A stretch of 49,447 bases of DNA from an uncultured Bacteroidota bacterium (lineage in GTDB: Bacteria; Bacteroidota; Bacteroidia; 2-12-FULL-35-15): NCBI GenBank assembly GCA_903919535.1, contig CAIXIP010000217.1, positions 1 to 49,447 of the forward strand. The letters are read 5' to 3'. How positions within the stretch are numbered: the first letter of the stretch is position 1; each line of letters opens with the position of its first letter. The notes beneath the pieces are model-generated. The model was not told the origin of the DNA and searched no databases. It worked only from the letters and a program-made list of their open reading frames with translations. The position numbers and the translations under genes were made by a program. Below are positions 1 through 49,447 of the stretch, in pieces.

Positions 1-909
1 GAATCGGTTCAAAATTTACAAACTTTCATTAATAATGATTTTGTAGATTGTGTAAAACTGATCTATGGATCAAAAGGACGAGTTGTAGTTACAGGTATTG
101 GCAAGAGTGCAATTATCGCTCAGAAAATAGTTGCTACGATGAATTCGACAGGAACTCCTGCAACTTTTATGCATGCTGCTGATGCTATTCATGGTGATCT
201 AGGAACAATACAACAAGAAGATATTGTTATTTGCATTTCGAAAAGTGGGAATACTCCGGAAATAAAAGTATTAGTGCCGCTTTTAAAAAACAGTGGAAAT
301 AAATTAATTGCCTTAGTTGGCAATGTTAATTCATACTTAGCGCAACAGGCGGATTATATATTAAATACAACTGTTGATAAGGAAGCTTGTCCTAATAATT
401 TAGCACCAACTTCCAGCACCACTGCACAAATGGCAATGGGAGATGCATTGGCTGTATGTTTGTTAGATTGCAGAGATTTTTCAAGCAAGGATTTTGCTAA
501 ATATCATCCAGGTGGAGCGTTAGGAAAAAAATTATATTTGAAAGTTGGGGACATTTCTACTCAAAATCAAAAGCCACAGGTTAAACCCGATGATTCAATA
601 AAATCAGTCATTCTGGAAATTTCATCTAAAAGATTAGGTGCAACTGCAGTTATAGATAACGACACGTTAGTTGGTGTAATTACCGATGGTGATTTAAGAA
701 GAATGCTTGAAAAGTCTGATTCGATAGCAAATTTGAAAGCATCTGACATTATGAATAAAACTCCTAAAAGAATTGAAGCTGATGAATTAGCAGTAAATGC
801 CATGCAGCTGCTAGAGCAATTTAATATCACTCAATTGATAGTGACAGAGAATGGAAAGTACCATGGCTTTGTTCATTTGCACGATCTGTTAAAGGAAGGA
901 ATAATTTAA
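1..909 (+). CDS. kdsD: Arabinose-5-phosphate isomerase KdsD/KpsF (SIS domain plus two CBS domains), 5'-truncated by window edge
   Basis: Frame is open from base 1 (ESVQNLQTFINNDFVDCVKLIYGSKGRVVVTGIGKSAIIAQKIVATMNSTGTPATFMHAADAIHGDLG); SIS motifs GIGKSA..K.., SKSGNTPEI, HPGGALGKKL; C-terminal CBS repeats (GATAVIDNDTLVGVITDGDLRR). The ORF-track start at 139 is an internal Met. Confidence 0.93.
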   Translation, partial: ESVQNLQTFINNDFVDCVKLIYGSKGRVVVTGIGKSAIIAQKIVATMNSTGTPATFMHAADAIHGDLGTIQQEDIVICISKSGNTPEIKVLVPLLKNSGNKLIALVGNVNSYLAQQADYILNTTVDKEACPNNLAPTSSTTAQMAMGDALAVCLLDCRDFSSKDFAKYHPGGALGKKLYLKVGDISTQNQKPQVKPDDSIKSVILEISSKRLGATAVIDNDTLVGVITDGDLRRMLEKSDSIANLKASDIMNKTPKRIEADELAVNAMQLLEQFNITQLIVTENGKYHGFVHLHDLLKEGII

Positions 910-916
910 TCTGTAC

Positions 917-1633
917 ATGATAAAAATTGCAGCAATAGTCCCCGCTTATAACGAAGAGAAAGCTATTGCGGCTGTTGTGAATGACATTAATACTATATCA
1001 CAATCACAAAATTTTTCAATTACTGTTGTTGTTGTGAATGATTGTTCAACAGATTCTACCTCCGAAATCATTTCAAAATTAAATTGTATTGCATTAAATC
1101 TTCCAATAAATTTAGGTATCGGAGGCGCAGTTCAAACAGGATTTAAATATGCTTTTGAAAATGGCTTTGACTACGCTATGCAAATTGATGGTGATGGCCA
1201 ACACCCTGCATCAGAAATCCCAAAATTGACTACTGCAATAATAGAAAATGAATTGGATGTTGTAATCGGTTCTCGTTTTATTTCAAAAGAAGGATTTCAG
1301 TCTTCTATTGTAAGACGATTTGGAATAAACTATTTTAAATGGCTAAATCGCTTATTTGTTGGCGTTACAATTAATGACAGCACTTCAGGATTCAGACTCA
1401 TTAACAAAAAAGCTCTAGAAATTGTGAGCAATTATTATCCTGACGAATATCCTGAGCCCGAAGCAATTATTTTGTATTCACTAAATAAATTAAATATCGG
1501 TGAGGTAGCAGTAAATATGAAAGAACGACAAGGTGGCGTTTCTTCTATCAACACTTTTTCATCCATCTATTACATGTTTAAGGTAACATTGGCTATTATT
1601 TATACATTTATAAGAATCAAATTCAAGAAATAA
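917..1633 (+). CDS. Glycosyltransferase family 2 (DPM1/polyprenyl-phosphate glycosyltransferase-like)
   Basis: IAAIVPAYNEEKAI, VVVNDCSTDST, NLGIGGAVQTGFKYA, MQIDGDGQHPASEI: GT-A fold nucleotide-sugar motifs including DGDGQH. Confidence 0.9.
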   Translation: MIKIAAIVPAYNEEKAIAAVVNDINTISQSQNFSITVVVVNDCSTDSTSEIISKLNCIALNLPINLGIGGAVQTGFKYAFENGFDYAMQIDGDGQHPASEIPKLTTAIIENELDVVIGSRFISKEGFQSSIVRRFGINYFKWLNRLFVGVTINDSTSGFRLINKKALEIVSNYYPDEYPEPEAIILYSLNKLNIGEVAVNMKERQGGVSSINTFSSIYYMFKVTLAIIYTFIRIKFKK

Positions 1634-1637
1634 AAAC

Positions 1638-1976
1638 ATGGCAAGAATTCAGATCATCGCAATTGCAATAAGTATTTTGTTTTTGCTTTATATCGTAAGA
1701 TTAATTATTAAAGGTAAACTTCGAGAAGAATATTCAATTGTGTGGATCATATGTACAATTATATTAATTGTATTTTCTTTTTGGAGAAATGGCTTAGAAG
1801 TAATGTCAAAATTACTTGGTGTTTATGAAGCACCTAACCTTATTTTCACGGGAGCTATTTTTGCAATCTTGATCTATCTTTTGCACTTAAGTGTAATTGT
1901 ATCGAAATTACACTCCCAAAATAAACAATTGGCACAAGAGATTGCTTTATTAAAAGAAAAACTTAAGAAAGAATAA
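1638..1976 (+). CDS. DUF2304-family small membrane protein
   Basis: 112 aa, hydrophobic segments, REEYSIVWIICTIILIVFSFWRNGLE pattern; 4 bp downstream of the GT2 gene, a commonly seen pairing. Confidence 0.75.
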   Translation: MARIQIIAIAISILFLLYIVRLIIKGKLREEYSIVWIICTIILIVFSFWRNGLEVMSKLLGVYEAPNLIFTGAIFAILIYLLHLSVIVSKLHSQNKQLAQEIALLKEKLKKE

Positions 1977-1982
1977 TAATTT

Positions 1983-4349
1983 TTATTTGACTTTAGATTT
2001 CTCATCCTTTGCCCAATTCAAATTCCCTGCGGCCAACTTATGTTGTGGATTTATTTTTAATGCTTTTGTAAGGAAATTTATGGCGTTGTCGTATTGCTTT
2101 AATTGTATATATGCAACTCCCATATTAGAATATGCATCAGCATAATCGGGTTTAATCTTTATTGCTTCCTGACAAGCTGAAATACATTTCTCAAACAAAC
2201 CTTGATTGTAATAAGCTAGACTCAAATTCAAATAATTTTCAGCAGTAGGCTTTGCATTAACATTTGCTTCAAGTTGAGAAATTTGATCACGTAAATTCAG
2301 CGCCAATGCCAAATTATTTTTAGCCAATTGAAAATCAGGATTTATTTTTATAGCCTGTTGACAAGCTTCTATTGCTTTATCGTATTGTTTCAATGCTGTG
2401 TATGCAGATCCAATATTATTATATGCCTCAGCAAAGTTTGGTTTTAATTTAAGAGCCGATTCCGCTGCTATTATAGAATTTTGATACCTGCCGGCTTGAT
2501 AATTCATTAAACTTAAATTCAAAAATTTTTCAGCTGTTGGAGCTTTATTTATTTCATCTTCAGCAATTTCAATTTTCCCTTTTTTATTTTTGCTAGCCTC
2601 TAAATACATTATCGCCTCAGGATTACTTGGAATAACCAAAAGTGTATTTTCTGCTAATTCCTTGAGTTTTTCCCAATCCCCTGTTTCACTATACACTTTC
2701 ATTAAAAGAGAACGTGAACCAATATGCGCACCCGAAAGTTCAATAGCTTTTGTTAAATTAGGAATAGCCTCAGAAAGTCTTAATTGTTCATACAAATACT
2801 TCCCATAAAAATACCAGGTTTCAGGATAATTCCCTCCAATTTCTATTGCATGTTTAAAATATTTTTCGGCTGATGTTTTATCCCCTGTAGCTGATTTCAA
2901 AACACCCATATTTATGTTTAAATATGAGTAATTAGGCATCATCGTAAGAGCCTTTGTAAAATATTTTTCTGCTTCAGGATAATCACCTTTTGCCATTTTA
3001 GAAAGCCCGTAATTCATCATCCCTCTTGCATTACCTGGGCTCTTTACTGTAACATCATACCATAAACTTTCATCATCATTCCATACTTCATTGCGCTGAC
3101 GAGTTCCATATGCATAACCCATAAGAATTATTGCAACAAGAATAAAAAGAATTACTTCAAATTTGACAATCAGCTTTCCAAATCTCTTTTTTTGTTTCAT
3201 CGCGACTAAAGCAATGGTCCAACAAACACTTATTACTAATCCAACAAATGGAAAATATATCCGGTGATCATTCAACACTTCAGAAAAAGGGATAATACTA
3301 GAAGTTGGAATCAACGCAAGAAAGAACCAAAGAATACCAAAACTAATCGGTCGTAATTGTTCTTCCTTCGAAAACCAATAAGCGATAAGTAACATAGCAG
3401 AAATAAATGCGCATCCAATAAAAAATTTACTATTCCAGATATTGTCTAATGTCTGCCAATCAGTATCAGCACTTAGGCTAATTGGGTAAAAGAATGTTGT
3501 AAAATAATGCAGAATGACATAAGGTTGAGTAATCAAATAATTGAACACAGAAGTTCCGCCAGAAATCCATGTTTTAGGAGTATAATGGTCCACAAGCAAA
3601 TACATAAAAGCGCAAAAAACAAATGCAGGTAGTGAGCTTTTAACAGTAGAAATAAGCTGACCAGCATATTGTTTTCGTAATAAATTATTTAACCCGACTT
3701 TTTGCTCAAAAAACAAAATATAGAAAAACAAAATTGGCGCGAACATCACTGCTGATGGTTTTGCCAAAGCGCCTATGCCGATTGGAATTAAATAGAAAAA
3801 TGTTTTTTTGCAAAATGGTGAAAACACATAAAGTACAAAACCTAAGATCACAAAAAAGGTAGATTGAATATCCGAGCGGGCAATAATATAATTAACAGTT
3901 TCGGCATTTGCAGGATGTAACAAATACCAAGCAACAGCAATCGCAGCAATATTAAAATTCCAAGTGTTTTTAAAAGAGCTATCAAGTATTTTAAAAATTA
4001 AAAAGAACATTAAAATGCCCTGAAGAATAAATAAAATAAAAGTTGAAAGATGAAAATAAAACAAATTATATCCATTGCCCATCCAATAATCAATAGCAAG
4101 AGAGGTGCTTACAATTGGCCGATACGATTGATTTGAAGGCAAAGAACTAAAAGTGGTTCCATCTTTAAAAAATAAAGGAATATTTTTAATATCCTGAATA
4201 AATAAATTGTTTTCTATAGTATGCGAATCATCAAAATGAAATGAATTGTTGAAATGGTTGGAATAGGTTAAGGTTACCAATAAAATAAGCACAAATAAAC
4301 ATATAAGTGTTTTTCCTTTGGGTAACCCTATAAACAAATTATAAAACAT
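1983..4349 (-). CDS. Multi-pass membrane GT-C-like protein with C-terminal TPR repeats (TMTC-like)
   Basis: N-terminal NSFHFDDSHTIENN plus about 10 hydrophobic segments (GT-C/PMT-like DD motif), followed by many TPR units (e.g. AEAYNNIGSAYTALKQYDKAIEACQQAIKINP). Confidence 0.8.
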   Translation of the reverse strand: MFYNLFIGLPKGKTLICLFVLILLVTLTYSNHFNNSFHFDDSHTIENNLFIQDIKNIPLFFKDGTTFSSLPSNQSYRPIVSTSLAIDYWMGNGYNLFYFHLSTFILFILQGILMFFLIFKILDSSFKNTWNFNIAAIAVAWYLLHPANAETVNYIIARSDIQSTFFVILGFVLYVFSPFCKKTFFYLIPIGIGALAKPSAVMFAPILFFYILFFEQKVGLNNLLRKQYAGQLISTVKSSLPAFVFCAFMYLLVDHYTPKTWISGGTSVFNYLITQPYVILHYFTTFFYPISLSADTDWQTLDNIWNSKFFIGCAFISAMLLIAYWFSKEEQLRPISFGILWFFLALIPTSSIIPFSEVLNDHRIYFPFVGLVISVCWTIALVAMKQKKRFGKLIVKFEVILFILVAIILMGYAYGTRQRNEVWNDDESLWYDVTVKSPGNARGMMNYGLSKMAKGDYPEAEKYFTKALTMMPNYSYLNINMGVLKSATGDKTSAEKYFKHAIEIGGNYPETWYFYGKYLYEQLRLSEAIPNLTKAIELSGAHIGSRSLLMKVYSETGDWEKLKELAENTLLVIPSNPEAIMYLEASKNKKGKIEIAEDEINKAPTAEKFLNLSLMNYQAGRYQNSIIAAESALKLKPNFAEAYNNIGSAYTALKQYDKAIEACQQAIKINPDFQLAKNNLALALNLRDQISQLEANVNAKPTAENYLNLSLAYYNQGLFEKCISACQEAIKIKPDYADAYSNMGVAYIQLKQYDNAINFLTKALKINPQHKLAAGNLNWAKDEKSKVK

Positions 4350-4480
4350 AGTAAATTTTGATGGAAGATAAAATTAATAAAAATAACGAATAGTTAACTA
4401 AACTATTTCTTCTAAATTTGGATACACAAAAGGTTCCAAATGGACACTAAATTAATTCAGAACTAAATACAAATTCGTTT

Positions 4481-4488
4481 TATATTTG
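4481..4488 (+). promoter_or_regulatory. Candidate Bacteroidetes -7 element TATATTTG upstream of the acyltransferase
   Basis: Exact match to TAnnTTTG, about 43 nt upstream of the ATG at 4531. Confidence 0.45.
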
Positions 4489-4530
4489 ACAATCACAATT
4501 TTTTAGTGAAATACATTTTGGGTAGAAATT

Positions 4531-5602
4531 ATGATCAAACCACTTACTTCATTACGATTTGTTTTTGCCCTTATGGTTTTTCTAAGCCATATGAGTTTTT
4601 TAGTTTCAGATAATAACCTAGCTTTTAAGGAACTTTATTTTCGTTTTTTTTTACGAAGGTTATATTGGAGTAGGCTTCTTTTTTATGTTGAGTGGTTTTA
4701 TTCTTTCTTACACATACAAAAACGCATTACTATCAGAAAATGTCTCAAACAAAGAGTTTTATTTTAAACGATTGGCAAGAATTTATCCGCTTCATATTAT
4801 AACCCTTTTAATTTCAATACCAATTTATTTAATTGAAGTAGGAATCAATACCCCAATTTTTACGAAGCAATATCTTTCAAACATCTTTTTACTCCAAAGT
4901 TTTGGAACAGACCGATCCTATTTTTTTTCAGGTAATGCCTTATCCTGGAGCATTTCTAATGAACTGTTTTTTTATATTTTATTCCCTTTCATTATATTAT
5001 CTTTTTTTCATTACAGACACTTTACAAGAATTCTTTTATTTGTTGGTTGTGTTATAATTATTTTGATGATACCCCAAACAAAAGGCGGAGTTGACGAACA
5101 CTCCTTTTTTTATATAAACCCACTAACCCGTCTGGTTGATTTTGCATTAGGAATTTTTCTTTATGATGTGTATTTGTTTTTTAAAAACAAAAGAATAGAA
5201 CATTATGCATCATTATTAGAAATTTTATCTGTAATAACTATTATTATCTTTATTTACTTCAACCCTGAAATGCCGCAAGCCACCAGATATTCCTGTTACT
5301 ATTGGCTACCCATTTTTTTTCTAATTTTCTCCTTTTCATTTCAGAAGGGAATTATTTCAATTTTACTCTCAAAAAACTGGTTTGTCATTTTAGGTGAAAT
5401 AAGTTTTAGCTTCTACATGTTTCATCAACTTGTTATAAGATATTACACTCAACTTAATATTGATTTTTTTGAAATTCAGAACCCATTTTTTTCAATGTTA
5501 ATAGTGTTTTTTGCTAGCCTAGGCATTAGTTATTTAAGTTATTATTTAATAGAAAAGCCCGCAAATAATTTTATTCTAAAAAAACTAATAAGGACAAGTT
5601 AA
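4531..5602 (+). CDS. Acyltransferase-3 (OafA/YrhL-like) split by a +1 frameshift at a T9 homopolymer
   Basis: ORF 4531-4767 (MIKPLTSLRFVFALMVFLSHMSFL) and ORF 4685-5602 (MLSGFILSYTYKN...) are two halves of one family; removing one T from 4644-4652 gives ...LYFRFFYEGYIGVGFFFMLSGFILSYTYKN.... Confidence 0.8.
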
Positions 5603-5628
5603 ATAAACGACATCTAACCATTTTAATG

Positions 5629-5636
5629 TAATTTTG
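5629..5636 (+). promoter_or_regulatory. Candidate -7 element TAATTTTG for the TPR gene
   Basis: Exact TAnnTTTG; it overlaps the TTG at 5634 used as start in the ORF track. Confidence 0.5.
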
Positions 5637-5660
5637 CACTCACGAAAAAAAAGATTCCCT

Positions 5661-6437
5661 ATGGAAAATGCTAATAAAAAAACTGTTCAAGAAAAACAAA
5701 AAAAACTATTACGCTTTTTGTTTATTTCCCTTTTGCTCATTTTACCCTTAGTATACCTCTTCTATAAAACCAGAAATAAAGAAATTGCTCAAATTCAGCA
5801 AATTGATCAACCTAAAACTTCTAACATTCAAGAACTCGAGAATTCAGTGAATGCTAATGCTAGTTTCGAAAATTTACTAAATCTTTCAATGGCATACATA
5901 AACAATAAAATGCCAGGGAAAAGCATTGACCCATTGAAAAAAGCTCTAGAGCTAAATCCAAAAAGTGCCATTGCCTGCAATGATATAGGTGTAGCGTATA
6001 TTATGTTAGAACAATATCAAAATGGAATTGATGCTTGTACAAAAGCTGTTGAGCTTGACCCGACATTTCAACTTGCGAAAAATAATTTAAAATGGGGAAT
6101 TGATGAAAAGAATAAAGTTATAGCTGCGTTGCAAGTTCAGGAGCAAACAGCTAAGCAAAAAACTAATATTGAATTTTATATTAATTACGGACTAAATTAT
6201 TTACGAATTGGCAATTATGATAAAAGTATCGAAATATGGAATAAAATATTTGATATCGACCCTAAAAACACTCAGGCATTAAATAATATTGGCATAGCTT
6301 TCATGATGAAATATCAATATGATGATGCAATTGTTCTGTTCAAAAAAGCAATAGAATTAGACCAAAATAACCAGCTGGCAAAAAATAATCTGGCCTGGGC
6401 AATGGATGAAAAAAGTAAAAATTCAATTAAAAAATAA
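5661..6437 (+). CDS. Membrane-anchored TPR-repeat protein
   Basis: ATG at 5661 (MENANKKTVQEKQKKLLRFLFISLLLILPLVYLFYK) gives one N-terminal TM segment, then TPR units. The ORF-track start 5634 lies inside a promoter-like motif. Confidence 0.8.
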   Translation: MENANKKTVQEKQKKLLRFLFISLLLILPLVYLFYKTRNKEIAQIQQIDQPKTSNIQELENSVNANASFENLLNLSMAYINNKMPGKSIDPLKKALELNPKSAIACNDIGVAYIMLEQYQNGIDACTKAVELDPTFQLAKNNLKWGIDEKNKVIAALQVQEQTAKQKTNIEFYINYGLNYLRIGNYDKSIEIWNKIFDIDPKNTQALNNIGIAFMMKYQYDDAIVLFKKAIELDQNNQLAKNNLAWAMDEKSKNSIKK

Positions 6438-6459
6438 TACTCGAAGATAATTTTTTCTG

Positions 6460-7866
6460 TTATTTTTCTCGATCAATAAGGCCAAAATAATTGGTGCTTT
6501 TATTTTTAAACCTTTCAAAAGAAACATTTTTCTTCAGCACCAGAAAAATTTGAAATATTATTATTACGAATAATATTAAGACTGGAATTATTCTACTAAA
6601 ATGTGTAACCGTCAATGCAAATTTACTGGTAACATCTCCATTGTGTATTAAAAAATAAAAGCTGGGCAAACAAAACAACACACCAATTCCTACCATAAAT
6701 GGAATATACTTTTTATAAAAAACACCTTTTTCTTTTAAAATTGGGAGTAATGCCAAGAGTGGCAAAACAGACGTAAACTGATATTCCCAAACAGTATTGT
6801 AACTTAAAAAAAATGTTAGAGATATTCCCATTAGCAATAATAAAGTACTTTCCAATCGTATTTTTTTATCCCCAATAAAGCCAATAAAAATTGATAAAAA
6901 CAAACTTAAATAGATTGGAATTTTATAGATCCAAGATGCAGTTGCATGTCCGACAATAACATCAATGAAAACTGGCAATGAAAAAACATCAATATGGATC
7001 AATTTATAATCAGATTGCGCAATAAGGTTGAGCCAATGGATACTGTTGTCTTTCATATATTCATTCAACACAAAATTGTTTTTATAGATATTCAGATTTT
7101 CTTTTATAAAATCAAAATCGGATGCAACATTAATGATCTTATTCCATCCTATCCCTTGGGGATTAAGCATTGGAATTGAAATAAAGGCGAAAGAAACCAC
7201 ACCATAAATTAATAAACTTTTAATTGTTGTTTTTCTCGTCTCCTTCATTATTAAAAGCAATGGAAGCATCAATAAAACAATTGGTTTTGTAAAAAAAGAA
7301 ATTAGCAGACCTAAAAAAAGTTTATTCGTTGCTTGTTTATCATTATTACCATAAGTAAGTTCAACTAACCCAACCATTATCAGTGTAAGTGCAAGTACTA
7401 AAGGAGCGTGCATATTTCCAACATACAACATCCAATAAGTGGGAAATGCGCAAATCAGAAAGAAAAAGGCAATTTTTTTATTAAATGTGTTGTTGGTTGT
7501 TTTGGAAATAAGGTATGCACAATACCCCATAATACAAATCGAAAAAATGCAGAATACCCAGTAGCTTGTCCATGGTGAGAAAAATGAAAACCAGGAAGCG
7601 ACAAAAACACTAAATGCTGGGTGAGCTAAATACCAGGTTGAATAGGGCCCATAAGCTGTCCCTCCCCAGGTATCAAATACGCTGCGATTTTCAAGAAGAT
7701 TCAAAAATGATTTTGGCACAGCAAAATAATCAATGCCCTGCACGTTAGCATGTTCAGCGCCAAAAAAAAACATATTCAACCAACCAAAATGCAATGAAAG
7801 CAGTGTGATTAGCAGAGAAGTGCCAATAAAATAAGGTAAGATCTTTGATAAATTTTCTTTCATCAA
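6460..7866 (-). CDS. Multi-pass membrane protein, GT-C/GT87-like glycosyltransferase candidate
   Basis: 468 aa, about 10 hydrophobic segments, YGPYSTWYLAHPAFSVFVASW periplasmic-loop pattern; neighbourhood of glycosyltransferases. Confidence 0.55.
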   Translation of the reverse strand: MMKENLSKILPYFIGTSLLITLLSLHFGWLNMFFFGAEHANVQGIDYFAVPKSFLNLLENRSVFDTWGGTAYGPYSTWYLAHPAFSVFVASWFSFFSPWTSYWVFCIFSICIMGYCAYLISKTTNNTFNKKIAFFFLICAFPTYWMLYVGNMHAPLVLALTLIMVGLVELTYGNNDKQATNKLFLGLLISFFTKPIVLLMLPLLLIMKETRKTTIKSLLIYGVVSFAFISIPMLNPQGIGWNKIINVASDFDFIKENLNIYKNNFVLNEYMKDNSIHWLNLIAQSDYKLIHIDVFSLPVFIDVIVGHATASWIYKIPIYLSLFLSIFIGFIGDKKIRLESTLLLLMGISLTFFLSYNTVWEYQFTSVLPLLALLPILKEKGVFYKKYIPFMVGIGVLFCLPSFYFLIHNGDVTSKFALTVTHFSRIIPVLILFVIIIFQIFLVLKKNVSFERFKNKSTNYFGLIDREK

Positions 7867-7939
7867 CTATTAGTATTTCCAAGGTTCATTAAGATAAAAA
7901 ACATCCTCACGATTAAATGTGAGAAAAACCTTCTGTTTC

Positions 7940-7947
7940 CAAAAATA
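7940..7947 (-). promoter_or_regulatory. Candidate -7 element (TATTTTTG on minus strand) for the 7866 gene
   Basis: Plus strand CAAAAATA = reverse complement of TAnnTTTG, in the divergent intergenic region. Confidence 0.35.
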
Positions 7948-7984
7948 CAAATATTTCTTTCTATAAGAATACTATTATTTCTAT

Positions 7985-7992
7985 TAACTTTG
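7985..7992 (+). promoter_or_regulatory. Candidate -7 element TAACTTTG for tatC
   Basis: Exact TAnnTTTG 12 nt upstream of the tatC ATG. Confidence 0.5.
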
Positions 7993-8003
7993 CGACTTAT
8001 TAT

Positions 8004-8867
8004 ATGGCACTATTCGGACTTTTTAATAAATCAAATCCATCGAACGAAACTTCATTTTTCGGACATATCGATGCTTTACGCGGACATTTATTCCGTTCTG
8101 CACTCGTAGTCGTAATATTGTCGGTTGTGATGTTTTGTTATCCTGAAATTTTATTTGATAAAATAATACTAGGTCCCCTTAAAAGTGATTTTTTAACATA
8201 TCGGGCATTTTGCAAACTGGGGCATTGGCTACAATCTGTTAATATACTTAGTGATGGAAGTGGTTTGTGTTTTGGACACTATACTTTCAAATTGCAAAGT
8301 TTAGGATTATCCGATCAATTTACATCACAAATGTGGATTGCATTTGTTGCTGGCTTAATGCTAGGAGCGCCTTATGTTTTATGGGAAATTTGGCGTTTTA
8401 TAAAACCAGCACTAAAAGAAAATGAAAAAAAGGCATCAACTGGTTTTATCCTTTCTGCCACTTTTTTATTCCTAAGTGGTGTGCTGTTCAGCTATTATAT
8501 CATTGTTCCACTAATGGTCAACTTCTTAGGAAATTACCAGGTGAGTGCAATGATTGAAAACAACTTTACGATGGATTCGTATATATCAACGGTATCAACA
8601 CTTTCGCTTGCTACAGGCATTGTTTTTGAGTTACCCGTATTTGTGTATTTTTTGACAAAATTTGGTCTCATTACCCCACAATTTATGAGAAAATACCGCA
8701 AACATGCCATTGTTGTTATATTAATTGTTGCGGCAGTAATTACCCCTTCTCCTGACGTTACTTCACAAATGTTAGTTGCCTTCCCCTTGTATTTCTTGTA
8801 CGAAGCAAGTATATTTGTTTCTTACTTTGAATTCAAACGAAAAACAAAAAGTACCGAAACAAAATAG
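8004..8867 (+). CDS. tatC: Sec-independent protein translocase TatC
   Basis: SFFGHIDALRGHLFRSALVV (TatC N-terminal L-ELR-like motif), GAPYVLWEIWRFIKPALKENEKK, FELPVFVYFLTKFGLIT, RKYRKHAIVVILIVAAVITPSPDVTSQ. Confidence 0.95.
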   Translation: MALFGLFNKSNPSNETSFFGHIDALRGHLFRSALVVVILSVVMFCYPEILFDKIILGPLKSDFLTYRAFCKLGHWLQSVNILSDGSGLCFGHYTFKLQSLGLSDQFTSQMWIAFVAGLMLGAPYVLWEIWRFIKPALKENEKKASTGFILSATFLFLSGVLFSYYIIVPLMVNFLGNYQVSAMIENNFTMDSYISTVSTLSLATGIVFELPVFVYFLTKFGLITPQFMRKYRKHAIVVILIVAAVITPSPDVTSQMLVAFPLYFLYEASIFVSYFEFKRKTKSTETK

Positions 8868-8974
8868 TTATTAAAGAAACCTTTTAGATTAATGATAAAC
8901 ATACAAAGCAGTAAAATCCTGCTCGGTAAATAAATCATTTTTGATATAAATATTTACTAACACTTATATTTTTA

Positions 8975-9319
8975 ATGAGCAAAGTAGTGCAAGAGTTCAA
9001 TGATTATCGAGCTAAAATGAATGAAAAAATTCTAGCTGCAGATAACATTGTATTAAAACGACTTTTTAATTTGGACACAAATACATATGCAGAAGGTGCA
9101 TTGCCTGTAAAAACGAAGGAAATGCTTGGTCTGGTTGCATCCATGGTTTTGCGGTGTGATGATTGCATTAAATATCATCTTGAAAAATGCAAGAACAATG
9201 GTGTTAGCTCTGAAGAAGTTTTTGAAGTTTTTGCAATAGCAAATATTGTTGGTGGAACTATCGTTATACCTCATACAAGAAGAGCGGTAGAATTCTGGGA
9301 AGAATTACAAAATGCTTAA
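8975..9319 (+). CDS. Carboxymuconolactone decarboxylase / AhpD-like protein
   Basis: RCDDCIKYHLEKCKNNGVSSEEVFEVFAIANIVGG: CxxCxxxH AhpD-type motif. Confidence 0.88.
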   Translation: MSKVVQEFNDYRAKMNEKILAADNIVLKRLFNLDTNTYAEGALPVKTKEMLGLVASMVLRCDDCIKYHLEKCKNNGVSSEEVFEVFAIANIVGGTIVIPHTRRAVEFWEELQNA

Positions 9320-9328
9320 TTTAATATA

Positions 9329-11824
9329 TTGATACAGAAATTAAAATATCGGTTTTCTTTTCTTGCACTTTTGTTAGTGCATACTTTTGCATTTAATAAC
9401 ATTTGCATTGCACAAACAACAAAGGTGAGCGGTAAAATTGTTGATGCACAAACACGTGAACCCTTACCATTTGTAAATGTTATTTTCAAAGGAACTACTG
9501 TTGGAACCACAAGTGATGTGGAAGGGAATTATACAATGTCTACCACGTTAAAAGTTGACTCACTTATTGTTTCTTATGTTGGTTATAATAAATTAACAAG
9601 GGCCGTTAAAAGAGGGCTAACCCAAACAATAAATATTGGACTGTCACAAGGTGTCGAATTAGCGGCAATTGAAGTCCGCCCAGGTGAAAACCCTGCTCAT
9701 CGCATCCTTCGAAAAATTATCGCCCACAAAGATAAAAATGATAGAAAAAAACTGGATGCTTATGAATATGAAGTATATAACAAAGTAGAATTTGACTTGA
9801 ATAATTTAAGTGAGGATTTTCAGCACAACATAGTACTTAAGCCTTTCGCATTTATTTTTGATAATATTGATAGTACCAATGCCAAAGAAAAACCTTACTT
9901 GCCGGTATTTATGACAGAAGCTTTATCAGATTTTTACTATCGAAAAAATCCGAGAACAAAAAACGAAATCGTAAAAGCAAGCAAAGTTGCCGGAATTCAA
10001 AATGCAAGCGTTTCTCAGTTCATGGGCGACATGTATCAAAATGTTAATATTTACGATAATACCATTTTAGTATTTGGTAAAAATTTTAACAGCCCTATTT
10101 CTGATAATGCATTGTTGTTCTACAAATTCTATTTAATCGACAGCATGGTAATTGAAGGGCACAAATGTTTCCAGTTGCAATTTAAACCGAAATTTAAACA
10201 AGAACTTGCTTTTACAGGTAATATGTGGGCAACAGATACATCTTTTGCTATTTTACAAATTGAAATGAGTATTGCAAATGATGCCAATATTAATTTTATA
10301 AATTCCACTTCTGTAGTTCAGAAATATACTGAAGTAGATAGTACATGGATGATGGAAAAAGAGCGTTTGGTCATTGATTTCAACCCTTTTCCTATTGAAC
10401 AAAAGAAAAAATCAATGATGGGGATTTATGGAAGAAAAACTGCTTCTTACAGCAATTTCAAGATCAATCAGCCACGGCCAGATAAATTTTACTCCCTAAC
10501 TGAAAACTTAAAAGTTGCTGATGATGCTTTTAATAAAACGGAAGATTTCTGGAAACAAAATAGACACGATACTTTATCGAAAAATGAAAAAGAAATATAT
10601 CACATGGTGGATACCTTGCAATCATTGCCGGTTTATAAAACATGGATAGATGTATTGCAAATTTTTGTTACCGGATATAAAGTAAAAGGCAACTTTGAAT
10701 ACGGCCCCTATTTTAATATGTACAGCTTCAATGAAATAGAAGGAAATCGCTTTCGTTTTGGCGGACGCACAAGTAATAAATTCAGTAAATGGTATGAGTT
10801 AAGCGGTTATGTAGCCTACGGAACACGTGACGAAAAATTTAAATACAAACTTGGTATCCGATCCTATCTTGAAAAGAAACCACGGACGATGGTCGGATTA
10901 TTTTATAAAAATGATAATGAAATATTAGGTCAGAGTCAGAATGGTTTTACTACCGACAATATCCTTGCATCACTTTTCAGAATTACACCATTACGTAATT
11001 TAACAAATGTAAAAGAGGTGAATGTTTACATAGAGCGGGAATGGTTTACAGGTTTTAATACTAAGTTGAGCTTTTTTAATAGACAAATGATGCCCCTCGC
11101 AAATTTTCATTATGAATATCAAAAGAATTCAATAACGAAAAGCATCAAAGATAATATTACTACATCCGAATTTCGTTTACTGGCAAGACTTGCATATGAT
11201 GAAAAATATGTTGAAGGTGCATTTGAACGTGTGAGCTTAGGAACACATTACCCTATTTTACAACTTCAATATACGATGGGAGTTAAAAACTTCTTTAATA
11301 GCGATTATAATTATCACAAACTAGTATTAAATCTTGATGACAGAATTCGCATTAACCCAATTGGTTACTTAGATTACGTATTAGAATGCGGAAAAGTTTG
11401 GGGACAAATACCTTATCCATTGCTTGAAATGCACGGAGGAAATGAAACATATACATACGATCCATATGCTTTCAATGCCATGAACTATTATGAATTTGTA
11501 AGTGATGAATACGCCTTTGCTACGCTATCTCACCACTTTGACGGTTTCTTTTTAAACAGAATTCCATTGATGCGGAAACTAAAATGGAGAGAAGTTGTTG
11601 GAGCAAATGCCGTAATCGGAACAGTTAGCGATAAAAACAGAAAAGTATTGATCTTTCCCGATAATTTATATTCATTAAATCGTGGCCCATATGTTGAGGC
11701 TTCTGTAGGCATTGAAAATATTTTAAAAGTGTTTCGTTTTGATGGAGTATATAGGTTAACATATTTAGATAACCCACGTGTAACTCCATTTAGTATTCGT
11801 TTCTCCATGCAATTTACATTCTAA
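9329..11824 (+). CDS. Outer-membrane protein with N-terminal carboxypeptidase-D regulatory-like domain, DUF5686 family
   Basis: Signal peptide (TTG start), [36 protein letters not shown] (CarboxypepD_reg-like), long beta-rich body, C-terminal [10 protein letters not shown] typical of an outer-membrane barrel end. Confidence 0.8.
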
Positions 11825-11828
11825 GAAC

Positions 11829-12575
11829 ATGATTTTACGTACAGATAATTTAGTAAAAAAATATAAAAACCGGACAGTTGCAAAAAACGTTTCTGTTGAG
11901 GTTAAACAGGGTGAGATTGTTGGACTATTAGGTCCGAATGGAGCAGGAAAAACAACATCATTTTATATGATTGTTGGAATGATAAAACCGAACTCCGGAA
12001 AAATATTTTTGGACGACAAAGATATTACAGATGAACCAATGTACAAAAGAGCTCAACTCGGAATTGGATATTTGGCGCAGGAAGCATCTGTTTTCAGAAA
12101 ACTTAGTATCGAAGATAATATTCGCGCTATTCTTGAAATGACAAAATTATCGAAACAAGAACAGATTGATAAACTAGAAGAATTATTGGACGAATTTCAT
12201 TTGCAGCATATCCGAAAAAATTTGGGCGATAGATTATCTGGTGGTGAAAGAAGACGGACTGAAATTGCTCGAAGTTTGGCTGCTGACCCAAAATTTATTT
12301 TATTAGATGAACCTTTTGCCGGAGTTGACCCTATTGCAGTTGAGGACATTCAAAGTATTGTCTCGAAACTTAAACAACGAAATATAGGTGTTTTAATAAC
12401 GGACCATAACGTTCAGGAAACATTACAAATTACAGATCGCGCCTATTTACTTTTCGAAGGCAGCATCTTAAAAGCAGGAACTGCTGAGGAATTGGCAAAT
12501 GATGAACAAGTCAGAAGAGTTTATCTTGGTCAAAATTTTGAACTTAGGCCTACAAAAAAAGCAGAGGCAATTTAA
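11829..12575 (+). CDS. lptB: LPS export ABC transporter ATP-binding protein LptB
   Basis: [19 protein letters not shown] Walker [42 protein letters not shown]. Confidence 0.95.
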
Positions 12576-12588
12576 AATCGCCTTCTGC
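12554..12588 (-). terminator. Rho-independent terminator for purS (minus strand), embedded in the 3' end of lptB
   Basis: Minus strand GCAGAAGGC-GATTTTAAATT-GCCTCTGC-TTTTTTT (stem with one bulged A, then T7). Its plus-strand complement includes the last codons and stop of lptB. Confidence 0.65.
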
Positions 12589-12615
12589 AATTAATTAGTA
12601 CGAATTATTAAAAAA

Positions 12616-12867
12616 TTAATTTTCGATTAATTCGAATTCGTAAAACTCCATTATCTGGTTAGCCAAAAGTTTTTTGCAAGCTTCATCAACCTTGGCTGTT
12701 GCAGCTTCTTTTGATGCCGCTTCAATTTCTAATGTGATATGTTTTCCTATACGCACATTTTCAATTTCCGGCAATCCTAAATTTTTCATACTACCTGTAA
12801 CGGCTTTTCCTTGTGGATCCAATAATGCTTTTAGCGGCATTACATCTATTTCTGCTCTGAATTTCAT
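12616..12867 (-). CDS. purS: Phosphoribosylformylglycinamidine synthase subunit PurS
   Basis: 83 aa; ALLDPQGKAVTGSMKNLGLPEIENVRIGKHITLEIEA ... CKKLLANQIMEFYEFELIE matches the PurS pattern. Confidence 0.9.
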   Translation of the reverse strand: MKFRAEIDVMPLKALLDPQGKAVTGSMKNLGLPEIENVRIGKHITLEIEAASKEAATAKVDEACKKLLANQIMEFYEFELIEN

Positions 12868-12884
12868 TTCCTGTTTTTTTGTGA

Positions 12885-13646
12885 TTAAGTATGCTGATTT
12901 TGTTTATTGAAAATATTATTTACTACCGATAAACCGATGTACAAAAATATAATAAAAGGGATTGCAATGAACTGAAATAGTATTAACAATAGCACAGATA
13001 TTATTAAAAAAGAATAACGAATCTTATTATCCGCCCAACCGAAATTTTTGAATTTTAGTGCAAACAAAGGAAGTTCTGCATTTAAAAGATAGGACATCAC
13101 AAATGTTAGAGAAAAAAGGAAATAAAGATTGCCGGTAATTGTATTCACCTCAAATCCTGCAATGTTTGGAGTAAAATGATTTATCAATGGTATTGAGCAG
13201 ATTAACAATGTGTTTGCTGGTGTGGGAACCCCGATGAAAGAGCTGGATTGACGTGTATCTATGTTGAATTTTGCTAATCGAACACAAGAAAAAATAGTTA
13301 TAATAAACCCTGCATATGGTTCCCAATGTGTGTAAACAGAACCTTGTATGGAAGAAACTAACAATATCTGAGGATTAACAATTCCGGCAATCAAACAAAA
13401 CATAACAACTCCAGGCACAACACCAAATGTTACCATATCCGCCAATGAATCTAATTGCTTTCCCATTTCACCACTCACTTTAAGTAAACGAGCTGCGAAT
13501 CCGTCAAAAAAATCCAATATCGCTGCAATGCCTACCCAATAGGCACTCAAAACTAAATCGCCACTAAAGGCTGTCACAATTGCAATACAGCCACAAAATA
13601 AATTGCCGGCAGTAATCGCATTCGGTATATGTTTTTTTATGTCCAT
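12885..13646 (-). CDS. pssA: CDP-diacylglycerol--serine O-phosphatidyltransferase
   Basis: CDP-alcohol phosphotransferase motif DGFAARLLKVSGEMGKQLDSLAD. Confidence 0.9.
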   Translation of the reverse strand: MDIKKHIPNAITAGNLFCGCIAIVTAFSGDLVLSAYWVGIAAILDFFDGFAARLLKVSGEMGKQLDSLADMVTFGVVPGVVMFCLIAGIVNPQILLVSSIQGSVYTHWEPYAGFIITIFSCVRLAKFNIDTRQSSSFIGVPTPANTLLICSIPLINHFTPNIAGFEVNTITGNLYFLFSLTFVMSYLLNAELPLFALKFKNFGWADNKIRYSFLIISVLLLILFQFIAIPFIIFLYIGLSVVNNIFNKQNQHT

Positions 13647-13698
13647 AGCTAAGGCGAAAATAGTAAAATAAATTGCATGAATTTAATATCTTTAACAA

Positions 13699-15177
13699 AT
13701 GCAATTGCTACTGCCCTTTATTTATGCAATCCTTTTTATTTTGTTGATCTACAAAATGAATTTTTTTGTCATTGACGGACTTTCAAAAAGGTCAATTGTG
13801 TTTGTTTTTATATTGAAAATTATAGTGGGAATAGCACTCCATTTTATATACACCTTCTATTACCCTGAAGGAGATATGAAATCATATTTTGATGACGGGA
13901 ACAAATTATTTTACATACTAACCAATGACAGCAACCATTTTAAAGAAATTATTCTGAAAGGAGATAATTTCAATGAATTATTTACCTGGAATGCAAGTTT
14001 TGAGAAGACCCTTTACAATGACTCACGAACAATGGTTTTATTGAATTTACTGTTCCGCTTTTTTTCATTTGGGAACTTTTATGTACATATTATATTCATG
14101 TCTTTCCTTTCTTTAATCGGCTTAACTGCGATTTATAAAACATTTATAATTTATTTCAAAAGCACTAAGAAAATATTATTTTTTATTGTGTTTTTATTGC
14201 CTAGTGTATTGTTGTGGTCTTCAGGAGTGTTAAAAGAAGGATTATTGTTTTTTGGAGTCGGATTATTGCTTTACACAACAAACTGCGGATTAGCCACTAA
14301 ATATAATTTCAGAAACGTACTTTTATTATGTCTCTCCATTTTCATTTTACTCTTTCTTAAATTTTATATTCTAATTGCGCTTTTACCCGGATTATTTGCT
14401 AACTTTTTGATTTCCCATTCCTCTAATCAATTTGTCTTTCTTAAATATATTTCCAGCTATTTTATCCTTTTTGTATTAATTGCTTTTTTTTCCTTTTCGA
14501 AACCAGAATTTAACCCAATCAAAATCATAGCGAATAAACAAGAAAAATCTGAAGCGGTTGCAATGGGGGGAGTATTTCTATTAAGTGACAACTATTTTGT
14601 CAGAGTTGACTATCAGCAAAAAGATGAAATTTTAATTCCACAAGAAAATAACAAATTCAAGATTAAATTGCACAGCAACTATGATCAATGGAAACTAACA
14701 TCTTTTAAAGATACAATACATATTATTCATTCTACAGACACTTCACTTTATAAGCTTGTCTATATTGTAGTTCCTCCAAACTACAACATCAACCCATTAA
14801 AATTGCAGCCTACTATAAGTAGTTTGCTTAAAAATACTCCGAAGGCATTTTACAATTCCCTTGCCACTCCTCTAGAATTCGGAACTAAAAACTGGTTGAT
14901 ATTTTGTGCTTCTCTGGAAAATATATTTTATTTCCTTTGCATCATTTTGATGATCATTTATTTTAAAATTCAAGAATCGGATAAAGCAATTCTCTTTTTT
15001 TGCTGTTCCTTTTTCGTCATCATTTATACATTAGCAGGACTTACCACTCCTTTTGCAGGAGCGTTAGTAAGATATAGAACTCCTGCATTGCCTTTTATGA
15101 TGATTTTTATTTTTATGTTAGTAGACAAAAATAAATTAAAAACAATTCCATTTTTAGGAAAGTATTTGACCGATTAA
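13699..15177 (+). CDS. Multi-pass membrane protein, polysaccharide polymerase / GT-C-like candidate
   Basis: 492 aa, about 10 hydrophobic segments, FYYPEGDMKSYFDDGNKLFYIL; first gene of a tight three-gene run with MBOAT and SGNH genes. Confidence 0.5.
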   Translation: MQLLLPFIYAILFILLIYKMNFFVIDGLSKRSIVFVFILKIIVGIALHFIYTFYYPEGDMKSYFDDGNKLFYILTNDSNHFKEIILKGDNFNELFTWNASFEKTLYNDSRTMVLLNLLFRFFSFGNFYVHIIFMSFLSLIGLTAIYKTFIIYFKSTKKILFFIVFLLPSVLLWSSGVLKEGLLFFGVGLLLYTTNCGLATKYNFRNVLLLCLSIFILLFLKFYILIALLPGLFANFLISHSSNQFVFLKYISSYFILFVLIAFFSFSKPEFNPIKIIANKQEKSEAVAMGGVFLLSDNYFVRVDYQQKDEILIPQENNKFKIKLHSNYDQWKLTSFKDTIHIIHSTDTSLYKLVYIVVPPNYNINPLKLQPTISSLLKNTPKAFYNSLATPLEFGTKNWLIFCASLENIFYFLCIILMIIYFKIQESDKAILFFCCSFFVIIYTLAGLTTPFAGALVRYRTPALPFMMIFIFMLVDKNKLKTIPFLGKYLTD

Positions 15178-15192
15178 AACATATAAAAAATT

Positions 15193-16614
15193 ATGCTTTT
15201 TAATTCTTTTCCATTTATAATTTTTTTACCAATAGTGTTTTTTCTCTATTGGTTGTTAAATGATAAATATAGATGGGGTGTATTATTAGTTGCAAGCTAT
15301 TATTTCTATTCAGGCTGGGGGTTTTGGTATGTCTTATTATTACTTTCGACTACGCTCATTGATTATTTCATGGCAATAAGAATTGAGCAGGCAACAACAC
15401 CATACAAACGAAAATTATTTTTGATAATTAGCCTGTCGTGTAATTTGGGTGTTTTACTCAGTTTCAAATATTTTATATTTTTATTTAATTCAGCAGCATT
15501 TCTAATAAGCAATTTCAGCAATAATCAAGTTCAATCCCTCGCACAAATTATTATTCCGGTTGGTTTATCATTTTATACATTTCAATCAATAGCCTATACA
15601 ATTGATGTATACAGAGGAGAAGTAATCCCAGAAAAAAGTCTCCCTCGCTTTGCATTATTTGTTTCCTTTTTCCCTCAATTAGTTGCTGGACCTGTTGAGC
15701 GTTTCAATCATTTAATGCCTCAATTAAAAAAGAAATCAATTTTCACAGTTGAAATGTTATATCCCGCAATCAGAATTGCTGTTTGGGGCTTTTTTAAGAA
15801 AATGGTAATCGCAGATAGACTTGCAGAAATTGTTGATCCAATTTTCAAAAACGTACACATCTATTCCGGAGCTACGCTTTTATTATCCGGATTTTTATTT
15901 GTTGTTCAGGTGTATTGTGATTTTTCCGGTTATACAGATATCGCAACAGGTGTGGCAAAACTATTTGGTATAGAATTGACATTGAACTGGCGCAGACCAT
16001 TATTGTCGAAATCATTAATTGAATTTTGGAAACGAAATCATATTAGTATTACCAGTTGGTTTCGTAATTATTTATACATTCCACTAGGTGGCAACAAGGT
16101 ATCATACCAACGATGGTTACTTAATATATTTTTGGTTTTTTTTATCAGTGGATTATGGCATGGTGCCAGCTGGACATTTGCATTATGGGGAGCAATGCAT
16201 GGAATGGTTTATTGTATTGAACTAATTATCAAAAAGAAATTCCCATACTCTAAAACCCCTGTTATTTGTGGCCATATTTATTTATTGCTTTTTCATACGA
16301 TTTCTCTGATTGCTTTCCGTTCACAATCTGTAGGTGATTTGTTTTATATCTATCATAAAATTGTTGGATCATTTAATTTACAAATGCTGCCACTTGAACT
16401 CCTAAGCTTATCAGATACATTTTCATTAGTGTTAAATATTGTATTGATATTATTTTTATTCCTCAAAGAAAAGCAAGAAGAATCTGATTTTTTAAATTCA
16501 AAAAGCAAAATTTATTCAAAATATTTACGACCTATTTTCTATTTGTGTTTATTTATTTTCATATTTCTTTTAGGTAATTTTAATAGCAACCAATTCATTT
16601 ATTTTAGATTTTAA
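15193..16614 (+). CDS. MBOAT-family O-acyltransferase (AlgI-like)
   Basis: QLVAGPVERFNHLMPQL, WRRPLLSKSLIEFWKRNHISITSWFRNYLYIPLGGN, FISGLWHGASWTFALWGAMHG (conserved MBOAT His). Confidence 0.93.
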   Translation: MLFNSFPFIIFLPIVFFLYWLLNDKYRWGVLLVASYYFYSGWGFWYVLLLLSTTLIDYFMAIRIEQATTPYKRKLFLIISLSCNLGVLLSFKYFIFLFNSAAFLISNFSNNQVQSLAQIIIPVGLSFYTFQSIAYTIDVYRGEVIPEKSLPRFALFVSFFPQLVAGPVERFNHLMPQLKKKSIFTVEMLYPAIRIAVWGFFKKMVIADRLAEIVDPIFKNVHIYSGATLLLSGFLFVVQVYCDFSGYTDIATGVAKLFGIELTLNWRRPLLSKSLIEFWKRNHISITSWFRNYLYIPLGGNKVSYQRWLLNIFLVFFISGLWHGASWTFALWGAMHGMVYCIELIIKKKFPYSKTPVICGHIYLLLFHTISLIAFRSQSVGDLFYIYHKIVGSFNLQMLPLELLSLSDTFSLVLNIVLILFLFLKEKQEESDFLNSKSKIYSKYLRPIFYLCLFIFIFLLGNFNSNQFIYFRF

Positions 16615-16616
16615 TT

Positions 16617-17534
16617 TTGAAAAAATTAGTCGCATATTTTTTAATAATAGTTGTCGCAGGGTATACGATACGCGAAACAGTGTACTATGGATTAAGGGAA
16701 AATAAGAGTGGGATTTTTGATAAATACAATACGATTTTCCTCAAAAAAAATAATTTTGAAACACTAATTATTGGATCTTCCAGAGCTGAATCGCATTTCA
16801 GTTGCAAAATAATAGATTCTGTTTTACATACTAATTCATATAATATTGGAATTCAGGGTTCCTCGCTCCCATTTTCATTGGACGTATTTAGCGCATACCT
16901 TGAGAACAGCGAATTTCCGCATAACATCATTTTTAATATCGATCACCATATAAACGCTTGTGATAATGATACCGTTTTTATGTATCCTCGATATTTCGCT
17001 TATTTAAGTAATAAAACACTCTACACCGCATTAGAAAAAAGAGATGGGCGCTTTTTGGGATTTCGATATTTCCCTTACTATAGCTTGCCTTTCATGGGTG
17101 ATAATTATTTGTCAGCATCCATGCGTGGATTTTTTAATAAGCCGGGTAAATATGATCTGAATTATTACAAAGGTTATACCATCATTGAAGATATAAAATG
17201 GAAATACAAACCATATTTCGCTTGTGATGAAGCTGTGATGTATGATAGAATTGACAGCATTGCCTCACTTTGCAGATCGCATCACGCAAATTTATTTTTA
17301 GTGTTATCTCCCATTTTCTCAAAGGCTTCTGCGCAAATTTTAAACAACACTTCATTGATCAAAAAACTTAACGCGAAGGCACAATCTAATAATGTAGTAT
17401 TACTCGATTATACAACCGATGAAATCTGCAATGACTCTACTCTATTTGCAGACCCGTATCATTTAAAGAAAAAGGGGGCTGAACTTTTCACATTAAAACT
17501 CGCGAAGGACATAACCCCCCTATTGAATAAATAA
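16617..17534 (+). CDS. SGNH/GDSL-like O-acyltransferase partner protein (AlgX/DltD-like role)
   Basis: TTG start, N-terminal signal anchor; LIIGSSRAESHF (block I Ser) and ADPYHLKKKGAELFT (DxxH block V); 2 nt after the MBOAT stop. Confidence 0.7.
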   Translation: MKKLVAYFLIIVVAGYTIRETVYYGLRENKSGIFDKYNTIFLKKNNFETLIIGSSRAESHFSCKIIDSVLHTNSYNIGIQGSSLPFSLDVFSAYLENSEFPHNIIFNIDHHINACDNDTVFMYPRYFAYLSNKTLYTALEKRDGRFLGFRYFPYYSLPFMGDNYLSASMRGFFNKPGKYDLNYYKGYTIIEDIKWKYKPYFACDEAVMYDRIDSIASLCRSHHANLFLVLSPIFSKASAQILNNTSLIKKLNAKAQSNNVVLLDYTTDEICNDSTLFADPYHLKKKGAELFTLKLAKDITPLLNK

Positions 17535-17645
17535 TTTTGAATATCAAAACATATCTTTTTTCTCAATTTATAACTGTTTCAAAGAACAATACTCCAAAAC
17601 TCCATTTTATGACAATAAAAAGCGGGCAAAATCGTTTAGCTTTGG

Positions 17646-17677
17646 TTTGCATTTAAACACAATTTAGTTTAACTTTA
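17646..17677 (+). promoter_or_regulatory. Candidate promoter TTTG-N20-TAACTTTA for the porV-like/porU2-like operon
   Basis: TTTG at 17646-17649 (-33-like) and TAACTTTA at 17670-17677 (7/8 match to TAnnTTTG), ATG at 17687. Confidence 0.4.
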
Positions 17678-17686
17678 TGTTCTGTT

Positions 17687-18766
17687 ATGAATAAGAAAAT
17701 AATAATTATAGCAATAGCGTTATTTTGCATTGGGAATAACGTTTCAGCCCAAGCACCAAAATATAGTAATGAGTTTTTAAATGTTGGTGTTGGAGCAAGA
17801 GCTTTAGGAATGTCAAACTCCTACATCACAACAGTTAATGATGTTACAGCAGGTTATTGGAATCCAGCAGGATTATTAGGAATTGGCAATCAACACCAAA
17901 TAGCATTAATGCACAGTGAATATTTTGCAGGTATTGCAAAGTATGATTATGGCGCATTTGCAACCAGATTGGACAGTTCATCTGTATTGGGCGTAACACT
18001 TATCCGATTTGGAGTTGATGATATTCCTAATACTACCGACCTAATTGATGCCAATGGAAATGTCGATTACAATAGAATTTCTACTTTTTCGGCTGTAGAT
18101 TGGGGATTTTTAGTTTCATATGCAAAAACATTAAAAATTCCGAATTTGCGAGTTGGAGCAAATGTAAAGATCATCAGAAGAAAAGTTGGTGATTTTGCGG
18201 GTGCATGGGGATTTGGTTTAGATGCAGGCGCACAATACGATTATAAAAAATGGAAATTTGCTGCGATGGCACGTGATGTAACATCCACTTTTAATGCCTG
18301 GAGTTTTAATATGTCCGATAAAATGAAAGAAACATTTATTGCAACAGGGAATGAGATCCCTTCCAATAATGTAGAAATCACATTGCCGAAATTACTTTTA
18401 GGAAGTGCACGAAAATTCAATATCACCAATAAAATATCACTTCTTACTGAATTGAATTTAGATGCAACTTTTGATGGCAAACACAATGTCATGATAAAAA
18501 GTAAAGTAGTGAGCCTTGATCCGCATCTTGGCTTAGAAGCGGCCTATATGAATTTAATTTTTTTAAGAGCAGGAATCGGTAATTATCAAACCTATACTGA
18601 TGCATTAGGAAAAAAAATAAAGACATTCCAGCCGAACATCGGAGTTGGAGTAAGAATTAAATCAGTAACAATTGACTATGCTTTAACAGATATTGGTGAC
18701 CAATCAGTGGCTTTATATTCTAATGTATTTTCTTTAAAAATAGATATAAATAAAAAAACTAAATGA
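17687..18766 (+). CDS. PorV/PorQ-family type IX secretion-associated outer-membrane protein (PorV2-like)
   Basis: Signal peptide, KYSNEFLNVGVGARALGMSNSYITTVNDVTAGYWNPAGLLGI (typical PorV/PorQ N-terminus), beta-barrel pattern. Confidence 0.85.
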   Translation: MNKKIIIIAIALFCIGNNVSAQAPKYSNEFLNVGVGARALGMSNSYITTVNDVTAGYWNPAGLLGIGNQHQIALMHSEYFAGIAKYDYGAFATRLDSSSVLGVTLIRFGVDDIPNTTDLIDANGNVDYNRISTFSAVDWGFLVSYAKTLKIPNLRVGANVKIIRRKVGDFAGAWGFGLDAGAQYDYKKWKFAAMARDVTSTFNAWSFNMSDKMKETFIATGNEIPSNNVEITLPKLLLGSARKFNITNKISLLTELNLDATFDGKHNVMIKSKVVSLDPHLGLEAAYMNLIFLRAGIGNYQTYTDALGKKIKTFQPNIGVGVRIKSVTIDYALTDIGDQSVALYSNVFSLKIDINKKTK

Positions 18767-21700
18767 TTAAACGGTTACTTTTCGTATGTCTGCTAATGCT
18801 TTTGTTTATGGGGCTAAAAGCACAACCATACGGAAACGAATGGATCAATTACTCTCAGAATTATTACAAAATAAAAATTGCCAAGAACGGTATTTATCGA
18901 ATTAATGCTGCAACCTTATCTGCCTTAGGAATTAATTCAGTTAACCCACAAAATCTTCAACTTTTTAACAAAGGGATTCAGCAATATATTTTTGTAAAAG
19001 ATGATGGTGATAATATCTTCAACTCAACAGATTTTATTGAATTTTATGCCGAAGCGAACGATGGCAAATTAGATTCTTTGCTATATAAGAATACCCCCTT
19101 TGTTCCAAATCCTTATTATAGTTTAATTAATGACACTGCTATATACTTTTTAACTTGGAACTCTTCTACCAACAACAATAGGATGAGCATTGAAACTGAT
19201 ACGGCTTTTAGTTCATACACGCCCGACACCTATTTCTTTAAAGAAGAAATCCAATCTTTCCATTCAGGATATTTTGCAGGTGAAACAGATGTTGTTGGAG
19301 GCACTGATTCTCGATACATTCGCTCCGAAGGATGGTTTGACGGGAATGTTATAACTCTGGGGTCTGGAGGCATTCAAACATACTCTATCAGCACTCCTAA
19401 GATATTTACAAGTGGCCCCAATCCACTAGTTAAAATTGTTGCTATTGGTGCTTCAAAAAATACGCAAGCCAACCCTGACCATCATTTACTTATCGAATAT
19501 CAAGGTTCAGGAGGGTATCAATTATTTAAGGATACTTCGTTCAGAGGATATGAAGCAAATCGTTTTATTGTTAATTCTATTTCTGCATCATCGTTAGGAA
19601 GTTCAACAACCAATTTCCGATTTACAAGTGTTGCAGACCTTCCAAATGTCACCTCGAACAGAACTACAATATCGTATATCAATGTCAAATACCCTCATTT
19701 GCTTGACCTGGAAGGAACAACTAAATTTCTATTTTACTTACCTTATAATGGTTTATTAAAATCCTTTTTAAACATTAGTAATTTTAGTGCATCTGGCACT
19801 ACTCATGTATACGACCTTAGCAATCACAAGCGTATTGATGTAGTTCAAAGTGGCAGTAATTTTAAGACACTAATACCAACCAACGGTAGTGAAAAAAAAT
19901 GTTATATCACTTCTGATGGAAACATCACAAATATTACTTCTATTCAACCTGTAACCCCATCAGCAAAGTTCACAGATTACTCAATATTTTCAGCTGACTC
20001 TGCATTCATTATAGTGACAAATAAATTATTACTGCCTTCAGCAATTACCTATAAAAATTACAGGAGTTCTATTAACGGAGGCTCCAACAATGTAGTAATT
20101 GCTGACGTAGATGAGTTATACGACCAGTTCGCTTATGGAATTGTTAAAAGCCCATTATCAATAAGAGGTTTCGCAGATTATCTGTTGGATACTTATCCTG
20201 CCAATGCACCACCCAAAAATTTATTTTTGATAGGTAAATCAATTCACTTTTATGTTTGTCGACAAAATGCAGCAAACTATGCAAACTGTTTAGTTCCTTC
20301 ATTTGGGAATCCCTCTAGTGATAACTTATTTACTGCCGGATTAAATGGCACTCAATTGGAGCCAGCTATTCCGACAGGTAGATTAGCTGCAAAAAACACA
20401 ATTGACATTGATTCCTATTTTAATAAAGTAGTTCAATATGAAGGCAATCCTCCGGCAGAATGGATGAAAGAGGTTTTACATTTTGGAGGAGGAGACGATG
20501 CAAGCTTACAGAATACAATTAAAAATTATTTAAATGGGTATAAATATATTATTGAAGACACTTATTATGGCGGGCATGTAACTTCTTTTTTTAAAGCTAA
20601 CTCGCTTCCGATGCAACAGCCTTCTTCTGATTCTGTCCGGAATATAATTAATAACGGGGTATCATTAATGACCTTTTTTGGACATGCTTCCGGCAATAGT
20701 TTCGATCAGAGTTTAGACAATATTAGTTCTTACGATTTTCAAGGGCATTACCCTTTCATGCTTACTAACGGATGTTATTCGGGTGACATACATTCATCGG
20801 GCATGGGTACATCTGAGGAATATATATTAACTCCGCAAAAAGGTATGATAGGATATTTATCAACTGTTGGGTTAGGAGTTCCATACGCTTTAAACACTTT
20901 TTCAAATGAATTTTACAATCAGGTAGCAAAACTAAGTTACGGGAAAAGTGTTGGATATAACATCAAAAAAACAATTCATAATATTGAACCCTTTGCAATT
21001 TCAGGTAGCAACCCTGATTCATTAATACGTGCAGTTTGTTATGAGATGACATTGCATGGCGACCCATCCATTATTATCAACGCTCAAAAAAAATCTGATT
21101 ATAAAATCACCAACAACGATGTATATTTTGATTTATTAACAAATTCTGATACCGTTACTGTATATGCAATTCGCACAAATATTGGCAGAGCACAAAATGA
21201 TACAATAATAAATGAGTTACTACGAATAGCTCCAAATGGTGATTCTACAAGATATACGGTCAGAAATATAGCACCAAAATACAAAGACACGATTTCATTC
21301 AAGTTACCAATTAATTTTTCGACAGATATTGGTTTGAATAAAATAAAAATAACTCTAGATGCATATAATACGGTTAGCGAGTTAGACGAAACAAATAATA
21401 GCACAGGTTTTATTGATGCATTTATAAATGGAGGAGCCATTGTTCCCGTTTACCCATACGAGTTTGCCATTGTACCAACCGATACCATAACCTTAAAAGC
21501 ATCTACTGCGAATCCATTTGCAATATCAAAAAACTACATTTTCCAAATTGATACTACTGATACGTTTAATAGTCCTTCTTTTATAACCACAACAATTAAC
21601 GCCCCTGGCGGTGTTGTAACATGGAGGCCATCTTCCATTTTCCCTTTACATGACAGCACTGTATATTACTGGCGAGTTAGCCCTGATTCTACAGGCCCCA

Positions 21701-23811
21701 CTACGGGATTTGTTTGGCGCGAAAGTTCCTTTCAGTATATTCAAAACAGACATGGTTGGGAACAAGCTCATTTTTTTCAATTCAAAAATGATGGCTATCA
21801 ATATGTAAAATTTATCAGGCCATTAAGAAAATTTCAATTTGCTGACGATTTAAAAAATGTTGTTTGCTTAAATGGTATTTACCCTTATATATATCCCTTA
21901 GATATTTCATATCGACTCGATGGTGGACTAATGCACTATTGGAGTTGTACCCCCTATACTGGTATTACTTTTGTTATTTTTAATGGAAGTAGTGGTCAAC
22001 CTGAACAAAGTGTCAAACTTGTCCCACCTGCATTAACCCCTTCAGGAGCGCCATATCCAGATCTTGATTATGGACAATATGGCAATCGACATTGCGTACC
22101 ACGTAATTTATTTGCATTTGATTTTTTCTCAAATGATGCAAATTATTGGCGCCCGGCAATAAAAACATTTGTCAATAATATTCCTGCCGGATCATATATT
22201 ATGGCTTATAGTCAGGGAAATGCTTCCATTCAGATGGACACCACTTTATATCAATCTTTTGAATCATTTGGCAGCGGAGGAATACGCAGCATTGTTGATA
22301 ACAGACCATTCATTTTTTTCGGAAAAAAAGGTTCTGCTATTGGTAGCGCAAGAGAAATAATTGGTGATTCACTCACCTCTATCATTAAACTGGATACTAC
22401 TATTCAGTCAAACTGGAATGAAGGCTTTATCGCGTCCCCAATAATTGGTCCTGCTTTAAGCTGGGGATCTTTGCATTGGAGACAAAAAACGCTGGATGGT
22501 TCAAGCACAAAGGATAGTATTGTAGTTAGAATAATAGGTATTAAATCTAATGGACAAGAAGTAACACTTGTAGATTTCCCTAAAGATTCGGTAGATGTAC
22601 TGAATTTGGCATATCATAATGTAGATGCCACCATTTATCCAAAAATTCGATTGGTAGCCTTCATGAAAGATGACAGTCTTCATACTCCTCCGCAAATGAA
22701 ACGATGGCAAGTAATTTATGCTCCCGTGCCAGAAGCAGCAATAAATCCTCCACTTGGATATTCTATGAGTAATGATAATGTGCAGGAAGGTGATAATATT
22801 ACCTTTCATGTTCCGATACAAAATATAGGTGATATTCCATTTAATAAAGACAGTTTGTTGGTTACCTATTGGATAGAAGATGTAAATAGAGTGAAACACC
22901 AATTGCCTTCTACACTTAAGAAAAACCCATTTATTCCAAGTGAAGTAATTATAGATACCGTTCATTTGAATACGGCCACTTACAGGGGTACTAACTCGTT
23001 GTGGATTGAAGTAAATCCAATTAATCAACCCCATTCACAATTGGAACAATATCATTTTAATAACATTATACAAATCCCATTTCATGTTGCAGCTGATAAG
23101 ATTAACCCATTATTAGATGTAACTTTTGATGGCGTTCACATTTTGAACAATGATATTGTTTCAGCAAAACCAAACATTTTAATAAAACTAAAAGATGAAA
23201 ATCAATTTTTGGCTTTAAACGACACAAATGCTTTTCATATTTTTGTTCAAACCCCTTCAAATAGTGTTGCACAACGTATTTATTTCGGCAATACGCTAAC
23301 ATTTATTCCAGCTACATTACCGTATAATAGTTGTAAAATAAATTATACGCCTGCATTTTCTCAAGATGGTACCTACCAATTAATAATTCAGGCAATGGAT
23401 AGAACAGGTAATCAATCTGGAGCGATTGATTATAAAATAAATTTCGAAATAATTAATAAGGCAAGCATTACAGAAGTGATGAATTATCCAAATCCTTTTT
23501 CGACTGCAACACATTTTGTATTTACTTTAACAGGTTCAGAAATCCCTAGTAATTTCAAAATACAAATAATGACCATTACAGGAAAAGTTGTCCGTGAGAT
23601 TTTTCAAGATGAGTTAGGCGCTATACATGTTGGAAGAAACATTACAGATTTCGCATGGGATGGGAAAGATGAATTTGGCGACAAATTAGCCAATGGTGTA
23701 TACCTTTACAGAGTAATTACAAAACTTAATGGGGAAGATATTGAGAAACGTCAAACAGATGCTGATCAATACTTTAAAAAAGGCTGGGGTAAAATGTATC
23801 TGATGCGTTAA
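18763..23811 (+). CDS. Putative type IX secretion system sortase PorU2-like (peptidase C25 domain with T9SS-type C-terminal domain)
   Basis: 1682 aa, ATG overlaps preceding stop (ATGA). C25 catalytic-site patterns MTFFGHASG (His641) and LTNGCYSGD (Cys671); C-terminal NYPNPFS...ANGVYLYRVITKLNG...FKKGWGKMYLMR FlgD/T9SS CTD-like. Confidence 0.85.
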   Translation: MIKRLLFVCLLMLLFMGLKAQPYGNEWINYSQNYYKIKIAKNGIYRINAATLSALGINSVNPQNLQLFNKGIQQYIFVKDDGDNIFNSTDFIEFYAEANDGKLDSLLYKNTPFVPNPYYSLINDTAIYFLTWNSSTNNNRMSIETDTAFSSYTPDTYFFKEEIQSFHSGYFAGETDVVGGTDSRYIRSEGWFDGNVITLGSGGIQTYSISTPKIFTSGPNPLVKIVAIGASKNTQANPDHHLLIEYQGSGGYQLFKDTSFRGYEANRFIVNSISASSLGSSTTNFRFTSVADLPNVTSNRTTISYINVKYPHLLDLEGTTKFLFYLPYNGLLKSFLNISNFSASGTTHVYDLSNHKRIDVVQSGSNFKTLIPTNGSEKKCYITSDGNITNITSIQPVTPSAKFTDYSIFSADSAFIIVTNKLLLPSAITYKNYRSSINGGSNNVVIADVDELYDQFAYGIVKSPLSIRGFADYLLDTYPANAPPKNLFLIGKSIHFYVCRQNAANYANCLVPSFGNPSSDNLFTAGLNGTQLEPAIPTGRLAAKNTIDIDSYFNKVVQYEGNPPAEWMKEVLHFGGGDDASLQNTIKNYLNGYKYIIEDTYYGGHVTSFFKANSLPMQQPSSDSVRNIINNGVSLMTFFGHASGNSFDQSLDNISSYDFQGHYPFMLTNGCYSGDIHSSGMGTSEEYILTPQKGMIGYLSTVGLGVPYALNTFSNEFYNQVAKLSYGKSVGYNIKKTIHNIEPFAISGSNPDSLIRAVCYEMTLHGDPSIIINAQKKSDYKITNNDVYFDLLTNSDTVTVYAIRTNIGRAQNDTIINELLRIAPNGDSTRYTVRNIAPKYKDTISFKLPINFSTDIGLNKIKITLDAYNTVSELDETNNSTGFIDAFINGGAIVPVYPYEFAIVPTDTITLKASTANPFAISKNYIFQIDTTDTFNSPSFITTTINAPGGVVTWRPSSIFPLHDSTVYYWRVSPDSTGPTTGFVWRESSFQYIQNRHGWEQAHFFQFKNDGYQYVKFIRPLRKFQFADDLKNVVCLNGIYPYIYPLDISYRLDGGLMHYWSCTPYTGITFVIFNGSSGQPEQSVKLVPPALTPSGAPYPDLDYGQYGNRHCVPRNLFAFDFFSNDANYWRPAIKTFVNNIPAGSYIMAYSQGNASIQMDTTLYQSFESFGSGGIRSIVDNRPFIFFGKKGSAIGSAREIIGDSLTSIIKLDTTIQSNWNEGFIASPIIGPALSWGSLHWRQKTLDGSSTKDSIVVRIIGIKSNGQEVTLVDFPKDSVDVLNLAYHNVDATIYPKIRLVAFMKDDSLHTPPQMKRWQVIYAPVPEAAINPPLGYSMSNDNVQEGDNITFHVPIQNIGDIPFNKDSLLVTYWIEDVNRVKHQLPSTLKKNPFIPSEVIIDTVHLNTATYRGTNSLWIEVNPINQPHSQLEQYHFNNIIQIPFHVAADKINPLLDVTFDGVHILNNDIVSAKPNILIKLKDENQFLALNDTNAFHIFVQTPSNSVAQRIYFGNTLTFIPATLPYNSCKINYTPAFSQDGTYQLIIQAMDRTGNQSGAIDYKINFEIINKASITEVMNYPNPFSTATHFVFTLTGSEIPSNFKIQIMTITGKVVREIFQDELGAIHVGRNITDFAWDGKDEFGDKLANGVYLYRVITKLNGEDIEKRQTDADQYFKKGWGKMYLMR

Positions 23812-25347
23812 TTACTCTATTTTTTTATAGATTAACAATTTTCCTTTGTCGTATTCCTTGTTCCATTGATTTGCATTTTTAATTACAAAATCGGGGACAA
23901 CACATTTTTCACTATTTACAATTACATAAATAGATGAAGCATGATTCAAGGAATCATATTTACTAAAAGGATAAAATACCAAATTCGAATATTCCTTAAA
24001 CCCATTGTATATAATATGATTCTCTGCAAATTCACTATCTGTTAAAATTATTTTCTTACCTGTGAGGTTTAATTCTTCTATCTGGGTTTTAATTAAATTG
24101 CTTGATCGTAATGCAGGAACTCTATAGTTAGAATTGCTATATACAAAATTTGCTGCCAAAATTAAGAACGGTAACAATAGCAATAAATTCCAGTTTTTGT
24201 TTTTTTGTTTCATAAAGTAAGAAAACAATATAACAGATAAAAAAAAGCCAAACAGTATTGTTCTATTTACAGAAACAGAGCTGTAATTACAGACAATTAA
24301 TGCAGTAAATATTATCATCAAATAATAATATATTTTTCTCTTAGCTTTAAAAATTAAAAATGCCGACAGTATCGACAATGGCGCAACAGTTAATATCCAC
24401 AACCTATCAACCATAAATAACACTCCGTATTTTTCAGTGTGAAAAAGAAAAATAAATTCAGACAGTAGCACTAAAGAGTATAATGCAATGTATGAGTGTA
24501 AATCATTGAAATTTCTATTCCATACTTTTGGAAAAGAATAAGCCGCAAAAATTAAAATAAATAAATAGCCGAGTTCCGAGTTAAACCATTTTAAAATATT
24601 TGAACTAAATATTGCTTTAATATATGCTTTTGAATACTCATCAAAAAAGCCTGTATTATTAAAAGCCAACATCGATTTAATACGAAAAAAAGCATCTCCT
24701 GTAATTAAATAATAAAAAGTAAGCAGCAACAGCATGGAGGCTAAAGCAAGTAAAATTGTTTTTTTCCAAAAAAAATAATTTTGTTTTTTGAGAATATCGT
24801 AAACAAAAATAAGAAGTATAAAAGGCATAACAAGTAAGATGGTTTCCTTTGTCAAAAATCCCAATAGAAGGATAACGTTTATTAAAAACGGATAGATTAC
24901 TTTTTTTTCATATTGTCTTCCATAATAAAGCAATACAATACTGGCAATACAATAAAAGGAAACAATTAAATCTGGAAACAATGCAATAGAATATGTTATT
25001 TGCATCGTGTTAACAGCAATTAGAAAGGAGGCAATAAAGGCAACTTGAACATTTGTAGTTTTATTAAGAAACAAAAAAACAATCGTAATTGTAAAACAAC
25101 TTAACAAAAGGGGCCACAATGCAATCGTATAAGGATTTATGCCGAAAACAAAAAAAATAATACTTGTGGGAATATAAACACCAAACCTATTTTGAAACTG
25201 ATCATACGTTAAATTTAAATGCCCCTCTAAAAAACTATGCGCATTATAAGTATAGCAATAATCGTCACTGAAAGGCCACACAGGCTTCAAAGCAAACCAA
25301 GCCGTTATATGCAAAAGAAGGATTAGAATCAATAATTTTTTCTGCAT
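23812..25347 (-). CDS. Glycosyltransferase family 39 / PMT-like membrane protein
   Basis: 511 aa; N-terminal FSDDYCYTYNAHSFLEGHLNL (acidic DD in first loop), about 11 hydrophobic segments. Confidence 0.65.
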   Translation of the reverse strand: MQKKLLILILLLHITAWFALKPVWPFSDDYCYTYNAHSFLEGHLNLTYDQFQNRFGVYIPTSIIFFVFGINPYTIALWPLLLSCFTITIVFLFLNKTTNVQVAFIASFLIAVNTMQITYSIALFPDLIVSFYCIASIVLLYYGRQYEKKVIYPFLINVILLLGFLTKETILLVMPFILLIFVYDILKKQNYFFWKKTILLALASMLLLLTFYYLITGDAFFRIKSMLAFNNTGFFDEYSKAYIKAIFSSNILKWFNSELGYLFILIFAAYSFPKVWNRNFNDLHSYIALYSLVLLSEFIFLFHTEKYGVLFMVDRLWILTVAPLSILSAFLIFKAKRKIYYYLMIIFTALIVCNYSSVSVNRTILFGFFLSVILFSYFMKQKNKNWNLLLLLPFLILAANFVYSNSNYRVPALRSSNLIKTQIEELNLTGKKIILTDSEFAENHIIYNGFKEYSNLVFYPFSKYDSLNHASSIYVIVNSEKCVVPDFVIKNANQWNKEYDKGKLLIYKKIE

Positions 25348-25382
25348 AATCTATATTTAACTTCTTCAAATATAATTAATAT

Positions 25383-25390
25383 TAATTTTG
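25383..25390 (+). promoter_or_regulatory. Candidate -7 element TAATTTTG
   Basis: Exact TAnnTTTG, 26 nt upstream of the ATG at 25417. Confidence 0.45.
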
Positions 25391-25416
25391 CTATAATTAA
25401 ATCGCAATTTGCAAAT

Positions 25417-26025
25417 ATGTTAAAGCAAGTATTTTTCATTGGTTTTTTCTTTCTGTATTCGGCCATGTTTGCTCAATCGCCATTTAGTAAGCTTTCTAAG
25501 CCAGAAAAATATTGGGTCATTACGCATCCATTTGTTGTAAAAAAAGCTATGCATATTTCAAAACAAGTATTAGTTGATGTTGATTCCATCAGAAAATCAG
25601 AAATTATTGGTACAGATAATAACGGTGGCAAGCTGGATGCATTTAAACATGCATATTGGATGGCTTCCTTAACCTGCAAAATTGGAAAAAGAAAAACAAA
25701 GAAATTAGGCATTGCACACGAAAAAGGGAATTATTTGCAATTTAGAAAACACGAAATAGAAGACCGCTTTTTGCCCGACTCAGTTAGTTCTGAAATGGAT
25801 CTAAAAAATAATGAAATTGGAATTTCTTTAATTAATGATTGCAAATTAAAATCTACACAATCATTACAAAACGAGGTGTTATTGGCCTTAAAAAATGGGG
25901 AATTATATATTATAAAAAAAGACAAAAATGGGGTTTTTCTCACAAAAGATGGGATACAACTTCAGATGAATGAATGGGTGGGAAAATGGGGGATTCCAAA
26001 ATATATAGTTCGCTCAAACGAATAG
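25417..26025 (+). CDS. Exported hypothetical protein, DUF6973-like
   Basis: Signal peptide; KLDAFKHAYWMASLTCKIG...LGIAHEKGNY pattern seen in DUF6973 proteins. Confidence 0.6.
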   Translation: MLKQVFFIGFFFLYSAMFAQSPFSKLSKPEKYWVITHPFVVKKAMHISKQVLVDVDSIRKSEIIGTDNNGGKLDAFKHAYWMASLTCKIGKRKTKKLGIAHEKGNYLQFRKHEIEDRFLPDSVSSEMDLKNNEIGISLINDCKLKSTQSLQNEVLLALKNGELYIIKKDKNGVFLTKDGIQLQMNEWVGKWGIPKYIVRSNE

Positions 26026-26034
26026 CGATTTTAT

Positions 26035-26042
26035 TATCTTTG
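26035..26042 (+). promoter_or_regulatory. Candidate -7 element TATCTTTG for lnt
   Basis: Exact TAnnTTTG 16 nt upstream of the GTG start at 26059. Confidence 0.45.
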
Positions 26043-26058
26043 TGCGTATATTTTAAAT

Positions 26059-27663
26059 GTGAAAACACTTCAACTTTTATCCCTTTCAATATTAAGTGGC
26101 CTTCTTTTAGGCCTTTCGTGGATCCCAACTGGGTTGGCACCCATGTTATTCGTGGCATTTGTACCTCTGTTAATTGTTGAACATTCTATTTTCAAAAATC
26201 CTCTGAAAAATAAAACACTCACGATTTTTCTTTGTGCTTTCATTACATTTTTCACGTGGAATCTGGCTGCTACATGGTGGATTAAGAATGCTTCTTTTGG
26301 CGGTGCAGTATTAGCATTCGTAGGCAACTCTGTTTTAATGTCGATTCCTTTTTTATTTTTTCATCAGGTAAAAAAACGAATAGGAGAAAAATGGGGTAGC
26401 ATTATATTTGTCTGCTTTTTTATTGCGTTTGAATATTGGCATTTAGATGGCGAATTATCTTGGCCCTGGCTTACACTTGGCAATGCTTTTGCCGACACAC
26501 CAAATTTAATTCAATGGTATGAATATTCAGGAATGCTTGGCGGAAGCTTATGGATTTTGGTAACTAATGCTTTGGGTTTTGAAATTTATAAAAAGTATAA
26601 AGTAGCAAGTATTAAATATCAAGTAATTGGATTAATTTCCGTTATTATTATTCCAATTTCCGCATCTTATATTATTTCCTTTTCTCAAAATAAATTTATA
26701 AAAGGTGGAGTTCAAGTTGTAATAGTTCAGCCAAATATTGATCCTTATAACGAAAAATTTTCCGGCTCCTACGAAGAGCAATTAAATAAAATGTTGCTAC
26801 TCGCTGCACAAAAAACAGACTCCACAACTGACTATTTGGTTTTCCCCGAAACAGCTATCACTGAAGAATTATGGGAGAATCAACTAGAACAAAGCAGCAG
26901 TATACAAACAATTCAAAAGTTTTTAAAACACTTCCCGAAATTAAAAATCATTACTGGCGCTTCAACAGCAAAAGCATTTCAGGTCGATGAAGAATTATCT
27001 GCAACAGCGCGTAAATTTTCAGGAGCCAACACTTATTACGATGCATACAATACCGCCTTGCAATTAGACAACAGTGGGCGAATACAAATTTACCACAAAT
27101 CACAATTAGTAGCAGGTGTTGAACGAATGCCTTTTCCTGTGCTATTCAAACCACTCGAAAAATTTGCTCTTGATCTCGGAGGAACTGTTGGAAGTTTGGG
27201 TACTCAAAAAGAACGAACAGTTTTTACTTCACCTGATGGCTCAATAAAATCTGCTCCCGTAATTTGCTATGAAAGTTTATTTGGCGAATTTGTAAGTAAA
27301 TATGTTCAGAATGGCGCACAATTTATTGCAATCATCACAAATGATGGGTGGTGGGGCGACACACCTGGCTATAAGCAACATTTAAAATATGGAAGATTAA
27401 GAGCAATCGAAAACAGAAGATGGGTTGTTCGTTCAGCAAATACTGGCACCTCTTGTTTTATAACACCACTTGGCGAAATACAACAGACAACTGAATGGTG
27501 GACTCCATGCGTTATCAGCCAAAAAATTCAGTTGTACACTGAGATTACTTTTTATACAAATCATGGGGATTACATTGGAAGGTATGCCTTGTATATTTCT
27601 TTACTCTTAATTATCTTTTCATTGCTACTTAGATTCAATATCATTAATAAATTTATTAAATAA
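26059..27663 (+). CDS. lnt: Apolipoprotein N-acyltransferase
   Basis: GTG start; LGLSWIPTG, FPETAI (Glu), KSQLVAGVERMPFP (Lys), VICYESLFGEFV (Cys), TNDGWWGDTPGYKQHL. Confidence 0.93.
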   Translation: MKTLQLLSLSILSGLLLGLSWIPTGLAPMLFVAFVPLLIVEHSIFKNPLKNKTLTIFLCAFITFFTWNLAATWWIKNASFGGAVLAFVGNSVLMSIPFLFFHQVKKRIGEKWGSIIFVCFFIAFEYWHLDGELSWPWLTLGNAFADTPNLIQWYEYSGMLGGSLWILVTNALGFEIYKKYKVASIKYQVIGLISVIIIPISASYIISFSQNKFIKGGVQVVIVQPNIDPYNEKFSGSYEEQLNKMLLLAAQKTDSTTDYLVFPETAITEELWENQLEQSSSIQTIQKFLKHFPKLKIITGASTAKAFQVDEELSATARKFSGANTYYDAYNTALQLDNSGRIQIYHKSQLVAGVERMPFPVLFKPLEKFALDLGGTVGSLGTQKERTVFTSPDGSIKSAPVICYESLFGEFVSKYVQNGAQFIAIITNDGWWGDTPGYKQHLKYGRLRAIENRRWVVRSANTGTSCFITPLGEIQQTTEWWTPCVISQKIQLYTEITFYTNHGDYIGRYALYISLLLIIFSLLLRFNIINKFIK

Positions 27664-28683
27664 ATGAAAACCGGTGTACTACTAATAAATCTGGGAACTC
27701 CTGATAGTCCGAAAACATCAGATGTCAGAAAATATTTATCTCAATTTTTAAATGACAAACGCGTAATTGATATTAATCCTATCGGTCGTTTTATTTTAGT
27801 GAATGGAATTATTGTTCCTTTTCGTTCACCGAAATCAGCAAAACTATATCAACACATATGGACCAAAGACGGTTCTCCACTTTTAATATACGGGAATAAA
27901 GTAAAAGCATTATTGCAAAAAGAATTGGGCGATACTTTTGTTGTCGAATTAGGAATGCGATACCAGAGCCCTAGCATGGAATCAGCACTCAATAAATTAC
28001 GTGAAGCAAAAGTTGATAAAATAATTATGATCCCGCTGTACCCTCAATATGCATCTTCCAGCACAGGATCATCAGTAGAAGAAGCATTACGAATTATTGG
28101 CAAATGGGAAGTAACTCCATCTATTGAAGTGATTTCTAAATTTTATGACAATCCAGATTTTATTGATGCCTGCGTAGAAGTTGCAAAAAAGTATGACCAA
28201 AAAGATTACGATTATGTTATTTTCAGTTATCATGGTTTGCCCGAAAGACATATAAATAAAGGAGCAGCACACTATGGTAGCAGCACCTGTAATTTCGGAA
28301 CATGTTGTAATACAATAACAGAGAACAATCAATACTGCTATCGTGCAAACTGTTTTGAAACAACACGACAATTAGTAAAACGATTGAATATTCCCGAAGG
28401 TAAATATGAAACCACTTTTCAATCCCGCTTAGATGACAAGTGGATAAAACCATACAGCGATAAAGTAATTGCACAAACAGGCACAGATGGTAAAAAGAAA
28501 ATGTTAGTTTTCTCTCCGGCTTTCGTTGCTGATTGTTTAGAAACGCTTTATGAGATTGGTACCGAATACGATGAAATTTTCAAAGCAAATGGTGGCGAAA
28601 AAATTCAATTAGTAGAAAGCCTCAACGATTCTCCAAAATGGATAGAGGCATTAAAGAAAATGGTATTGAAGGCTAAAGGGTAA
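27664..28683 (+). CDS. hemH: Ferrochelatase
   Basis: GVLLINLGTPDSPKTSDVRKYL, MRYQSPSMESAL, FSYHGLPERH, FSPAFVADCLETLYEI; directly follows lnt. Confidence 0.95.
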   Translation: MKTGVLLINLGTPDSPKTSDVRKYLSQFLNDKRVIDINPIGRFILVNGIIVPFRSPKSAKLYQHIWTKDGSPLLIYGNKVKALLQKELGDTFVVELGMRYQSPSMESALNKLREAKVDKIIMIPLYPQYASSSTGSSVEEALRIIGKWEVTPSIEVISKFYDNPDFIDACVEVAKKYDQKDYDYVIFSYHGLPERHINKGAAHYGSSTCNFGTCCNTITENNQYCYRANCFETTRQLVKRLNIPEGKYETTFQSRLDDKWIKPYSDKVIAQTGTDGKKKMLVFSPAFVADCLETLYEIGTEYDEIFKANGGEKIQLVESLNDSPKWIEALKKMVLKAKG

Positions 28684-28699
28684 TATTATTTATTATAAA

Positions 28700-28729
28700 A
28701 AAAGAGCTGAAATTAATTTCAGCTCTTTT
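28700..28729. terminator. Bidirectional intrinsic terminator between hemH and accC
   Basis: AAAAGAGCTGAAATT/AATTTCAGCTCTTTT, perfect 15-bp arms with A/T-run at each end. Confidence 0.85.
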
Positions 28730-28749
28730 CTATTTACTCAATTCGGATT

Positions 28750-30090
28750 TTATTCGGTTAAATCAAAGTCTTCCAAAAACTTAGTAGTATAATTTCCTTT
28801 AATAAAGTTTTCGTCTTTCATTAATTTTAAATGAAAAGGGATTGTTGTTTTCACACCTTCAATCACGTATTCACTTAATGCACGATGCATTTTCGAAATC
28901 GCTTCTTCACGTGTTTGAGCAACAGTAATCAATTTTGCCACCATACTATCATAATTTGGCGGAATAGTGTAACCTGCGTAAATATGAGAATCTACACGTA
29001 TTCCATGCCCTCCTGGTGTATGCAGTGTAGTGATTTTTCCTGGTGATGGACGGAAATTATTAAATGGATCTTCTGCATTAATGCGGCATTCAATTGCGCA
29101 TAATTGCGGAAAATAATTTTTTCCTGAAATAGGCACACCTGCTGCAACTAATATTTGTTCACGTACCAAATCATAGTTGATCACCTCTTCTGTAATAGGA
29201 TGTTCAACCTGAATACGTGTATTCATTTCCATAAAATAAAAATTACGGTGCTTGTCAACCAAAAACTCAACCGTTCCTACACCTTCGTATTTAACTGCTG
29301 TTGCCGCTTTTACAGCTGCAGCACCCATTGCATCACGCAATTCAGGAGTCATAAATGGTGAAGGAGTTTCTTCAACCAATTTTTGGTGGCGTCTTTGAAT
29401 AGAACAATCTCTTTCAGATAGATGACAAGCTTTTCCGTATTGATCACCAACAATTTGTATTTCAATATGTCGTGGTTCTTCAATATATTTTTCCATGTAC
29501 ATGGCACCATTTCCAAATGCAGCTTCTGCTTCTTTAAATGCAGAATCATACAAAGCTTCCATATCTTCCTCTTTCCAAACAATGCGCATTCCTCTACCGC
29601 CTCCACCTGCTGTTGCCTTGATAATTACAGGATAACCAACCTTAGGTGCTAATTCAATTGCTTGTGCTGCACTTTCTAACAAACCTTCTGAACCGGGAAC
29701 ACAAGGAACACCAGCTTCGATCATTGTTGCTTTTGCAGAAGCTTTGTCGCCCATTGAATTAATCATTTCTGGTGAAGCGCCAATAAATTTTATATCATGC
29801 TCCTGACAGATTTTCGAAAACTTTGCATTCTCAGATAAAAAACCATAACCAGGATGAATCGCATCAGCATTAGTAATTTCAGCAGCCGAAATAATGCTTT
29901 GAATATTTAAATAAGAATCTTTACTTGGAGGTGGACCTATACAAACCGCCTCATCCGCAAATTTTACATGCAATGAATCTTTGTCGGCAGTAGAATAAAC
30001 AGCTACCGTTTTAATTCCCATTTCTTTACAGGTACGAATAATGCGTAAAGCAATTTCTCCTCTGTTTGCTATTAATATTTTTTTGAACAT
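28750..30090 (-). CDS. accC: Acetyl-CoA carboxylase biotin carboxylase subunit
   Basis: [79 protein letters not shown]. Confidence 0.97.
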
Positions 30091-30197
30091 CGATAAATAA
30101 GTTTAAAGTTTAATTTCGTTAGTCTAAAGTTTTCAAGCAGAAAAGCTCAATGATAAATGAACTTCCAAACTATGAACTTTAAAACGTTAAACTATAA

Positions 30198-30692
30198 TTA
30201 AGAAGGATCTACTAAAAATAAAGGCTGATCGTATTCAACAGGAGTTGCATCGTTCACCAATACTTTTACAATTTTCCCTTTTACTTCGGATTCTATTTCA
30301 TTGAATAACTTCATTGCTTCAATAATGCAAATCACTTTGCCTGTAGCAATGTCATCACCCACGCTTACAAATGCAGCTTTATCCGGTGAAGAAGAACGAT
30401 AAAAAGTACCGATCATTGGAGATTTTACAGTAATATATTTTGCTTCCTCTGAAACGGCAGTTACAACAGGTTCAGAAGTTTTTGTTTCAGTAGGTGTTGT
30501 TACAACTTGTTGAGCTAAAGGAGCTGCAACTTGCGCAACTGGTTGCATAACGGGTTGAACAAAAACTTGTTCTTTCCCTTTTCCTGCAGGTGTTTTGATG
30601 ATGATCTTTACATCTTTGGTTTCTAACTCAACCTCGCTAACGCCAGATTTTGCTACAAACTTTATTAGATCTTGGATTTCATTTAATTTCAT
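30198..30692 (-). CDS. accB: Biotin carboxyl carrier protein of acetyl-CoA carboxylase
   Basis: VKSPMIGTFYRSSSPDKAAFVSVGD and biotinylation motif IIEAMKLFNEIESE. Confidence 0.96.
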   Translation of the reverse strand: MKLNEIQDLIKFVAKSGVSEVELETKDVKIIIKTPAGKGKEQVFVQPVMQPVAQVAAPLAQQVVTTPTETKTSEPVVTAVSEEAKYITVKSPMIGTFYRSSSPDKAAFVSVGDDIATGKVICIIEAMKLFNEIESEVKGKIVKVLVNDATPVEYDQPLFLVDPS

Positions 30693-30748
30693 TTGATTTA
30701 ATTTTTAAAATTAGTACTCTATTAAAAATAAACTTTCATTAATATAAA

Positions 30749-31747
30749 TTAGGAGTTATATGCCCATTTAACATAAACAGCCCCCCAGGTAAAACCTGCA
30801 CCAAAAGTTGACAAAATTATATTGTCTCCCTTTTTTAATTGTTTTTCATAATCCCACAAGCACAATGGAATAGTGGCTGCTGTGGTATTACCGTATTTTT
30901 GAATATTCAACATTACCTTTTCGGATGATAATCCCATACGCTCAGCTGTTGCATCAATTATTCGCTTATTTGCCTGGTGTGGAACCAACCATGCAACATC
31001 TTCGGATGTTAAATTATTTTTTTCCATTATTTCTGCTGATACTTCTGCCATACCAACAACAGCTCTTTTGAAAACCGCTTGTCCTTCCTGATAAACAAAA
31101 TGTTCTTTCGCATCAATAGTTGCATGAGAAGGTGGTTTAACAGAGCCTCCAGCTTTTTGGTGAAGATGAGCTCTTCCAGAGCCATCAACTCCTAATATAG
31201 AATCAATAACACCGTAGCCATCTGTTGTTGGCTCAAGCAATACTGCTCCTGCGCCATCTCCAAAAATAATGCAAGTTGAACGATCGGTATAATCTAAAAT
31301 AGAAGACATTTTATCTGCACCTACCACAATAACTTTTTTGCATTTCCCTGTCTCGATAAATTGCGTACCTGTTGTTAGTGCAAAAACAAATCCTGAACAA
31401 GCTGCTGCCAAGTCAAATCCCCAAGCATTGGTTGCTCCAATTTTATCACATATAATATTTGATGTGGAAGGAAAAATAAGATCCGGAGTTACAGAAGCAA
31501 CAATAATCATATCGATATCTAATGCTGTAATACCACGTTTTTTTAATAATCTTTCAATAGCTATTACAGCCATATCAGATGTCCCCAAACCTTCTCCTTT
31601 TAAAATTCTTCTTTCTTTTATTCCGGTACGCGTTTCAATCCAATTGGCATCAGTGGAAACCATTTTAACCAATTCCTCATTTGTAAGAACATAATCAGGA
31701 ACATATCCTGCAACAGCAGTGATAGAAGCGGTAGTTTTTGTCATCAT
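30749..31747 (-). CDS. fabH: Beta-ketoacyl-ACP synthase III
   Basis: [11 protein letters not shown] (Cys), VPHQANKRI (His), [11 protein letters not shown] (Asn). Confidence 0.96.
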
Positions 31748-32682
31748 TGAAATACGTCTTTTATTTTGTCGGCCAACTTAGCTTCAACAACACCTTTTGT
31801 AAGTATAATCATATTTTTCACAGCAATTTCATTTGAAATGCCGTGCCCTATCATCACAGTTGAATTAACACCTAATACAGGTGTTCCTCCATAATTTTCA
31901 TAATTAAATCGATCAAAGTAAGGATCACTTAATCCTCTTTTTTTGATCATTGTATAAAATGCTTCAGCTTCTTTTAATACAACATTTCCTGTAAATCCAT
32001 CACATACAATAACATCGGCAAAATCATTAAAAATATCACGACCTTCCACATTACCAATGAAATTGAAATCTTTAGAATCTTTCATTAACCCATGAGCTGC
32101 TTGTGCAACCAGGTTACCTTTTTCAGGCTCTTCACCTATATTCAATAAAGCAACTTTTGGATTTTTTATTCCGTAAACAAATTCAGCATACAATGAACCA
32201 AGTACGCCAAACTGATATAACACATCTGGCTTACAATCCGCATTTGTGCCTACATCCAATAAAAGACCAACACCACCATTTTCTTTTGGAAGAATAACAG
32301 TGATGCAAGGACGAATTACACCCGGAACTACTTTAATGCTAAACATAGAACCTACAAGCATTGCACCTGTATTTCCATTGCTGGCAAAACCGTCAATTTT
32401 CCCTTCTTTTAAAAGACGAAACCCAACAGCCATCGAGGAGTTGGGTTTTTGTGAAAAAACTTTTGTAGGGTGTTCGCCCATACCAATAACATCGGTGGTA
32501 TGAACAATTTCAAAATTATTTGGATCAGCATTATGCTTTTTTAGCCCTTCAATTATCTGATCCTCATCACCAATTAATACAAGGTGAATATTTTTTGGTA
32601 ACTCATTACTAGCTAAAACTGCACCGAAAATTGTTGCTTCGGGTGCAAAATCACCGCCCATAATATCTATACCTATCTTCAT
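31744..32682 (-). CDS. plsX: Phosphate acyltransferase PlsX
   Basis: [51 protein letters not shown]; stop overlaps fabH start. Confidence 0.96.
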
Positions 32683-32732
32683 AAACTCCTACGAATTACG
32701 AATTAATACTAAAAACGAATCGTGAACTTTTA

Positions 32733-32762
32733 CGGATTGCGAAAAAATTTGTTCGTAATCCG
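32733..32762. other. Intergenic stem-loop between rpmF and plsX
   Basis: CGGATTGCGAA-AAAATTTG-TTCGTAATCCG: 11-bp stem in which the single mismatch can form a G-U pair in RNA. Confidence 0.5.
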
Positions 32763-32789
32763 ATATTATTCATATTTCGTATCATAATT

Positions 32790-32975
32790 TTATGCAGAAA
32801 CTTTTTTCTCAACTGCAAGTTTTCCTCTGTAGAAACCACACTCACCACAAACGCGGTGATATAATGTTGGTGCTCCGCAATTTGAACAAGTTGAAAGTGT
32901 TGACGCTACGGCTTTGTCTTGACCCCTACGGCTGTCTCTTCTAGATCTCGATAATTTTCGCTTTGGATGTGGCAT
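32790..32975 (-). CDS. rpmF: 50S ribosomal protein L32 (zinc-ribbon form)
   Basis: MPHPKRKLSRSRRDSRRGQDK ... CSNCGAPTLYHRVCGECGFYRG (CxxC...CxxC). Confidence 0.96.
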   Translation of the reverse strand: MPHPKRKLSRSRRDSRRGQDKAVASTLSTCSNCGAPTLYHRVCGECGFYRGKLAVEKKVSA

Positions 32976-33013
32976 TTTACTGTATTTATTTAATTGTTAT
33001 TATTTACTTTTTA

Positions 33014-33550
33014 TTAATTTAATTTTATGTTTTTCAGATCGTTCCAACGTGGATCATTCTCATCTTCATCTTTCTCTTCTTCGGTTATGAACTGATTTAA
33101 TTTATTCAACATTTCTTTATCGCAAGTGCTTTTCCCTTTTGCATTATAGGGATGAACTCGTTTACTTGGTAAAGAAAGTGCAATGTATTCATACATATAT
33201 TGCGAAAGATCTAGCTCATGTTCATTGGCAGCAATGGTAATAATATCATCATCTTCACCAGTGGAATCATTCCCTCCAACCTTCACAATCAATTTATTAT
33301 TCCCGTCAATTGGCAAATCAAATTCTGCCGCACAACGGTCGCAATTCATTCTTACTGTTCCGCTTATCTCAAAATTTAAAACCATCATAGTAGATTGTTT
33401 TATCAACTTGAGCTTTACGGCAATATTACCTTGTTTTATTTCTGAGTATTCAAGGTCTTCAAAGAACGAATCACTTATATTAAATTCATATAAATGCTCT
33501 CCAACACTCAAACCTACAAACTGAATAATGTATTCTTTTCGGGCCTGCAT
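33014..33550 (-). CDS. yceD: YceD/DUF177 family protein
   Basis: MNCDRCAAEFDLPIDG; position immediately upstream of rpmF. Confidence 0.85.
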   Translation of the reverse strand: MQARKEYIIQFVGLSVGEHLYEFNISDSFFEDLEYSEIKQGNIAVKLKLIKQSTMMVLNFEISGTVRMNCDRCAAEFDLPIDGNNKLIVKVGGNDSTGEDDDIITIAANEHELDLSQYMYEYIALSLPSKRVHPYNAKGKSTCDKEMLNKLNQFITEEEKDEDENDPRWNDLKNIKLN

Positions 33551-33577
33551 TTTTATTTAAGTTTTAAAGAAAGGCCA

Positions 33578-33585
33578 CAAAGGTA
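33578..33585 (-). promoter_or_regulatory. Candidate -7 element (TACCTTTG on minus strand) for the yceD-rpmF-plsX-fabH operon
   Basis: Plus strand CAAAGGTA, reverse complement of TAnnTTTG, 27 nt upstream of the yceD start. Confidence 0.5.
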
Positions 33586-33592
33586 AAAAAAT

Positions 33593-33635
33593 CTACCTTA
33601 CTTCAAAATATTGGAGGAAATATAATTTAAGGTAG
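33593..33635. promoter_or_regulatory. Inverted repeat CTACCTTA-N27-TAAGGTAG upstream of the yceD operon promoter
   Basis: Perfect 8-bp arms at 33593-33600 and 33628-33635; the AAGGTA core recurs at 33580-33585 within the -7 element. Confidence 0.45.
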
Positions 33636-33645
33636 TTTTTTGTTA

Positions 33646-33691
33646 AAAAAATGAAAAATCGGACAAAAAAGACTGTTTTTTACCCGATTTT
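33646..33691 (-). terminator. Putative intrinsic terminator after pdxA
   Basis: Minus strand AAAATCGG-GT-AAAAAA-CAGTC-TTTTTT-GT-CCGATTTT followed by TCATTTTTTT. Confidence 0.55.
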
Positions 33692-33725
33692 CACCTATAA
33701 AATATGTTTTTGAGCAGATAAAATA

Positions 33726-34784
33726 TTAACGCTCCCTTTTTAGTGGGTTAATCTTTAATGGGTTAGTTGTTATCTCTTTGTATAATTTTCGTCTTTTAAA
33801 AATGTCAATTGCAGCATAAATTGCTCTTCGAAAAGATTCTTCGGAAGCAACATTTTTTCCGGCAATATCATATGCCGTCCCATGATCGGGTGAGGTGCGA
33901 ACTATTGGCAAACCAGCTGTAAAATTAACACCTGAATTAAACGCAATTGTTTTAAAAGGAATAAGTCCTTGGTCATGATACATTGCTAAAACTGCATCAA
34001 AATTTTTGTATGCTCCATTTCCAAAAAAGCCATCTGCAGAATAAGGACCATAAGCTAACATTCCCTCTTCCTTCATTTTATTAATTGCCGGAATGATTAT
34101 GTCATTTTCTTCGTTTCCTATCACACCATTATCACCAGCATGAGGATTTAATCCTAAAACAGCAATTTTGGGTTTACGTATCTCAAAATCCTGAATCAAT
34201 GACTTATTAAGTGCCAATAGTTTGTTCTGAATTTTTTCAGAAGTAAGTTCCTGAGCAACCTGAGTTACAGGTATATGTCCTGTAACAACTGCAACCCGCA
34301 ATGTATCACTAACTAAAAACATTAGACTGCTTTTCCCATCTGCGAATTTTTCATCTAAATATTCGGTATGACCTGGGAACTTAAAATCTGGGGATTGTAT
34401 ATTCTCCTTATTGATAGGTGCGGTAACTAAAACGTGTATTTTCCCTTGTGCCAAAGCATAAGCTGCTGCCTCTAGAGATTTTAATGCATATTTTCCGCCA
34501 TCAGCAGTTTGTTTGCCAAGTTCAACATTCACATCTTCCTCATAAACATTGATAATATTTGCTCGCTTATGATTTATTTCTGAAACATCCTTTATCGGAT
34601 TAAAACTAAAATCTTCGATATTTAATGCTTTACGATGGAAAGAAGCCGTTTTATTTGAGCCAAAAATAACAGGAGTACATATTTCAAACATTTGCGGATC
34701 TAAAAATGTTTTTATTATAACTTCTAATCCTACTCCATTAATATCACCCTGTGAAATTCCAACAATTATTTTTTCTTCTGACAT
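33726..34784 (-). CDS. pdxA: 4-hydroxythreonine-4-phosphate dehydrogenase PdxA
   Basis: GISQGDINGVGLEVI, FPGHTEYLDEKF, GLNPHAGDNGVIGNEE, MYHDQGLIPFKTIAFNSGVNFTAGLPIVRTSPDHGTAYDIAGK. Confidence 0.96.
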   Translation of the reverse strand: MSEEKIIVGISQGDINGVGLEVIIKTFLDPQMFEICTPVIFGSNKTASFHRKALNIEDFSFNPIKDVSEINHKRANIINVYEEDVNVELGKQTADGGKYALKSLEAAAYALAQGKIHVLVTAPINKENIQSPDFKFPGHTEYLDEKFADGKSSLMFLVSDTLRVAVVTGHIPVTQVAQELTSEKIQNKLLALNKSLIQDFEIRKPKIAVLGLNPHAGDNGVIGNEENDIIIPAINKMKEEGMLAYGPYSADGFFGNGAYKNFDAVLAMYHDQGLIPFKTIAFNSGVNFTAGLPIVRTSPDHGTAYDIAGKNVASEESFRRAIYAAIDIFKRRKLYKEITTNPLKINPLKRER

Positions 34785-34864
34785 ATAAAAAAGTTTAATT
34801 CGAAAGTTGAAAGTTTGAATGTTCAGGGAACTAAATCAAACAAAACTTCATATTTTAATGATAG

Positions 34865-34872
34865 CAAAGTTA
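34865..34872 (-). promoter_or_regulatory. Candidate -7 element (TAACTTTG on minus strand) for pdxA
   Basis: Plus strand CAAAGTTA, reverse complement of TAnnTTTG. Confidence 0.4.
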
Positions 34873-34893
34873 AATTTAAATTTATTGAATCGA

Positions 34894-34922
34894 ATAAAAA
34901 AGTGTAAAGTTCTTCTACACTT
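34894..34922 (-). terminator. Intrinsic terminator after the 34969-36099 gene
   Basis: Minus strand AAGTGTA-GAAGAACTT-TACACTT followed by TTTTATTCG. Confidence 0.6.
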
Positions 34923-34968
34923 GTTTGTACAAAACAATATTCAAACCTAAACCTTTGTGTTATTTAAC

Positions 34969-36099
34969 TTACTGCTCCACCCAGCCAACAATTTCTGCCA
35001 ACGATGAAACTTCAATTGTTGTCCATTTACTTGTGGTTGTATTCCACACAACAACTCCCTGTGGGTAACGATCGGGGCCAATGACCATATCATTTTGGAA
35101 AGCAGCAAAACCGTTTATCGTTTTAGCGTTATCAAAACGACACCATTTTTTGCCAATCTCTTTATTTTCAAATTTGATGGCCCGTCCATATTTCGGATTT
35201 TCTTCTGATTCAACAGAAAAATTATTGCCTATCGATTCGAATACAATTTTATCGGCTTTCTTTTTTATCAGATCAATTTGGAATCGTCCTTTCGCACAAG
35301 AATAAATAACAGTACCTCCTTCACCCAATTCAAAAAAAGTATTTTCTGCCGTTGCGGGAATCGCATCGATATCAGCAATTTTTTCTGAGGTATTATCCGT
35401 ATTAACTCTATAAATACTAGCTATTTGCTGATTTTTACTAAAATTTGCATACAAAAACGAAGTATTATTTAACCAGAATATTGGGAACTTCCGTTTTACA
35501 TCATCCCCAATGAGTGGCTGCGCTTCACCATACCCCGCATCTCTTACAAGAACTTCTTTTTTTCCGTTTACACGATACATGTTAATGACATAAGGCGGAG
35601 TTGTTTCATCAACTTCTACATCTGGTCTTGGCCTTGGATTATAATTGGCATTTTCTACTTTTTGATATTTTTCGGTCTTAAGATTAAAGATTGAAAAATA
35701 GTTGCCTTTAAAAATATCATCTGTATGAAATACAATACTATCGCCCTGAAATGCAACAAATTCATCTTTTTCTGTAAGCAACAATTTTTTATTTCTAAAA
35801 TCAATAATGTTACCAATGCCAGTTACAATATATCGATTACGATAAATCTTATTTTTACCTATATCAAATCGCACGTAATTGCCTTTTACCCCAATTTTCT
35901 GGGTAGGAACAATTAATACAGCTTCCTTGGAAACCATAATTCCATCCAGAAAAATATAATCGTTTAGATATTGTAAATGATTTATCGCGGCATTATCGTC
36001 ATATTCGGCCACGAACAATTCAACTTTTTTTTGAGATGGATTAAAACCAATAAAAAAGAGAAGCACAGAAAAAAGTAATATGTATTTGCTAATCGTCAA
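34969..36099 (-). CDS. Exported hypothetical protein, possibly beta-propeller-like
   Basis: N-terminal signal (ISKYILLFSVLLFFIGFN), repetitive beta-rich sequence; no specific family recognised. Confidence 0.45.
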   Translation of the reverse strand: MTISKYILLFSVLLFFIGFNPSQKKVELFVAEYDDNAAINHLQYLNDYIFLDGIMVSKEAVLIVPTQKIGVKGNYVRFDIGKNKIYRNRYIVTGIGNIIDFRNKKLLLTEKDEFVAFQGDSIVFHTDDIFKGNYFSIFNLKTEKYQKVENANYNPRPRPDVEVDETTPPYVINMYRVNGKKEVLVRDAGYGEAQPLIGDDVKRKFPIFWLNNTSFLYANFSKNQQIASIYRVNTDNTSEKIADIDAIPATAENTFFELGEGGTVIYSCAKGRFQIDLIKKKADKIVFESIGNNFSVESEENPKYGRAIKFENKEIGKKWCRFDNAKTINGFAAFQNDMVIGPDRYPQGVVVWNTTTSKWTTIEVSSLAEIVGWVEQ

Positions 36100-36146
36100 A
36101 TTTCATAAGGCAAGAGGCAAAGTACCTCAATTATTTCAATTTATAC

Positions 36147-36182
36147 AAAAAAAAGAGGCTGATGTATATCAGCCTCTTTTTT
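36147..36182. terminator. Intrinsic terminator (bidirectional form) between two minus-strand genes
   Basis: AAAAAAGAGGCTGAT-GTAT-ATCAGCCTCTTTTTT perfect stem with A/T-runs. Confidence 0.85.
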
Positions 36183-36196
36183 GAATTTATCTCTAT

Positions 36197-36766
36197 TTAA
36201 TTTTTTGCAGATTTATTATAACTATTAAATACTTCAACAATATTATCGTAGTCATATGTCTTATCTTGTAACCCTTTCACTATTTCTAAATTGTCAGACA
36301 TTACCTCTTCTACCTGCTTTCTAAATTTGCCTGATTTTATTTTTACCGGACCTGTTTCACCTACTTTTTCCATGTAATAATCCGATTTTATTTTTAGTTC
36401 GTTCATTTGATACACTTCTATTTGTGCTTCAAATAAATTTACCAATCCACCTGAAAGTTGCTTCATAAAAACTTGCTCACCTTCCACGTTTCGGGAAACA
36501 TAAATTACGCCATTAACATAATACTCTTTTATCTTTTTCGGATTAAAGGTTTTTATTTCTGACCCTTCACTTTTGCGATACGAGGCTTTGGTAAAATTAT
36601 CAAATTCCCGTTTGGGATTCATTTTGATTTCCCCTTTAAGTGTATCCCCAGAAACCAATATTACATATCCTTTGTAATAACTTGCTTGTGCAAAAGCATT
36701 TGAATTAAAAGCTACAACGATAGCTGAGAGAACTATTGTTATAGAGAAAATGTTTTTTATTTTCAT
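36197..36766 (-). CDS. Exported hypothetical protein
   Basis: Signal peptide; YYKGYVILVSGDTLKGEIKMNPKREFDNF, a pattern I recognise only as a Bacteroidetes hypothetical family. Confidence 0.5.
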   Translation of the reverse strand: MKIKNIFSITIVLSAIVVAFNSNAFAQASYYKGYVILVSGDTLKGEIKMNPKREFDNFTKASYRKSEGSEIKTFNPKKIKEYYVNGVIYVSRNVEGEQVFMKQLSGGLVNLFEAQIEVYQMNELKIKSDYYMEKVGETGPVKIKSGKFRKQVEEVMSDNLEIVKGLQDKTYDYDNIVEVFNSYNKSAKN

Positions 36767-36968
36767 TAGTTTGATTTATTCCGTTTAAAATAGAGAGTTT
36801 TAATTAAAAATCAAATTAAGCATAAAAAAAGGTGATAAAAAACAGGTCGTTTAAAACTTTGACAAATTGTTAATAACTTGTTAATAGCTTATTTCTCCTT
36901 TTTCAAGCAATTGGCCAATTAAAGTTTTAATAAATTATAGTTTCAGCATACTGTACAAGGCAATTTAG

Positions 36969-36976
36969 TACTTTTG
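36969..36976 (+). promoter_or_regulatory. Candidate -7 element TACTTTTG
   Basis: Exact TAnnTTTG 20 nt upstream of the TTG start at 36997. Confidence 0.4.
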
Positions 36977-36996
36977 AAAAAACCAATTTTTTTCAC

Positions 36997-38661
36997 TTGT
37001 ATCGTAAAATCCCATTATTCTTCCTAATTGCAACATTAACTATTCTAAGTTGTAATAAATGTTCGGAACAAAAACCGAAGGCAATTGTATTAGTTGAAGA
37101 TCCTGGACTCATCAATGAGGAAGTTAATACTTTATTATCGGAGCAACTATCTGATGCAGACACTTCAAAAGCGTTGATTATTGCAAACGATAGCCTTTTT
37201 TCAACAAAACTATTTGTTGAGTTCTATCAGAACAATGATTTTGAAGTTACCTGGACCGACAAAGGAAAACTTAATAATCAAGGCGATACACTATTACATA
37301 TTTTGAAAAATTCGGATGAATATGGCTTGATCGCTGATGACTACCACGTTTCAAAAATTGACAGTTTAATAAAAACGGAAAAAGACAGTATCACTAAAAA
37401 ATTTGATGCGGTAAAACTTTCAGAACTCGACTTACTCTTAACGGATGCCTTTTTTACATTTACCATCAACGCCAATATAGGTCGATTAAATTCTGATAGC
37501 CTAACTCGTGAGTGGAAAGCAAATCAAATGGATACCAACCTGGTTGTTGTTTTAAATGCTGCATTAAAGAAGAATTCTATTCGATCTGCAATAGATTCCC
37601 TTGAGCCCAAAAACGAGCAATACCAAAAATTGAAAGTGGCATTAAAAAAATTCAAGTTTGAGTTTAAAGATTCTAATTGGGATAGTTTGGCTAGTCGTGA
37701 ATCAGATTCTTTAACATTTAAGGAACGTTTAAAAAAACGCCTAATAGCGAGCCATGATTATTGCAGTGAAGTAACCGGAAATGATTCTATCAAGCTTGTA
37801 AAAGCAATCAAAAATTTTCAATGTAAAAACAATTTAATTGAAGATGGGAAAATAGGTAAACTCACCTTCAAATCATTGCAACGTACAAAAGAAGATTACA
37901 TTCATCAGATTGAAATGAATATGGAGCGCTGGCGCTGGAAACATGCACCTTCCGACAAACAATTTGTTTGGGTAAATATTCCTAAATACGAAATGCGGGT
38001 TATAGAGGAAGATTCACTCGTGATGAAATCGAGGGTAATCACCGGTGCACCTGACCATCAAACACCATTGTTGAAAAGCACCATTCGTTATTTTATTATT
38101 TATCCTTATTGGACAGTTCCATTTAGCATTGCAACAAAAGAGATCTTACCAATTTTAAAACGTGATACAACTTATTTGAGAAGAAAAAACTTTGATGTTC
38201 TTGATGGAAACAACAAAATTGTTGACCCGAAAAAGATCAATTGGAAAAAATATACGAAAACATATTTCCCGTGGAGGCTTCGCCAACGTATTGGGGATGA
38301 CAATTCGCTTGGCATATTAAAATTTAATTTCGAAAATAAATATGGTGTATATCTTCACGATACCGATAATCGAAAACTCTTTAATCGAGAAATGCGTGCA
38401 ATGAGTCATGGATGCGTGCGGCTAGAAAAATTCATGGATTTCGCTAAATTTCTAATTCGGGATGATAGCGTTAAATATCCTATGGATTCTTTTATGATGG
38501 ATCTATTAATGGAGAAACAAAAATATGTTTACCTAAAACACCCGATACCCATTTATATAAATTATTTTACGACCGAAGTTGACGAATACAACGAGTTACA
38601 CTTTTATATTGATGTATATAAAAGAGATGAAAAGATGCTGAAGTCGTTGTTAAAAAATTAA
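36997..38661 (+). CDS. L,D-transpeptidase (YcbB/LdtD-like) with peptidoglycan-binding region
   Basis: IKLVKAIKNFQCKNNLIEDGKIGKLTFKSL (PG-binding), IEMNMERWRW, MSHGCVRLEKFMDFA (catalytic SHGCVR); TTG start. Confidence 0.9.
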   Translation: MYRKIPLFFLIATLTILSCNKCSEQKPKAIVLVEDPGLINEEVNTLLSEQLSDADTSKALIIANDSLFSTKLFVEFYQNNDFEVTWTDKGKLNNQGDTLLHILKNSDEYGLIADDYHVSKIDSLIKTEKDSITKKFDAVKLSELDLLLTDAFFTFTINANIGRLNSDSLTREWKANQMDTNLVVVLNAALKKNSIRSAIDSLEPKNEQYQKLKVALKKFKFEFKDSNWDSLASRESDSLTFKERLKKRLIASHDYCSEVTGNDSIKLVKAIKNFQCKNNLIEDGKIGKLTFKSLQRTKEDYIHQIEMNMERWRWKHAPSDKQFVWVNIPKYEMRVIEEDSLVMKSRVITGAPDHQTPLLKSTIRYFIIYPYWTVPFSIATKEILPILKRDTTYLRRKNFDVLDGNNKIVDPKKINWKKYTKTYFPWRLRQRIGDDNSLGILKFNFENKYGVYLHDTDNRKLFNREMRAMSHGCVRLEKFMDFAKFLIRDDSVKYPMDSFMMDLLMEKQKYVYLKHPIPIYINYFTTEVDEYNELHFYIDVYKRDEKMLKSLLKN

Positions 38662-38684
38662 GAATGCTGCTGATTAATCAGAAC

Positions 38685-38721
38685 AAAAAAGCCAATTGAA
38701 AAATTTTCAATTGGCTTTTTT
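38685..38721. terminator. Bidirectional intrinsic terminator between convergent genes
   Basis: AAAAAAGCCAATTG-AAAAATTTT-CAATTGGCTTTTTT. Confidence 0.85.
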
Positions 38722-38738
38722 ATTTGAGTTATAAATTT

Positions 38739-39647
38739 CTAATTCGGGAATGCTGTTGTATCAGAAATTGCCTTAAATAAATTTTGCAATGTTGTATCTG
38801 GCATAGCAGTTAACTGATAAGGTAAATTTATCATCGCAGTTCCAGGGAAACCAAATTTTATAAGATGGTATGCATTTGCAGGCTCAGCACGTAAAATACT
38901 TCCAACAGTTTCCACAGTACTTGGAATAGATCCTGTTGAGTTATGACAACCAGCTGTTGTACAATTTGCGTTATAATAAACTTTCCCTTTTATTGCATTT
39001 CCATCTTTTCCAATATTTGTAAAAGAAGCCACACCTCCCGGGTATGCGCCAGAAGTTGTTAGGTCATATAACTTGTCTGTATTAACAGCATTCTCTTTTA
39101 AATATTTTACAATATTCCAGATCATTCCATCACCCATGATCAGACCATAATCGGGCATGTTACTGTTTAAAGAAGTAAGACTGTTATATGTAATTGCTTG
39201 GCGCAACCGCCCTCCTGTATGTTTTACCGCATCAAATATTTGTTTGATGTTATGAGCTGCTGCGTATGTATTTAAATTTATTGAAGAAACATTTGGTGTT
39301 GTTGCGGCTGGCACATTAGTAATTGCAGCACCATTAACTCCTAAAAGATCCATTCCATGGCAAGATGCACAACGAAAAAAATCAGGATGGTTTGTGATCA
39401 ATGTATCAGCAGGTTGAGGAAAATCGGTTTGAGGGATAAAAAATTCATTATAAGCCAAACCTCCTTTTAATCCGTTCGCACTATTATATGCTGTTTGATC
39501 AGCAGTAGAAACTACACTTGCATCCACACCATTTGTTCCGTTTGTCCCTGCAGGTCCCTCAGCACCATCTTTTGCACACTGGGTTAATCCAATGCAAATA
39601 ATCCCTCCAAACAGAACTAATGATAAAAATCTTTTTTTCGCTTTCAT
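38739..39647 (-). CDS. Cytochrome-c-like lipoprotein with collagen-like N-terminal spacer
   Basis: LTQCAKDGAEGPAGTNGTNG (possible lipobox plus GxY triplets); heme motifs CASCH and CTTAGCH. Confidence 0.7.
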   Translation of the reverse strand: MKAKKRFLSLVLFGGIICIGLTQCAKDGAEGPAGTNGTNGVDASVVSTADQTAYNSANGLKGGLAYNEFFIPQTDFPQPADTLITNHPDFFRCASCHGMDLLGVNGAAITNVPAATTPNVSSINLNTYAAAHNIKQIFDAVKHTGGRLRQAITYNSLTSLNSNMPDYGLIMGDGMIWNIVKYLKENAVNTDKLYDLTTSGAYPGGVASFTNIGKDGNAIKGKVYYNANCTTAGCHNSTGSIPSTVETVGSILRAEPANAYHLIKFGFPGTAMINLPYQLTAMPDTTLQNLFKAISDTTAFPN

Positions 39648-39728
39648 GTTTTAAAATATTGTTAAATACTGGTTCAGATAATTTATTTTAATAAGATCAT
39701 TTTAATGAATGACCAAAATGATAAGTGT

Positions 39729-39736
39729 CAAAGTTA
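39729..39736 (-). promoter_or_regulatory. Candidate -7 element (TAACTTTG on minus strand) upstream of the cytochrome lipoprotein
   Basis: Plus strand CAAAGTTA, reverse complement of TAnnTTTG. Confidence 0.35.
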
Positions 39737-39756
39737 TAAATGTATTTCAAACAAAA

Positions 39757-40572
39757 TTAAATTTTTAACATTTCGATTACTTTCACTTCATTACCACAAG
39801 AAACCAAACCTCCGTTTTTATGAAGTAAATTTTGTCCGAAATATATCTTATTATCTCGCTTACGAAACATGGAAAGAGTTGCATTCGGCTCTTTTTCTAT
39901 TTCAGCCGTTGCTGGATTAATGGAAGGGATTACACAACGTGCGCATGCTTTTGCAATCTCCACTTCAATATCATTGATACGAATTTGTTTCCAAATATCT
40001 TCTTCAAAAGCTTTGCTTCCTATAGTTACAATATTAGGACGAAACCTTTGCATACCAATAGGGACTTGTAACCTTTCATTTAAATCATCTAACGATTCTT
40101 GTGCAATCAATAACAAAGGATAACCGTCACTAAACGAAACTATTTCGTTATTCATTGCGTACTCTCTTTCTACAAAACGATCAGTAGAATCAGGCATGTA
40201 AACCAATTTACATTTTATATCGAGTTGTTTGCTAAACCAATTACTTCCTTCAACATACTCGATAGCGGAACACAAATCGTCCCAAACGGTTACTTGAATT
40301 GATTTGCCTTCCTGAATTTTAAATGGAATATCAAACTCTGCCTCCTCAGCAAAACGTGCCTGAATTTTGAAACCAGAATTATGTTGTGAAAGTGAAAACA
40401 ATGCTAGTCGCGACATTTCTCGCTGACTAAAAAAACGATTATTTTCATCTACCAGCATCCATCTTCTATCAAACTGAAGTCCGCGTTCTTCAAGTACCGC
40501 TTGTTCAACACGAATGCCTCCCAGAGATTTTACGGGGTAAATATAAAGATCTTGGATTTTAATGTTAGTCAA
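39757..40572 (-). CDS. MOSC domain protein (YcbX-like, N-terminal MOSC beta-barrel)
   Basis: IQDLYIYPVKSLGGIRVEQAVLEERGLQFDRRWMLVDENNRFFSQREMSRLALF; CARCVIPSINPATAEIEKEP. Confidence 0.92.
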   Translation of the reverse strand: MTNIKIQDLYIYPVKSLGGIRVEQAVLEERGLQFDRRWMLVDENNRFFSQREMSRLALFSLSQHNSGFKIQARFAEEAEFDIPFKIQEGKSIQVTVWDDLCSAIEYVEGSNWFSKQLDIKCKLVYMPDSTDRFVEREYAMNNEIVSFSDGYPLLLIAQESLDDLNERLQVPIGMQRFRPNIVTIGSKAFEEDIWKQIRINDIEVEIAKACARCVIPSINPATAEIEKEPNATLSMFRKRDNKIYFGQNLLHKNGGLVSCGNEVKVIEMLKI

Positions 40573-40619
40573 AACTAAAGAGCGTTTATAATTTTAGGAA
40601 AGTTAAAATTGAATAAATT

Positions 40620-41879
40620 CTAATATAAAAAATTGTTATACGGATAGCGTTTCAGATGAAGTTCTTTTGCTTTTTCATAAACTACTTTTTTGAATTCATC
40701 AATATTCAGTTTATTAGTGGCCGAGATAAATAAACACTCCGAATGCAATTTACTCATCCAGGTTTTTTTTAAGTCATCCAAACTTAAATTTTTTCTTGTA
40801 ACAGGAGTTAGGTCATCTTCCTCCTTTTCCTCAAAAGTAAAGGCATCAATTTTATTAAATACCAGAATTATTGGTTTATCACCAGCGCCAATATCACTTA
40901 ATGTTTGATTTACCACATTTACCTGATCCTCAAATCCGGGGTGCGAAATATCAACAACATGAATTAAGATATCTGCTTCACGAACTTCGTCTAAGGTTGA
41001 TTTAAATGACTCAACAAGTGTTGTAGGCAACTTGCGAATAAATCCAACTGTATCAGAAAGCAAGAAAGGCAAATTTTCAATTACTACTTTTCGCACTGTT
41101 GTATCCAATGTTGCAAACAATTTATTTTCTGCAAACACATCACTTTTACTAAGCATATTCATGATGGTGGATTTACCAACATTGGTATAACCTACCAATG
41201 CAATGCGTATCATTTCGCCACGACTTTTGCGCTGTGTTTCCATCTGCCTATCGATGGTTTTTAATCTATCCTTAAGCTGTGAAATCCTATCACGCACTAT
41301 TCGTCTATCGGTTTCAATTTCAGATTCCCCTGCTCCTTTCATACCAATACCTCCTTTGATACGATCTAAGTGGTCCCACATTTTTGTTAGTCGAGGTAAT
41401 AAATAAATTGATTGCGCCAATTCTACTTGAGTTTTAGCGTGTGCAGTACGAGCGCGTGAAGCAAAAATATCAAGAATCAAACGGGTGCGGTCAACAACTT
41501 TAATTTTTATTTCTTTCTCCGCATTTATTTCTTTTTCAAGATTTCGTTGCTGGGCAGGTGAAAGTTCATCATCAAATATTACGATATCGATTTTGTTTTC
41601 AAGAACAAAATTACGTACTTCATTTAATTTACCGGAGCCAATAAATGTACGAGAATCAGGATGTTCCAATCGTTGTGTAAAACGTTTCAGAACTTCTGCA
41701 CCAGCCGTTTCCGCTAAAAAAGCTAACTCATCAAGATATTCAACAACAGTTTCTTCATCCTGACTTTTATTTATCAATCCAACCAGTATGGCTGTTTCCT
41801 TTTTTTTTGAGGTATCGTACATTTCTTGCAAGTTATTTTTAGTTAAAGTTTTGAAGTTTCCATCAAAGGAAACCAACAA
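40620..41879 (-). CDS. hflX: GTPase HflX
   Basis: FIGSGKLNEV, VFDDELSPAQQRNLEKEI, ALVGYTNVGKSTIMNML, FLLSDTVGFIRKLPTTLVESFKSTLDEV. Start may be the ATG at 41822 (MYDTSKKKETAILVGL) rather than the TTG at 41879. Confidence 0.95.
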   Translation of the reverse strand: MLVSFDGNFKTLTKNNLQEMYDTSKKKETAILVGLINKSQDEETVVEYLDELAFLAETAGAEVLKRFTQRLEHPDSRTFIGSGKLNEVRNFVLENKIDIVIFDDELSPAQQRNLEKEINAEKEIKIKVVDRTRLILDIFASRARTAHAKTQVELAQSIYLLPRLTKMWDHLDRIKGGIGMKGAGESEIETDRRIVRDRISQLKDRLKTIDRQMETQRKSRGEMIRIALVGYTNVGKSTIMNMLSKSDVFAENKLFATLDTTVRKVVIENLPFLLSDTVGFIRKLPTTLVESFKSTLDEVREADILIHVVDISHPGFEDQVNVVNQTLSDIGAGDKPIILVFNKIDAFTFEEKEEDDLTPVTRKNLSLDDLKKTWMSKLHSECLFISATNKLNIDEFKKVVYEKAKELHLKRYPYNNFLY

Positions 41880-41885
41880 CTTAAA

Positions 41886-42518
41886 CTATTTTTTTAACGT
41901 TTCAACATACGTTACAACCGCTTCAATTTCCTGAGGATTTAAAACGTCTTTAAATCCAGCCATTAAATTAGTTCCATTAATAACACGATCCAATTTTGTT
42001 GCACGATCAGTGGTAGTCACTGTCAAAACTAAACCTCCTGGTCCATTCGTTCCTCCGGTACCATGACATCGTTGACAATAAGCCGTAAAAACAGCTTCGC
42101 CATGTTTTGTTATATCATAATTCGGATTTTTAGTGTCCGCAATAGCTGGGTCTACATTTTGTTTCGCCATTTTTTTCTTATTCACTTCACCTAATCCAAA
42201 TGCACTAAAAATCATTAAAAATGAAATTAGGGCCAGTATTTTATTAGATTTTTTAAAGCCAACAATTGCAATAGGAATTGATAGTAGAACTACAACAATT
42301 TTAATTAATAAAAGGTTTGTCAAGCCAAACTGCATCAACAGATAAACACCGGTAGCCAAAAACAATACGCTAATTATCATTTCAGGCACCTTCACAATTT
42401 TTGTGAATTTAACTAATGCCTCTTTTTTATTTGTCAACAATAAAAAAGTTTTAATCATATAAATCAGTAAAAACAAAATTACTGAAACAAAGTGTGTGTA
42501 TAATAGTCCTTTTAACAT
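41886..42518 (-). CDS. Membrane-anchored c-type cytochrome (multi-TM N-terminus plus cytochrome c domain)
   Basis: Several hydrophobic segments, then GEAVFTAYCQRCHGTGGTNGPGG ... LMAGFKDVLNPQEIEAVVTYVETLKK. Confidence 0.85.
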   Translation of the reverse strand: MLKGLLYTHFVSVILFLLIYMIKTFLLLTNKKEALVKFTKIVKVPEMIISVLFLATGVYLLMQFGLTNLLLIKIVVVLLSIPIAIVGFKKSNKILALISFLMIFSAFGLGEVNKKKMAKQNVDPAIADTKNPNYDITKHGEAVFTAYCQRCHGTGGTNGPGGLVLTVTTTDRATKLDRVINGTNLMAGFKDVLNPQEIEAVVTYVETLKK

Positions 42519-42609
42519 GTAGATAGATTTTTTAGTCCGCGTAAAAGTAATAAAAATCTAGCTATAAAACCGTTTGTCCTTATTGAGGAAAAAATCAATA
42601 ATTAAATAC

Positions 42610-42617
42610 TATTTTTG
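42610..42617 (+). promoter_or_regulatory. Candidate -7 element TATTTTTG for the amidohydrolase operon
   Basis: Exact TAnnTTTG 34 nt upstream of the ATG at 42652. Confidence 0.4.
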
Positions 42618-42651
42618 TTTTTATTGCTTCACAAAGTATTAAAATGTCAAA

Positions 42652-45600
42652 ATGAAAAAACTAATTATACTCTTTTTTGCCTTATCAATCGGAAGTTTTT
42701 GTAAAGCCCAGGAAACATTTCCTATTAATGGAACTACAAACCCGAATCATACAATTTATGCTTTTACAAATGCTAAAATAATTGTGGATGCTGATGAAAC
42801 AATTGATAATGCCACATTGGTAATTAAGGATGGAATAATCATTACCGTAGGAGCAAAAGTTTCGATACCCAAAGGTTCAGTAGTTTATGACTTAAAGGGT
42901 AAGTCAATTTATCCTGCATTGATAGATGCATATACTAATTATGGTATGCCAGAAACAAAATCGCCATATAAAAGCCTATTACTCCAAATGGGTACAAACA
43001 CAAAAGGTGCATACGGATGGAATCAAGCAGTGAAACCAGAAAATGAAGCATATAAAACCTTTTCGGGAAATAGCCAATCGGCTGATGAATTCAGAAAACT
43101 TGGTTTCGGTGCTGTTCTCACTTTTCAGAAAGACGGAATTGTTAGAGGGTCAGGAGCAATTGTTTCTTTAGCTGATGGAAAAGAAAACTCTTTAATAATA
43201 AACGACAAAGCTGCTTCATTTTTCTCATTTGATAAAGGAAGTTCAACTCAAGATTATCCTTCATCATTAATGGGCGCAATTGCATTGTTGCGTCAAACAT
43301 ATTTGGATGCAGATTGGTATAAAAAAGATAAAACAAAAAAAGAATTCAATATTTCTCTTGAAGCATTTAATAATTTGCTAACGCTTCCGCAGATATTTGA
43401 AACAAGCGATAAATTCAATGTATTACGAGCCGACAAGATCGGAAAAGAATTTAATGTTAATTATATTATCAAAGGAAGTGGAAACGAATATCAATGCTTG
43501 GATAATATTAAATCCAGCAATTGTAAATTTATCATTCCCATTAATTTCCCAATTCCATACGATGTTGAAGATGCTTACGATGCAACAAATGTTTCAACAG
43601 CCGAATTAAAGCATTGGGAAATGGCTCCTGCAAATCCTGTTGCATTGGAAAAATACTTTATTCCATTTGCGATAACAACTGCTGACCTAAAAGAAAAAAA
43701 AGATTTCTGGAAAAACCTTCGCAAAGCTATCAGTTATGGATTATCCGAAAAACAAGCACTGAAATCACTCACCTCAACCCCTGCCGAATTATTAAACATA
43801 TCGGATAAACTAGGGAAACTTAAAAGCGGAATGATTGCAAATTTCATCATCACTTCCGGTAATTTATTTGATGAAAAAACAATCATCTACGAAAACTGGA
43901 TTCAAGGAAACGCTTATAAAATAAACGACTACAGCACCATCGACCTGAGAGGAAATTATGATTTTGCTTATGGGAATAAACGATTATATCTATTAAAAAT
44001 TGAAGGTGAAGTTGACAAATTAAAAGGCAATATTTTTATTGACACCATTAAAACTACTGTTAATATTGCTGTATCCGGGAATACCGTTTCATTAAGTTTT
44101 AATCCGAAAGATGGAAATGGAACCATTCGCTTGAGTGGAAATATAAATACTGAATCTTTAAAAATGAATGGGAAAGGCCAAACTCCGGATGGGGAATGGC
44201 TTGATTGGAGTGCAACATTTAAATTAATTACAGATGTTAAAAAGGATGTTGTTAAAAAAGATTCGATAAAAAAGGATATTCAAAAATACGGACAAGTGAT
44301 TTATCCATTCTGTGCGTATGGCAAACCACTTGATGATCGTGATGGATTCAATAAAATTGTTTATGACTTTAAAACCAGATATGATGCAATTTTAATAAAG
44401 CATGTAACTGTTTGGACGAATGAAGCGGAAGGTGTTTTAAAAAATCAGGATGTATATATTACCGAAGGGCGAATTGTTAGAATTGCAGATGATATCGGTG
44501 TTCCAAGACTTGCATTCGCAAAAATAATTGATGGAACAGGAAAACATCTTACTGCCGGAATAATTGATGAACATTCGCACATTGCTATTTCAGGAGGAGT
44601 AAATGAAGGAAGTCAAGCATCAAGTTCAGAAGTTCGAATAGGCGATGTAATTAATCCCGAAGACATAAATATTTACAGACAACTTTCAGGAGGTGTAACC
44701 ACTTCACAATTGCTTCACGGGTCAGCAAATCCGATTGGCGGACAATCTGCAGTTATCAAATTAAGATGGGGAAAATCACCCGAAGAAATGAAATTTGAAA
44801 AAGCTGATGGCTTTATCAAATTTGCATTGGGAGAAAACGTAAAACAAAGTAATGCAGGAGATTTTAATACGATGCGCTTCCCACAAACACGCATGGGAGT
44901 TGAACAAGTGTATTACGATTTTTTTACCAGAGCAAAAGAATATGATGCAAAACAAAAAACATTTGCTGCATTATCAGAAAAGGCAAAAACCAATGCTGCT
45001 CCTTTCCGTAGAGATCTTGAACTAGAAGCAATTACAGAAATATTAAATCAGAAACGTTTTATTACTTGTCATTCCTACGTTCAATCTGAATTGAATATGT
45101 TGATGCATGTTGCCGATTCAATGGGATTTAAGGTAAATACGTTCACGCATATTTTAGAAGGATATAAAGTTGCAGACAAAATGAAGGCCAATAACGTTGG
45201 AGCATCTTCTTTTAGCGATTGGTGGGCATACAAAATGGAAGTTCAAGATGCTATTCCATATAACGCAGCGCTTTTAACCCAAATGGGAATAACAACTGCA
45301 ATCAATTCAGATGATGCTGAAATGGGCAGAAGATTAAATCAGGAAGCAGCAAAATCTGTAAAATACGGAGGGATGAGTGAAGAAGATGCCTTAAAAATGG
45401 TCACTCTCAATCCCGCAAAACTGCTACATATAGATAAAAAAGTGGGAAGTATTAAAGTAGGTAAAGATGCTGATGTTGTGCTTTGGTCAGATAATCCGTT
45501 GTCAATTTATGCAAAAGTAGAAAAAACAATAATTGATGGACATATTTATTATGACAATGAAGATGATCTGAAATTGCGAATGGAAATTCAAAAAGAACGG

Positions 45601-45726
45601 GCACGTATCATTCAAAAAATGCTTGATGAAAAAAAAGGCGGAGCACCAACTCAAAAGCCCGTTTTAAAAAAGCCCAAACTGTATGAATGCGAAACAATAG
45701 AAAAAAACTATTTGAGTGAAGATTAA
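42652..45726 (+). CDS. Two-domain amidohydrolase-family protein (degenerate N-domain, intact C-domain)
   Basis: Signal peptide; N-domain GKSIYPALIDAYTNYG (no HxH) with STPAELLNISDKLGKLKSGMIANFIIT; C-domain GKHLTAGIIDEHSHIAISGG, FITCHSY, FTHILEG, INSDDAEMGRRL, NPAKLLHIDKKVGSIKVGKDADVVLW. Confidence 0.88.
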   Translation: MKKLIILFFALSIGSFCKAQETFPINGTTNPNHTIYAFTNAKIIVDADETIDNATLVIKDGIIITVGAKVSIPKGSVVYDLKGKSIYPALIDAYTNYGMPETKSPYKSLLLQMGTNTKGAYGWNQAVKPENEAYKTFSGNSQSADEFRKLGFGAVLTFQKDGIVRGSGAIVSLADGKENSLIINDKAASFFSFDKGSSTQDYPSSLMGAIALLRQTYLDADWYKKDKTKKEFNISLEAFNNLLTLPQIFETSDKFNVLRADKIGKEFNVNYIIKGSGNEYQCLDNIKSSNCKFIIPINFPIPYDVEDAYDATNVSTAELKHWEMAPANPVALEKYFIPFAITTADLKEKKDFWKNLRKAISYGLSEKQALKSLTSTPAELLNISDKLGKLKSGMIANFIITSGNLFDEKTIIYENWIQGNAYKINDYSTIDLRGNYDFAYGNKRLYLLKIEGEVDKLKGNIFIDTIKTTVNIAVSGNTVSLSFNPKDGNGTIRLSGNINTESLKMNGKGQTPDGEWLDWSATFKLITDVKKDVVKKDSIKKDIQKYGQVIYPFCAYGKPLDDRDGFNKIVYDFKTRYDAILIKHVTVWTNEAEGVLKNQDVYITEGRIVRIADDIGVPRLAFAKIIDGTGKHLTAGIIDEHSHIAISGGVNEGSQASSSEVRIGDVINPEDINIYRQLSGGVTTSQLLHGSANPIGGQSAVIKLRWGKSPEEMKFEKADGFIKFALGENVKQSNAGDFNTMRFPQTRMGVEQVYYDFFTRAKEYDAKQKTFAALSEKAKTNAAPFRRDLELEAITEILNQKRFITCHSYVQSELNMLMHVADSMGFKVNTFTHILEGYKVADKMKANNVGASSFSDWWAYKMEVQDAIPYNAALLTQMGITTAINSDDAEMGRRLNQEAAKSVKYGGMSEEDALKMVTLNPAKLLHIDKKVGSIKVGKDADVVLWSDNPLSIYAKVEKTIIDGHIYYDNEDDLKLRMEIQKERARIIQKMLDEKKGGAPTQKPVLKKPKLYECETIEKNYLSED

Positions 45727-45744
45727 TTAACAGAAAAAAATCAA

Positions 45745-47031
45745 ATGAAAAAACTTCTTTTTATAACATTCCTTTTCACATCCACAGCAAATGCTCAAAC
45801 TAAAAGCATTTTACTCATGAATGGAATTGCACATTTAGGCAACGACAGTGTTATTCAAAATTCATATATCGGAATAAAAAATGGAAAAATTATTGAAGTG
45901 CTTGATGCTTCAAAAACGAAAGCCGAGCTCGGCAATTATGATGAAAAAATAGACGCCTCTGGAAAAAACATTTATCCCGGAATAATTTCCCCTAATTCTA
46001 CTTTAGGCTTAATTGAAATGGAATCTGTTAGGGCAACAAGTGATTTTAAAGAAGTTGGCTCTACCTTACCAAATGTTCGTTCATTGATAGCGTATAATAC
46101 CGATTCAAAATTAATTCCTACTATCCGAACCAATGGTATTTTATTAGCACAAATCACTCCTCGTGGCGGGATGATATCAGGTACATCTAGTATTGTTGTT
46201 TTAGATGGATGGAACTGGGAAGATGCAGCTTATAAAATTGATGATGGTTTGCATCTTAACTGGCCAAAAATGCAGATCCATAAGTATTTGGATGAAGATA
46301 ATATTTACCCAGGCCCATATGAAAAAAATAAAGATTACCCTAAACAAACAAACGAATTGAAAAAATTATTTGCCGATGCTAAATCATACAGTGAAACAGA
46401 AGAAATAGAAGAAAAAAACCTTCGATTCGAAGCAATGAAAGGACTTTTTAATGGGACAAAAACTTTATTTATTCATGCTGATAATGTAAAAGAAATTATT
46501 GAAGCTGTAAATTTCTCGAAACAATATGGAATAAAAAAAGTTTCTATTGTTGGTGGAAAAGATAGCTGGATGGTAACAGATATGTTACGTGAAAATAACA
46601 TTTCAGTAATTGTAGGACGCGTTCATAGTTTGCCCGAACATCCAGAAGATGATGTTGATCTACCATATAAACTTCCATACTTATTGCAAAAAGAAGGAGT
46701 ACTTTTTTGTTTAGACAATTCAGGCGACATGGAAGCTATGGAAACCCGAAATTTACCTTTTATGGCCGGAACGGCTTCCGCATACGGACTTACAAAAGAA
46801 CAAGCTTTAAAAGCAATAACTCTTAACACTGCTAAAATTTTAGGTGTTGATAAAACTACTGGAAGCATTGAATTAGGGAAAGATGCAACACTGTTTATTT
46901 CAACAGGAGATGTACTGGATATGCGAACAAATAACGTTGAACATGCGTTTATAAAAGGTATTAGTATAGATCTCAACAATGACCAAAAAGTACTTTATGA
47001 AAAGTATAAAAAGAAATATGGTTTGAAATAA
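45745..47031 (+). CDS. Amidohydrolase-family protein lacking the canonical HxH metal motif
   Basis: Signal peptide; GKNIYPGIISPNSTLGLIEMES in place of PGxIDxHxH; C-terminal LTKEQALKAITLNTAKILGVDKTTGSIELGKDATLFIS. Confidence 0.85.
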   Translation: MKKLLFITFLFTSTANAQTKSILLMNGIAHLGNDSVIQNSYIGIKNGKIIEVLDASKTKAELGNYDEKIDASGKNIYPGIISPNSTLGLIEMESVRATSDFKEVGSTLPNVRSLIAYNTDSKLIPTIRTNGILLAQITPRGGMISGTSSIVVLDGWNWEDAAYKIDDGLHLNWPKMQIHKYLDEDNIYPGPYEKNKDYPKQTNELKKLFADAKSYSETEEIEEKNLRFEAMKGLFNGTKTLFIHADNVKEIIEAVNFSKQYGIKKVSIVGGKDSWMVTDMLRENNISVIVGRVHSLPEHPEDDVDLPYKLPYLLQKEGVLFCLDNSGDMEAMETRNLPFMAGTASAYGLTKEQALKAITLNTAKILGVDKTTGSIELGKDATLFISTGDVLDMRTNNVEHAFIKGISIDLNNDQKVLYEKYKKKYGLK

Positions 47032-47060
47032 TTCAAAATATTAAACTCAAATACTTTAAC

Positions 47061-47068
47061 TATTTTTG
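47061..47068 (+). promoter_or_regulatory. Candidate -7 element TATTTTTG for the terminal large gene
   Basis: Exact TAnnTTTG 35 nt upstream of the ATG at 47104. Confidence 0.4.
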
Positions 47069-47103
47069 CCAAAAGTATTTCTCTAATTGTAAAAACGGTA
47101 TAG

Positions 47104-49447
47104 ATGAGTTATCCTAATACATATTCTAAACTTAAAACATTTTGTTTATTCTTTTTTCTATTCTATTCTTTAAATAGTTTCTCTCAATGGTTTTCTCAGG
47201 CACCACCTAATACTATTTCGTTTCACTCAATAGTATTTCCGAGTAACACAATAGGTTATATGGCTGGCGGATCTGAAATATATAAATCTACTAATGGTGG
47301 TGTTTCATGGGTAATTTTAGGCTACCCTCTTCCAACTTTTAACGACTCGCTTTTTTGGCAAGGAAAAGTTAAAGACCATTTGTTTTTTACTTCTCTTGAT
47401 ACAGGGTTTGCTGCCGGGTGGGACATCTGGACAAACACTTCAATAATTCTTAAGACAGTTGATGGCGGAGCAACATGGGTTACTAAACATACAGGTTCTC
47501 CTAACTGCAAAATTAATTCTATATTCTTTCCATCCGCAACAATCGGTTATGCAGTTGGAAACAATGGAACGATTTACAAAACAACGAACGCAGGTAACAA
47601 CTGGACCTCATTTATTTTAACAAGTACCACAGAGGAAATGGCAGGCCTTTATTTTGTTGACAACAACATCGGATACGTTGTTAGTGGAACAAAGACATAT
47701 AAAACAATTAATGGTGGTAGTAATTGGACCATAGTAAATTCATTAGGAGGCACATGTGTGTGGTTTCAAAATTCCCAAATTGGTTATGTAGGAACAAGTG
47801 GAGGAACCGTACGCAAAACGACTAATTTTGGTTCCTCTTGGGTCACCTGTAATTTTGGAAATAACACACAAGTAAACAAATTATTTTTCACTAATGATAG
47901 TATTGGGTATGCAACAACAGGGCTCTCACAATACGGAAAAATCTATAAAACAAAAGATTATGGGATGCACTGGGAACCACAACCTTCTAGTGATGGGGAA
48001 AAATTATCAGACATATGTTTTACCGATGATAACAAAGGATTTAGTGTGGGAGATAACGGAAGAATAATCCATACAACAAATGCGGGTGGCTTAAATGCAC
48101 CTGTTGCTTTTTATACAAATGACAATCCCAATTTTTGTAATAGCATTACAAACTTTACAAACCTTGGACTGACAAGCAATAATTATTCTTGGCTAGTAAA
48201 TAATAATATTATTTCAAATACTTATAATTTTAGCTATGCTTTTTCAGAAGCAACTTCATACACTTTAAGTTTAATTGCAGATAACGGCAACTACACTGAT
48301 ACATTACAAACTAATTTTACTACACCTAATAACTCATCGATTAACTTTACAGCTACTGTTCAAAGTGATAGTCTTTGTATTTACGGCTCTACTAATATTT
48401 ATATTTCAAATTCCGAAAACGATGTAGTTTACAATATTAAAAACGGAACTACATACCTTACTACATACGGGTTGAGCGGCAATGGAGGGACATTAAGCTT
48501 TTCAACAGGATATTTAAATTCCACAACTACATTTACTGTTGAGGCAAAAAAATTAAATGCTTGTGGAACAATAATAAGTACACAAAATATTATTATTTAT
48601 GTGATTCCACAACCAAATTGGAACCTTGTCCTTGATGCTGTTCAAAATCCAATTTGTGAAGGAGATTCTGCCACCATTATCATTCATGCTTCAGAACCAG
48701 GAATAAAATACTGGATTACTCGTTACGCTGGCGGATTCCCTATAGCAAGTGCTACCCAAATTGGCAATGGGGGAGATATCTATTTGCCAGTTTCAGGAGC
48801 TGGCTCGTATGAATATCAATGCCAAAATATATTATCATGTTCGCCAGTTGGTTCCACAACCCCTTTTGTTATTACAACAAGGGTATTAAATGTTGATTTT
48901 TCGTTATCCGGATATAACACGTTCGTTGGGGATACACTCCATATAACTAATTCTTCTAATGGGGATAGCTATTCGTGGCAATTTGCTGGCGCAAACTTAA
49001 CATCATCTAATGACACAACTCCCCATAATATTTTTTATCCTAGTATTGGTGATTATTCTATTCACCTGACAGGAACTACATCGGGAGGTTGTACCGAAAG
49101 TGTTGTAAAAAACATCAGCGTGTTTGATACGATTGGTGAAAAAACAAATACAAATTGCTGGACGTATAACGAAAATGGCAATGTAACTTTCACGAACCCC
49201 ACCACTGGAAGCAATTTACCTTTTCATACTCACACCATTTCAGACGAATTTATAGATAACAAAGGGAATGTTTATTTAACAGGATTTTATAAAAATTCAT
49301 ATGTGTCATGGGATATAAAATATAATTTTTTCATAAAAAAAATCGATAAAAACGGACAATTGATTTGGGAGAAATATCAAACTTATGGATGGACAAATCA
49401 AGATATAAATAGTTTTACTTCTGGAATTACGGTTGATACATTAGGAA
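47104..49447 (+). CDS. Large secreted surface protein, 3'-truncated: YCF48-like propeller repeats, PKD/Ig-like region, start of SBBP-like repeats
   Basis: Open frame to the window end, absent from the ORF track because it has no stop. MSYPNTYSKLKTFCLFFFLFYSLNSFSQ signal peptide; IGYAVGNNGTIYKTTNAGNNWTSF repeats; FYTNDNPNFCNSITNFTNLGLTSNNYSWLVNN; DEFIDNKGNVYLTGFYKNS...FFIKKIDKNGQLIWEK. Confidence 0.85.
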   Translation, partial: MSYPNTYSKLKTFCLFFFLFYSLNSFSQWFSQAPPNTISFHSIVFPSNTIGYMAGGSEIYKSTNGGVSWVILGYPLPTFNDSLFWQGKVKDHLFFTSLDTGFAAGWDIWTNTSIILKTVDGGATWVTKHTGSPNCKINSIFFPSATIGYAVGNNGTIYKTTNAGNNWTSFILTSTTEEMAGLYFVDNNIGYVVSGTKTYKTINGGSNWTIVNSLGGTCVWFQNSQIGYVGTSGGTVRKTTNFGSSWVTCNFGNNTQVNKLFFTNDSIGYATTGLSQYGKIYKTKDYGMHWEPQPSSDGEKLSDICFTDDNKGFSVGDNGRIIHTTNAGGLNAPVAFYTNDNPNFCNSITNFTNLGLTSNNYSWLVNNNIISNTYNFSYAFSEATSYTLSLIADNGNYTDTLQTNFTTPNNSSINFTATVQSDSLCIYGSTNIYISNSENDVVYNIKNGTTYLTTYGLSGNGGTLSFSTGYLNSTTTFTVEAKKLNACGTIISTQNIIIYVIPQPNWNLVLDAVQNPICEGDSATIIIHASEPGIKYWITRYAGGFPIASATQIGNGGDIYLPVSGAGSYEYQCQNILSCSPVGSTTPFVITTRVLNVDFSLSGYNTFVGDTLHITNSSNGDSYSWQFAGANLTSSNDTTPHNIFYPSIGDYSIHLTGTTSGGCTESVVKNISVFDTIGEKTNTNCWTYNENGNVTFTNPTTGSNLPFHTHTISDEFIDNKGNVYLTGFYKNSYVSWDIKYNFFIKKIDKNGQLIWEKYQTYGWTNQDINSFTSGITVDTLG

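Follow-up and report, generated by a model that had tools for sequence, protein, structure and literature searches.

A PorV2-PorU2 gene pair linked to MBOAT and SGNH genes in Bacteroidota: a possible second T9SS attachment pair with a glycan-acylation module

The linking sugars so far described for cargo of the type IX secretion system (T9SS) vary between species; to our knowledge, cargo anchoring beyond oral pathogens is largely unknown. The locus described here resembles the Porphyromonas gingivalis PorU-PorV-PorQ-PorZ complex (PMC5562754, PMC8545088) in having a C25 sortase with a His-Cys dyad, a T9SS C-terminal domain (CTD) on the sortase, and a putative PorV-family outer-membrane barrel partner. 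Compared with P. gingivalis PorU, however, its C25 protein (PorU2, 1682 aa) has a greater length and carries additional beta-sandwich domains as well as an ILEI domain; it also falls under the PorU cut-off, coexists with the canonical complex in the genome, and is linked to acylation genes. Those genes recall the PatA-PatB, AlgI-AlgJ/X, and DltB-DltD systems, which likewise combine an MBOAT bearing a conserved His and C-terminal FxYxxF with a separate membrane-anchored SGNH protein (GSS and DxxH motifs, DltD-like fold), although here the pair is linked to a T9SS sortase pair and not to a polymer synthase. PorU2 (NF052324) and PorV2 (NF052325) had already been named by NCBI as "putative" families. 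A literature search found no published function for either family, no occurrence of "PorU2," and no use of "PorV2" other than citation artefacts or a string with an unrelated meaning. Nor did the search find a paper on an association of PorV2-PorU2 with MBOAT-SGNH.

The window, a 49,447-nucleotide stretch from an uncultured Bacteroidota bacterium, contains the following features:

12885 to 13646, reverse strand: left flank PSS, CDP-diacylglycerol-serine phosphatidyltransferase-like (PF01066; pssA 95 bits, just under the cut-off of 107).
13699 to 15177, forward strand: MEM, multi-pass membrane protein of 492 aa, for which a Pfam search gave no family (listed on slot conservation).
15193 to 16614, forward strand: MBOAT, membrane-bound O-acyltransferase of AlgI/PatA type (PF03062, 94 bits).
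16617 to 17534, forward strand: predicted SGNH acyltransferase, DltD-like (GSSR and DxxH motifs, AlphaFold model, PDB match).
17637 to 17644, forward strand: TAnnTTTG box TAGCTTTG in the SGNH-PorV2 gap, a weak promoter candidate (chance frequency).
17687 to 18766, forward strand: PorV2, PorV/PorQ-family outer-membrane protein (NF052325, 517 bits).
18763 to 23811, forward strand: PorU2, C25 sortase/protease paralogue of 1682 aa (NF052324, 764 bits).
20005 to 21072, forward strand: C25 catalytic domain, PorU2 aa 415-770 (PF01364, 181 bits).
20683 to 20685 and 20773 to 20775, forward strand: PorU2 catalytic His641 and Cys671, respectively (alignment).
22117 to 22335, forward strand: ILEI (FAM3/POMGNT1-stem-like) domain, PorU2 aa 1119-1191 (PF15711, 34 bits).
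23485 to 23733, forward strand: PorU2 C-terminal domain, FlgD_ig/type A CTD (TIGR04183, 25-27 bits).
26059 to 27663, forward strand: right flank lnt, apolipoprotein N-acyltransferase (TIGR00546, 236 bits).

The open reading frames are arranged as originally predicted, with gaps of 15 nt between MEM and MBOAT and 2 nt between MBOAT and SGNH (which begins with TTG), and with the stop of PorV2 overlapping the start of PorU2 (ATGA). The separate promoter proposed before PorV2 was rejected: the Bacteroidota -7 box (TAnnTTTG) occurs 92 times across the window vs. 87.7 expected, and since the one box in the 152-nt SGNH-PorV2 gap belongs to a motif no commoner than chance, a promoter of PorV2's own is unsupported. 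In most relatives this gap is far smaller, mostly about -8 to 60 nt.

Pfam and NCBIfam searches identify MBOAT, C25, PorV-family, and T9SS-type C-terminal domains at the locus. The C25 protein scores 764 bits against the PorU2 model over aa 6-879 (curated equivalog cut-off 450) vs. 195 bits against canonical PorU (NF033707, cut-off 420), and thus scores as PorU2 and neither as a canonical PorU nor as a plain cargo protease. Its partner likewise passes the PorV2 equivalog cut-off (517 bits, cut-off 325) and fails those of canonical PorV (NF033710, 35 bits, cut-off 250) and PorQ (NF033711, 74 bits, cut-off 220), bearing out the pair of PorV-like and PorU2-like genes first proposed. The catalytic His641 and Cys671 of PorU2 are invariant in 121/121 homologues and align with the active sites of PorU (6ZA2) and gingipain. 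While phmmer with the single PorU2 sequence returned no match in the PDB, profile searches did. The T9SS-type CTD was also confirmed (TIGR04183, 25-27 bits, cut-off 23); its profile matches residues 1039-1144 of PorU 6ZA2, so that it resembles the CTD of PorU itself. Foldseek with the whole C-terminal half returned mostly generic Ig-like domain chains, PorU 6ZA2 being the one informative match. The ILEI region (cut-off 27 bits), matched by PF15711 in 22 of the 40 PorU2 C-terminal halves scanned, is a possible glycan-binding domain; searched as a profile against the PDB, it retrieves FAM3A/B/C (E 0.001-0.009) and, weakly, POMGNT1 (E 0.17).

The same genome encodes canonical PorU (on contig C84, with its N-terminus on C126), PorV (C84), PorQ (C226), and PorZ, and 140 type A CTD matches in it exceed the cut-off. 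Because all four canonical components coexist with it, the PorV2-PorU2 pair is additional, and replacement of the PorU/PorQ/PorZ system by PorU2 was rejected. PorZ was found in 31/31 genomes searched; substitution of the ILEI domain for an absent PorZ was therefore rejected in that form.

Upstream, the MBOAT protein retains the WHG His, with His323 and its neighbours invariant, and ends in FIYFRF, an instance of the FxYxxF acyl-shuttle motif (PMC12148441); judged by this catalytic His and C-terminus, it is a true MBOAT. It does not reach the level of DltB (TIGR04091, 127 bits, cut-off 375), and DltA, DltC, and DltX were not seen among the genes neighbouring the pair. The SGNH gene itself has no Pfam match, and its subfamily matches DUF1574, GDSL, and DltD weakly. 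The AlphaFold model (pLDDT 92.4) finds DltD as its best PDB match (E 2.7e-6), the GSSR and DxxH motifs are conserved, and a single N-terminal membrane helix (residues 2-27) precedes a predicted periplasmic domain; the protein has the SGNH fold, Ser/Asp/His motifs, and one membrane anchor expected of the group. Together these features point to a predicted acyltransferase pair whose putative acceptor is an extracytoplasmic glycan. MEM is kept in the same slot within the genus at 31-66% identity, with or without MBOAT-SGNH, and a RYRxPxxPF-type motif suggests a GT-C-like function.

The original prediction had linked the two cassettes by proximity alone, and had counted a lack of conservation beyond this strain as a refutation. 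Among 80 loci picked by PorV2 alone, MBOAT, SGNH, and PorV2 follow one another in the same order and orientation in 7, against a random expectation of about 0.03 of 80 loci (assuming ~3 MBOATs per genome). When 395 class genomes were searched for the SGNH subfamily, a PorV2-PorU2 locus was the site of 20 of the 23 strongest matches, though this figure partly describes the subfamily by construction, because the profile was built from PorV2-adjacent members. At least 8 families carry the four-gene block, which is set in 3 chromosomal contexts, one of them without the PSS neighbour (f85), and is also found in a rearranged order, PorV2-PorU2-MBOAT-SGNH (f75, L192). Gene gaps within the block are mostly operon-like. 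Conservation across these families and contexts indicates that the cassettes are joined by more than proximity, and an accident of one strain was rejected as an explanation.

The cassette is nonetheless optional: within the window's genus, MBOAT-SGNH is present at 3 of the 16 PorU2 loci examined and absent from 13. A fixed place for it there was rejected, as most congeners carry a GT-C/GT2/methyltransferase set, and its absence from most PorU2 loci makes it inessential to PorU2. Elsewhere, the slot is often filled by acyltransferase-3 or GT-C/GT2/methyltransferase genes; such cassettes occur at 47/122 PorU2-bearing loci vs. 0/25 PorV2-only loci, a comparison of phylogenetically non-independent loci with too few informative independent pairs.

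Our preferred reading, held tentatively and at slightly less than even confidence, is that MBOAT, SGNH, PorV2, and PorU2, with MEM as an optional member, form one inherited functional unit: a second, paralogous pair for T9SS attachment that has a glycan-acylation module of its own. In such a unit, MBOAT would load an acyl group from cytoplasmic acyl-CoA onto the Tyr in the FxYxxF motif at its C-terminus; the membrane-anchored SGNH protein would take it on Ser54 or Ser55 and acylate, in the periplasm, a hydroxyl group on a glycan that is lipid-linked or bound to LPS, and the acylated glycan would arrive at the cell surface. PorU2, exported by the T9SS, would dock via its non-standard CTD on the outer-membrane barrel PorV2 and recognize the decorated glycan, possibly by its ILEI domain; its Cys671-His641 dyad would swap the CTD of particular cargo for that glycan by transpeptidation. 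In line with such decoration, the T9SS anchor glycans known so far bear C4H4O3 groups, possibly succinyl, besides aminoacyl and methyl groups (PMC11969387, PMC7468200, PMC13086638). We infer that the acylated glycan is the anchor of PorU2 and not another polymer, as we do the acceptor glycan and cargo of the system. The earlier interpretation is therefore supported in part: the pair is additional and its linkage conserved, while we infer that it acts as an alternative attachment complex and that its anchor glycan is O-acylated.

A more specific proposal, which we consider very unlikely, is that MBOAT-SGNH installs on the anchor glycan the very group serving PorU2 as nucleophile, e.g., an aminoacyl group, much as Dlt enzymes add D-alanine. 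Cargo would then sit on a chemically distinct, operon-made anchor, with the canonical A-LPS route running alongside. The linking sugars described to date do carry a terminal seryl, glycyl, or alanyl group, and how alanine is added in Prevotella intermedia is unknown (PMC11969387).

The interchangeable slot content inside one genus, and the several unrelated glycan-modifying types found there, are also what a surface-glycan hotspot would produce, in which genes diversifying LPS or exopolysaccharide gather and are neighbours because outer-surface genes are co-regulated, not because they share a substrate. We find this rather unlikely: a mere hotspot should draw MBOATs from several lineages, whereas the MBOATs of the slot group in a single clade (97/82), separate from all others sampled, and this lineage stays with PorV2-PorU2 in 8 families despite changed flanks and gene order, at the spacing described above. 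It is unlikely, too, that PorU2 serves to release cargo, as a CTD signal peptidase or maturation protease with no transpeptidase activity, and that MBOAT-SGNH modifies some other envelope polymer, either peptidoglycan (the PatAB case) or O-antigen. The C25 family does include plain proteases such as gingipains, type A cargo in F. johnsoniae can be released or attached (PMC12618676), and MBOAT-SGNH pairs are best known for O-acetylation of peptidoglycan and exopolysaccharide (PMC12148441). However, the PorU2 profile is closer to the sortase PorU (73 bits) than to gingipains (38 bits), PorU2 has a PorU-like CTD and is paired with a PorV-family barrel, and the conserved link with glycan-modifying genes speaks for a glycan being used.

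The distribution of PorV2 bears on a further alternative, in which the unit belongs with the envelope genes for phospholipids and lipoproteins (PSS, Lnt, or Lnb), PorV2 acts mainly outside cargo attachment, and PorU2 and MBOAT-SGNH are lineage-specific additions. PorV2 is present in about 78% of class genomes (single-copy in 310/395) and in many families lies between PSS, its conserved left neighbour, and lnt, the conserved right neighbour of the pair; where Flavobacteriaceae-like genomes lack PorU2, a Lnb-like gene follows it. Because PorV2 is much commoner than PorU2, and genomes with PorV2 alone exist, it may have a role independent of PorU2. We nevertheless regard this alternative as improbable, since in most genomes the PorV2 and PorU2 genes overlap or directly adjoin each other. 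Given that Lnt and PSS serve housekeeping functions, the closeness of PorV2 to both may be inherited synteny only.

The recurrence of the block in at least 8 families suggests that the anchor sugar is decorated by its own enzymes. If the inherited-unit reading is true, the block would give direct genetic access to both the making and the recognition of an anchor glycan, and the slot variants (MBOAT-SGNH, acyltransferase-3, and glycosyltransferase sets) would offer natural material for matching decoration to PorU2. Many environmental Bacteroidota would then run two parallel surface-attachment routes.

Open reading frames called on the window fell exactly where the original prediction had placed them; the locus is arranged as follows:

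12885-13646 (-), phosphatidylserine synthase-like gene (PSS), left flank
13699-15177 (+), membrane protein (MEM)
15193-16614 (+), MBOAT
16617-17534 (+), SGNH
17687-18766 (+), PorV2
18763-23811 (+), PorU2
23812-25347 (-), 511-aa multi-pass membrane protein without known family, convergent on the PorU2 stop
26059-27663 (+), lipoprotein N-acylation gene (Lnt), right flank

NCBI's PorV2 equivalog gives the PorV/PorQ-like protein 517 bits, above its cut-off of 325, whereas PorQ and PorV give only 74 and 35 bits. For the 1682-aa protein, the PorU2 model yields 764 bits (cut-off 450) and PorU only 195 bits, below the cut-off of 420, identifying it, as had been suspected, as PorU2 rather than canonical PorU. 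Because the PorV2 and PorU2 cut-offs were passed, both proteins can be assigned to families that NCBI already names as "putative"; in the literature searched, "PorU2" was absent and "PorV2" matched only unrelated uses or a citation artefact. ORFs were called mechanically, and many of the compared genomes are MAGs. The closest named relative is Bacteroidetes bacterium RIFCSPLOWO2_12_FULL_35_15 (locus L097; PorV2 94% identical). One PorV2 (L146) occurs in a MAG titled Saccharospirillaceae (Pseudomonadota), yet groups with Bacteroidota sequences; this bin is probably mislabelled or contaminated.

By Pfam, PorU2 contains C25 peptidase (181 bits), CARDB, ILEI, and FlgD_ig domains. Neither His641 nor Cys671 varies among 121 homologues, and a profile of PorU2 N-terminal halves matches P. 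gingivalis PorU (6ZA2; E 1.4e-19) as well as gingipain R, with the His-Cys dyad aligned in these matches. A second profile, built from C-terminal halves, recovers the PorU CTD; it also finds FAM3A/B/C (E 0.001-0.009), a result obtained without Pfam, and POMGNT1 only weakly (E 0.17). PF15711 (ILEI) was detected in 22 of 40 PorU2 C-terminal halves. Since the POMGNT1 stem domain binds carbohydrate, the ILEI domain of PorU2 may bind glycan. The convergent 511-aa protein has orthologues at the same place in genomes G006 and G011; other genes stand there in congeners.

The assembly that includes the window (G000; a 3.87-Mb draft, 97.95% complete) also encodes canonical PorU (1123 bits on contig C84, N-terminus on C126), an adjoining PorV (504 bits, C84), PorQ (394 bits, C226), and PorZ (C33); its type A CTD matches exceeding the cut-off number 140. 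PorV2-PorU2 is therefore a pair additional to the canonical system. PorU-family matches occurred in all 31 genomes searched (above cut-off in 30), most of which also contain a PorU2-sized C25 protein. G000 further carries a second PorV paralogue (C126:8293-9393; 262 bits, barely over cut-off) on a different contig from the main PorV, and a PorV-family gene (C349:11525-12462; 372 aa) directly adjoining the gene for a T9SS CTD-bearing protein of 1365 aa; the two may form another shuttle-plus-partner pair. Two relatives have canonical PorU in tandem, with copies that pass the cut-off (G009:C5:160057-167384; G029:C22:9097-16373), and in two genomes (L071, L075) one PorV2 has two PorU2-like genes beside it.

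The original prediction joined the MBOAT-SGNH and Por cassettes by proximity alone. The PorV2 site is syntenic within the window's genus, with a variable slot between MEM and PorV2: MBOAT-SGNH fills it in three genomes (that of the window, G001, and G006), most others have a GT-C/GT2/methyltransferase set there, and in one genome MEM stands alone. Across the 31 genomes, the nearest homologues of both MBOAT and SGNH are precisely the copies located beside PorV2 (G006, G001, and G023, the last from another family), and the next-best MBOATs drop to at most 45% identity. An SGNH profile, built from PorV2-adjacent members, yielded 23 matches of at least 249 bits in 395 class genomes before a drop to 179 bits; by PorV2 positions and fetched loci, 18 directly precede PorV2, one lies 1.9 kb from it, one directly follows PorU2, and three are elsewhere (G446, G490, G513). 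The 20 linked cases span eight families (f1, f6, f68, f75, f76, f78, f82, f85), mostly between PSS and Lnt; f85 has different flanking genes, and in f75 (L192) the order is PorV2>PorU2>MBOAT>SGNH. A count that does not share this construction, over 80 loci fetched by PorV2 alone, has MBOAT>SGNH>PorV2 in the same order and strand at seven, versus about 0.03 expected from random placement (given about three MBOATs per genome). Spacing inside the four-gene block mostly ranges from -4 to 60 nt, against 152 nt between SGNH and PorV2 in the window. This conserved neighbourhood supports the link well beyond one strain, although PorU2 loci can also lack MBOAT-SGNH.

Slot MBOATs form one clade, separate from other sampled MBOATs (support 97/82). 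Because 22 of 24 MBOAT-linked loci fall inside one supported set of 52 in the PorV2 tree, the simplest history is a single early association that was repeatedly lost or replaced, with two remote cases in addition. At L195 (G490) and L196 (G513), MBOAT-SGNH retains the left flank of related f85 loci and PorV2-PorU2 lies on a different contig, so that the modules are naturally separated there.

Acyltransferase-3 genes also recur in the slot (L052, L053, L055, L058, L099, L120, L200, L204, L218; confirmed by Pfam in L099 and L120), as do GT-C/GT2 sets. Such cassettes combined occur at 47 of 122 PorU2-bearing PorV2 loci versus 0 of 25 without PorU2 (Fisher p 3e-5), though these loci are mutually related and an independent-pairs test had too few informative pairs to confirm the contrast. 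At L038, L044, and L049, an oppositely oriented set upstream of PorV2, comprising a Pfam-confirmed GT2 and GT-C-like and methyltransferase-like genes without Pfam match, replaces MBOAT-SGNH, as in most congeners. T9SS cargo-like proteins directly upstream of PorV2 at L106 (571 aa, with CTD; same contig as L220) and L151 (906 aa, gliding-type CTD) are possible candidates for cargo of the pair.

A single copy of PorV2 is present in 310 of the 395 class genomes (~78%). PorV2 is thus far more widespread than PorU2, and it is often flanked by phosphatidylserine synthase on one side and a gene for lipoprotein N-acylation on the other (e.g., L209-L213), as in the window. It also exists without PorU2, for example in family f17 (probably Flavobacteriaceae), whose PorV2 is followed by an Lnb-like gene. 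The role of PorV2 is therefore probably broader than the cargo attachment proposed here.

The middle cassette gene is an MBOAT by Pfam, retains the catalytic His, and ends in FIYFRF, fitting the FxYxxF acyl-shuttle motif, for which acetylation has been demonstrated in PatA (PMC12148441). The SGNH protein has no Pfam match of its own; its subfamily conserves GSSR and DxxH, its AlphaFold model (mean pLDDT 92.4) has a single N-terminal helix of membrane length, and its top PDB match is DltD. In P. gingivalis, the attachment complex is PorU:PorV:PorQ:PorZ, with A-LPS brought to PorU by PorZ (PMC5562754, PMC8545088). In known cases, an amide bond joins T9SS cargo to sugars substituted with seryl, glycyl, or alanyl groups; in P. 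gingivalis the linker bears a C4H4O3 group, maybe succinate, and that of P. intermedia is partly methylated and also receives alanine (PMC7468200, PMC13086638, PMC11969387). Because known anchor glycans are decorated and an exported-glycan acylation module travels with the second sortase pair, decoration of that pair's anchor fits best. Gene identities, intact active sites, and conserved linkage are observed, whereas donor, acceptor, complex formation, transpeptidation, and specificity are inferred: an acyl group would be loaded on the C-terminal Tyr of MBOAT and passed by SGNH to the glycan, to which PorU2, seated on PorV2, would then attach cargo.
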